In this document: positions 1 to 40,609 of the stretch, in pieces
How positions within the stretch are numbered: position 1 is the first letter of the stretch
How the letters are laid out: the number at the start of each line of letters is the position of its first letter
Source of the DNA: an uncultured Clostridia bacterium
Lineage (GTDB): Bacteria; Bacillota; Clostridia; Oscillospirales; Acutalibacteraceae
DNA length: 40,609 nucleotides
Reading direction: 5' to 3'
Assembly: GCA_947630835.1 (NCBI GenBank)
Contig: CANRIZ010000022.1
Location: 1-40,609, forward strand
Notes under the pieces: model-generated
The model's database searches: none
Told to the model about the DNA's origin: nothing
What the model saw: the letters and a program-made list of their open reading frames with translations, nothing else
Translations under genes and position numbers: made by a program

Positions 1-70
1 CGGCTTTATTTGTTATACTCTTTTTTATCTGTTTTTCTTTAATTTACCTATTGACTTTACTTAGCAGGTT

Positions 71-1486
71 TTAATTTTTATTTAAAGCAAGCAAAAATTT
101 TTCATATGCTTTTTCAAAAGAAGCGGTATCCTCGGGCAAATACTGCTTTACAGATTCCCGAGCCCTTATTATCGACCTGCCCTCGTCTATATTTTTAATA
201 TCGCCCAACGCGATAAGCTGGAGCATAATATTGCCTATGGCGGTAGCCTCCGCAGGGCCTGCGATAACGGGGATACCGAGGCTGTCCGCCGTCATTTGGC
301 AAAGGAAGCCGTCCTTGACTCCACCGCCGAGCAAGTGCAGAACCTCAAATTTCCTGCCCGTGTTTTCCGAAATCATGTCTAAAGCGTATTTGTACTTCAT
401 CGCAAGGCTTTCATAAATACAGCGCACAAGAGCGCCGTCGCTTTCGGGTACGGGCTGATTGGTATTTTTGCAGTAAGCGCATATTTTTTCGGGCATGGAA
501 CCTGCCGAGGCAAACTCCGGAGCGTCGGGGTCTATAAAGCATAAAAAGGGCTTCTGCGCCCTTGCGAGCGTTTCCATATCGTTATAGGAATAGCTCCTGC
601 CCGCCGCCGTAAAGTTTCTGCGGATTTCCTGTATGAGCCAAAGGCCGCTGATATTTTTAAGATAATTTATCCTGCCGTCTGCGCCGAGTTCGTTTGAAAG
701 CTCGTCGTCCATACTCTTTTTTGTAAGGACCGCCTTATCGCATTCGCAGCCTATGAGCGACCAGGTGCCGCAGGAAAGAAAGGCGCTTGTTTTTTCGCTG
801 TCGGCAGGCATAGCCGCTACGGCGCATTGCGTATCGTGCCCCGCAACTTTGATAAGCCTTATGCCCTCATACTCCCCCGCTGCCGTTGCGGTATCTGCTA
901 ACGCAGGCAATAAAGAAGCGTCAACGCCGGCAAGAGAGGCAACGTCATAATTCCATCCGCCGCTTGCAAAATTATACATTTGCGAGGTTGAAGCTATGGT
1001 TTTCTCGGCGGTTTTCTCGCCGCAAAGAGCCCATATGAACAAATCCGGCATAAAAAGCAAGGTTTTGGCGTTCTTTTTATCCTCCGCCGCAAGCCGGAAA
1101 AGCGTATTTATGGGCATAATCTGATTGCCTGTCGCCCTGTACAAGTCGTAGGGCGATATTTTTTTGAATATTTTTTCGGGCATTCCGTTTGTGCGGCTGT
1201 CGCGGTAATTTCCCGGCAAGCCCAAAAGCCTGTCGTTTTCATCAAGCAGCCCGTAATCAACGCCCCAGGTGTCGAACGCAAGGGAATCTACCCTGCCGCA
1301 CATTTCAATCGTTTTTTTCGCTTCGCCCAAAAGGTACGGAAAATCCCAACACAGACGTCCGGATTCGGTTACCGGTATATTTTCGAACCTATGAACCTCG
1401 CTGTATTCAAGGCTTTTCCCGTCATACGACGCCTTAATCGCCCTGCCGGTTGAAGCTCCGAAATCAAATGCGAGCACCGTACTCAA
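71..1486 (-). CDS. rhaB: FGGY-family sugar kinase, rhamnulokinase (RhaB) type
   Basis: Cytoplasmic ATP-dependent kinase of 471 aa, expected to phosphorylate L-rhamnulose or L-fuculose at C1 before aldol cleavage. The N-terminus has the FGGY phosphate-binding motif (FDFGASTGR, about residue 7), then the RhaB signature DTWGVDYGLLDE and NYRDSRTNGM, and a C-terminal LLGGGVKDGFLCQ motif for ATP binding. Length is normal for the family. The chosen start is TTG at 1486, whose TTGA overlaps the TGA stop of the upstream fucU, with AAAGGGG about 10 nt before it. By sequence it is RhaB-like, but its neighbours are FucU and a fuculose-type aldolase. In gut Clostridia such RhaB-type kinases often serve fucose pathways, so substrate is an inference. 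Confidence 0.88.
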   Translation of the reverse strand: MSTVLAFDFGASTGRAIKASYDGKSLEYSEVHRFENIPVTESGRLCWDFPYLLGEAKKTIEMCGRVDSLAFDTWGVDYGLLDENDRLLGLPGNYRDSRTNGMPEKIFKKISPYDLYRATGNQIMPINTLFRLAAEDKKNAKTLLFMPDLFIWALCGEKTAEKTIASTSQMYNFASGGWNYDVASLAGVDASLLPALADTATAAGEYEGIRLIKVAGHDTQCAVAAMPADSEKTSAFLSCGTWSLIGCECDKAVLTKKSMDDELSNELGADGRINYLKNISGLWLIQEIRRNFTAAGRSYSYNDMETLARAQKPFLCFIDPDAPEFASAGSMPEKICAYCKNTNQPVPESDGALVRCIYESLAMKYKYALDMISENTGRKFEVLHLLGGGVKDGFLCQMTADSLGIPVIAGPAEATAIGNIMLQLIALGDIKNIDEGRSIIRARESVKQYLPEDTASFEKAYEKFLLALNKN

Positions 1487-1923
1487 CCGCTTACAACCCC
1501 TTTCTTTAAAAGGATATTGGCGTAAATTGCCGTCTCGCCCGTCGCAATTATAAGGTAAGCCTTTTTGGCTCTTTCGTAAAATTCAAAGCGTTCGATCATT
1601 TCTACGCCGTGATGCTCGGGTTCGTACTTGTTCAATATTTTTTCGTAAGCTTTCCAAATTTCCGGCTCGGGGCAGGAGTCGCCCTTTACAACCTCCATAT
1701 AGGCAACGGGCTTTTCCACATACCTGTCGAGGGGAATAAGGCTTAAAACCGCGTCCAAAATCTCGAGCGTGCCGTGGCCGTCCGCTCTGATTACCACGGC
1801 GTTTTTGCCGACGCTTTCTCCGGGGAAATTGCCGTCAGCAATAACAAGCTCGTCGCCGTGTCCCATTTCGCAAAGCGCCTTTAAAAGCTCGGGCGAAACT
1901 ATGGGTGAAATTCCTTTAAGCAT
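1483..1923 (-). CDS. fucU: L-fucose mutarotase, RbsD/FucU family
   Basis: A 146-aa cytoplasmic protein of the RbsD/FucU family, which interconverts the alpha and beta anomers of L-fucose (FucU) or ribose (RbsD) so that the isomerase receives its preferred form. The diagnostic N-terminal motif MGHGDELVIADGNFPG (residues about 20-35) carries the conserved His and Asp. FucU rather than RbsD is favoured by length and by the AEKTAIY-like C-terminal stretch (GETAIYANILLKKG) and by the neighbouring aldolase and kinase. Ribosome site CGGAGGG lies 7-8 nt before ATG. It sits 14 bases after the aldolase gene and overlaps the kinase start by 4 bases, so translation of the two is likely coupled. Confidence 0.88.
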   Translation of the reverse strand: MLKGISPIVSPELLKALCEMGHGDELVIADGNFPGESVGKNAVVIRADGHGTLEILDAVLSLIPLDRYVEKPVAYMEVVKGDSCPEPEIWKAYEKILNKYEPEHHGVEMIERFEFYERAKKAYLIIATGETAIYANILLKKGVVSG

Positions 1924-1937
1924 AATTTTACCCTCCG

Positions 1938-2648
1938 TTAATCCTTTTTGTGTAAAATCGGGTCGTCGGGATTAAACGTTTTGTACCCGGGATGTCTGCC
2001 GGTTACACGGTAATAACCCCTAAGGTCGATTAGCTTTTGTATATTCTCCCCGCTTATATCATAGCTTCCGCCGAGTATAACGGCGTTAATGGTGATTTTC
2101 GCCCAAAGCTCAAGGCTTTCCATTCTGTAAAACGCCGTTACAACGTCGCTGCCCACGGCAAGCGCGCCGTGATTTTCAAGCAGCATAACGTCGTGCTCCT
2201 CCAAATACGGCTCTATAGCGTCGGGGACCTCCGAAGTTGACGGAGTGCCGTACGGAGTAAGCGGAACTGCGCCCATAACCGCAACGTCCTCAATCATATT
2301 GTACATATCCATAGCCTTATGCGCCACGGCGAAGCCTGTTGCTCCGGGCGGATGCGCATGGATAACGCTCATAACGTCCTCGCGCTTATCGTAGCATCGC
2401 AGGTGCATTTTTATCTCGCTTGAAGGACGAAGCCCCTGAGCGGCTTCAAGCACGTTCCCCCGAGAGTCGATTCTGATAAGCTTTTCCGCTGTGATAAAAG
2501 ATTTGCTCATACCCGTAGGCGTGGCGAGTATGGTGCCGTCGTCGAGCTTTACGCTGACATTCCCGTCATTGGCGGCAACCCAGCCGAGCTGCCACATTTT
2601 ATGGCAAATATCGCATATCAGCTCTTTTTGTTCTTCAATATTGCTCAT
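1938..2648 (-). CDS. fucA: class II aldolase, L-fuculose-phosphate aldolase type
   Basis: Zinc-dependent class II aldolase/adducin-family enzyme of 236 aa that splits L-fuculose-1-P (or L-rhamnulose-1-P) into dihydroxyacetone phosphate and L-lactaldehyde. Visible motifs are NDGNVSVK for phosphate binding, PSSEIKMH with the catalytic Glu, VIHAHPPG with two zinc-binding His residues, and LLENHGAL with the third His. An open frame continues 40 codons upstream to 2768, but the ATG at 2648 starts the conserved domain and has AAAGGA 8 nt before it; the extra residues look like untranslated leader. First gene of the operon aldolase-fucU-kinase; no isomerase is present in the window, so it must be elsewhere. 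Confidence 0.85.
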   Translation of the reverse strand: MSNIEEQKELICDICHKMWQLGWVAANDGNVSVKLDDGTILATPTGMSKSFITAEKLIRIDSRGNVLEAAQGLRPSSEIKMHLRCYDKREDVMSVIHAHPPGATGFAVAHKAMDMYNMIEDVAVMGAVPLTPYGTPSTSEVPDAIEPYLEEHDVMLLENHGALAVGSDVVTAFYRMESLELWAKITINAVILGGSYDISGENIQKLIDLRGYYRVTGRHPGYKTFNPDDPILHKKD

Positions 2649-2799
2649 AGCCTTAATCCTTTCCGTATCACCTTTATTGACAAATATAAATGCAAGTGAT
2701 ATCCTAATTGTATTATAATGGATAAAGCGATTGATTTCATGGTTAAAAACGCCCGAATTATATGACAAAATTCACTTTTTGCAAAACGGAGAACGGTTT
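2649..2799. promoter_or_regulatory. divergent promoter region between sugar operon and AraC regulator
   Basis: This 151-base AT-rich gap separates two divergent genes. A TATAAT hexamer can be read on both strands at 2712-2719 (sequence ATTATAAT), so it could serve as the -10 of either or both promoters. Neither strand has a good TTGACA at the right distance, which fits promoters that need an activator such as the adjacent AraC protein. TTGACA occurs at about 2677 on the plus strand but without a matching -10. No clear cre or AraC operator could be assigned by eye. Confidence 0.45.
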
Positions 2800-3645
2800 A
2801 TGAATTACAGTCTGCTTCACGAGGACAAAAAAAGGGGAAAATTTGATTTCCCGATAGAATTATACTATGTCGATTCCTCCTATCCGAGGTATCATATGCC
2901 GCTGCATTGGCACCTTGAATACGAGCTTATTTTGGTACTTAGCGGGAAATTCCGCTTGAGCATTGACGGCAAGCAATATTTGCTTGAAGCAGGCGACAGC
3001 GCATGGATTAGCGACGGAGCGATACACGGCGGAGAGCCGGAGGATTGCGTATATGAGTGCGTGGTTTTTGACCTTGCGGCTCTGCTCAGGGACACTCCGC
3101 TATGCACAAAATCCGCCGGTGAATTTTTAACCCGCAGCAATTCATATACGGGAAGGCTTGAAAAGGGCAGCGCGGGCGCAATGCTTGCCGACAAAATTTT
3201 TGAAGTTATGGAAAAGGAGCAAAAGGGCTACGAATGGGTGACTATAGGGCTTCTTTGGCAGCTTATGGGTAATATGCTTAAATCGCACAGCGGCGAAACG
3301 GCGAATTACAGACAAAGCCGTCAGCAGGTTACGAAGCTTAAAGCGGTGCTTTCGTACATAAGGGATAATTACGATACGCAAATCAGTCTTGAAGAGCTTG
3401 CAAAAATTGCGGGGATGTCGCCGAGATATTTTTGCCGAGCATTTTACGCTATGACGGGCAAAACGCCTATCGCCTACCTGAATTATTACAGGGTGGAATG
3501 TGCGGGCGAATTTCTAAAGCTTACCGACAAAACCGTAACCGAAACGGCAATATCCTGCGGCTTCAACGATATGAGTTATTTTTCAAAACAGTTTAAGCGA
3601 TTTAAAAATATGACGCCGTCGCAATACAGAAAGGCGGATAGATAA
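2800..3645 (+). CDS. AraC-family transcriptional regulator
   Basis: A 281-aa sugar-responsive regulator. The N-terminal half is a cupin AraC-binding domain (HWHLEYELILVLSG and the following beta strands, residues about 25-105). The C-terminal about 100 residues carry the two helix-turn-helix units of AraC/XylS (LEELAKIAGMSPRYFCRAF and ETAISCGFNDMSYFSKQFK), ending with the family signature MTPSQYR. The frame is open from 2731, but ATG at 2800 has GGAG 8 nt upstream and starts before the cupin, so it is preferred. It is divergent from the fucose/rhamnose operon and probably activates it in response to the sugar; this is inferred from position. After the stop, GGAGG at 3652 precedes a three-codon ATG-AGA-AAT-TAA unit, probably noise. 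Confidence 0.88.
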   Translation: MNYSLLHEDKKRGKFDFPIELYYVDSSYPRYHMPLHWHLEYELILVLSGKFRLSIDGKQYLLEAGDSAWISDGAIHGGEPEDCVYECVVFDLAALLRDTPLCTKSAGEFLTRSNSYTGRLEKGSAGAMLADKIFEVMEKEQKGYEWVTIGLLWQLMGNMLKSHSGETANYRQSRQQVTKLKAVLSYIRDNYDTQISLEELAKIAGMSPRYFCRAFYAMTGKTPIAYLNYYRVECAGEFLKLTDKTVTETAISCGFNDMSYFSKQFKRFKNMTPSQYRKADR

Positions 3646-3706
3646 TATCCGGAGGACAAAGTTATGAGAAATTAAAGCCGAAGTATGCAATAATTTTAAC
3701 CGAAAC

Positions 3707-3750
3707 AACTGCCCGATATTCGTTTTTTCGGATATCGGGCGGTTTTAATT
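3707..3750 (+). terminator. intrinsic terminator of the AraC gene
   Basis: An inverted repeat, AACTGCCCGATAT with its partner ATATCGGGCGGTT (one G-T wobble), forms a stem of 13 pairs around a T-rich loop, and is followed by TTTTAATTT. It lies 60 bases after the AraC stop codon. Confidence 0.85.
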
Positions 3751-3852
3751 TGTTGCGATAAGTAACAATTTCGGCTCAAAAATTGTAAACAAGCCCAAAA
3801 AGCGGAAATAAAATGAAAAAATTTTTCCTTGATTCTACGCGGTTTTCGGGGT

Positions 3853-3892
3853 GCTACAGGTTGTAGCGGAAAATTAAATAACTTGTAGCAGA
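3853..3892 (+). promoter_or_regulatory. TTGTAGC repeats, candidate operator
   Basis: TTGTAGCGGA (3861-3870) and TTGTAGCAGA (3883-3892) are direct repeats whose starts are 22 bases apart, about two helix turns. The first overlaps a perfect small hairpin GCTACA-GGT-TGTAGC (3853-3867). The second abuts the -35 box of the promoter of the large secreted protein. Position and phasing suggest a binding site for an unknown regulator. Confidence 0.4.
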
Positions 3893-3921
3893 TTGCATTT
3901 TTATTTCTAATTTTATATAAT
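3893..3921 (+). promoter_or_regulatory. sigma-A-type promoter of the LRR-dockerin gene
   Basis: TTGCAT (3893-3898) and a perfect TATAAT (3916-3921) are separated by exactly 17 bases. The start codon is 123 bases downstream of the -10 box, leaving a leader of roughly 115 nt that can fold. Confidence 0.75.
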
Positions 3922-3932
3922 ATTGTAAATTG

Positions 3933-4008
3933 AGATTGCGGGGGTAAGATTTGAATTTCGCAAGGTCGAAGCTTACCGAGGAAAATCAAAATTTTACCGA
4001 AGCAATCT
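3933..4008 (+). promoter_or_regulatory. structured 5' leader RNA of unknown class
   Basis: The transcript leader can fold into a closed three-way junction. The outer stem AGATTGC (3933-3939) pairs with GCAATCT (4002-4008). Stem two GGTAAG (3943-3948) pairs with CTTACC (3972-3977) and has an inner TTCG/CGAA helix. Stem three pairs AAAAT with ATTTT around CAAA (about 3982-3996). I cannot match it to a known riboswitch class. It could affect mRNA stability or bind a ligand. Confidence 0.45.
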
Positions 4009-4043
4009 TAAAATAAAAAAACAATAAGAAAAGAGGATGCGTT

Positions 4044-6836
4044 ATGCAAAAAATTACTAAGCAGAAGTCGGCTGTTACCCGTCGAAAAATTTTGTCATTG
4101 TTTTTGTCATTGGCGATGATATTGACGGCTCTGCCCTTGGCAGGGGTTACTGCGTTTGCAGCGACAAGCGGAGATTTTGAGTATACTATACTCGAAGACG
4201 GCTCAGCGGAAATTACGGATTATACCGGTAGTGCGGAAACGCTTGAAATTCCCTCAAAGCTTGACGGATATACTGTTACAAGCATAGGATATGAGGCATT
4301 TGCATATTGCGACTTAACAAGCGTAACGATACCGGAAAGTGTTACAAGCATAGGCAGAAGTGCATTTTGGGATTGCAACAGATTAACAAGCATAACAATA
4401 GGTAATGGCGTTACAAGCATAGGTAATGAAGCATTTAAATATTGCTACAGCTTGATAAGCATAACAATCCCCGACAGCGTTACAAGCTTGGGTTGGTATG
4501 CATTTGAATATTGCGACAGCTTAACAAACGTAACGATGGGCAACGGCGTAACAAGCATAGGCGGGTCCGCGTTTGCAAATTGCGACAGCTTAACAAACGT
4601 AACAATACCCAACAGCGTTACAAACATAGACGAGTATGCATTTAGCAATTGTAAAAGCTTAACAAGCATAACAATACCCAATAGCGTAACAAGCATAGGT
4701 AAGAGAGCATTTGCATATTGCGACAGCTTAACGGAAATAAAGGTTGACGTAAACAATAAAAACTATACTTCACAGGACGGAGTATTATTTGATAAAAATA
4801 TAACAGAAATTATACAATATCCTATAGGAAACGAAAGAACATCATATGATATTCCAAACAGTGTTACAAGCATAGTTGAGTATGCATTTGATTATTGCAA
4901 TTTAACAAGTATAACAATACCCGACAGTGTTACAAGCATAGGCGAGGGCGCATTTTGGTATTGCGACAGTTTGACAAGCATAACCATACCCGACAGCGTT
5001 ACAAGCATAGGTGAGGACGCATTTTATAGTTGCGAAATGTTAACGGAAATAAGGGTTGATACAAACAATAAAAACTATTCTTCACAGGACGGAGTATTAT
5101 TTAATAAGAATAAGACAGAGCTTATACAATATCCTATAGGAAACGAAAGAACATCATATGATATTCCCAAAAGTGTTACAAGTATAGGTGATTGGGCATT
5201 TCATTCTTGCGAAAACTTAACAAGCGTAACAATACCAAACAGCGTCACAAGCATAGGCGAGTATGCGTTTTCTGATACCGGATATTCCAATAACCCGTCA
5301 AATTGGGAAAACGGTGTTCTCTATATAGATAACTGTTTAATAGAAGCAGAGAACGATGAAATCCCTGAAAATTATACAATAAATAATGGAACAAGAGTTA
5401 TTGCGGACGAAGCATTTGGCTGGTGCGTCAGCTTAATAAGCATAACAATCCCCGACAGCGTTACAAGCATAGGTGAGGACGCATTTCATAGTTGCGTCAG
5501 CTTAATAAGCATAACAATCCCCGACAGCGTTACAAGCATAGGTGAGGACGCATTTCATAGTTGCGTCAGCTTAATAAGCATAACAATCCCCGACAGCGTT
5601 ACAAGTATAGGTAATGGTGCATTTTGGGATTGCGAAAACTTAACAAGTGTAACAATCGGTGACAGCGTTACAAGCATAGGCAATTATGCATTTGAAAAAT
5701 GCAACAGCTTAACAAGCATAACAATACCCGACAGTGTTACAAGTATAGGCGAAAGGGCATTTACCGGCACAGGATATTATAATAACGCTTCAAACTGGAA
5801 AAACGGAGTGCTTTATATAGACAACTGTTTAATAGAAGCAAATAGCTATGAAATCCCTCAAAATTATACAATTAATGAGGAAACAAGAGTTATTGCAGGG
5901 GGTGCATTTGAATTTTGCAGCAGCTTAACCGATATTTATATATTAAACAAGAATTGTAATATTGTTTTACCGGAATATCCGGAATATAGCAATACAATAC
6001 CTACTGAAACCACAATCCACGGTTATGCAGGTTCAACCGCCGAAAGCTATGCAAAGGAACACGGCAATAAGTTTGATATGATATGCGATCATTCAAATAT
6101 GAAAAAGGTTGAAGCAAAGGCGGCTACCTGCACCGAGGACGGCAATATTGAATACTACCATTGCTCCGATTGCAACAAGAATTTCAAGGACATAAACGGC
6201 AACGAAGAAGTTACCGATGTTGTTGTTAAGGCAACAGGTCACAATATGGCACAAGTAGCCGCAAAGGCGGCTACCTGCACCGAAGACGGCAATATTGAAT
6301 ACTACCATTGCCCGGACTGCAACAAGAACTTTAAGGACAAAGACGGCAAGGAAGAGGTTGCAGACGTTGTAGTTAAGGCAACAGGTCACAATATGGCACA
6401 AGTAGCCGCAAAGGCGGCTACCTGCACCGAGGACGGCAATATTGAATACTATCATTGCCCTGACTGCAACAAGAACTTCAAGGATATAAACGGCAACGAA
6501 GAAGTTACCGATGTTGTTGTAAAAGCAACGGGACACAAATATGAGGACGGCGTATGCACCGTTTGCGGTGAGAAAGAACCTGTTAATCCGAGTGACCCGA
6601 CAAACCCCGATTCTCCCAAACCGAGCGGCGAAGTAAGCGGCGACGGCAAGTTATCAACCGTAGACGCTAAATGGATTTTGCAAAACATAGCAAAGTCAAG
6701 GGATTTCAGCGACGAGCAATTCAGAGCCGCCGACCTCAACGGCGACGGGAAATTGTCCGTAGTAGACGTTAAATGGGTACTCCAGATAGTTGCCGGTATG
6801 CGTGACGCAGAAACATTGGAGTTAATAACCAAATAA
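4044..6836 (+). CDS. secreted BspA-like leucine-rich-repeat protein with C-terminal dockerin
   Basis: A 930-aa exported protein. Residues 1-40 are a signal peptide (KRR-type charged start, hydrophobic LFLSLAMILTALPLAG, cleavage near AFA-A). Residues about 45-660 are some twenty 23-residue LRR_5 (BspA/TpLRR) repeats of the form LTSITIPDSVTSIGxxAFxxC, interrupted by longer insertions starting with NGVLYIDNCLIEA. Residues 691-837 are three near-identical 49-residue repeats with four Cys each (CTEDG...YYHC..C). Residues about 861-922 form a type I dockerin with two calcium loops (SGDGKLSTVDAKWIL and NGDGKLSVVDVKWVL). A dockerin docks proteins onto cohesin scaffolds, so the protein is probably displayed on a cellulosome-like complex as an adhesin or binder; BspA repeats have no enzymatic role. 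The ribosome site is AGAGGA, 6 nt before ATG. Single-gene unit. Confidence 0.9.
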   Translation: MQKITKQKSAVTRRKILSLFLSLAMILTALPLAGVTAFAATSGDFEYTILEDGSAEITDYTGSAETLEIPSKLDGYTVTSIGYEAFAYCDLTSVTIPESVTSIGRSAFWDCNRLTSITIGNGVTSIGNEAFKYCYSLISITIPDSVTSLGWYAFEYCDSLTNVTMGNGVTSIGGSAFANCDSLTNVTIPNSVTNIDEYAFSNCKSLTSITIPNSVTSIGKRAFAYCDSLTEIKVDVNNKNYTSQDGVLFDKNITEIIQYPIGNERTSYDIPNSVTSIVEYAFDYCNLTSITIPDSVTSIGEGAFWYCDSLTSITIPDSVTSIGEDAFYSCEMLTEIRVDTNNKNYSSQDGVLFNKNKTELIQYPIGNERTSYDIPKSVTSIGDWAFHSCENLTSVTIPNSVTSIGEYAFSDTGYSNNPSNWENGVLYIDNCLIEAENDEIPENYTINNGTRVIADEAFGWCVSLISITIPDSVTSIGEDAFHSCVSLISITIPDSVTSIGEDAFHSCVSLISITIPDSVTSIGNGAFWDCENLTSVTIGDSVTSIGNYAFEKCNSLTSITIPDSVTSIGERAFTGTGYYNNASNWKNGVLYIDNCLIEANSYEIPQNYTINEETRVIAGGAFEFCSSLTDIYILNKNCNIVLPEYPEYSNTIPTETTIHGYAGSTAESYAKEHGNKFDMICDHSNMKKVEAKAATCTEDGNIEYYHCSDCNKNFKDINGNEEVTDVVVKATGHNMAQVAAKAATCTEDGNIEYYHCPDCNKNFKDKDGKEEVADVVVKATGHNMAQVAAKAATCTEDGNIEYYHCPDCNKNFKDINGNEEVTDVVVKATGHKYEDGVCTVCGEKEPVNPSDPTNPDSPKPSGEVSGDGKLSTVDAKWILQNIAKSRDFSDEQFRAADLNGDGKLSVVDVKWVLQIVAGMRDAETLELITK
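5433..5605 (+). repeat. exact 69-bp tandem repeat inside the LRR region
   Basis: Units 5433-5501 and 5502-5570 are identical over 69 bases (23 codons, one LRR), and a third copy starting at 5571 is the same for about 35 bases before diverging. Exact identity at DNA level implies recent duplication and likely copy-number variation by slippage or recombination, always in frame. Confidence 0.9.
6114..6554 (+). repeat. three 147-bp tandem units encoding the Cys-containing repeats
   Basis: Units begin at 6114, 6261 and 6408, each 147 bases (49 codons), starting GCAAAGGCGGCTACCTG. The DNA is almost identical between units, again pointing to recent expansion. Confidence 0.9.
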
Positions 6837-6920
6837 TTAAAAGTATTTACAAAAAGTTAAAGTTCAAAAGTTTAAAGTTAAAGCGAAAAGTTACAATAGG
6901 TAACAAATAAAGCAAAATTA

Positions 6921-6960
6921 AGCGGTTATACCGAGGTGAAATTCGGTATAACCGCTTTTG
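6921..6960 (+). terminator. strong intrinsic terminator after the LRR-dockerin gene
   Basis: AGCGGTTATACCGA (6921-6934) pairs with TCGGTATAACCGCT (6943-6956) around a short loop, followed by TTTTG. The reverse strand also ends in a short T-rich stretch, so it may act both ways between this gene and the converging polysaccharide operon. Confidence 0.88.
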
Positions 6961-6980
6961 TAATATATTAAAAGGGATTT

Positions 6981-7043
6981 CGCAGTCTGCGGACTGCGAC
7001 GAGGGCTTTGCCCCTCGACCCCACCGACTTTTGTAAAAGTCGG
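6981..7043. repeat. intergenic element of three consecutive hairpins
   Basis: Three perfect or near-perfect hairpins follow each other: CGCAGTC/GACTGCG (6981-6998), CGAGGG/CCCTCG (7000-7017) and CCGACTTTT/AAAAGTCGG (7024-7043). It is GC-rich against its surroundings and is followed by a direct repeat TTTGACCGTYGC (about 7051 and 7085). This looks like a REP/MITE-type dispersed intergenic element, but no second copy is in the window. It may also end transcripts of the minus-strand operon. Confidence 0.55.
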
Positions 7044-7120
7044 GGAAAACTTTGACCGTCGCACTCTGCAAATTTAAGTGGGGATTTGACCGTTGCCCGC
7101 GGAAAGCCTTATCGAAACCT

Positions 7121-8305
7121 TTATTGTTTATTTTTATTATTTAATCCGAGTCTTTTAAGAATCTCATTCATTTCGGAATTTTCGTTCTCTTTAAGGCTTT
7201 GAAGCTCCCAGACCGTTCTGTTCATTCTTCCGCTTGTTATCATTTTAATCCAGCGCCGCACCTGCATTATCGGCATAAGCCATTTATGCTTTTTTAACAC
7301 GGGATATATATTTTTAAGCTGTGCAAACGGCAGAAACAAGCGGTGAAATATATATTGAAGCCTCCCGCCGCCCTGATTTTTCTGCACGGCTACCATATTT
7401 TCTATTGAGCCGTACATTCCGCCGTTGAGCAAATATCTTTCCAAAGCTTCGGTAAATTCGTTCTCTTTCGCGGAGCCGAACCAAACCTCCGAAAGCTCCT
7501 CGCATGCCTCGGCAAATTTCAGCAAGCCGCCCTCGTTAAGTATTTTTTCCCGTTTTTCACGTTCAAAATCTATCCTATGGTTTAAAATCCAAAGGTCGAT
7601 AAACGGACGTATTCCGCAGCCGCCGTTTTCAAAATGCTTCGCCATATGCGCTATATGGTAAAAATAGAACATTTCATCAGACATAGCGTAGCAAAAGCCG
7701 TTTCCCTGCGGCGACGAATTTTCCCACACGTTTAACAAAACCTCGGAGGATTTTGCCGCCCTGTCCGCCTCTATAAGCTCATAATGAATTTCCGTATGAA
7801 TATTGCCCGGCGAGCTCAACGAAATATCGTGCGCAGTTCCGCCCGTAAGCGTATAATTAAGTTTTTCCGTAAGCGTTTTTTTCGCCCGTTCCACATCCTG
7901 CGCCCTTACGAGTATATCCGTGTCGCTGCTCGTTCTCATCCAAGCTTCCCTGTAATATCCGCGCAAAACCGTTCCTTTAAGCGGGATATAAGGTATTTGC
8001 TCCTCGTCGAACGCCTTTCCTATACGCTTGTACTCGTAATCCATTTGCTCGCAAAGTGAAGCCGCCAAATACAGCGATTTTTTGAAGGAAGCTTCAAGCT
8101 CGCCGTCGATTTCTGTTTTGCCGTCGTTAAGCAGCGCAACCGCCGCAATTTGCGCTATATTGTACTTCTTTGTAAATTTATACACCGCTTTAAGAGTCTG
8201 CGGCGATAGTTTTTCCCTGCACTCATCCGAAATTGCCTCGCCGCATATCGCCGCGCGGAGTATAGGCTGCGTTATATTCCATATTTCGGATAAAACCTGC
8301 TCCAT
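7121..8305 (-). CDS. nucleotidyltransferase-like protein (PF14907 type)
   Basis: A 394-aa protein of the uncharacterised nucleotidyltransferase family often found in polysaccharide loci. The middle carries the family core: IPYIPLKGTVLRGYYREAW (about residue 109) followed by RTSSDTDILV with the two Asp residues expected to bind metal, then the HTEIHYEL segment. The substrate is unknown; relatives occur next to capsule and glycopeptide genes. Start ATG has AGGAG 6 nt upstream. It is the last gene of the minus-strand operon, 57 bases after the flippase. Confidence 0.72.
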   Translation of the reverse strand: MEQVLSEIWNITQPILRAAICGEAISDECREKLSPQTLKAVYKFTKKYNIAQIAAVALLNDGKTEIDGELEASFKKSLYLAASLCEQMDYEYKRIGKAFDEEQIPYIPLKGTVLRGYYREAWMRTSSDTDILVRAQDVERAKKTLTEKLNYTLTGGTAHDISLSSPGNIHTEIHYELIEADRAAKSSEVLLNVWENSSPQGNGFCYAMSDEMFYFYHIAHMAKHFENGGCGIRPFIDLWILNHRIDFEREKREKILNEGGLLKFAEACEELSEVWFGSAKENEFTEALERYLLNGGMYGSIENMVAVQKNQGGGRLQYIFHRLFLPFAQLKNIYPVLKKHKWLMPIMQVRRWIKMITSGRMNRTVWELQSLKENENSEMNEILKRLGLNNKNKQ

Positions 8306-8362
8306 TTCTTTCTCCTGTTTTCTTAAAATAAATCAAAACCGACAGCTTTAATACCGATAATA

Positions 8363-9790
8363 TTATTTGCTCTTCATTTGCTTTATCATACCGATTATTT
8401 TCTTCCTGAACAACACGCACAAAGCCAAAATTATAACGATAATCGCATATCTTATAACCAAATGATCATATATAAAATTACTTAACAGCGTAACGGCAAT
8501 AACCCCGGCGGACAAAAGCCCTATCTGCCTCATATTGTAAACTCTGTCCCCGACCGCCTTACGCATTATGGCGTAATCAAGTATAGCCTGAACGAGATAG
8601 CAGACAAGGGTCGTATAGCCGGCGGCGATATAGCCGAATTTTTTTATAAAGATATAATTAAGCACTATGTTAAGCACGGTAGTTATTATCGTAGCCACCG
8701 TAACATATTGCGGTTTTTTATAGTAGAAAAGTATGTTTGCATAAACGGAATAATGCACCTGGAAGAACACGCCGCACACAATGGGCGGAATGGCATAAAT
8801 AGCTTCCATATAATTCGGCGTTGCCATAATAGCTACTACCTCCGGCGCAAGCATTGTAACGCCTATACACGCCGCGGCAAAAACCATCAACAGCAAAACG
8901 ACTACCGACGAAATGGATTTGTAATCCTTTTTACTGCATTTTTCATAGGTATAAGGTATAAGAGAACCGTTTGCGGCGTTCCAGATAATAACCGCCACAG
9001 ACGAAACCGTATAAGCTACGCTGTAATATGCGGTTGCGGAATCGCCGACTAAATTTGATATCATTATCTTGTCGGAGCTTCCCAAAAGATACATCGAAAG
9101 ATAATGGGGAATAAGCGGCATATTGAAAAGCAACGCGGCTTTCCAATACTTTGCTTTAACCTTAAAATTCCCCTTTACCATAAGGTAAATATAGAAAATT
9201 ACATAAACCGCCACAAGAGCAAGCTCCGCGCCGAAAATACGGGCGTACAGCCTGTTGTTTTTAAAGATTACAATGCAGACAAGCGCAACGGCGGGGGACA
9301 CAAACGCAGTTATTACCGACCAAATAAAGGTTGGTTCGTATTTTAGCTCGTACCTCTGTCTTGACGTCCAAAAGTTATATGCCGGTCTGAACAGCAGAAT
9401 AATCGCCATAAGCACAATAAGCGGAAAATCAAGGTTTACCCAGACTTTAATCAAAGGATACAGGCTTAATACAATCAAGAAAAAGCAAACGGTAATGATA
9501 TTGGACAGCATAAGCATAGACAGCGAATACTCGTCGCGCTTATCGGGATAATCCACCATACCGTTGTTAAAAACGCCCGCGCCGAGATTAAAGGTTGCCA
9601 AAATGCTGAAAATTTGCAGCCAGGTCAAAAATACCGAAACCATACCGTATTCATCGGGCGTCAGCAACCTTGTATATAAAGGCGTGGTGATATATTGTAT
9701 TCCCGCAGAAATAAGGCTGGCGGTAAAATATGCCATAGACGCTTTTACTCCGCGGGGAATACTTTTTATTTTTTTGCTTAATTCTCTCAA
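8363..9790 (-). CDS. polysaccharide repeat-unit flippase, Wzx/RfbX-like (MATE superfamily)
   Basis: A 475-aa integral membrane protein with about 12-14 hydrophobic segments. The N-terminus (ISAGIQYITTPLYTRLLTPDEYGMVSV) is characteristic of polysaccharide biosynthesis flippases, which move undecaprenyl-linked repeat units across the membrane. The start is a TTG at 9790, with AGAGG 8 nt upstream; no better ATG lies near. Together with the EpsG-like polymerase (13521-14687) it indicates a Wzx/Wzy-dependent pathway. Confidence 0.88.
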   Translation of the reverse strand: MRELSKKIKSIPRGVKASMAYFTASLISAGIQYITTPLYTRLLTPDEYGMVSVFLTWLQIFSILATFNLGAGVFNNGMVDYPDKRDEYSLSMLMLSNIITVCFFLIVLSLYPLIKVWVNLDFPLIVLMAIILLFRPAYNFWTSRQRYELKYEPTFIWSVITAFVSPAVALVCIVIFKNNRLYARIFGAELALVAVYVIFYIYLMVKGNFKVKAKYWKAALLFNMPLIPHYLSMYLLGSSDKIMISNLVGDSATAYYSVAYTVSSVAVIIWNAANGSLIPYTYEKCSKKDYKSISSVVVLLLMVFAAACIGVTMLAPEVVAIMATPNYMEAIYAIPPIVCGVFFQVHYSVYANILFYYKKPQYVTVATIITTVLNIVLNYIFIKKFGYIAAGYTTLVCYLVQAILDYAIMRKAVGDRVYNMRQIGLLSAGVIAVTLLSNFIYDHLVIRYAIIVIILALCVLFRKKIIGMIKQMKSK

Positions 9791-9827
9791 TTAAAAAACC
9801 TCTTTTAGGCGCAAATCCCCTGTCCGT

Positions 9828-10118
9828 TTACGGGAAATTGCTTTTTATCCACTCTTTTGCAAACAAAAGGTCAACCTCTTTGTGTATATCTATCGACTCG
9901 TCAATCTCATAATATCCTATATTATTGCCCATAAACGCCCACGGCTGCTGGCCATCGGAAGCGTTATTTAATAGGTTTTCAACCCTTAAAGCCCAAAAAT
10001 TATGGGAAAGGAAATAGCATTTCGGCAAATCCTGCGGTTGTTTGAACCCTTGCCGGTTATGCACTTTTCGTGCATTTGAAGTGCAAGCCGCCTCTCTTTC
10101 GGAAAACAGCGGTAAGGG
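9828..10118 (-). pseudogene. 3' fragment of an acylneuraminate cytidylyltransferase (NeuA)-like gene
   Basis: An open stretch of 96 codons with no convincing start; the first usable codon is GTG at 10064. The sequence NRQGFKQPQDLPKCYFLSHN and the end GYYEIDESIDIHKEVDLLFA resemble the C-terminal part of CMP-sialic-acid synthetases, which end in an IDIDxxxDxxxAE motif. The N-terminal catalytic half (LI.ARGGSK motif) is absent: upstream there is a TGA at 10119 and then the end of the aldolase gene. I read it as a remnant left when the aldolase/new cytidylyltransferase module was inserted or exchanged. The family call is from memory of motifs. Confidence 0.6.
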
Positions 10119-10123
10119 TCAGC

Positions 10124-10915
10124 CTATAACTGCCCCTCAGATTTTTCAGGTAAGTTTATGTGATTCATAATTTCCTTGCACCCTTCCATAAAAATTCCTA
10201 TGTCTACACTGTAGCTTAAATACTGTATTCCTTTACTCCTCCAAAAATCCAAGGAGTCGTACTCATCTACAAACGTACCGACTACCATACCTTTTTCTTT
10301 TGCTTTGGCAGTGATGTTTTTAATCGCCTCAACTACTTTTTCGTTTCTTACCTCGCCCGGTACGCCAAGAGCCTGCGAAAGGTCATAAGGGCCGATAAAC
10401 AAAATGTCAATTCCGTCAACCTCAAGAATTTCATTGAGATTGCGTATTGCATCCTCGCCCTCAAGCTGAATGATTACCAAAAGATCCTTTGAAGATTCAA
10501 AGTATTCTTTCCTGTCGGTTGCAGTATAATTTGCCGCCCTGACAAATCTGCACACGCCCCTCATTCCGTAAGGATAAAATCTCGCCCTTTCAACAACATT
10601 CCTTGCTTGCTCGGCATTTTTTACCTGCGGAACCTGAATACCCATAGCCCCTATATCCAAAACAGAGCCTATGGTGTTTTCTTCGGCGTCCTTTACCCTT
10701 ACTATAGGCAGAAGACCTCTTAAAGCCGCCGCGCGGATATTATTCTGCTGTTCCTGAAGTAAAACCGGGCCGTGCTCCATATCAAGTATCGCAAAGTCAA
10801 AACCTGCCAAGCCCGCCGCTTCAACAAACATCGGATCGGCAGTTTTCATAAACGGTCCGTAAACGCACTTTCCCGTTGCGAGTGCCTCACGAAAGTTTTT
10901 AAGTAATGTGTTCAT
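10124..10915 (-). CDS. HpcH/HpaI-family aldolase
   Basis: A 263-aa metal-dependent class II pyruvate aldolase. It has FAILDMEHGP (base His), GIQVPQVKNAEQA, FYPYGMRGVCRF, IIQLEGEDAI with the metal-binding Glu, and IGPYDLSQALGVPGE, all in family order. Members condense or cleave pyruvate with aldehydes to give 2-keto-3-deoxy acids. It lies 2 bases after the NeuA-like cytidylyltransferase and near a KdsB-like one, so it may form the 3-deoxy-2-ulosonic acid that these enzymes activate with CMP, replacing the usual PEP-dependent NeuB/KdsA synthase, which is missing here. That role is inference; a catabolic or salvage role is possible. Confidence 0.85.
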   Translation of the reverse strand: MNTLLKNFREALATGKCVYGPFMKTADPMFVEAAGLAGFDFAILDMEHGPVLLQEQQNNIRAAALRGLLPIVRVKDAEENTIGSVLDIGAMGIQVPQVKNAEQARNVVERARFYPYGMRGVCRFVRAANYTATDRKEYFESSKDLLVIIQLEGEDAIRNLNEILEVDGIDILFIGPYDLSQALGVPGEVRNEKVVEAIKNITAKAKEKGMVVGTFVDEYDSLDFWRSKGIQYLSYSVDIGIFMEGCKEIMNHINLPEKSEGQL

Positions 10916-10917
10916 TT

Positions 10918-11574
10918 TCAGCCTTTCTTTATAACGTATGAATATATTGCGTCCGCTATGGCGAAATCGTCTGGATTATTTATATCTGTCGCCTCTATAG
11001 CGGAAACAATCTGCAAATATGGTCTTTCGCCTATTCTTGATCTTCTTTGCTGTATAACCTCTTTTGTGAATACATACATACCTGTCGTTTCAACGTAAAG
11101 CGGCTCCAAATCCTGTGTTCTGGGGATTTTGAGGGGATTGTAGTTGACAGCCTTACCGTCATGCCACAAAAACTCCTGCATTTTTCTGACTGCTATCGCG
11201 GAATCATTCTCCCCGCTTTTTACTGCCTGAACCGCTTTATTTATAGATTCACTCTTTAAAAACGGCGCCGTAGCGTGAGCGAGAACATAAATATCTGCCG
11301 GAACACTTAAACTGAATGTTCGGAACATATCGTTCACGTCAGCTTGCGCGGTATCGTATTTTTCATCTCTTTTAAGATAGTTCACACCGGGAATTATGTA
11401 GTTCTTTATCTGCTCGTTGCTGCAATAGACATATATTTCATCAACCTCATCTGCGCCCTGAAGTGCGTGAAGTATCATCTGAATAAGCGGTGTGCCGTCG
11501 CACAAAAGTTTCGTGTTTTTTCCGGGGACACGCTCATTGTTCATTTTGATGGGAACTAAAGCTACAGTTTTCAT
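10918..11574 (-). CDS. acylneuraminate cytidylyltransferase-family protein (NeuA-like)
   Basis: A 218-aa cytoplasmic nucleotidyltransferase that should transfer CMP from CTP to a 2-keto-3-deoxy sugar acid. The N-terminal motif is LVPIKMNNERVPGKNTKLL, the variant (PIKxxSERVPGKN) form of the NeuA CTP loop rather than the classical ARGGSKGIPxKN. The middle has AHATAPFL, equivalent to QPTSPLR, and the end EATDINNPDDFAIADAI matches the IDINxPxDFxxAE terminus. Smaller than bacterial NeuA with an esterase domain. Its Shine-Dalgarno (GGAGG, 11584-11588) is buried in a hairpin (see 11578-11605). The acceptor sugar is unknown. Confidence 0.82.
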   Translation of the reverse strand: MKTVALVPIKMNNERVPGKNTKLLCDGTPLIQMILHALQGADEVDEIYVYCSNEQIKNYIIPGVNYLKRDEKYDTAQADVNDMFRTFSLSVPADIYVLAHATAPFLKSESINKAVQAVKSGENDSAIAVRKMQEFLWHDGKAVNYNPLKIPRTQDLEPLYVETTGMYVFTKEVIQQRRSRIGERPYLQIVSAIEATDINNPDDFAIADAIYSYVIKKG

Positions 11575-11577
11575 GCC

Positions 11578-11605
11578 GCAGCACCTCCATTAACGGAAGT
11601 GCTGC
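11578..11605 (-). promoter_or_regulatory. hairpin sequestering the Shine-Dalgarno of the NeuA-like gene
   Basis: On the minus strand GCAGCACTTCC (11605-11595) pairs over 11 positions (one G-U) with GGAGGTGCTGC (11588-11578). The second arm contains the GGAGG ribosome site located 9 nt before the ATG at 11574. When folded, translation of the NeuA-like gene should be reduced unless ribosomes pass through from upstream. Confidence 0.7.
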
Positions 11606-11618
11606 CTGCCCTCGGAAC

Positions 11619-11652
11619 GGTATAAACCCTTAGAGGTTTATACCCCCCCCCC
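11619..11652 (-). repeat. G10 homopolymer next to a perfect 10-bp inverted repeat
   Basis: Ten consecutive G on the minus strand (11652-11643) lie in the last codons of the KdsB-like gene. They run into the perfect inverted repeat GGTATAAACC-6-GGTTTATACC (11619-11644), whose loop holds the current TAA stop. G tracts of this length are prone to slipped-strand changes. A tract of 11 (or 8) G would remove this stop and extend the reading frame through to the next gene. Confidence 0.85.
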
Positions 11653-12391
11653 GCAAATTTTGCCTGATTATAGCCCTTACTTTTTCAAGATCATTGGGCG
11701 TATCAACGGCGACAGTTTCGGAATCTACCTCTATGTATTGAACCTTGTACCCGTTTTCAATGAATCTGAGGATCTCAATGTCCTCGATCTCTTCAATTTT
11801 GGCTTTACCGTACTTTTTCCCGTAGTCACAGTAAAATTTCAGCGCCTCGGGCTTAAAGCCATATACGCAGACCTGCTTGTACATACTATAATTTATGCTT
11901 CCCTTCGGATACGGAACAGCGGCGCGAGTGAGGAATATTCCCAAACCGTCCTTATTGGTTATTACTTTAGGGACAGTGCAATTTATGGCGTCGACGGGAT
12001 TGGTTATTTTCGTCATAAGATTTGTAATCTGAATAAACGGGTCATCATAAAACGGCTTTATTGCGGCTTTAATGGTGTCAGGCTCCAAAAGCGGTTCATC
12101 GCCCTGAATATTAACTATGATATCCGCAGGTATTTTGTTCGCGACTTCTCCTATACGGTCAGTACCCGTTCTATGCTCGGGAGATGTCATAACCGCCTTT
12201 ATGTTTAAAGACTCACAAGTTTCAAATATCTTGTTATCATCGGTTGCAACATATACCTCCGAAAAATCCTCAACCTTTTTGCATTGGTTATAAACCCACC
12301 ATATCATAGGCTTGCCACATATATCCGCCAATGGCTTGCCCGGAAATCTACTTGACTGATAACGTGCGGGGATTACTCCGATAATTTTCAT
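11630..12391 (-). CDS. kdsB: KdsB-like CMP-3-deoxy-ulosonate cytidylyltransferase
   Basis: A 253-aa enzyme of the 3-deoxy-manno-octulosonate cytidylyltransferase family, which makes CMP-Kdo or a related CMP-ulosonate from CTP. Motifs: IPARYQSSRFPGKPLADICG (CTP loop), VYVATDD, SPEHRTGTDRIGEVA, IVNIQGDEPLL, and C-terminal VAVDTPNDLEKVRAII. Length is normal. The ATG at 12391 has AAAGGAG 8 nt upstream; the frame is open further up to 12466 but that part overlaps the preceding gene. Kdo is typical of Gram-negative LPS, so in this apparently Gram-positive capsule locus the product is probably a Kdo-like capsular sugar. The last codons contain the G10 tract. Confidence 0.88.
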   Translation of the reverse strand: MKIIGVIPARYQSSRFPGKPLADICGKPMIWWVYNQCKKVEDFSEVYVATDDNKIFETCESLNIKAVMTSPEHRTGTDRIGEVANKIPADIIVNIQGDEPLLEPDTIKAAIKPFYDDPFIQITNLMTKITNPVDAINCTVPKVITNKDGLGIFLTRAAVPYPKGSINYSMYKQVCVYGFKPEALKFYCDYGKKYGKAKIEEIEDIEILRFIENGYKVQYIEVDSETVAVDTPNDLEKVRAIIRQNLRGGGINL

Positions 12392-12407
12392 AATTATCTC
12401 TCCTTTA

Positions 12408-13502
12408 TCATTTGATATTATCAAACAGGCTGTTTTTAAGCTCTTCGTAAGTGACGGGTATTTCAATAATATCGCTGTAGCGTTTTGCGACCTTTAAAAT
12501 CCAGGTGTGAAACGGGAAAAGCGCGTCCTTATTTACCTTTTCATAATTTGTAAGCAAAATAATTTTTTCGGGTATCGTCTTTGTAACAAGCAGAATATTG
12601 AGTACGGAGCTTGAAGAAACGGTAATGAGAATTTTTTGCGAAATTTTCTCGTTTAAAGCTATTGCCTCCCAGGGAATTTCCGTATTGACATTTGTTTTTA
12701 TGCCCATTTTTGAAAATCTGTTTTCCCTGTTTCTCGGATGAATTTTAACAAATATATTTTCGGGCTTTACGATTTCGGAAATATCTTTTATAACGTCAAC
12801 GTCGTTAATGTCCATCCCGTCGGCAAAATAGCTCTCTTCAAAAAATATATATTTCTTGTCGTATACGTCTTCGATTTTTTCATATTGAAATATGGCGTTT
12901 ACTGCGTCCATATATTTTTTGTTATCCCTGCTGAGCTTTTCAATGGGAAATACGGGAAAAGGATATTTATACTCGATAATTTCGGGCGAAAAAACGTACA
13001 TTCCCGAAAAGCCCGGGTAAATCTTAATGCTTTTCTTTTCCCCGTCCGCCGCGGCTTTTTCGTTGCTTTTTTCACCCTTACTGTATGTGGATGTTCCGTC
13101 CTCATACAAAAACTCGGTCGTTTTTTTGCCCTCTTTTTCGGCTCTTATTTTATTTTTGAGTATTATCTGCTTATCTACCCAACCGCCGGGAGTGTCGTAT
13201 ATATAATCATATGACTTTTCACACGAACGGAAAAGGCGTTCCTCAACGCCTACGCCGAATATGCACATTTTGGAAAGCGTCCTGCGCAGAATATTTTTGC
13301 CGGGCTTATCAACCTTTCGCATACGGCATATGCGAACAGAGCCGAACAAACCGCATTGTTCTATGTTTTTTGCGATTTTATCAACATTCGACATAGTGTT
13401 AAACAGCACTATATCCAAATTGTCGCCGCCGTGCTTTGTAAGCGCAATTTGCAGCGCGGTCATAATATTGTACGGAGTTTTGCATATAAGTAATACGTTC
13501 AT
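12408..13502 (-). CDS. sialyltransferase-like glycosyltransferase (GT52/polysialyltransferase fold type)
   Basis: A 364-aa protein beginning MNVLLICKTPYNIMTALQI. It shows the three motifs shared by bacterial GT-B sialyltransferases of families GT38/52/80/97: an acidic-acidic-Gly motif (FLYEDGTSTYS, about residue 135), an HP motif (FVKIHPRNREN) and a Ser-rich motif (TVSSSSVLNILL) near the CMP-binding site. These use CMP-activated ulosonic acids as donors, in accord with the two CMP-sugar synthetases just downstream. ATG at 13502 is preferred over the GTG three codons earlier because GGGTG sits at proper spacing. Acceptor and linkage are unknown; overall similarity is weak, so the family is a motif-based call. 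Confidence 0.68.
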   Translation of the reverse strand: MNVLLICKTPYNIMTALQIALTKHGGDNLDIVLFNTMSNVDKIAKNIEQCGLFGSVRICRMRKVDKPGKNILRRTLSKMCIFGVGVEERLFRSCEKSYDYIYDTPGGWVDKQIILKNKIRAEKEGKKTTEFLYEDGTSTYSKGEKSNEKAAADGEKKSIKIYPGFSGMYVFSPEIIEYKYPFPVFPIEKLSRDNKKYMDAVNAIFQYEKIEDVYDKKYIFFEESYFADGMDINDVDVIKDISEIVKPENIFVKIHPRNRENRFSKMGIKTNVNTEIPWEAIALNEKISQKILITVSSSSVLNILLVTKTIPEKIILLTNYEKVNKDALFPFHTWILKVAKRYSDIIEIPVTYEELKNSLFDNIK

Positions 13503-13520
13503 AATCAACACCCGATAAAA

Positions 13521-14687
13521 TTAAAATCCACTGTAATTTATATAGAATACCAACAGCATATAACGAAGGAGCAAAACAAATAAGCTTGAATAAATTATTA
13601 AAGAATTTACGCTGATTTTTTTGCCGTTAATATCAAAATGGAAGCCGCTTGAATTTTTTAAAATCAATCCGAAGAAAATACCGGAATGTAAATAGAAATA
13701 CGGCGACAAACGAGCCAGCCAATACGAATAAAGCGACGCAACATAGGCTACGGAGCAAATTATCGTCAAAATCCAGTACGCATCGTAATTTTTGATTTTT
13801 TGCTTTAAATATTTTCTTTTTACAAAGCCCAGAAATGCCAAGTAATAAAACGGAAAACCTTTTATAAACGAAAACGACAGGCTATCGTTAATACCGCCGC
13901 CTTGCTCCCCAAGATAGTTTATAATAGTGTTGGAATATTCAGGTGAAAATCTGCCTACAAAATTCGCCAATAATTTTATAGAGTTATCACCGAAGACGAG
14001 CAGAACAAGCAACACCGACAAAACCAATATAAACAGCGCCCGCTTTATCCTCTGTTTGCCACGAGGCAGCAATTTAATAATAAGTAAGGACAAAACCAGA
14101 ATTATTGCGGAGGGATGGAACAGGCACGCAAGCAGCGATAAAATAAGACACAAAACGGTATTGGGTACCGTGTTCTTTTTTAAAGCAATGGAAAACATCA
14201 AATATCCCAAAGCGATAGCATAGGCCTGTTTTAGGTTTACATAGAAAGCGAACGCTACATCGGTAAGAAGAACAAATGCAAGAGCGGAGGGTGTAGAGTC
14301 GTCCGAAATTCTGTAAGACAAAAACAATAGGAAGAAGCATACAAAGCTTGTTAAATAAAAAGCACTTCTTATGTCGTCGGAATATAATCTTACAAAGTCA
14401 AAAATTCTTGCAAGCCCATATGTCTGAGAACCCGTAAGCTGGCCGACGAATATTCTGTAATAATTTTTTCTGTCGCCTCCGAGATCGCTTATCCCTTTGC
14501 CGTATGTGCTTAAAAAATCGACAACCGTAAACATCAGCGACGAAAAAACAATGTAAAAGTAAGGCATTTTTGACCTTTTTGAAAATAAAATACCTTTGGT
14601 ATCCCTAAGCCTGTACTTCCTTTTTGAAATCAAAACGGCTGCAAGAGAAAAGGTAAAATATGACGATATTATAATCGCTCCGCTCAT
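13521..14687 (-). CDS. EpsG/Wzy-like polysaccharide polymerase
   Basis: A 388-aa polytopic membrane protein with about 10-11 hydrophobic segments and the EpsG-family pattern: long periplasmic-side loop with GGDRKNYYRIF, NLKQAYAIALGYLMFSIAL, then ACLFHPSAIILV with the conserved His-Pro. Such proteins polymerise lipid-linked repeat units outside the membrane. Sequence in this class is poorly conserved, but topology plus the FHPSA motif and the flippase in the same operon support it. Start ATG at 14687 lies 31 bases after the glycosyltransferase stop. Confidence 0.8.
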   Translation of the reverse strand: MSGAIIISSYFTFSLAAVLISKRKYRLRDTKGILFSKRSKMPYFYIVFSSLMFTVVDFLSTYGKGISDLGGDRKNYYRIFVGQLTGSQTYGLARIFDFVRLYSDDIRSAFYLTSFVCFFLLFLSYRISDDSTPSALAFVLLTDVAFAFYVNLKQAYAIALGYLMFSIALKKNTVPNTVLCLILSLLACLFHPSAIILVLSLLIIKLLPRGKQRIKRALFILVLSVLLVLLVFGDNSIKLLANFVGRFSPEYSNTIINYLGEQGGGINDSLSFSFIKGFPFYYLAFLGFVKRKYLKQKIKNYDAYWILTIICSVAYVASLYSYWLARLSPYFYLHSGIFFGLILKNSSGFHFDINGKKISVNSLIIYSSLFVLLLRYMLLVFYINYSGF

Positions 14688-14718
14688 AAACTAAAAAATC
14701 CTCTCAAAAATTGGGTTC

Positions 14719-15597
14719 TCAACCCCAGTAAGAACGCAAAAATCTGCCAAGCGGCAAAAGCAGCGATACAATTAACGGATGCCCGCTTGTTTTTACTATA
14801 TCCCTTACGGACATCCCGGCGGCAAAGCCGTAACAGGAATAAAGCGCTGCGCTTTTTATTCGGCGGCTTAGGCATATGCGTTTATTTAATTCAACCCTTG
14901 AGCTTGCCATACCGCCATGGGGGCTTTTAATTCGCAAAGCCCTGCCCTGCCTTGACAAGCCGCCCTCCAAATACTCGCAAATGTAAATAATCTTATTTAT
15001 ATATACGGTATCGTATTTTAAACCGGCGTTTACCCAAAGATAATTCTCACCCAAAAATTTTTCGCCTTTAAATTCGGGGAAAGGAAACTCCTTTAAAACG
15101 TCTGTTCTGATTATTTCGCAGCAGTCGCCGTTGATTTTTCGGTTCACTCTGAAATCAACATGGTTTGAACGTTGAATTTCAGCGCCGAATTTTGCGGTGG
15201 AGGTTTGCAGGTCGTAGCCTTTTAAAAAGCTAAGGCCGCAAATTTTGCCGTCGCCCGAATAATCTTTCCAATATTTCAAAACAGTTTCAACGGCGTCGCT
15301 TGTAAGGTAATCGTCGCTGTCCAAAATCAAAACGACCGAACCCCTGATATATTTTGAGGAAAAATTAATTGCGGTATGCTTGCCGCCGTTCGGCTTTTTG
15401 ACATATACCGTTTCAAAACCTACGCTTTTGTCGGACGCCCAGCTATTGACAATTTCCTCGGTATTATCTGTAGAACCGTCGTCAACAATAAGCCATTCAA
15501 AATCAAAGCAAGTCTGCGCCCGCAGGCTTTCGTAGCATTTGGGCAGAAGCTCGGCCCGATTATAGGTCGGCGTAAGAACGGTTAATTCAGGCTGCAT
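14719..15597 (-). CDS. family 2 glycosyltransferase
   Basis: A 292-aa GT-A enzyme. The N-terminus LTVLTPTYNRAELLPKCYESL and LIVDDGSTDNTEEIV are canonical GT2 motifs, with VLILDSDDYLTSDAVE carrying the metal-binding DxD. The C-terminal part (about residues 230-290) has a positively charged and moderately hydrophobic stretch that may touch the membrane. Sugar specificity cannot be told. AGGAG lies 9 nt before ATG. Confidence 0.9.
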   Translation of the reverse strand: MQPELTVLTPTYNRAELLPKCYESLRAQTCFDFEWLIVDDGSTDNTEEIVNSWASDKSVGFETVYVKKPNGGKHTAINFSSKYIRGSVVLILDSDDYLTSDAVETVLKYWKDYSGDGKICGLSFLKGYDLQTSTAKFGAEIQRSNHVDFRVNRKINGDCCEIIRTDVLKEFPFPEFKGEKFLGENYLWVNAGLKYDTVYINKIIYICEYLEGGLSRQGRALRIKSPHGGMASSRVELNKRICLSRRIKSAALYSCYGFAAGMSVRDIVKTSGHPLIVSLLLPLGRFLRSYWG

Positions 15598-15609
15598 TCA
15601 CTATTCTCC

Positions 15610-16659
15610 TTATTTGATGTTCAAAGCGCCCGCATAAACGGCGGACAGCATATTTTTATACTCGGCGATATTGTCCAATTCCGACGCCCTCTGCGCCGCT
15701 TTTTCGGATTTATATTCAAGGCGGCTTTTTTCCGAAAGTAAGGCTAAGCACTCGCGAGTCATTTCCTCCTGTGAAGCGCAAACCTTGCCGCACTCGTCGT
15801 TCACTATTCCGGGCAACCCGCCTACATTACTGCAAACGACGGGCGTTCCCAATGCAAGAGCTTCAACAGCCGCAAGGCCGAAGCCCTCCCACCTTGACGG
15901 CATACACATCAGCTTGCACGATTGCAATATGGGATAAGGGTTCTTTTGAAAGCCCTGCAATTTAATGTTTTCCCCGAGACCTTTTTCGTCGATAAGTGAC
16001 AAGACCTCGTTTTTAAGCACGCCGTCGCCTACCATCACTGCGGATAAGTTCGGGAAACGGGTTTTAAGGCTTGCGACGATATTGACAAACGCTTCGGGAT
16101 TTTTCTGAGCCGCCAACCTGCCGCAGAAGCCCAAATCAAAAACCTTTTCTGAGCCTTGAGGGCTTACTTTTGAGCGTATGGCGCCGATGTTTATCGGATT
16201 TCCTAAAACGGTAAGCTTATCCCTAAACCTGTCGCCGTAAACAAATTCGTCAAAAACGCTTGCAGAAACGGTTAAAATCCTTTTGTACCTGCCGCAGGTA
16301 ACGGCATAGAGCACGGTTTTAACGCCCTTCTTTTTAAGCCACGGATAATTATTGTGAAGATGGGATATGACAGGAATATTACCCGCCGAAAATGAAACTA
16401 TTGTGCTCGCTCTGAAATCATGTGCATGTATTAAATCCGGCTTCACTTTTTTAATAACCTTTTTAAGCTCCGACGGAATTAATTTTTTTACGGGTGAAAA
16501 ATCAATGCGTCGGTCTTCAAGCGAGCTTTTTATCGGTCCGTCGGGACTGCAATACACCATCTGCGTATCTTTATCGCTCCCAAACATATCAATTATTTGG
16601 CAAACGACGTTTTCGGCCCCCGAATATGAGGTTGAATTAAGCACATGCAATATTCTCAT
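15610..16659 (-). CDS. family 4 glycosyltransferase
   Basis: A 349-aa GT-B enzyme with the N-terminal SYSGAENVVCQIIDMF Gly-rich region, HAHDFRAS, and the C-terminal donor-binding motifs GFCGRLAAQKNPEAFV, LQGFQKNPYPILQSCKLMCMPSRWEGFGLAAVEALALGTPV (E-x7-E region) typical of GT4. It probably adds a sugar to the lipid-linked repeat unit on the cytoplasmic face. AAAGGTG precedes the ATG. Donor and acceptor unknown. Confidence 0.9.
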   Translation of the reverse strand: MRILHVLNSTSYSGAENVVCQIIDMFGSDKDTQMVYCSPDGPIKSSLEDRRIDFSPVKKLIPSELKKVIKKVKPDLIHAHDFRASTIVSFSAGNIPVISHLHNNYPWLKKKGVKTVLYAVTCGRYKRILTVSASVFDEFVYGDRFRDKLTVLGNPINIGAIRSKVSPQGSEKVFDLGFCGRLAAQKNPEAFVNIVASLKTRFPNLSAVMVGDGVLKNEVLSLIDEKGLGENIKLQGFQKNPYPILQSCKLMCMPSRWEGFGLAAVEALALGTPVVCSNVGGLPGIVNDECGKVCASQEEMTRECLALLSEKSRLEYKSEKAAQRASELDNIAEYKNMLSAVYAGALNIK

Positions 16660-16719
16660 ATATTGACACCTTTTAGTTCATATTTTACGAAAACAGAAAC
16701 GAAAAAGCCGTATTCCCGA

Positions 16720-17295
16720 TTAAACCCTGTTAACAACGTAAGACTCGGTTGCGTTTTGGCGGCTTTTAACAACCGCAGGATTGCCGAATACAACGGAATG
16801 TTCCGGTATATCCCGATTAATAAAGCTGTTGGACGCTATCATAACGTCGCTGCCGACAGTAATATTACCGACTATTGTTGAGTTGATGCCGACGGAAATA
16901 TTGTCGCCGAGTGTGGGAATGCCCTTTCTTTTTCCCCTGTTCTCTGCGCCTATTGTTGCGCCCTTATGAAGGTTGACGTTCTTTCCCAAGACAGCACCCC
17001 CCCCCACGGTGATATTATAGGGGTGCCCCAGATACAATCCGGGTCCGATAGTCGTATTATGAGCAATTTCCAAGCCGTGCTTTCTTCCCGATAACATCTT
17101 TAAAGTATAGAACAAGGGATACAGTATATGCTTTTTGGAATGAAGCTGAAGCCATCTTAAATAAAAGACGTATCTCAGTCGAAACTCGCCGAAATAATGG
17201 AATAAAAAGAAGGCGATATTGCTTGTATCTCTTCCCGTCATTCTTAAAAAATCACTTTTATAGTAGTAAGAAACCTTTTTGTTTTCCTTATTCAT
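16720..17295 (-). CDS. left-handed beta-helix O-acetyltransferase (serine acetyltransferase-like)
   Basis: A 191-aa hexapeptide-repeat acetyltransferase. The N-terminal half is helical; residues about 75-180 have the CysE-like pattern IAHNTTIGPGLYLGHPYNIT, then LHKGATIGAENRGKRKGIPT and SVGINSTIVGNITVGSDVMI, ending FGNPAVVK. In capsule loci such enzymes use acetyl-CoA to O-acetylate a sugar. The ATG at 17295 has GAGG 6 nt upstream; an ATG at 17310 overlaps the preceding gene and has no good ribosome site. A run of nine G at codons about 97-100 lies in the middle of the gene, currently in frame. Confidence 0.85.
   Translation of the reverse strand: MNKENKKVSYYYKSDFLRMTGRDTSNIAFFLFHYFGEFRLRYVFYLRWLQLHSKKHILYPLFYTLKMLSGRKHGLEIAHNTTIGPGLYLGHPYNITVGGGAVLGKNVNLHKGATIGAENRGKRKGIPTLGDNISVGINSTIVGNITVGSDVMIASNSFINRDIPEHSVVFGNPAVVKSRQNATESYVVNRV
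16997..17005 (-). repeat. G9 homopolymer inside the acetyltransferase gene
   Basis: Nine consecutive G on the coding strand encode part of ITVGGGAV. Gain of one G would read into TAA after ten codons and loss of one G into TAG after about sixteen codons, so slippage in either direction would truncate the enzyme within the beta-helix. Confidence 0.85.
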
Positions 17296-17303
17296 ACCAA
17301 ACC

Positions 17304-18410
17304 TCAACATTGTTTATAAATTTCTTTCATACATTTTGAAACGTTTTGCGAGCCGAATTTGCCAATATCCACGCTTTGTAAAGCGTCCGGAGAGCCTTCA
17401 TCATGGGATAGACCGCTTCGTATTTTATCCGCAATATCTTTATAATCCGATGGATTAAACAGATTTTTGGCGTTTACCAAATCGGCGTTACCCCGAATAT
17501 TTGAACAGATTACCGGCGTGCCGGAGGCAATCGCCTCCATAACGGAAACCGGCAAGCCCTCGCGCAGGGAGGAATTGATATACAAATCCGCCGCCTTGTA
17601 TAAATCCGGAGCGTCGTTCCTGAAGCCGAGCAAATGCAGCTGCCCAAGAACTCCGAGCTCCCTTGCCAATTGAATGAAATAATCGTGCAATTTTCCCTCG
17701 CCCGCAACGGCATAGTGAATCGACTTGTCGTCAAGCACCTTTAAAGCGCGAATAACCGCCTCGAAGTTTTTGTTTTCATTCAATTCGCCGAGGGACAAAA
17801 GCAATTTATCTTCGGCGGTCAAGCCGAGCCGAGAACGTATTTCTTTTACTCTTTCGGCGGTATACGGCTTAGAGGAAAACTTTTGCAAATCAATTCCGAC
17901 GCCCGGAACATACTCAATCTTTTTAGCGTGCATATGCTTTTTTGCAAGCGTATAATCTTCCTTATTGATTGTAATAAGCACGTCGGTCCAAAAAGCGCAT
18001 AACCACTCCGCCGGATAGAAAACAAGCCAATTTTTCAGCGGCGCGCCCTTGTAAAAATGGAAGCCGTGGGCGGTATAGATAACCTTTACGCCCTTTTTCC
18101 TAAGCGGAATGCAAGCCAATCTTGTACAAAACGCCGCAATAGGCGTATGGCAATGGACTATATCGTAATTATTTTCGTTTACCAGTTTACGAATTTCCTT
18201 TACCGCTTTTAAATTGCCTGTATTAAAAACGCTTCTTGCGCAGGATAAAAGATATTTCCTACAGCCTATTTCCGAAAACACATCGGAAACAGCTCCCAGG
18301 TTCTCGTTCGCGGCAATATCCACGGTATTTCCCTCTTCAACAATTTTCTCTATGAAATCCCTGAAAAAGCCCATCGTTCCGCCGACCGTAGTGACGTACA
18401 GAATTTTCAT
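17304..18410 (-). CDS. family 4 glycosyltransferase, EpsD/CapM-like
   Basis: A 368-aa GT-B enzyme. Motifs include VTTVGGTMGFFRDFI at the N-terminus, DIVHCHTPIAAFCTRLA, VIYTAHGFHFYKGAP (strongly typical of the EpsD/CapM/WcaI group), LLSLGELNENKNFEAVI, and SLREGLPVSVMEAIASGTPVI as the donor-binding E-x7-E. In the EpsD group the enzyme acts early, adding the second or third sugar to the undecaprenyl-PP primer; that position is inference. It overlaps the acetyltransferase's alternative start slightly. Confidence 0.9.
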   Translation of the reverse strand: MKILYVTTVGGTMGFFRDFIEKIVEEGNTVDIAANENLGAVSDVFSEIGCRKYLLSCARSVFNTGNLKAVKEIRKLVNENNYDIVHCHTPIAAFCTRLACIPLRKKGVKVIYTAHGFHFYKGAPLKNWLVFYPAEWLCAFWTDVLITINKEDYTLAKKHMHAKKIEYVPGVGIDLQKFSSKPYTAERVKEIRSRLGLTAEDKLLLSLGELNENKNFEAVIRALKVLDDKSIHYAVAGEGKLHDYFIQLARELGVLGQLHLLGFRNDAPDLYKAADLYINSSLREGLPVSVMEAIASGTPVICSNIRGNADLVNAKNLFNPSDYKDIADKIRSGLSHDEGSPDALQSVDIGKFGSQNVSKCMKEIYKQC

Positions 18411-18430
18411 TTTTTTCCCTCAATCAAATT

Positions 18431-19402
18431 TTAAATATCAAGCTGTTTTAATATTTTTATCTCATTGTATTTCATCATATAAACGCCGTCGTTATAGCTG
18501 CCTATACGCTTTTCGTTAGCCTTGCCGCGCAGGTTATTTAAAATCAAGCTCATATGGTCGCAACCGCATTCATACGCATGCGGATAGCCGCCGCCGAAAC
18601 GGGGATTGACCTCGGATATGTAATACTCCCCGTCAATATCAAAAATATCTATATCTATCTGCCCTGTGAAGCCCGCCTCTTTTACAAAACTCTCAATCAG
18701 GCAAAACAGTTTTTCATCTTTAAAGGAAACGGATTTATCCGTTTCGCCCGCTCTCATAACAAGCTTCTTTTTGGTAAAAATCGAAACAACCTCATGTGAA
18801 ATAAGGTCAATATAAACGTCGGCGCCTATTTCCCGACCGTTCAAAAATTCCTGCGCTATTAAATTCTTATCGTGATTCATAAGCAGCTCTGCGGTTTGCA
18901 TATCATACGCTTTGGAAATGGCTATGCTTGCGCTTCCCCTTGCAGGTTTAACAAAAACGGGGAAAGAGACTTCGCCCTCGGCAACAGCCGAAGAAAGGCC
19001 TTTTAAGTCGGTATATGTTTTGGCGCAATTATAGCCGTGCTCGCTAAGCCATTTAAACATCAGCCTTTTGTCAAGGCTCATTTCGCAAAGCTCATATGAC
19101 GAGCCGATTACCGTCACGCCGATTTGAGCGAACCTCTCCTCATTCTCCGCCAAAAGCGAAAGCTCCGGGTCGATAAGAGAAAGTACGCCGCTTACCTGTT
19201 CCTGTTTGCAAATTTCAAGTATCCTGTCAATATATCCGTTCTCGGTTATCAAAGGCACAGTATAATACTTGTCCGCCTCATAAACGGCGGGGGCTAACGG
19301 ACTTGCGTCGGTAGCTATGACCTTTCCCGTTCCCGAAAACGCTTTTTTGAAATACTGCACAACCTTATTTCGTGTGCCTGCGCTGAGAATTAAAATATTC
19401 AT
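18431..19402 (-). CDS. ATP-grasp ligase, CarB-like
   Basis: A 323-aa ATP-grasp protein. An N-terminal Rossmann-like pre-ATP-grasp segment (MNILILSAGTRNKVVQYFK) is followed by the grasp fold with VFVKPARGSASIAI as nucleotide lysine loop, and the metal-binding end YYISEVNPRFGGGYPHAYECG. It resembles a single synthetase unit of carbamoyl-phosphate synthase large subunit, a type found in polysaccharide loci, where such enzymes are thought to join carboxylates and amines (for example amino acids on sugars). The true substrates are not known. GAGG lies 5 nt before ATG; it is 7 bases after the epimerase gene. Confidence 0.82.
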   Translation of the reverse strand: MNILILSAGTRNKVVQYFKKAFSGTGKVIATDASPLAPAVYEADKYYTVPLITENGYIDRILEICKQEQVSGVLSLIDPELSLLAENEERFAQIGVTVIGSSYELCEMSLDKRLMFKWLSEHGYNCAKTYTDLKGLSSAVAEGEVSFPVFVKPARGSASIAISKAYDMQTAELLMNHDKNLIAQEFLNGREIGADVYIDLISHEVVSIFTKKKLVMRAGETDKSVSFKDEKLFCLIESFVKEAGFTGQIDIDIFDIDGEYYISEVNPRFGGGYPHAYECGCDHMSLILNNLRGKANEKRIGSYNDGVYMMKYNEIKILKQLDI

Positions 19403-19409
19403 ATTAACC

Positions 19410-19979
19410 TCATTTATATATGAAATCCTTGGAGGAAAAATCCCTAAACGACATTAGCCCAAGGTCCCTTTGCGAATGAATCGTTGCGTTAATATCTTCC
19501 ACGGGCCAAGATATATTTATATCGGGATCGTCAAATCTTATACCCGTGTCGGTTGCTTTATCATACTGTCCCTGGCATTGATACATCATCATGGTATTGT
19601 CCTCCAATGCCAAAAAGCCATGAGCAAAGCCTTTGGGAACATACAGCGCATAATTGTTTTCGCCGCTGAGCTCAAAGCCCTGCCATTTCATAAAAGTCTC
19701 GCTTGACTTTCTTAAATCAACAATAACGTCAAAAGCTTTTCCGCATAATACGGAAACTATTTTTGCCTGAGGGTGATAAAGCTGGAAGTGCATTCCCCTG
19801 ATAACATTTTTTGACGAAACGGACAAGAAAGATTCGCTTAATTCAAATTGCAAACCGCCCTGTTTAAACTTTTCTTTTTCAAAAAGCTTGGTAAACCCTC
19901 CCCGTTTATCCCCGGAGTGAATACACTGTATTAAACAAGCGTCTTTGAGGTTGGTTTGCGAAAAGTAAAAATCATTCAT
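19410..19979 (-). CDS. nucleotide-sugar epimerase of the RmlC/RfbC family (AscE candidate)
   Basis: A 189-aa cupin of the dTDP-4-dehydrorhamnose 3,5-epimerase family. Seen: NVIRGMHFQLYHPQAKIVSV with the catalytic His, GKAFDVIVDLRKSS, YVPKGFAHGFLALED and the Tyr of MMYQCQGQYDK. The classical rmlA, rmlB and rmlD genes are absent, whereas CDP-glucose pathway genes stand directly upstream. It is therefore a better candidate for the C5 epimerisation of CDP-4-keto-3,6-dideoxyglucose, as AscE does on the way to CDP-L-ascarylose, than for rhamnose synthesis. It overlaps the upstream reductase by 8 bases. Confidence 0.85.
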   Translation of the reverse strand: MNDFYFSQTNLKDACLIQCIHSGDKRGGFTKLFEKEKFKQGGLQFELSESFLSVSSKNVIRGMHFQLYHPQAKIVSVLCGKAFDVIVDLRKSSETFMKWQGFELSGENNYALYVPKGFAHGFLALEDNTMMMYQCQGQYDKATDTGIRFDDPDINISWPVEDINATIHSQRDLGLMSFRDFSSKDFIYK

Positions 19980-20898
19980 TTTTCATATTCTCCCTAATCC
20001 AATTTGCGGTCTCTTTTATCCCTGTTTCAAAACTTACAGCGGGAGAATATCCGGTATCCTCGGATACCGATTTCAAATTAAACGCGTCATAATCCGCGCT
20101 TACCCCGTCAAACGGGATTTCCCCTAAACCGATTTGCGCGTCGGGGTCAATAACGTCTCTCATCTTTGTCAAATATGTTTTAAGCGGCATGGGTTCAAGG
20201 CTGCCGATATAATATGTTTTATTGCTTTTTCCCTTTTCGCCGAGCAACGCAAAAACCTTTGCCGCGTCGGTAATATATATGAAATCATATATCTGATTAC
20301 CGGCGGAAAACGAACAATGCTCGCCGTTTAACAATTTTCTTATACTGGAATTTATAAGGCGGGGGCTTGTTTCCCCGGGACCGTAGATATTGGAAATTAC
20401 CGCCCGTATATACTCGACGCCGAGACTGCCGGCTATAGCCCTTGCCATATAATCGGCGGCTGTTTTTGCGCTTGAATACAATGTGTTTATACCCGGAGTC
20501 TTTTCTGTTTCCATTACTTTTGAAATTTCATACTCCATAATGCTTGAAGCAAACACAAGACGTTTACAGCCCAGTTTGGCGCAAGCCTTAACCAAATCGC
20601 AGGAATACTTAACATTGTTTATTTGAACGTCGAAGTCCCCGCGCAAAGGTCCGGCGCTTCCCGCCCATGCAAAATGGTAAATAACGTCTATATCTCTATC
20701 CTTTATAATCACGGGAATATTTATAAAATCGGATAAATCGCAATATACAATCCGTAACCCGGGAATGTTTTTAATATTATCCGTTTTTTCGTTTTCATCC
20801 TTGATAACGGCAATTACTTTTACGCCCTGAAGCGATAACTGCCTGCACACGGCAGAACCTACAAAGCCGTTGGCTCCGGTAACAACAGCTTTTTTCAT
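19972..20898 (-). CDS. NAD(P)-dependent epimerase/reductase (extended SDR), CDP-dideoxyhexose reductase candidate
   Basis: A 308-aa extended short-chain dehydrogenase. The N-terminal VTGANGFVGSAVCRQL binds the dinucleotide, FAWAGSAGPLRGD follows, catalytic Tyr-Lys is YSSAKTAAD (about residue 141) and the ISNIYGPGE motif is typical of sugar-nucleotide SDRs. Its 4-base ATGA overlap with the RfbH gene suggests tight coupling. In related loci the SDR at this place is the 4-keto reductase that ends synthesis of abequose, paratose or ascarylose. Which stereoisomer is formed cannot be read from sequence by eye. Confidence 0.85.
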   Translation of the reverse strand: MKKAVVTGANGFVGSAVCRQLSLQGVKVIAVIKDENEKTDNIKNIPGLRIVYCDLSDFINIPVIIKDRDIDVIYHFAWAGSAGPLRGDFDVQINNVKYSCDLVKACAKLGCKRLVFASSIMEYEISKVMETEKTPGINTLYSSAKTAADYMARAIAGSLGVEYIRAVISNIYGPGETSPRLINSSIRKLLNGEHCSFSAGNQIYDFIYITDAAKVFALLGEKGKSNKTYYIGSLEPMPLKTYLTKMRDVIDPDAQIGLGEIPFDGVSADYDAFNLKSVSEDTGYSPAVSFETGIKETANWIRENMKNE

Positions 20899-22238
20899 CT
20901 GTTCACCGCCTCAATTACCGTCTTTGCCATATAATCTGTCATCTCATCGCTCATACCCGGATAAACCCCAATCCAGAACGAATTATTCATAATAAAATCG
21001 GTTGCATCAAGCGAACCCGCAACCCTGTAAGCGTCGGTTCCCCTTATTTGGTCAAAGCACGGATGCTTGATTAAATTTCCGCTGAAAAGAAGGCGGGTCT
21101 GAATATTATTTTGTTCTATATACCGTGTAATTTTATTCCTGTCAAGCCCGCTTTCCGGTCTGACGGAAATCATAAAGCCAAACCACGACGGGCGGCTGTT
21201 TTCGGCAGGTTCGGGAAGAATGAGCTTATCGCTCACAGGTTCAAAAGCCTCTCTGAGCCTGTCCCAATTATGGCGGCGGCGCTCTATAAAGCCGGGGAAT
21301 TTCTTAAGCTGCTCTACGCCGATTGCAGCCTGCATATCCGTAACTTTAAGATTATATCCCAAATGGCTGTACACATATTTGTGGTCATAGCCCTTTGGCA
21401 GCTCGCCGAAAATGCCGTCAAAGCGATGTCCGCAGAAGTTGTCGTGACCGGAGGGGCATATGCAGTCCCTGCCCCAATCACGGTAGGAAAGAATAAGCCT
21501 GTTGAGAAGCGGATTGTCGGTATATACGCAACCTCCCTCGCCCATTGTCATATGGTGCGGCGGGTAAAAACTGCTGGTGCCTATGTCGCCCCAAGTGCCG
21601 GTGTATTTCGTTACGCCGTCAACGGTATATTGCGAGCCGAGCGCGTCGCAGTTGTCCTCAACAAGCCAAAGGTTGTGCCTGTCGCAAAATTCTTTAACGC
21701 TTTTAAGGTCAAAGGGATTTCCGAGGGTATGGGCAATCATGACGGCTTTTGTTTTGGAGGACAAAGCCTGCTCGAGCCTGGTAACGTCAATATTATACTG
21801 AGGTACTGTGACGTCAACAAAAACCGGTACTGCGCCGTACTGCAAAACAGGTGCGACGGTAGTGGGAAAGCCGCAAGCAACCGTAATGACCTCGTCGCCG
21901 CGCTTGATTTGACGTTCGCCGAGTTCGGGGGCTGTAAGAACCGAAAATGCGATAAGGTTAGCAGACGAGCCGCTGTTAACCAAATGCGCATACTTAACGC
22001 CTATCCACTCGGCAAATTTCTTTTCAAATTCATCGGAAAATCTGCCGGTTGTAAGCCAAAAATCAAGCATTGCGTCGGTAAGGCTCTGCATTTCCTTTTC
22101 GTCAAAAACACGGGACGCATAGCTTATCCTGTCACCCGGCTTAAACGGTTCTTTTTTCTCCTTGAAATCGTGATAATACTCCGCTACAAGAGCTTTTATC
22201 TGCTCTCTTGCCTGAGCTTCGCTTTCCCAATTTGACAT
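20895..22238 (-). CDS. rfbH: CDP-4-dehydro-6-deoxyglucose 3-dehydrase (RfbH/DdhC/E1)
   Basis: A 447-aa PMP-dependent iron-sulfur enzyme that removes the C3 hydroxyl of CDP-4-keto-6-deoxy-D-glucose, the key step to 3,6-dideoxyhexoses. It has the DegT fold but the internal-aldimine Lys is replaced: SSFYPPHHMTMGEGG shows the diagnostic His-His. The cluster ligands are visible as C-x-C-x7-C in RDCICPSGHDNFCGHRF plus the earlier Cys of VEDNCDALGS. It needs an electron-donating reductase (E3, DdhD/AscD/RfbI), which is not in the window. GGAGG precedes ATG. Length and motifs are those of the family, so this call is firm. Confidence 0.95.
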   Translation of the reverse strand: MSNWESEAQAREQIKALVAEYYHDFKEKKEPFKPGDRISYASRVFDEKEMQSLTDAMLDFWLTTGRFSDEFEKKFAEWIGVKYAHLVNSGSSANLIAFSVLTAPELGERQIKRGDEVITVACGFPTTVAPVLQYGAVPVFVDVTVPQYNIDVTRLEQALSSKTKAVMIAHTLGNPFDLKSVKEFCDRHNLWLVEDNCDALGSQYTVDGVTKYTGTWGDIGTSSFYPPHHMTMGEGGCVYTDNPLLNRLILSYRDWGRDCICPSGHDNFCGHRFDGIFGELPKGYDHKYVYSHLGYNLKVTDMQAAIGVEQLKKFPGFIERRRHNWDRLREAFEPVSDKLILPEPAENSRPSWFGFMISVRPESGLDRNKITRYIEQNNIQTRLLFSGNLIKHPCFDQIRGTDAYRVAGSLDATDFIMNNSFWIGVYPGMSDEMTDYMAKTVIEAVNR

Positions 22239-22239
22239 T

Positions 22240-23292
22240 TTATTCCTCCAAAAAGTCCTTTATCTCTTTTTCCATTTCCGCAGGGATATTTTCCCCCGCA
22301 AGCCACGCTTTATAGAAGCGCACGGTATATTTCATACACTCGTCCATATGCCAACGCGGACGCCAACCGAAAACGCTCTTGATTTTTGAGCAGTCAAGCT
22401 TTAAAAAATCCGCTTCGTGCGGGGCGTTTTTTTCGGCTTGATTTATCCACTGCGCCCCGTCGCCCCAATGCTTGCAAAAAAGCTCAACCAAGCTCCCCGT
22501 TGTGACGCAATCGCATTCATCAGGTCCGACGTTGTAAAAGCCCGCATATCTCTTATCCCCAAACTGTTTTTGAGCAATGGTAAGATAGACGGAAAGCGGC
22601 TCTAAAACGTGCTGATAAGGGCGGGTTGAATATGGATTTCTTACGCCTATCTTTTCTTGCGCCTTCATAGCCCGAACGCAGTCGGGAATTATCCTGTCGC
22701 TTGCAAAATCCCCGCCGCCGATTACGTTTCCTGCACGGGCGGTTGAAACCGCTGCGTCCGTATCCGCAAAAAAGCTGTTTATATAGCTGTGGGTAACGAG
22801 CTCGGAGCATGATTTTGAATTGGAATACGGGTCGAAGCCGTCCAAAGGCTCGTCCTCACGGTAGCCCCAGCACCACTCGTTATTTTTATAAACCTTGTCG
22901 GTAGTTACATTGAGCACGCTTTTAACGCACGAATTCAAACGCACGCATTCCATTAAATTAACCGTGCCCATAACGTTTGTTTCGTAAGTATAGCGAGGAT
23001 TTTTGTAACTTTCACGGACTATGGGCTGGGCGGCAAGGTGAAATACAATCTCGGGTTGAAACTCGTGAAAAACGGATTTAAGCCTGTCAAAATCACGAAC
23101 GTCTGCAATAACGCTTGTCATCTCGGCTTCAACGCCCGAAATGTCAAAAAGATTAGGCGAAGTCGGCGGTTCAAGGCTGTAACCGGTAACCGTTGCTCCC
23201 GCATTCACGAGCATTTTGCAAAGCCACGTGCCTTTAAACCCGGTGTGCCCGGTAACCAAAACCCGCTTACCGCAATAAAATGACAAATCCAT
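22240..23292 (-). CDS. rfbG: CDP-glucose 4,6-dehydratase
   Basis: A 350-aa extended SDR converting CDP-D-glucose to CDP-4-keto-6-deoxy-D-glucose. Motifs: VLVTGHTGFKGTWLCKML for NAD binding, FHLAAQPIVRESYKNP, NVTTDKVYKN, the catalytic YSNSK (about residue 153), ARAGNVIGGGDFASDRIIPD and RPYQHVLEPL, all hallmark of this family rather than dTDP-glucose dehydratase. It lies immediately (1 base) before rfbH and after rfbF in the order F-G-H known from O-antigen loci. GGGAGGA precedes the ATG. Confidence 0.95.
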   Translation of the reverse strand: MDLSFYCGKRVLVTGHTGFKGTWLCKMLVNAGATVTGYSLEPPTSPNLFDISGVEAEMTSVIADVRDFDRLKSVFHEFQPEIVFHLAAQPIVRESYKNPRYTYETNVMGTVNLMECVRLNSCVKSVLNVTTDKVYKNNEWCWGYREDEPLDGFDPYSNSKSCSELVTHSYINSFFADTDAAVSTARAGNVIGGGDFASDRIIPDCVRAMKAQEKIGVRNPYSTRPYQHVLEPLSVYLTIAQKQFGDKRYAGFYNVGPDECDCVTTGSLVELFCKHWGDGAQWINQAEKNAPHEADFLKLDCSKIKSVFGWRPRWHMDECMKYTVRFYKAWLAGENIPAEMEKEIKDFLEE

Positions 23293-24072
23293 TTAGTCCT
23301 CCCAAATTTTCCACGGCGCTTTACCGGACGCCCAAAGCTGCTCAAGCTTATCCATCTCACGCTTTGTGTCCATACACTGCCAAAAGCCGTCGTGATAGTA
23401 ATTTTTGAGCTGACCCTCGGCAGCGAGAGTTTTCATGGGACTCTGCTCAAAAATGGTATCGTCGCCGTCGATATAATCAAAAATTTCGGGATTGCAAACC
23501 ATAAATCCCGCGTTAATGAGCGAGCCGTCTTCATCGTCCTTCTCGCGAAACGCCGTAACCGTGCCGCTTTCATCAACGTCCAAAACTCCCTTTTGCTGAG
23601 CAAGACTTACCGATGTAAGCGTAGCAATTTTACCGTGGGATTTATGATATTCGATTAACTTGGTTATATTAACGTCCGACACGGCGTCGCCGTATGTAAG
23701 GCAGAAAGTCTCGTTGCCAACGAACTTCTGCACACGCTTTATACGTCCGCCGGTCATGGTATTAAGGCCTGTGTCAACAATCGTAACCTTCCACTGCTCG
23801 GCGTGCTTATCGTGAACGATAACTTTATTGCCTTCGGTAAAGTCAAAGGTGATGTCCGAGGTGTGCAGAAAGTAATTTGCAAACCACTCTTTAATTATGC
23901 GCTGCTTATAGCCCGCGCAGATGATAAAATCATTAATTCCGTGCGCGGAATAGCCCTTCATAATGTGCCAAAGAATAGGCATTTCGCCGATTTCTATCAT
24001 CGGCTTGGGTTTGAATGCGGATTCTTCGGAGATGCGAGTCCCGAAGCCGCCTGCAAGAATCAGGGATTTCAT
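23293..24072 (-). CDS. rfbF: glucose-1-phosphate cytidylyltransferase
   Basis: A 259-aa nucleotidyltransferase making CDP-glucose from CTP and glucose-1-P, the entry to the CDP-dideoxyhexose pathway. Motifs: LILAGGFGTRISEES, KPKPMIEIGEMPILWHIMKG, FCLTYGDAVSDVN with the metal Asp, and FWQCMDTKREMDKLEQLW at the end. Open frame continues 6 codons upstream, but the ATG at 24072 has GGAG 7 nt before it and begins directly at the MKSLILAGG motif. Abuts rfbG without a gap. Confidence 0.95.
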   Translation of the reverse strand: MKSLILAGGFGTRISEESAFKPKPMIEIGEMPILWHIMKGYSAHGINDFIICAGYKQRIIKEWFANYFLHTSDITFDFTEGNKVIVHDKHAEQWKVTIVDTGLNTMTGGRIKRVQKFVGNETFCLTYGDAVSDVNITKLIEYHKSHGKIATLTSVSLAQQKGVLDVDESGTVTAFREKDDEDGSLINAGFMVCNPEIFDYIDGDDTIFEQSPMKTLAAEGQLKNYYHDGFWQCMDTKREMDKLEQLWASGKAPWKIWED

Positions 24073-24086
24073 ATTAAAACTCCAAT

Positions 24087-24968
24087 TCAAATAATTTTAT
24101 GAGCAAAATAATCTACTGCTTCTTTATCTTTGGTAATATCAAACTTTCTTGCAAAGAACTTGTCGGACTTTTCTATATCTTCAATGTCGTTTGACGTTAT
24201 TAAAGTAGAATGTCCGCCTTTTCTCTTGTCGTAAGTCAACGATTGGCTTTTGCCGTTGGTATAATCAATGCAATCTTTATGCTTTGAATTCATAACTATT
24301 GTTGAAAAGAACGCTTCCTCGGGTACAAGCGCATTATCATATATTTCCCAAAAGCCGGGATTTTTATCGAGAAAATCCAATATATAATCGAAAATAAAAT
24401 CCGGCATAGCGCACCAAAACAGATTTTCGTAAAAAGTAACCGATGATACGTCGTAATTTACCTTCTTTTCTTCCAACGGAAAACCGAGCTTGAAAAGCTC
24501 CAATCTCAATCGTCTGATAATCTTTATGGGATTAAGCTTATTATCAATTAATTGTCTGTATCTGTCGGGCCATTTATGAAGCAAAAACGCCCGTCTTTTT
24601 TTATCGTCCTCGTAACCGTAGATGAAAAATTTTCCGTAATTATCCCCCAAAAATTTATCCAGTCCGTCTTTAACAAGTAAATCCTGCCCCGAGCAAATAA
24701 GAATATATTTGTAGCTTTGCCCTGTCTCCTTTACCTGCCTTAACATTATTAATAAAGCCTTTAAAATACTGTCCGAGCCCCAAGTGACCTCAATATTTTG
24801 CTGTGAAACGAAAACCCTTTCATTTTTTATGATTTCGTTTTTCATCTGTTCGTTTTTCTTATTCACATGTACAAAAATATCATTTTCGGGATCGGCAAGA
24901 AGCTGATTTATAAATATATTCAGCTGTTGCGGAAGCTGATGAGCCAATATAATAAACGCCTTTTTCAT
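24087..24968 (-). CDS. GT14-type (core-2/branching) glycosyltransferase
   Basis: A 293-aa protein of the beta-1,6-N-acetylglucosaminyltransferase (Branch, PF02485) type as found in bacterial capsule loci. It opens MKKAFIILAHQLPQQLNIFI, then DIFVHVNKKN, VTWGSDSILKALLIML, YILICSGQDLLVK and the conserved acidic PEEAFFSTIVMNS late in the protein. Such enzymes transfer a GlcNAc or xylose branch; here the donor is unknown. Ribosome site GGAG is 7 nt before ATG. Confidence 0.82.
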   Translation of the reverse strand: MKKAFIILAHQLPQQLNIFINQLLADPENDIFVHVNKKNEQMKNEIIKNERVFVSQQNIEVTWGSDSILKALLIMLRQVKETGQSYKYILICSGQDLLVKDGLDKFLGDNYGKFFIYGYEDDKKRRAFLLHKWPDRYRQLIDNKLNPIKIIRRLRLELFKLGFPLEEKKVNYDVSSVTFYENLFWCAMPDFIFDYILDFLDKNPGFWEIYDNALVPEEAFFSTIVMNSKHKDCIDYTNGKSQSLTYDKRKGGHSTLITSNDIEDIEKSDKFFARKFDITKDKEAVDYFAHKII

Positions 24969-24993
24969 AACTAAACTCCAAACGCTGATAAAA

Positions 24994-25992
24994 TCAATAA
25001 CCCGCAGTTATTTTGACCGTATTTTGAAGCGGTTTTCCCTTTGTTAAAGCGATAATATTCTCTATCGCCCCGTCCAAATGAGGTAAGCAACCCTCTACAA
25101 AGCCCGCTCTGTGCGGAGACATCACAACATGGTCGCGTTTCCACCATTCGTGTAAAGCAGACGGATAGCTTTCGCTTTCCCCTCTTTTTGGAGCGTTCCA
25201 CCATACGTCGGAGGCAAAGCCCCCGAGCTTTCCGCTTTCGAGCGCAGCCCAAGCCGCGTCCTCGTCAACGATCGCCGCCCTCGATATATTTACAAACACG
25301 ACGCCGTCCTTCATAAGCGCAAATTTCTCCGAATTAATCATTCCCTTAGTATCGCAAGTAAGCGGTAAAGTGCAGATAACCGCGTCCGCAATATTAAGCG
25401 CAGCGTCGATTTGAGCGTTTGAAAACGCCCGTTTCACCGTTTCGCCCGCCTTTGCCCTGTCGTCAACCGCTATAACCTCGGCGCCGAAAGCGGATATTAA
25501 TTTGCCTGCCTTTGAGCCTATATTGCCAAAGCCGAGCACGCATACGGTTTGAGCGGAAAGCATTTTCGACTTCAAACCAAGCGGTTTTTGATCCCTGTTC
25601 CAGTTGCCGCTCCTCATCTTTCTGTCGTGATACGATACCTTTTTGAGTAAATCAAGTAAAAGCGTAACTCCGAGCTCGGCAACGGAATCGGCGTTGCTGT
25701 GTGTGTTGCAAACAGGCACGTCAAAGCCTTTTACCGCTTCAAAATCAAACGTGTCCATTCCCGTCCACGGTACCTGTATAAGCTTAAGCTTTTTTGCATT
25801 TTCAAGGATTGTCCTTGTGACATACGGCCCGAGTAAAATTTCGGCGTCCTCTGCCGCTTCGCATATCTTTTGCTCGGTAAACTCCCCGGGTATGACAAAT
25901 TCATACATTCCGGCAATCTCTTTATCAAGCCCGTCCTTTATGTATTGAATGTCGCCGGGTACCATACTTCTTGTTAAAACAATCTTTACCAT
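24994..25992 (-). CDS. D-isomer-specific 2-hydroxyacid dehydrogenase
   Basis: A 332-aa NAD-dependent oxidoreductase of the D-lactate/phosphoglycerate dehydrogenase family. The nucleotide fold has VCVLGFGNIGSKAGKLI, followed by TLPLTCDTKGMI, FVNISRAAIVDEDA with the substrate Arg, and MSPHRAGF with the catalytic His; N-terminal NTHSNADSVAELGVTLLLDL is typical. It interconverts a 2-keto and a D-2-hydroxy acid. In this operon it might make a hydroxy acid decoration or act on the keto-acid that the aldolase uses; both are guesses. It follows an aminotransferase gene by 18 bases. Confidence 0.85.
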   Translation of the reverse strand: MVKIVLTRSMVPGDIQYIKDGLDKEIAGMYEFVIPGEFTEQKICEAAEDAEILLGPYVTRTILENAKKLKLIQVPWTGMDTFDFEAVKGFDVPVCNTHSNADSVAELGVTLLLDLLKKVSYHDRKMRSGNWNRDQKPLGLKSKMLSAQTVCVLGFGNIGSKAGKLISAFGAEVIAVDDRAKAGETVKRAFSNAQIDAALNIADAVICTLPLTCDTKGMINSEKFALMKDGVVFVNISRAAIVDEDAAWAALESGKLGGFASDVWWNAPKRGESESYPSALHEWWKRDHVVMSPHRAGFVEGCLPHLDGAIENIIALTKGKPLQNTVKITAGY

Positions 25993-26010
25993 TTGCCTTA
26001 AAGCCTGCCT

Positions 26011-27168
26011 TTACTCCCCAAATTTATAATTGCGCATCAATCCTATCGCCCGTTCCAATGTTGCCATAGGTACGGCGAAGGAAAACCTGACGTATCCGTC
26101 CCATTCCGGTCCGAAGGCTATTCCCGGAGTTGACGCTATGCCCGTTTTTTTCAATAAATCGGCACAGAAGGTATTGGAATCAACGCCCGCGGCGGAAATA
26201 TCCGTAAAGTAAAAAAATCCGGCTTTCGGCTTTATGCCCGAAAAATATTCCAGCTTATTAAGCTCCGCGTCAAAAAAGTCTATTCTTTTTTCAAGCTCGC
26301 TTACATACCCTGCTATATGCGAAGCCTCGTTTTGGTAAATAGCGCAGGCTCCCTTTTGGATAAACGTACAGGTGTTAGTGTTTATATGCTGTTGCAGCTT
26401 GTTCATTTTCGCAATAATGCCGTTTGCCCCTATCGCATAGCCGAGCCGCCAACCCGTCATAGCGTGAGATTTGCTGTAGCCGTTGCAGATAACGAGCCTG
26501 TTTTTTATATTGCCGTACAACCCGAAGCTTGTATGCGTATATCCGCCGTATATAAGCTTCTCGTAAACCTCGTCCGAAATAATATAAGCGTCGTTCTCCT
26601 CGGCAAGAGCGATAATCAATTCGACCTCTTCCTTTGAAAGCACGGTTCCGGTAGGATTGTTGGGAGAATTAACCAAAATTGCCTTTGTACGCTTGTTAAA
26701 AGCGGCTTTCAGCATTTCCCTGTCCAAGGTAAAATCTTCCTTCAAAGTCACGTTTACGATTTTTGCGGTAGGCTCTGCGAGCTTAACCGTTGCGGGATAG
26801 CTTACATAATAGGGCGAGATGAGAATAACCTCGTCGTCGGGTTCCAAAACAGCCGCCAACGCAAAATAAACCGCCGCCTTGATTCCCGGGGTGACGATTA
26901 CGTCGTTGAGGGTATAGCTCGAGCCGTAAGCTCGGTTACAGTCGTCTGCTATCAATTTTCTAAGCTCCGGCAAGCCCTGAGTTGCCGAATAATGCGTAAA
27001 ACCGTCGTTCAAAGCCTTTATTACCGAATCAACAACATAATCAGGCGTTTTAAAATCGGGTTCGCCGAGCCCGAGGGAAATAATTTCTTTCCCCTGAGCT
27101 TTCATCTCGTTTGCCGCCTGTGCGAATTTGTAAGTTAAGGATTCGCCTACTTCTTTAGTAAACTTCAT
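26011..27168 (-). CDS. class I/II aminotransferase, aspartate aminotransferase-like
   Basis: A 385-aa PLP enzyme of fold type I. Motifs: LGLGEPDFKTPDYV, TPGIKAAVYFALAAV, NSPNNPTGTVLS, ISDEVYEKLIYGG and the PLP lysine in CNGYSKSHAMTGWRLGYAIG, ending VRFSFAVPM. The frame is open to 27234, but ATG at 27168 fits the family start and overlaps the sugar transferase end by 14 bases. A general AspC-type enzyme is unusual inside a polysaccharide operon; with the next dehydrogenase it could interconvert an amino, keto and hydroxy acid that ends up in the glycan. That is inference. Confidence 0.85.
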   Translation of the reverse strand: MKFTKEVGESLTYKFAQAANEMKAQGKEIISLGLGEPDFKTPDYVVDSVIKALNDGFTHYSATQGLPELRKLIADDCNRAYGSSYTLNDVIVTPGIKAAVYFALAAVLEPDDEVILISPYYVSYPATVKLAEPTAKIVNVTLKEDFTLDREMLKAAFNKRTKAILVNSPNNPTGTVLSKEEVELIIALAEENDAYIISDEVYEKLIYGGYTHTSFGLYGNIKNRLVICNGYSKSHAMTGWRLGYAIGANGIIAKMNKLQQHINTNTCTFIQKGACAIYQNEASHIAGYVSELEKRIDFFDAELNKLEYFSGIKPKAGFFYFTDISAAGVDSNTFCADLLKKTGIASTPGIAFGPEWDGYVRFSFAVPMATLERAIGLMRNYKFGE

Positions 27169-27832
27169 TTCCCAATTTACTCTCCTTTTGCGCCCTTTCG
27201 ATATTGAGCGGGGTAATCCTTGCTTCGGATACATCCGAGCGCTTAATTACTTTAATAACGGTATCAAATATGATTTTTATATCGTTTGCCAAGGTCACGT
27301 TCTGCGCATAGGTAACGTCTAAGGCAAGCCTCTGATTCCACATAAGATAATTTCTTCCGTTAATCTGCGCCAAGCCCGTAAGGCCGGGTCTTACGCTGTG
27401 CCTTGTTCGTTCCTCACGAGTATAATACGGGAGGTAATCTATTAAAAGAGGTCTCGGGCCTACTATCGACATATCTCCCTTTAAAATATTTATCAGCTCC
27501 AATAATTCGTCGCAGGAGGTTGACCTTAAAAACTTGCCGTAAGCGGTTAACCGATTTTTATCGGGAAGCAAATTTCCGTTTTTGTCCTTAGCGTTGGACA
27601 TAGTTCTGAATTTAATAAGGCTGAAAATTTTTTCTTGCCCCGTTTTCTTATCAATCATACCGGGGCGCTTTTGAATAAAAAACGGGTTTCCCCTCATTGC
27701 CACGGCTCCGACAAGCGTTAAAACCAAAAGCACCGGAGACAGAACAATAAGCGCCGCCAGCGATAAGGTAAAATCAAAAATGCGCTTAAAATAATTTTTG
27801 TACAAACCCTTAGGCTTATGTAAACTATTCAT
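27155..27832 (-). CDS. undecaprenyl-phosphate sugar-phosphate transferase (initiating PGT, PglC/EpsL-like)
   Basis: A 225-aa monotopic phosphoglycosyltransferase that starts the repeat unit by moving a sugar-1-phosphate to undecaprenyl phosphate at the inner face of the membrane. One N-terminal membrane helix (FDFTLSLAALIVLSPVLLVL) is followed by the catalytic region SLIKFRTMSNAKD, SCDELLELINILKGDMSIVG, PRPLL and RPGLTGLAQINGRN. It is the short form without the extra multi-span domain of WbaP. ATG at 27832 has GAGGGG 4 nt upstream; a GTG lies 12 bases earlier. Substrate unknown. Confidence 0.92.
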   Translation of the reverse strand: MNSLHKPKGLYKNYFKRIFDFTLSLAALIVLSPVLLVLTLVGAVAMRGNPFFIQKRPGMIDKKTGQEKIFSLIKFRTMSNAKDKNGNLLPDKNRLTAYGKFLRSTSCDELLELINILKGDMSIVGPRPLLIDYLPYYTREERTRHSVRPGLTGLAQINGRNYLMWNQRLALDVTYAQNVTLANDIKIIFDTVIKVIKRSDVSEARITPLNIERAQKESKLGNEVY

Positions 27833-27840
27833 TTTTCCCC

Positions 27841-29109
27841 TCACTCAAAACAGCTTTTTACTATTTCAATAACGGCGGTCTGCTCTTCCTCGGTCATCTT
27901 ATTGTCGCTGGGAAGGCACAGACCTCTCGAAAAAATATCCGCCCCGACGTCCTGCGCCTTTTTGCCGGAAATATAGGCGTTGCTTAATGCCCTGCCGTTT
28001 CCGTCTTTTGTAATAAACGGATTTAAGCGATAAACGGGCTGCATGTGCATAGGCTTCCAGATAGGTCTGCCCTCGGCATTGTACTTTGCAAGGGTTTCAA
28101 GTATCTCGGTCGGACAGCTTTTTCCCTTTTCCTTTATATATAGGGCTTCGTTATCCGAACGAAGCTGAGCGCACATAGCCTCGGGATTAATAATTATGCA
28201 CGAAAGCCAAAAATTAGGCTCGCTTTCATCTGAATAAGGATTCATTTTTACGGGCAGCCCCTTAAATCCCTCAAGATAGCGCTCATATATTGCTTTTTTG
28301 CCTTTTATGTGCTCTTTAAGATACGGCGTCTGCCCTCTTACGACTCCGGCTATAACATTGCTCATTCTGTAATTATATCCGATTTCCTCATGCTGGTACC
28401 AAGGAGCGTTTTCACGGCTCTGAGTGGACCATTTTCTGACCTTTTCGGCGTCCTCCCTGCTGTCGGTAAGGAACATACCGCCCGAAGAGCCGGTTATTAT
28501 CTTATTGCCGTTAAAGGAAATTGCGCTGTAATCGCCCAAGGTTCCCGTTTCCCTGCCCTTATAAAGCGCACCGAGAGATTCCGCCGCGTCCTCGATAAGC
28601 AAAGCGTTATGCTTTTTGCATACGGCTCTGATTTCATCCGTTTTGGCGGGTGTGCCGTACAGATGCACCAGCATCACAAGACGCACGTCGGGATAGACCT
28701 CGAAAGCCTTTTCGAGAGCCTCGGGGTCCATATTCCAGGTATCGTACTCGGTATCAATGAAAACAGCCTCGCCGTTTTCGTAGGCAATGGGATTAACCGT
28801 CGCGTCAAAGGTCATATCGGAACAAAAAACCTTATGCCCTTTAAGCGCGCCCTCGTTCGGCTTGGGCATACCGTACAGGCGTTCGCCCGCAAGCTTTACG
28901 CAAAGATGCAAAGCCGCCGTTCCCGAGGAAAGCGCAACGCAATATTTACGTCCCACGAGATTGGAAATTTGCTTTTCAACCTCGTTTATGTTCTCGCCGA
29001 CGGTGGACATCCAGTTCGTTTCGTAAGCCTGCTTTATGTATTCAAGCTCGTCGCCGTGCATGGTAGGCGTAGCCAACCAAATCTTATTTTTGAATTTCTC
29101 GAATTTCAT
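27841..29109 (-). CDS. DegT/DnrJ/EryC1/StrS-family sugar aminotransferase
   Basis: A 422-aa PLP enzyme that aminates a keto group of a nucleotide sugar, similar in arrangement to PglE/EpsN, which stand next to the initiating transferase in bacillosamine-type pathways. Motifs: NWMSTVGENINEVEK, VALSSGTAALHL, MLVHLYGTPAK, LLIEDAAESLGALYKG, and SFNGNKIITGSSGGM with the PLP lysine. The partner dehydratase and acetyltransferase of a diacetamido sugar are not evident, so the exact sugar is open. First gene of the operon, 84 bases after the -10 box of the promoter. Confidence 0.9.
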   Translation of the reverse strand: MKFEKFKNKIWLATPTMHGDELEYIKQAYETNWMSTVGENINEVEKQISNLVGRKYCVALSSGTAALHLCVKLAGERLYGMPKPNEGALKGHKVFCSDMTFDATVNPIAYENGEAVFIDTEYDTWNMDPEALEKAFEVYPDVRLVMLVHLYGTPAKTDEIRAVCKKHNALLIEDAAESLGALYKGRETGTLGDYSAISFNGNKIITGSSGGMFLTDSREDAEKVRKWSTQSRENAPWYQHEEIGYNYRMSNVIAGVVRGQTPYLKEHIKGKKAIYERYLEGFKGLPVKMNPYSDESEPNFWLSCIIINPEAMCAQLRSDNEALYIKEKGKSCPTEILETLAKYNAEGRPIWKPMHMQPVYRLNPFITKDGNGRALSNAYISGKKAQDVGADIFSRGLCLPSDNKMTEEEQTAVIEIVKSCFE

Positions 29110-29192
29110 TTATAACAGCCCTTGCCGATAAAATTAACAGTTGCCTTTAAACATAATAATCTCTTTTTAAAGTGAGTATATATATTTTCACT

Positions 29193-29221
29193 ATTATATT
29201 ATGTTTTTGAGTTTGTGTCAA
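29193..29221 (-). promoter_or_regulatory. consensus promoter of the polysaccharide operon
   Basis: On the minus strand TTGACA (29221-29216) and TATAAT (29198-29193) are exactly 17 bases apart, a perfect sigma-A promoter. No other convincing promoter or terminator was seen in the roughly 22 kb of closely packed minus-strand genes after it. A six-codon ATG frame ending in a Cys codon lies in the leader but is probably fortuitous. Confidence 0.88.
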
Positions 29222-29325
29222 GCCGTATTACCCACTTGCGAAGCAAACAAGATTTTATAAATTATGTTATAACTGCAAAATTTTAGATATAATGCGGTTT
29301 TTGAATTTTTTATTTGATTTTTTGT

Positions 29326-29628
29326 TTAATTTTTATGCGTTTTGTATATCCGCTTTTTTATGCTGCCTTCGTTTTTCTTGGACTTGTGACTGATGCAATC
29401 TACGATGTAGGTTTTCTGCAGGAGCGCGTCGCCTTTGTACTTTTCGTTGGTCAAGATAGAGCGAATGGTGGTGAGCTGCCATTTTTTTCTTGCCCATCGG
29501 GTTTTATCTGTGTCCCTCCTGTAGCATAGCTCTGAATAGGTGATTTCTTCGTAACCGTTCTTCGATAAAATAAAGCATTTGGATTTGGCAGTATTTATTT
29601 TGAGAACTTTGCGAGTCGGTCTGCGCAA
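29326..29628 (-). pseudogene. degenerate serine recombinase fragment
   Basis: An open frame of 100 codons from a TTG. Residues about 48-90 ([20 protein letters not shown] then [10 protein letters not shown]) match the core of the Recombinase domain of large serine recombinases carried by conjugative and phage elements. The catalytic resolvase domain is absent and the C-terminus ends early. The first about 45 residues ([19 protein letters not shown]) are not part of that domain and look joined from another mobile-element ORF. It is a relic that marks a past integration between the polysaccharide operon and the sulfur genes. Confidence 0.7.
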
Positions 29629-29665
29629 TATGGAAGAGATGTGCCTTCAATATGCTTTTCGACAC

Positions 29666-29706
29666 ATAAAAAATGAACTGCAGCTCATTTTCGTGAGCGC
29701 AGTTCG
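29666..29706 (-). terminator. hairpin plus T run, likely terminator
   Basis: On the minus strand GAACTGC-GCTCA pairs with TGAGCTGCAGTTC (one bulge) around CGAAAA, followed by ATTTTTTATG. It lies downstream of the alcohol dehydrogenase unit and within the mobile-element remnant; a 22-codon ATG frame (about 29671-29750 region) precedes it but is not recognisable. Confidence 0.65.
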
Positions 29707-29814
29707 ATGTCCGTTTTGCTATGTATCTTTTTTCATATTGAAAGCACTTGGAATCGATTTGGAGGACTCCTTCATTCTAACCTCCATACTTTTCTTTTTC
29801 ATTGCTGATACAAA

Positions 29815-29846
29815 CAGCCTCCCCGCAAGTGTTTACGGGGAGGCTG
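29815..29846 (-). terminator. intrinsic terminator of the metNIQ operon
   Basis: A perfect 11-bp inverted repeat, CAGCCTCCCCG and CGGGGAGGCTG, with a 10-base loop, followed on the minus strand by TTTGT. It is 24 bases after the stop of the alcohol dehydrogenase gene, the last gene of that operon. Confidence 0.85.
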
Positions 29847-29869
29847 AGTTTATGTGCTCTTGCAGGTCT

Positions 29870-31036
29870 TTACAGCGCCAAATTTAAGACCGCTGTAAAC
29901 TTTGCTTTATCCAGAAGAATGTAATGTCCTACCGTTTTTGTTCCGTTTCCGGTGGCGCGGTCAGCCATTGCGTCAAAGTCCCGATCACTTATCCCAAGTT
30001 CATCAAGCGTTGTCCGCAGTTTCAGCGATCGAAAGAACCTGTTAAGTTCTATCGATAACTTTAATGCCCGCTCTTTTTCAGAAAAGTTATATGGATCGAT
30101 TCCAAAAACACGAGTCGCAAGCTGTGCCGGCTTCCGGGGTTTTTCTTCTGCGGCAAACTTTGTCCATGCAACTAAAACTACAGCCATTCCTTCGCCATGC
30201 GTAATTCCGTATTGAGCGCTTAATTCATGTTCAATACGGTGCGATCCCCAATCGGCAATTCTGCCGGTATCCAGCAGATTGTTGTGTGCAATGGATGCAA
30301 GCCATTGTACTTCTGCTCGTGCGTTCAGATCGTCCGGATACTTCACAAGACGTTCTCCGTTGACGAGTAATGCTTTCACCGCGCCTTCAATCAAATAATC
30401 GGTAACATCGGTGTGAAGGGCATCGGAAAAATACCGTTCCAGCAGATGGGATAAAATATCGGCGACACCGCAGGCTGTCTGAAATGCGGGAAGCTTTAAG
30501 GTGTACTCCGGGTTCATAATGGCAAATTTGGGGATAATGCGGTCATCTTCATATCCGAGTTTCCATTCGCCGTTTGAAAGTATCGCGCAGTTTGATGTTT
30601 CGGAGCCGCTGGCGGGAAGGGTGGATATCACCCCGACGGGCAGTACCTTTGACGGCACCGCACCTTTTCCGAAGAAGTCCCACGCATCTCCGTCATACGG
30701 AATTCCGAGTGCTGCGGCCTTTGCCGTGTCGATAGAGCTGCCGCCGCCGACAGCAAGAATAAAATCAATGTTTTCTTTTTTGCCGAGCGACGACAGCTCA
30801 CGCACAAGGTCAATGGAGGGGTTTGGCACAACATTTCCGTTTTCGTGAAACTCAATACCAAGCTCGCGGCAGGCATTCCGGACGGCGCTGTAAATCCCAA
30901 GTTCCTTTATAAACTCACCGCTGTATACCATAAGGAGAGAAGTGACTTTTTCTTCCTTTAACAAGCGGGGCAATTCCTTCTCCGCACCTTGTCCGAACAC
31001 GATCTTTGCCGGATTGTAATATTGGAAATTCACCAT
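29870..31036 (-). CDS. iron-containing alcohol dehydrogenase (YqhD/BDH type)
   Basis: A 388-aa group III alcohol dehydrogenase reducing aldehydes (or oxidising alcohols) with NAD(P)H. Seen: NPAKIVFGQGAEKELPRLL, ILAVGGGSSIDTAKAAA for dinucleotide binding, STLPASGSETSNCAIL, and the metal ligands in GVADILSHLLERYF and HRIEHELSAQYGITHGEGMA. NADPH preference is suggested by the GGGSSID form but not certain. Start has AAGGAGG 10 nt upstream. Last gene of the metN-metI-metQ-AhpD-ADH unit; its role beside a sulfur importer is unclear, perhaps detoxifying an aldehyde product. Confidence 0.9.
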   Translation of the reverse strand: MVNFQYYNPAKIVFGQGAEKELPRLLKEEKVTSLLMVYSGEFIKELGIYSAVRNACRELGIEFHENGNVVPNPSIDLVRELSSLGKKENIDFILAVGGGSSIDTAKAAALGIPYDGDAWDFFGKGAVPSKVLPVGVISTLPASGSETSNCAILSNGEWKLGYEDDRIIPKFAIMNPEYTLKLPAFQTACGVADILSHLLERYFSDALHTDVTDYLIEGAVKALLVNGERLVKYPDDLNARAEVQWLASIAHNNLLDTGRIADWGSHRIEHELSAQYGITHGEGMAVVLVAWTKFAAEEKPRKPAQLATRVFGIDPYNFSEKERALKLSIELNRFFRSLKLRTTLDELGISDRDFDAMADRATGNGTKTVGHYILLDKAKFTAVLNLAL

Positions 31037-31051
31037 TGTGCCGCATCCTCC

Positions 31052-31606
31052 TTACTGAATATTTTTTCTCCAAGTCGCAGGCTTGAATTTGTCCTTGATT
31101 GGCAGCAGCCTTTCATCCACATCAATCTTCAAAACAGAATTGAAGTTGTTTGTAGCAATCATTTGAGCGCCAAAGCCAACGATGACAACAATTTCCGCAT
31201 CGGTATAGGTATTTTTCAGGCGGGCAAATAACTCATCTGATACATTGGTCGGATCTTTCACGATTTGCCGGCCAAGTTCAATGAGATCCTGTTCCTTTTC
31301 GTCCGGGGCAAAGTCGTCCGGTTCAATTCCGAGTTCCTTTAAATCGCTGATAAAGAACAGAGAGCAAAGCTGGCAGCTATTCGTTGTAGAAACGGAATGT
31401 GCATAGATGGTAGCGGCTCGGATGCCGATGACTTCAACCAGTCTGTCCCAAGAGGTGTACCAGCCCATAAATGCGTCGTAGGTGGCATAGTCCTGAAGGA
31501 GAGCTTTCTTCATATTGGTCAGCTTTCCGTGACTTTCCAGATCGATGTATGCCTCTTTCGCTTTTCCCTGTGTCTCGTTTTCTGTAATAAATTTTACTCT
31601 TGCCAT
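31052..31606 (-). CDS. carboxymuconolactone decarboxylase/AhpD-like protein
   Basis: A 184-aa small helical protein of the CMD/AhpD superfamily. The redox motif TNSCQLCSLFF (C-x2-C, about residue 77) matches the peroxidase-active CxxC of AhpD-like proteins; the flanking helices KALLQDYATYDAFMGWY and YTDAEIVVIVGFGAQM fit the fold. Could reduce peroxides or act on a thiol/disulfide substrate. Preceded by AAAGGAG. It lies between metQ and the alcohol dehydrogenase, 42 bases after metQ, so it is part of the same transcript. Confidence 0.78.
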   Translation of the reverse strand: MARVKFITENETQGKAKEAYIDLESHGKLTNMKKALLQDYATYDAFMGWYTSWDRLVEVIGIRAATIYAHSVSTTNSCQLCSLFFISDLKELGIEPDDFAPDEKEQDLIELGRQIVKDPTNVSDELFARLKNTYTDAEIVVIVGFGAQMIATNNFNSVLKIDVDERLLPIKDKFKPATWRKNIQ

Positions 31607-31648
31607 GACTTAAATCTCCTTTATAAAATTTGTTTTGTGTGTGTTTTC

Positions 31649-32503
31649 TTACTTGATTGGAACAACAGCGCCATCGTAGGTGTCCTCAATATATTTGCGG
31701 ATTTCATCACTCTGCAAAACCTCAACCAGCTTTTTAATCGCCTCGTTGTTCTCATCCTTCTTTTGCACAACAACGATATTTTCGTATGTCTTTGCGGCAA
31801 CGCCCTGATCGGACTCTACCGCCAACGCGTCTTTCACCTTCAAACCGCCTTCGATGGCGTAGTTGCCGTTGATAACGGCCACATCAACATCCGCAAGCGC
31901 TCTGACAAGCTGCTCCGGGGCGATTTCTTTGATCTGAATGTTTTTGGGATTGGAAACAATGTCATTTACGGTTGCGTTGATATCCGCGCCGTCCTTCAGT
32001 GTGAGCAGACCTTCCTGCTGGAGCAAAAGTAAAGCTCTGGCCTCGTTTGTGGTGTTGTTAGGAACCGCTACGGTCGCTCCGTTGGGAAGATCGGCAAGGC
32101 TCTTGGTTTTTCCGGCGTAGATGCCAAAGGGCTCATAATGAACGGCGCCTACAGACACGAGATCCGTTCCGTTTTTTGCGTTGAACTCATCCAAAAACGG
32201 CTGATGCTGGAAGAAGTTGGCGTCCAGGCTGCCCTCTGCAAGACCTGTATTCGGTGTAACGGTGTCTTCGATTTGTATGATTTCAAGATTGATTCCTTCC
32301 TCGGCAAGGATAGGCTTTGCCTGTTCCAGAATTTCCGAGTGAGGCGTGACACTGGCGCCGACTTTAATCGTCACCGCGTTGCTTTCACCGGAAGATGAAT
32401 TTTCGTTAGAAGTTGAATTGCTGCATCCGGCCAAAACGCCCACAGCTACAGCAGCGATCAGTACAAGTGCGATAATGATAATTTTCTTAGAAAAGTGTTT
32501 CAT
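31649..32503 (-). CDS. metQ: methionine-type ABC importer substrate-binding lipoprotein (NlpA/MetQ family)
   Basis: A 284-aa lipoprotein. Residues 1-26 are a lipoprotein signal peptide with lipobox LAGC (Cys at about 26), then a Ser/Asn-rich linker. The mature part has KVGASVTPHSEILEQAKPIL, YEPFGIYAGKTKSLADLPNG, TVAVPNNTTNEARALLLLQQ and IVVVQKKDENNEAIKKLVEV, the standard MetQ pattern. It captures D/L-methionine or a related sulfur compound outside the cell and passes it to MetNI. AAAGGAG lies 9 nt before ATG. Confidence 0.93.
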   Translation of the reverse strand: MKHFSKKIIIIALVLIAAVAVGVLAGCSNSTSNENSSSGESNAVTIKVGASVTPHSEILEQAKPILAEEGINLEIIQIEDTVTPNTGLAEGSLDANFFQHQPFLDEFNAKNGTDLVSVGAVHYEPFGIYAGKTKSLADLPNGATVAVPNNTTNEARALLLLQQEGLLTLKDGADINATVNDIVSNPKNIQIKEIAPEQLVRALADVDVAVINGNYAIEGGLKVKDALAVESDQGVAAKTYENIVVVQKKDENNEAIKKLVEVLQSDEIRKYIEDTYDGAVVPIK

Positions 32504-32533
32504 GATTAAAATCTCCTTTTTGTTATTTTTGTT

Positions 32534-33187
32534 TTATGAATGTCTCTTTTTTGCTGCGAGGATTGTTCCGACCTCCTGGAAGATCTGAACAATCAAAATA
32601 AGAATGACTACCGTGACGAGCAGCACATCTGTTTGATAACGGTACCAGCCATAGTTCAGAGCGATAGCCCCAATACCTCCGCCGCCGATACATCCTGCCA
32701 TAGCGGAGTATCCTAAAACGGTAGCTAAATTGATTGCTCCGCCGAGTATAAGCGAAGGCGTGGCTTCCGGTAGAATAAACCGAAATATGATAGAGGCGGG
32801 AGACGCTCCCATCGATTCGGCAGCTTCTATGATTCCCGGCGACACTTCCTTCAGGGAAGACTCAACCATTCGTGCGACGATTGGGATTGTTCCAACCGTT
32901 AACGGAACGATTGTTGCGGTTGTTCCGATTGACGAGCCTGTCACAAACCTTGTAAACGGAACCAACACAACGAGAAGAATCAAAAACGGAACAGAGCGAA
33001 CAATATTCATAATCGTTCCGAGTATTGTATTGATAATTCTGTTTTGCAGGATATGACCCTTCTCGGTCACAACAAGCAAAATGCCGAGCGGAAGACCGAT
33101 CAAATACGCTAAAGCCGTTGATATGACCGTCATTTGCAGTGTTTCGAGGACACCGCTTCTGATCATTTTCCATATTGCCTCACTCAT
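32534..33187 (-). CDS. metI: methionine-type ABC importer permease
   Basis: A 217-aa membrane protein with five hydrophobic segments and the permease EAA loop (AAESMGASPASIIFRFILPE). N-terminal WKMIRSGVLETLQMTVISTA is typical for MetI. It forms the channel of the MetNIQ importer as a dimer. Its ATG overlaps the metN stop by 4 bases (ATGA) with GAGGAGG 10 nt upstream. Confidence 0.93.
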   Translation of the reverse strand: MSEAIWKMIRSGVLETLQMTVISTALAYLIGLPLGILLVVTEKGHILQNRIINTILGTIMNIVRSVPFLILLVVLVPFTRFVTGSSIGTTATIVPLTVGTIPIVARMVESSLKEVSPGIIEAAESMGASPASIIFRFILPEATPSLILGGAINLATVLGYSAMAGCIGGGGIGAIALNYGWYRYQTDVLLVTVVILILIVQIFQEVGTILAAKKRHS

Positions 33188-34218
33188 ACGCTTTTCACCT
33201 CCTCTAACTGTACCTCGTGAAAATTAACTCCCTTTTCCCGTATGTATTGAAGCACACGCTCGACAGCGTCATCTTCACTCGGCAGTTCCACGATCATTTG
33301 ACCGAATCCGACCCCGCCAACCGATTTTGTATTTGCGCAGAGTATATTGACTTTTTCTCCGGTTGCCTCCACAAGATTCGCGATAAGCGGTTCTGAGGCT
33401 TCCCGTCCGTCAAAGACGATGCGTATACATCGTCGGTCGGTTATGTCGAACGGATTCAGTTCCTTCTCCGCCGGCAATATCAGATGTTTTGCCGCCTCTG
33501 TCTTTGGTGAAGTAAAGATTTCTTTCACAGATCCGATTTCCGCCAAACGACCTTCGGAAATGATTGCCACCCGATCACAAATCTTTTCGACTACGCTCAT
33601 CTCATGGGTTATGATTACGATCGTCAGGTTCATTTTTTTGTTGATATCCTTGAGCAAAGACAGGATTTCTTCTGTGATCTTAGGATCAAGAGCGCTGGTG
33701 GCTTCATCGCACAGCAACACTTTCGGGTTCATCGCAAGCGCTCTGGCAATAGCGACTCTCTGCCTTTGCCCTCCGGATAACTGTGCAGGCCAGGCGGTTG
33801 CTTTATTTTCCAGTCCAACAACTTTCAGCATTTCAAGTGCCCGTTCCTTCTGCTCTTTGTGAGGGACATGAGCGATTTTCATCGGCAGCATCACATTGGC
33901 AAGAACCGTTTTTTGCGTGAGCAAGTTAAAACTTTGAAATATCATCGCCATGGATCTTCTTTGAGCCCTGAGTTCCTTACTTGAAAGATCACCAAGTATT
34001 TGACCGTCAAAAATGACCTGGCCGGATGTTACATTCTCCAAACGGTTCAAGGTTCTCACAAGAGTGCTTTTTCCTGCCCCGCTCATACCTATGATCCCGA
34101 AAATCTCACTGGGAAATATGTCAAGACTGATATCGTCTACAGCTCGGACTTCCGAATCTTTCGTGTGAAATACTTTTGAAACATTCTTTAGTTGGAACAG
34201 TGCTGTTTGACCACTCAT
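33184..34218 (-). CDS. metN: methionine-type ABC importer ATPase
   Basis: A 344-aa ABC ATPase: Walker A GMSGAGKST, signature LSGGQRQRVAIARAL, Walker B VLLCDEATSALD, H-loop TIVIITHEMSV. The last about 75 residues form a NIL regulatory domain (GFGQMIVELPSEDDAVERVL), which in MetN binds methionine and inhibits transport. The frame is open to 34329, which would run into the leader terminator, so it is not the start. ATG at 34218 fits the family but the nearest Shine-Dalgarno (AAAGGAG) is 15 nt away; an ATT codon at 34227 has ideal spacing and could be the true start. Confidence 0.92.
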   Translation of the reverse strand: MSGQTALFQLKNVSKVFHTKDSEVRAVDDISLDIFPSEIFGIIGMSGAGKSTLVRTLNRLENVTSGQVIFDGQILGDLSSKELRAQRRSMAMIFQSFNLLTQKTVLANVMLPMKIAHVPHKEQKERALEMLKVVGLENKATAWPAQLSGGQRQRVAIARALAMNPKVLLCDEATSALDPKITEEILSLLKDINKKMNLTIVIITHEMSVVEKICDRVAIISEGRLAEIGSVKEIFTSPKTEAAKHLILPAEKELNPFDITDRRCIRIVFDGREASEPLIANLVEATGEKVNILCANTKSVGGVGFGQMIVELPSEDDAVERVLQYIREKGVNFHEVQLEEVKSV

Positions 34219-34348
34219 CTTGTAAATAAACCACTCCTTTCTTTTTCGTATGTATTTTAGCAGGATATCCGCGAAAATACTAATAGCAGATATGAATAAT
34301 AGGTAATAGGGGTAAACTATATGTCCCATTTGCTGTCAAAAAGGACAT

Positions 34349-34388
34349 AAAAAACGGAAGCCGTTTCATAAGTCAGGCTTCCAAAGAC
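34349..34388 (-). terminator. attenuator terminator and competing antiterminator arm before metN
   Basis: On the minus strand GGAAGCC (34382-34376) pairs with GGCTTCC (34362-34356), followed by G and six T, a good intrinsic terminator placed before metN begins. The segment GTCTTTGGAA (34388-34379), which overlaps the 5' arm, is perfectly complementary over 10 bases to TTCCAAAGAC (34465-34456) inside the upstream Cys-rich leader ORF. The two pairings exclude each other, as expected for an attenuator. Confidence 0.78.
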
Positions 34389-34419
34389 ACATCAAACCAA
34401 ATGAAAGCAATGTCACGCA

Positions 34420-34512
34420 TTACATTCGCGTGCTGCAACATCGCATGCATCGGCGGTCTTTGGAATTTTTGGTACACATACACATTGCGTGTCTGCAGTC
34501 GTTCTTTTTCAT
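34420..34512 (-). CDS. cysteine/methionine-rich leader peptide upstream of metNIQ
   Basis: A 30-codon ORF not long enough for routine calling. It has an excellent ribosome site (ATAAGGAGG, 7 nt before ATG) and follows a TATAAT promoter by about 28 bases. Six of the 30 residues are Cys (positions 6, 11, 13, 22, 25, 26) and five are Met (1, 10, 12, 23, 30), starting MKKNDCRHAMCMC. Between the two Cys clusters, codons 16-19 contain TTCCAAAGAC, which can pair with the 5' part of the terminator at 34349-34388. This is best read as a regulatory leader whose translation senses charged Cys-tRNA (perhaps also Met-tRNA). A metal-binding microprotein is the alternative. Confidence 0.75.
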   Translation of the reverse strand: MKKNDCRHAMCMCTKNSKDRRCMRCCSTRM

Positions 34513-34540
34513 GACCTTACCTCCTTATGTTTTGATTAAT

Positions 34541-34584
34541 ATTATATCAGAGCGCACCTTTCCCGTCCAATACAGGAAAGCGAT
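34541..34584 (-). promoter_or_regulatory. promoter of the metNIQ operon with shared upstream element
   Basis: On the minus strand TTGGAC (34570-34565), 18 bases, and a perfect TATAAT (34546-34541). The sequence over and upstream of the -35 (34563-34584) matches 16 of 22 positions with the corresponding part of the promoter at 36189-36232 (core TTCCYGTATTRGAC), so a common activator or repressor is likely. Confidence 0.78.
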
Positions 34585-34646
34585 ATCGAAACATAGACCT
34601 CGCCTATAATACTTTTGAGGGATTCCCGTAAAGACCGATTCGGCGC

Positions 34647-34682
34647 AAAAAAATACACCGGACTTTAACAGCCCGGTGTATT
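34647..34682 (-). terminator. intrinsic terminator of the O-acetylhomoserine sulfhydrylase gene
   Basis: AATACACCGG and CCGGTGTATT form a perfect 10-bp stem with an 11-base loop, followed on the minus strand by seven T. It begins 11 bases after the stop codon of the upstream gene and so separates it from the metNIQ promoter. Confidence 0.92.
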
Positions 34683-34692
34683 CCGGTGGCGT

Positions 34693-35997
34693 TTATTGAA
34701 TCGCCTGAAACGCCTCGTCAAGCGCGGCGATCAGATCCTTTACATTTTCCGTGCCGATGGAGAGACGGATGGTGTTGGGCTTGATGCCCTGATCCAGCAA
34801 TTCGTCTTCGGTCAGCTGCGAATGGGTCGTGCTGGCGGGATGGATCACCAAGGACTTAACATCGGCAACATTGGCAAGCAAGGAGAAGATGGCGAGATTG
34901 TCGATGAACTTCTGCGCGGTCGCGGCGTCCCCCTTGACCTCAAAGGTAAAGATGGAACCTGCCCCGTTGGGGAAGTATTTCTGATACAGCTTGTGGCTCG
35001 GCTCGCTTTCAAGAGAGGGATGATGCACCGCTTCCACCTGCGGATGGTTGTTAAGATACTCCACAATCTTCAGTGCGTTTTCCACATGACGCTCTACACG
35101 CAGAGAAAGGGTTTCCAACCCCTGCAGGAACAAAAACGCATGGAAGGGCGACAGCGTTGAGCCGGTATCGCGAAGCAAGATGGCACGAATATATGTCGCA
35201 AAGGCGGCAGGGCCTACCGCATCGGCAAAGGAAATTCCGTGGTAGCTGGGGTTAGGCTCGGAGATCCACGGGTATTTGCCCGAAGCCTTCCAGTCAAAAT
35301 TGCCGCTGTCTACGATCACGCCGCCGATGGCCGTCCCGTGGCCGCCGATAAACTTCGTTGCGGAGTGGACGACGATATCTGCGCCGTACTCAATCGGACG
35401 AATGAGATATGGGGTCGCAAAGGTGGAATCGATCACCAGCGGGATACCGTGCTTGTGGGCAACGGCGGCGACTGCTTCGATATCGATGATATTGGAGTTC
35501 GGGTTGCCCAGCGTTTCAATGAAGATAGCTTTTGTGTTATCCTGAATGGCCGCTTCAAATGCGCCGTCCTCGTCGGGATCGACAAAGGTGGTGGTGACGC
35601 CGCTGGAGAGCGGAAGCGTGTGTGCCAGTAGATTGTAAGTACCGCCGTAAATTGTTTTGGATGCGACGATATGCTCGCCGCTTCTTGCCAGCGCGCTGAT
35701 AGTATAGTTGATTGCCGCCGCACCCGAAGCGGTTGCCAGCGCCGCAACGCCGCCTTCCAGCGACGCAATCCGCTGCTCAAAAATGTCCTGTGTCGGGTTG
35801 GTCAGTCTGCCGTAGATATTGCCCGCATCTCTCAGGCCGAACCTGTCCGCCGCGTGCTGCGAGTTGTGAAATACATACGAGGTGGACGCGTAAATCGGTA
35901 CCGCTCTTGCGTCTGTCGTGGGGTCCGCCTGTTCCTGACCTATATGTAATTGTCTGGTTTCAAAGCTCCAGTTTTTAGAATCATGAATATTAGCCAT
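34693..35997 (-). CDS. metY: O-acetylhomoserine sulfhydrylase
   Basis: A 434-aa PLP enzyme of the Cys/Met metabolism family, making homocysteine (or methionine) from O-acetylhomoserine and sulfide (or methanethiol). The length and pattern (TRQLHIGQEQADPTTDARAV, TNPTQDIFEQRIASLEGG, IVVHSATKFIGGHGTAIGG with the PLP lysine, ADVKSLVIHPASTTHSQLT) are those of OAH sulfhydrylases, about 50 residues longer than cystathionine lyases. The ATG at 35997 follows AGGAGG by 10 nt; the frame upstream to 36021 is leader. Single-gene unit with its own promoter, a Cys-containing leader ORF and a terminator. Confidence 0.92.
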   Translation of the reverse strand: MANIHDSKNWSFETRQLHIGQEQADPTTDARAVPIYASTSYVFHNSQHAADRFGLRDAGNIYGRLTNPTQDIFEQRIASLEGGVAALATASGAAAINYTISALARSGEHIVASKTIYGGTYNLLAHTLPLSSGVTTTFVDPDEDGAFEAAIQDNTKAIFIETLGNPNSNIIDIEAVAAVAHKHGIPLVIDSTFATPYLIRPIEYGADIVVHSATKFIGGHGTAIGGVIVDSGNFDWKASGKYPWISEPNPSYHGISFADAVGPAAFATYIRAILLRDTGSTLSPFHAFLFLQGLETLSLRVERHVENALKIVEYLNNHPQVEAVHHPSLESEPSHKLYQKYFPNGAGSIFTFEVKGDAATAQKFIDNLAIFSLLANVADVKSLVIHPASTTHSQLTEDELLDQGIKPNTIRLSIGTENVKDLIAALDEAFQAIQ

Positions 35998-36077
35998 TGT
36001 ATTATATCCTCCTGCGGTCATGCCGCTTAAATTTTTATTCTAATTTTAACATTGTTTATTTGGGATTTACAGAAAAT

Positions 36078-36158
36078 TCATCCGCACATTCGATTCAGGC
36101 TCAGTAGCACAGAAAACGAAGCGCAGGAAATATTCCTCTGACAAAATTCTTTTCTCAC
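36078..36158 (-). CDS. short leader ORF with three Cys codons upstream of metY
   Basis: A 26-codon ORF with GTG start and a strong ribosome site (AAAGGAGG, 8 nt before). Cys codons are at positions 6, 12 and 25; it begins MRKEFCQRNISC. The bases TCCTGCG over codons 11-13 (36128-36122) are complementary over 7 bases to CGCAGGA (36016-36010), which overlaps the AGGAGG ribosome site of metY (36013-36008). No T-run terminator lies between, so control would be translational. Less rich in Cys than the other two leaders and therefore less certain. Confidence 0.55.
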   Translation of the reverse strand: MRKEFCQRNISCASFSVLLSLNRMCG

Positions 36159-36188
36159 TGTTTTCGCCTCCTTTTTGTTTACAACATG

Positions 36189-36232
36189 ATTATAACGCAA
36201 CATACGCCTTCTGTCTAATACGGGAAGTCAAT
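36189..36232 (-). promoter_or_regulatory. promoter of metY with shared upstream element
   Basis: TTAGAC (36218-36213), 18 bases, perfect TATAAT (36194-36189) on the minus strand, with the 22-bp element 36211-36232 similar to that at 34563-34584. AAACCTAT at 36248-36255 (plus strand) is one of three copies in this regulatory region. Confidence 0.78.
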
Positions 36233-36270
36233 GCCGAGTTATAGATTAAACCTATATGTGCGACATGGTA

Positions 36271-37191
36271 TTATGTGATTTGCAAGTATTTTTTAATTTC
36301 CTCTATATACTTCTGCCCGATATTGCTCAGCGAACTGTTTTTTCTTGTAAGGTATCCGATCTCCATCACGCTGTTTTCCGGGGCGGAATCGGCTTCAAAC
36401 GGCACGGCAATATAATCGTCGCCGTTGAGTTCTTCGCAGATAATACCGGAGCAAAGTGTATATCCGTTCAGACCGATCATCAGATTCAGCATCGTTGCTC
36501 GGTCGTTTGCCTTAATGGTGCGCAGATACTCGCCGGTGCTCAGAATTTCCTCCGCAAAATAGAAAGAGCTTGTGTCCCCCTGCTCAAAGGAAAGGCAGGG
36601 GTAATCCGCGAGCTCGTCAAACCGAATGGATCTCTTTTTTGCAAGCGGATGGCCCGACCATAAATAAACATAAGCGTTGCAGTTAATCAAAGGATGAAAT
36701 TCAAGCTCCGCGCTGCGCAAAAGCTTACTTACCGCAGCACGGTTAAAATCACTGAGATACAGAATCCCGATCTCGCTTTTCATCGACGCGACGTCGCCAA
36801 TCACATCCTTCGTCTTGGTTTCACGAATGGCGAATTCGTAGCGGGCGGTGTCAAATGACTTTACCAACTCCACAAACGCCTTCACTGCAAAGGAGTAGTG
36901 CTGCGTGGAGACGCCGAATTTCTTTTTCAAGGCTTTCGGATTCGCATATTTCTCAATCAGATCTTCATATTGACTGTAAATCTGCTTTGCATATTGCAAG
37001 AACTCGGCTCCGTCCGCTGTCAGCGTAACACCCCGGCCACCGCGATTAAAAATCGTAATCCCAAGCTCTCTTTCAAGCTCCTGCATCGAGTTGGTGAGAG
37101 AAGGCTGTGCGATATATAAAATTTCGGCAGCTTTATTTAATGAGCCGCTTTCCGCAATTGTAATGGCGTAATGGATTTGTTGCAGTGTCAT
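36271..37191 (-). CDS. LysR-family transcriptional regulator
   Basis: A 306-aa regulator. The N-terminal winged helix-turn-helix is clear: MTLQQIHYAITIAESGSLNK followed by AAEILYIAQPSLTNSMQELE and GGRGVTLTADGAEFL. The C-terminal about 210 residues form the periplasmic-binding-like effector domain. ATG at 37191 matches the family start; an in-frame ATG lies 6 codons earlier at 37209. Located just upstream of metY and divergent from the Rrf2 gene, it is a good candidate for control of the sulfur genes, perhaps sensing O-acetylserine or O-acetylhomoserine; the ligand is inference. Confidence 0.9.
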   Translation of the reverse strand: MTLQQIHYAITIAESGSLNKAAEILYIAQPSLTNSMQELERELGITIFNRGGRGVTLTADGAEFLQYAKQIYSQYEDLIEKYANPKALKKKFGVSTQHYSFAVKAFVELVKSFDTARYEFAIRETKTKDVIGDVASMKSEIGILYLSDFNRAAVSKLLRSAELEFHPLINCNAYVYLWSGHPLAKKRSIRFDELADYPCLSFEQGDTSSFYFAEEILSTGEYLRTIKANDRATMLNLMIGLNGYTLCSGIICEELNGDDYIAVPFEADSAPENSVMEIGYLTRKNSSLSNIGQKYIEEIKKYLQIT

Positions 37192-37223
37192 AGCAGATTC
37201 TCTTTTCATTTCTTACTTTACTT

Positions 37224-37269
37224 ATAGGTTTTATATACGTAGTATAACATATAACAGATTCAAAGTCAA
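37224..37269 (-). promoter_or_regulatory. promoter of the LysR gene with AAACCTAT site
   Basis: On the minus strand TTGACT (37269-37264), 17 bases, TATACT (37246-37241). Just downstream, near the transcription start, lies AAACCTAT (37231-37224), the same 8-mer as at 36248 and 37312, suggesting control by the neighbouring Rrf2 or by LysR itself. Confidence 0.75.
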
Positions 37270-37307
37270 TACGGATGCGGAAAATAAAGGTTTCATCGCT
37301 TTTCCTC

Positions 37308-37341
37308 TTGAAAACCTATTAAATATATGTTATTATTAGGT
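37308..37341 (+). promoter_or_regulatory. promoter of the Rrf2 gene with palindromic operator
   Basis: TTGAAA (37308-37313), 17 bases, TATTAT (37331-37336). The spacer is framed by an imperfect palindrome, ACCTATTA at its start and TATTAGGT at 37334-37341, and contains AAACCTAT (37312-37319). Position between -35 and -10 suits an autorepressor. Confidence 0.75.
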
Positions 37342-37366
37342 ATACGATGATAAGGAGTCTTTCTGT

Positions 37367-37804
37367 ATGAAAATATCAACAAAAGGCCGTTATGCGCTTC
37401 GGATGCTTCTTGATCTGGCTGCGCATCGGGAAGAAGGATATATCGCCTTAAAAGACATTGCCGAGCGTCAGGACATTTCAAAGAAATATCTGGAACAGAT
37501 TGTACCGATCTTAAACAGATCCGACCTGCTGCGCACAAATCGCGGAAACCAAGGCGGATATATGCTTGTGAAAGATCCCAGCCGGTATACGGTAGGCGAG
37601 ATCCTGCGGTTGACGGAGGGAGATCTTGCCCCGGTAGCGTGTGTCGGAAAAAATCCCGAAGAATGCAAACGCAGCGCCGAATGCCCGACACTTCCCGTGT
37701 GGCAGGGATTCTACAAGGTGATAAACGAATATTTTGACGGAATTACCTTACAGGATATTCTCGACCAGCAAAATGCACGAGACATTGACAATTATGTGAT
37801 TTGA
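37367..37804 (+). CDS. Rrf2-family transcriptional regulator (IscR/CymR-like)
   Basis: A 145-aa winged-helix regulator. N-terminal STKGRYALRMLLDLA, KDIAERQDISKKYLEQI and GGYMLVKDPS are standard Rrf2 motifs. The C-terminal half has three Cys in CVGKNPEECKRSAECPTLPV (C-x7-C-x5-C), the IscR-like pattern able to hold an Fe-S cluster, unlike the CymR of Bacillus, which works with CysK and lacks it. The only plus-strand gene of the sulfur region, with AAGGAG 10 nt before ATG. A role as redox or cysteine-linked regulator of the adjacent genes is inferred from location. Confidence 0.9.
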   Translation: MKISTKGRYALRMLLDLAAHREEGYIALKDIAERQDISKKYLEQIVPILNRSDLLRTNRGNQGGYMLVKDPSRYTVGEILRLTEGDLAPVACVGKNPEECKRSAECPTLPVWQGFYKVINEYFDGITLQDILDQQNARDIDNYVI

Positions 37805-37844
37805 AAAAGCAGCAGCCGATGATGAAAATCGACTGCTGCTTTTT
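37804..37844. terminator. bidirectional terminator between Rrf2 and mccA
   Basis: AAAAAGCAGCAG (37804-37815) and CTGCTGCTTTTT (37833-37844) form a 12-bp stem extended by CGAT/ATCG, with A and T runs on both sides. It serves the two convergent genes and overlaps the stop codons of both. Confidence 0.9.
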
Positions 37845-38755
37845 CACGCATAAAGGTGTTTGCTGAAATAGCGATCACCGCGATCCGGCAGGATGATAAC
37901 AATATTGCCTGCCCCTCCGTCATCAATCAATTTTTTTGCGGCAGCCAGTGACGCGCCGGAAGAGGAACCGGCGAAAATCCCTTCTTTTGTCGCGAGTTCC
38001 CTTGCCCCTTCAAGTGCTTCTTCATCGTTTATTTTTATGACCGCGTCCACAAGGGACATATCCATGGTAGCGGCAATGAAGTCATTTCCGATTCCCTCGA
38101 TATTGTAATCACTATGTTCTCCGCCACCCATCGTTGAGCCAATCGGATCGGCAAGGATTCCTTTGATATTCGGGTTCTGTTCTTTCAGGTACCGCATAAC
38201 ACCGGAATATGTACCGCCGCTGCCTGCTCCTGCTACCAAATAATCAATATTTCCATCCATATCCGAATAAATCTCCGGTCCGGTCGTTTCATAATGAGCG
38301 AGCGGATTGCTCGGATTTTCAAATTGTTTCAGAGAAACTGCACCCGGGATCAATTCACGCAGTTCCTCTGCTTTTTTTGCCGCACCGAGCATTCCGTCTG
38401 CTCTCGGAGTATTGATAATCTGCGCACCGAGAGCGCGCATCAGTATTTGTTTTTCTTCAGAGAATTTTTCCGGCACAACAAAAATCACTTTATAGCCGCG
38501 ATTTAGTGCCGCAAAGGCAATTCCGAGGCCGGTGTTTCCTGCTGTACCCTCGACAATTGTTCCACCCGGTTTTATTCGGCCTTTCTTTTCTGCGTCGGCA
38601 ATCATGTATTGTCCGATTCTGTCTTTTACGCTTCCGGCCGGATTATATAGTTCCAGCTTTGCGAATAGCCGGACTTTGTCCGAAAGTCCGAGATGGCTGA
38701 GCTTGACAATGGGTGTGTTTCCCACCAATTCCTGCATGGAAGAGTAAAGCGCCAT
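37844..38755 (-). CDS. mccA: O-acetylserine-dependent cystathionine beta-synthase / cysteine synthase-family protein
   Basis: A 303-aa PLP enzyme of the CysK/CBS fold. Motifs: LVGNTPIVKLS, YNPAGSVKDRIGQYMI with the PLP lysine, VEGTAGNTGLGIAFAALNRG, GAGSGGTYSGVMRYL and GIFAGSSSGASLAAA. The EGTAGNTG loop (instead of EPTSGNTG of CysK) and its place directly after a cystathionine lyase-like gene suggest MccA, which joins homocysteine to O-acetylserine in reverse transsulfuration; plain cysteine synthase is the alternative. Start ATG at 38755 lies 2 bases after the mccB stop. Confidence 0.8.
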   Translation of the reverse strand: MALYSSMQELVGNTPIVKLSHLGLSDKVRLFAKLELYNPAGSVKDRIGQYMIADAEKKGRIKPGGTIVEGTAGNTGLGIAFAALNRGYKVIFVVPEKFSEEKQILMRALGAQIINTPRADGMLGAAKKAEELRELIPGAVSLKQFENPSNPLAHYETTGPEIYSDMDGNIDYLVAGAGSGGTYSGVMRYLKEQNPNIKGILADPIGSTMGGGEHSDYNIEGIGNDFIAATMDMSLVDAVIKINDEEALEGARELATKEGIFAGSSSGASLAAAKKLIDDGGAGNIVIILPDRGDRYFSKHLYA

Positions 38756-38757
38756 AA

Positions 38758-39915
38758 TCACATCTCACTTTCCGCTATTGCCTGATCCAGATCAAAAAGC
38801 AAATCGTCAATACTTTCAATTCCGACGGAAAGCCGAATAAGGCCGTCCGTAATTCCAACTTTTTGCCTTATTTCGTAGGGAATAGAAGCGTGGGTCATAC
38901 TCGCCGGATGGCAGACAAGGCTTTCGACGCCGCCAAGGCTTTCCGCAAGAGCAATCAGCCGGAGGGAACTGAAAAATTTTGCAATATTATAATTTTCGTA
39001 TAATTCAAAGGAAATCATTGCGCCGCCGTTTTTTGCCTGTCTGCGATTGATCTCATATCCCTGCGCATCCGGCAGTCCCGGATAATAGACCTGCTTTACT
39101 GCCCTGTGAAGTTTCAGGTATTCCGCCGCCTTTTCCGCATTGGCAACATGACGGTCAAGGCGAACTCCCAAGGTCTTTATACCTCGTATCAGCAAAAAAG
39201 AGTCAAAGGGAGCAAGCACGCCTCCGGTAGAATTCTGAATAAAAGCGATTCTTTCCGCGAGCGCCTCGTCATTCACAACAACAAGACCGGCCACCAAATC
39301 ACTGTGCCCTCCGAGATATTTTGTTGCACTGTGTATGACGATATCTGCACCGAGTTCAATCGGGCGCTGAAGATAAGGTGTCATAAAAGTATTGTCCACA
39401 ACAGAAAGAATACCATGCTTTTTTGCAATCTCCGACACACCGGATAAGTCTGTCACGGTAAGCAGAGGATTTGCGGGGCTTTCCACAAGAATTGCCTTGA
39501 CATCCGGTGTGATTTTCGAGTCAAGCCCGGCAAGGTCAGTCGTATCTTCGATCGTGTAGTTTATACCGAAATTCTTAAACACTTTATCCAGAACACGGAA
39601 AGTACCGCCGTAAACATTGCTCGAAATAATGATCTTATCTCCGCTTTCAAAAAGGCTCAGCACCGCTGTGATCGCCGCCATGCCGGATGCAAATGCAAAT
39701 CCGGCTTTTCCGCATTCAAGCTCTGCAATCAGCGCTTCAAGCGCCGCCCTTGTGGGATTTCCCGTGCGCGAATATTCCCATCCTTTATGCTTTCCGAGTT
39801 CGGGCTGTTCGTAGGTCGAAGTTTGATAAATCGGCACATTGACGGCGCCCGTATGCTCATCTCCGTATATTCCACCATGAATAAGAGCTGATTCTATATT
39901 TTTATATTTTGACAT
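38758..39915 (-). CDS. mccB: cystathionine gamma-lyase/gamma-synthase-family enzyme
   Basis: A 385-aa PLP enzyme of the Cys/Met metabolism family. Motifs: ALIHGGIYGDEHTGAVNVPI, YSRTGNPTRAALEALIAELE, VVDNTFMTPYLQRPIELGAD, IVIHSATKYLGGHSDLVAG with the PLP lysine and ESLVCHPASMTHASI. The about 380-aa length fits MccB/MetB/MetC rather than the longer OAH sulfhydrylase. Paired with the MccA-like gene, it likely cleaves cystathionine to cysteine. AGGAGG is 9 nt before ATG. It is preceded by a terminator and a leader ORF with four successive Cys codons. Confidence 0.85.
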   Translation of the reverse strand: MSKYKNIESALIHGGIYGDEHTGAVNVPIYQTSTYEQPELGKHKGWEYSRTGNPTRAALEALIAELECGKAGFAFASGMAAITAVLSLFESGDKIIISSNVYGGTFRVLDKVFKNFGINYTIEDTTDLAGLDSKITPDVKAILVESPANPLLTVTDLSGVSEIAKKHGILSVVDNTFMTPYLQRPIELGADIVIHSATKYLGGHSDLVAGLVVVNDEALAERIAFIQNSTGGVLAPFDSFLLIRGIKTLGVRLDRHVANAEKAAEYLKLHRAVKQVYYPGLPDAQGYEINRRQAKNGGAMISFELYENYNIAKFFSSLRLIALAESLGGVESLVCHPASMTHASIPYEIRQKVGITDGLIRLSVGIESIDDLLFDLDQAIAESEM

Positions 39916-39942
39916 CTTTGTTTCCTCCTAAATGTAAACAAT

Positions 39943-40005
39943 AAAACTCCGCCTGCATTTTCAAAATCCAAAATGAATCGGAATATTGAAAACAGGCGGA
40001 GTTTT
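39943..40005 (-). terminator. attenuator terminator before mccB
   Basis: AAAACTCCGCCTG (40005-39993) pairs with CAGGCGGAGTTTT (39955-39943) over 13 positions; an inner TTTTCAA/TTGAAAA helix extends it. It is followed on the minus strand by ATTGTTT, so the T tract is short. Its 5' arm CCGCCTGT (39999-39992) is complementary over 8 bases to ACAGGCGG (40055-40048), the last codons of the leader ORF. That gives an alternative antiterminator pairing. Confidence 0.8.
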
Positions 40006-40043
40006 GTTTATGAGCTTTTGATAGACTATCCAAAGAACAGTGG

Positions 40044-40169
40044 TCAGCCGCCTGTATGCTTTATCATACAGCAGCAACAATCGGATACGGCAAGGAAGCC
40101 GGAGAAACCGGACGCTTCTTCGGCTGCATCATTCACTGTATTCAAATTGATTCGTATTTGAATGTTCAT
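40044..40169 (-). CDS. leader peptide with four consecutive Cys codons upstream of mccBA
   Basis: A 41-codon ORF starting MNIQIRINLNTVNDAAEEAS with GAGGA 7 nt before ATG. Codons 31-34 (40079-40068) are TGT-TGC-TGC-TGT, a Cys tetrad, followed by only seven more codons and a TGA. The final codons (ACA-GGC-GGC) hold the sequence ACAGGCGG that can pair with the 5' arm of the terminator at 39943-40005. A ribosome stalled at the Cys codons would leave that sequence free (antitermination), while one that reaches the stop would cover it (termination). This is the classical layout of amino-acid attenuation with cysteine as the signal. Confidence 0.8.
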   Translation of the reverse strand: MNIQIRINLNTVNDAAEEASGFSGFLAVSDCCCCMIKHTGG

Positions 40170-40205
40170 GATGATTCCTCGCATAAGTCTATGATTTGAA
40201 AATGG

Positions 40206-40609
40206 TCAGTCTGCAAACATCGGGGTGGAGAGATACCGTTCGCCGGTGTCGGGCAGCAAGGCGACAATGATCTTTCCTTTATTCTCCGGGCGTTTTGCAA
40301 GTTCGGTTGCAGCAAAGACGGCCGCGCCCGAAGAAATGCCAACCAGCAGACCTTCCTTCCGTGCCAAGGTGCGTCCTGTTTCAAAGGCGTCCTCATTCTC
40401 CACGGTAATGATCTCATCGTAAACGGCTGTATTCAGCGTATCCGGCACAAAACCGGCGCCGATGCCTTGAATCTTATGCGGTCCTGCCGTACCTTTTGAA
40501 AGGACGGGCGAGCCGGCCGGTTCCACGGCAACGACTTTCACATTCGGATTTTTGCTCTTGAGATATTCACCGACACCCGTCACCGTTCCGCCGGTACCGA
40601 CGCCCGCGA
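40206..40609 (-). CDS. cysK: cysteine synthase A, C-terminal part (runs off the window)
   Basis: Only the last about 133 codons are present; the 5' end is beyond the window edge. [20 protein letters not shown] at the start is the phosphate-binding Gly loop, [12 protein letters not shown] and [20 protein letters not shown] follow, and [14 protein letters not shown] closes the protein as in O-acetylserine sulfhydrylase CysK. It makes cysteine from O-acetylserine and sulfide. Its stop lies only 36 bases before the leader ORF at 40169, with no separate terminator, so the leader and mccBA may be read from the cysK transcript; a weak TTGCAG-17-CATAGA promoter overlapping its end is possible. Confidence 0.92.

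Follow-up and report, generated by a model that had tools for sequence, protein, structure and literature searches.

The window analysed here is a 40,609-nt stretch of DNA from an uncultured Clostridia bacterium of the Acutalibacteraceae, and the locus of interest lies on its minus strand. In the order in which they would be transcribed, its features are the 3' part of cysK (40206..40607, recognised by model match and running off the window), a 36-nt gap between the cysK stop codon and the ATG of a leader ORF (40044..40169), a stem-loop, mccB and mccA. The mccB-type gene (38758..39915) encodes a PLP enzyme whose best NCBIfam model, bifunctional cystathionine gamma-lyase/homocysteine desulfhydrase, scored 567 bits, below the cut-off of 594; the mccA-type gene (37844..38761) belongs to the cysteine synthase/cystathionine beta-synthase family, again with models matching below cut-off. 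Together the two products would be expected to convert homocysteine to cysteine. Scanning 39880-40609 gave no sigma-70-like promoter, so transcription may start at a cysK promoter beyond the window. An Rrf2-family regulator gene (37367-37804, plus strand), which the CymR and IscR models match below their cut-offs, adjoins mccBA, and a LysR-type regulator gene (36271-37209, minus strand) lies nearby; a second layer of control is therefore possible. Elsewhere in the window, 4044-6836 (plus strand) encodes a 930-aa repeat protein, the C-terminal end of which we take to resemble a dockerin domain.

The leader ORF runs for 41 codons from the ATG at 40169 to a TGA stop at 40046-40044 and encodes the peptide MNIQIRINLNTVNDAAEEASGFSGFLAVSDCCCCMIKHTGG; a second in-frame ATG lies upstream at 40184. 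A Shine-Dalgarno-like GAGGA (40176..40180) precedes the leader ATG by 6 nt, and the CGAGGA at this site is present unchanged in a related locus, L168. A translated ORF with its own ribosome site is thus predicted, and homologous leaders in relatives agree with this. Four consecutive Cys codons, TGT TGC TGC TGT, occupy 40068..40079 and form the proposed regulatory run, made up of codons for the product of the pathway; Cys enrichment is likewise seen in relatives. As the last codons read CAT ACA GGC GGC TGA, the segment ACAGGCGG (40055-40048) falls inside the end of the ORF, finishing 1 nt short of the stop codon. The hidden ORF with its four Cys codons, the ribosome site, and the complementarity between ACAGGCGG in the last codons and the 5' arm of a terminator had all been proposed in an initial annotation of this DNA, and we found each of them at the positions given there.

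We also asked how often such a run occurs by searching the 2.1-Mb genome for four successive TGY codons; there were 5 occurrences, against 15 for the pattern read backwards, and inspection of the four other sites by eye revealed nothing leader-like. One of these four (L111; G000 contig 2, 111788-111799) lies between a tRNA-Cys gene and a gene for a 297-aa membrane protein that presumably resembles EamA-type transporters; its frame ends in CCCC followed by a stop and has no usual start codon.

Folding and alignment divide the leader RNA into four segments. Segment 1 is the Cys-codon stretch (40065..40075), and segment 2 (40047..40058), with ACAGGCGG as its core, can pair with either segment 1 or segment 3. 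Segment 3 (39986..40005; core CCGCCTGT at 39999-39992) is the 5' arm of the terminator, and segment 4 (39943..39956; GCAGGCGGAGTTTT) is its 3' arm, closing the stem-loop as GCAGGCGG, with an imperfect U tract (TTTTATTG) behind it. The terminator itself (40005-39943) is present where it had been annotated, with a predicted free energy of -32.2 kcal/mol, and was not reported by a simple consensus terminator scanner limited to loops of 3-8 nt. The 271-nt leader folds far more stably than its shuffles (z -6.88). A hairpin missing from the initial annotation forms between the Cys codons (40075-40065) and 40058-40047; because the Cys codons can thereby pair with ACAGGCGG, the anatomy of a trp-type attenuator is complete, with segments 1, 2 and 3 competing for partners and the 1:2, 2:3 and 3:4 pairings predicted to be mutually exclusive.

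The energies of these pairings are unequal, as the terminator (-32.2 kcal/mol) far outweighs the antiterminator (-16.7 kcal/mol). When a ribosome was placed in silico at the first or fourth Cys codon, the antiterminator was freed (about -16.6), while the full-length fold was still the terminator; this full-length folding with a placed ribosome was carried out on 22 of 43 leaders, chosen by hand. Read-through must therefore be kinetic, with the choice made before segment 4 is transcribed. Attenuators usually do decide before their last segment is transcribed.

We then examined the upstream regions of mccB relatives. Loci were fetched for the best 80 of 588 relatives, many of them titled as rumen or gut bins, and 81 regions (77 of the 80 loci, the window and L146-L148) were scored for ORFs of 6-65 codons with at least three Cys in six codons within 350 nt upstream of the first gene. 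Three loci (L014, L079, L080) were left out for too little upstream sequence, as were the distant methyltransferase loci L149-L151, in which no leader was seen on inspection. Qualifying ORFs were found on the sense strand of 46 of the 81 regions (a count that includes the weak matches L020, L034, L047 and L077), on the antisense strand of 2 of 81, and in 206 of 4050 shuffles; since the loci are related, these counts do not represent independent events. Raising the threshold to at least four Cys in seven codons left 38 of 81 sense and 0 of 81 antisense regions, and at this threshold none of the eight other two-codon amino acids gave more than 1 on the sense strand, with antisense counts of at most 8 (Gln); amino acids with more codons reached 17 (Leu).

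The genes behind the leaders belong, by model matches, to sulfur amino acid families, a constancy that partly reflects how the loci were fetched, and the order cysK then leader is common to L129, L130, L146-L148 and L168. In many relatives the operon is headed by a SAM-dependent methyltransferase gene (TIGR00027, LCM family), which in our reading corresponds to the ubiG of the Clostridium operon, and it is this gene that the leader precedes. Leaders were found in 33 of 37 methyltransferase-first regions and in 13 of 44 mccB-first regions. The expectation in the initial annotation that homologous loci would carry the ORF thus holds for 46 of the 81 regions and fails at the closest mccB relative, L001, and across 31 of the 44 mccB-first regions. 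Three loci scored as mccB-first and leaderless (L050, L053, L054) have a leader about 1 kb upstream; in L002 the Cys run is cut by the contig end, and L013 and L043 miss the threshold because their Cys codons are split, the frame in L013 also running into the end of the region.

The leaders fall into groups, which we drew by eye after the sequences had been seen. Window-type leaders (L002-L008, L010-L013, L015, L016, L022, L146, L147, L168) share CCCMCC..DTGG-like ends, with L021 (titled Treponema), L045 and L033 (titled Alphaproteobacteria) as looser members. Fibrobacter-type leaders (L025, L027-L030, L032, L044, L070, of which L027 is titled Clostridiales) include the 14-aa peptide MNQKMMNMCCCCWS. 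A Ruminococcus flavefaciens type, hereafter B, comprises L040, L041, L046, L049-L051, L054-L056, L058, L059 and L065; six of these (L041, L046, L051, L055, L058, L065) have a second Cys pair after the first run, in a kept YAQRCC stretch (DNA TATGCTCAGCGATGTTG). Organism titles are given as deposited, and most denote metagenome bins; isolates carrying leaders are R. bromii YE282 (L003), R. flavefaciens ND2009 (L046), and Succinivibrio dextrinosolvens ACV-10 and DSM 3072 (L074, L078). The two Succinivibrio leaders lie about 980-1110 nt before mccB and have CCCCCC or CCNCCC as their final residues; they may represent a Rho-dependent or translational version of leader control. One genome, G117, has two methyltransferase loci (L124 and L144, on contigs 27 and 44), each with its own poly-Cys leader.

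The predicted RNA pairings could also be compared between leaders. An intrinsic terminator follows the Cys run, ahead of the genes, in 41 of 47 scored leaders, that of the window having the imperfect U tract described above; none was found behind the scored runs of L020, L046, L047, L074, L077 and L078. For L046 the scoring had taken the second Cys pair, and another terminator search did find a terminator there. For 24 of 43 leaders, the post-Cys stretch paired with the terminator 5' arm (2:3) more strongly than its shuffles did (p < 0.05), namely 16 of 19 of the window type, 4 of 7 of the Fibrobacter type and 1 of 10 of type B, with the remainder among seven ungrouped leaders (L015, L034, L052, L053, L066, L070, L148); L017, in which the gap is too short, L046 and L056 were left out of this test. 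Of 133 further terminators in these loci, taken as a control, only 7 paired upstream at this level. The 1:2 hairpin exceeded shuffles (p < 0.05) in 12 of 17 leaders, in all 17 of which segment 2 follows the first Cys codon at a distance of 18-30 nt.

With the RNA freed from 12 nt beyond the first Cys codon onward, upstream pairing took up 7 nt or more of arm 3 in 40 of 43 leaders (window type 19/19, Fibrobacter type 7/7, type B 9/10); such pairing is common by itself, as it also occurred in 74 of 133 control terminators. Keeping only those cases in which this fold also equalled or exceeded the terminator in strength left 29 of 43 leaders versus 34 of 133 controls. The terminator greatly outweighs the upstream-paired fold in the window and in L022.

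On an alignment of 16 window-type leaders, RNAalifold chose the 1:2 and 3:4 helices, with 96.2% of cells paired and a covariation score above that of all 500 shuffles; three pairs showed double changes, a number reached by 8 of 500 shuffles. When the 9-base arms of 16 leaders were joined, changes on both sides were seen in three terminator pairs and two antiterminator pairs (L003, with an insertion, L045, with a bulge, and L015 and L016, whose arms equal those of L005, were left out). Individual loci show concerted change in the arms: ACAGACGG is accompanied by CCGTCTGT in L006 and GCAGACGG by CCGTCTGC in L033, and in L003 each of the three arms contains an identical inserted base. Concerted changes of the kind anticipated in the initial annotation are present in L006, L033 and L003, whereas the antiterminator alone shows little on the full alignment, where a single 2:3 pair has a double change, a weak signal reached by 150 of 500 shuffles. 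Its further suggestion, that the Cys run and paired segments would be kept while much of the remaining peptide drifts, agrees with what we observed in window-type leaders.

The immediate history of the locus can be read from its closest relatives. The nearest mccB, in L001 (89%), follows cysK and a terminator-like hairpin with no leader, which shows that such a locus can do without one. Searching with a model built from the leaders returned one new locus, G517 (E 3.1e-11), with a leader between cysK and a methyltransferase gene; L147 and L156 carry the same leader, so that G517 is the only new match, and nine further matches (E 7e-5 to 1e-3) were near no mcc, cysK or methyltransferase gene. 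The G517 cysK is 94% identical to the part of cysK in the window. Its leader is homologous to that of the window, with CRCC for CCCC and with segments 2 and 3 identical; the ORF is free of indels between the two, while indels occur in the spacer between segments 2 and 3. What follows the G517 leader is a methyltransferase gene, a shorter one of 251 aa, and not mccB, and no mccB-like gene was found in the 9.5 kb read. The window therefore seems to have lost the methyltransferase gene between leader and mccB. In L168 (2014-3923) a short methyltransferase gene lies behind the leader and is followed by opposite-strand genes, one of which presumably resembles a DNA adenine methylase; they are perhaps the edge of a prophage. 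Among 39 genomes of the window's genus, a close mccB was found only in the window's own, the next best being 39% identical (G012), which makes horizontal gain likely.

The anatomy established by sequence and computation, a recurrent ORF with Cys codons and three competing pairings placed ahead of the genes, leads us to regard it as highly probable that the element attenuates transcription through a translating ribosome, in the manner of the trp and his leaders, with charged tRNA-Cys as its signal. It would, very probably, switch on cysteine-making genes when charged cysteine tRNA is short. In that state a ribosome would stall on the Cys codons and mask segment 1, so that segment 2 could pair with segment 3 while segment 4 was still to be transcribed, and RNA polymerase would continue into mccBA. 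With charged tRNA plentiful, the ribosome would reach the stop codon and cover segment 2, permitting the 3:4 terminator to form; were the ORF left untranslated, the Cys codons would pair with segment 2 and the terminator would form too. We infer from this arrangement that the ORF is translated, that ribosomes stall on it, that transcription terminates and that the outcome depends on cysteine.

Other readings of the same features must be weighed. One may postulate that the nascent Cys run itself senses thiol redox state, sulfide or a metal and stalls the ribosome, with no role for tRNA charging. Cys arrays would be chemically suited to this, and type B leaders keep their second Cys pair in a TYAQRCC-like stretch; starvation for the codon suffices, however, and the peptide context of the Cys run differs between groups, which renders this explanation very unlikely in our estimation. 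A little less credible again is the scenario in which the ORF serves to make its peptide, a small Cys-rich protein that binds metal or thiols, with the hairpin merely its terminator. Cys is indeed among the best-kept residues, and window-type peptides share more than Cys (an FSG.LA-like stretch and TGG), but the peptides of other groups share little else and shrink to 14 aa, the peptide drifts between the window and G517 while three of the four Cys are kept, and the TGG codons hold segment 2, the partner of the terminator arm. Finally, an ordinary terminator behind cysK combined with a chance ORF and chance complementarity is the least plausible of all and we reject it: L001 does have its terminator-like hairpin without a leader, and TGY x4 is found four more times in the genome, but against it stand the Cys-specific, strand-specific recurrence of the leader ahead of one set of genes across dozens of loci, and 2:3 pairing above that of control terminators.

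Attenuation by the leader ORF, our preferred reading, is best set against the systems already described for the same genes and the same amino acid. In the available portion of PMC2940859, Cys T-boxes are described as controlling ubiG-mccBA in C. acetobutylicum and the ubiG operon in C. perfringens. The window resembles the ubiG-mccBA case, as that portion presents it, in operon type, in the proposed signal of tRNA-Cys charging and in premature termination as output; it differs in that the T-box is an RNA that binds tRNA (PMC2940859), whereas the sensor here would be a ribosome on a peptide ORF. A Cys T-box in the window itself was considered and rejected, as RF00230 matched neither the window nor any of the 80 loci at gathering score. 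A permissive T-box search (E up to 0.05) of 8 loci without scored leaders likewise returned nothing, and the only match to any Rfam family at gathering score in the window and the 80 loci was a cobalamin riboswitch in L018, far from mccB. The window's genome, by comparison, holds 13 T-box model matches at E <= 0.001.

The trp and his operons are the classical leader-peptide attenuators. The window shares with them a short ORF with regulatory codons, competing hairpins, an intrinsic terminator and pathway genes behind, and differs in that cysteine would be sensed and other genes controlled; the likeness drawn here is one of anatomy. Within the Firmicutes, leader peptides replace T-boxes before hisS/hisZ, and His leaders occur in Bacilli, according to the part of PMC2965389 available to us; the Listeria ilv operon has a branched-chain leader, Rli60, in the accessible text of PMC5864092.

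Cysteine leaders have also been described elsewhere. As summarised in the available sections of PMC8632094, uORFC-8-2 is a Cys leader before cysS in Rhodobacterales; it shares with the window an intrinsic terminator and a leader ORF that contains Cys codons, and differs in having two Cys codons, in being alpha-proteobacterial and in preceding cysS only, whereas the leaders described here mostly have 3-6 Cys codons and precede mcc or methyltransferase operons, the window's being followed by an mccB-type gene. Cys leaders were predicted in mycobacteria and other Actinobacteria in the part of PMC1262725 at hand, and polycysteine short ORFs of mycobacteria are known to us through Canestrari 2020, as cited in excerpts of PMC13236596 and PMC9094748. 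The mycobacterial ORFs are similar in placing runs of Cys codons before cysteine genes (PMC1262725, same part); they are titled leaderless (Canestrari 2020, going by the title) and, in that part of PMC1262725, have no conserved terminator. The window's ORF, which begins 36 nt past cysK, has a Shine-Dalgarno-like site and may thus differ from them in its start, and it precedes a strong terminator. A search of the open literature, with subscription papers mostly outside it, found no Cys leaders for mcc operons, nor any in Firmicutes, Fibrobacter or Treponema/Spirochaetes, and the Cys leader before mcc operons is apparently a widespread addition to known leader-peptide attenuation.

On balance, and with less assurance than for the attenuator itself, we favour a broader scenario for this gut and rumen set, which by titles spans Ruminococcus and relatives, Fibrobacter, Treponema and Succinivibrio. 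Here Cys-codon attenuators would govern the methionine-to-cysteine operon in place of the Clostridium Cys T-box, having arisen more than once or diverged beyond recognition and travelling with the operon between lineages, and the window's leader would have come to lie directly before mccB through loss of the methyltransferase gene. If so, the leader would be a self-contained cysteine-responsive switch needing no protein regulator, used for poly-Cys reading in a genome otherwise rich in T-boxes; and one pathway would be read by a Cys T-box in Clostridium and by a ribosome on poly-Cys codons in other gut bacteria, so that nature would offer two different sensors of one signal, each set before the same operon.
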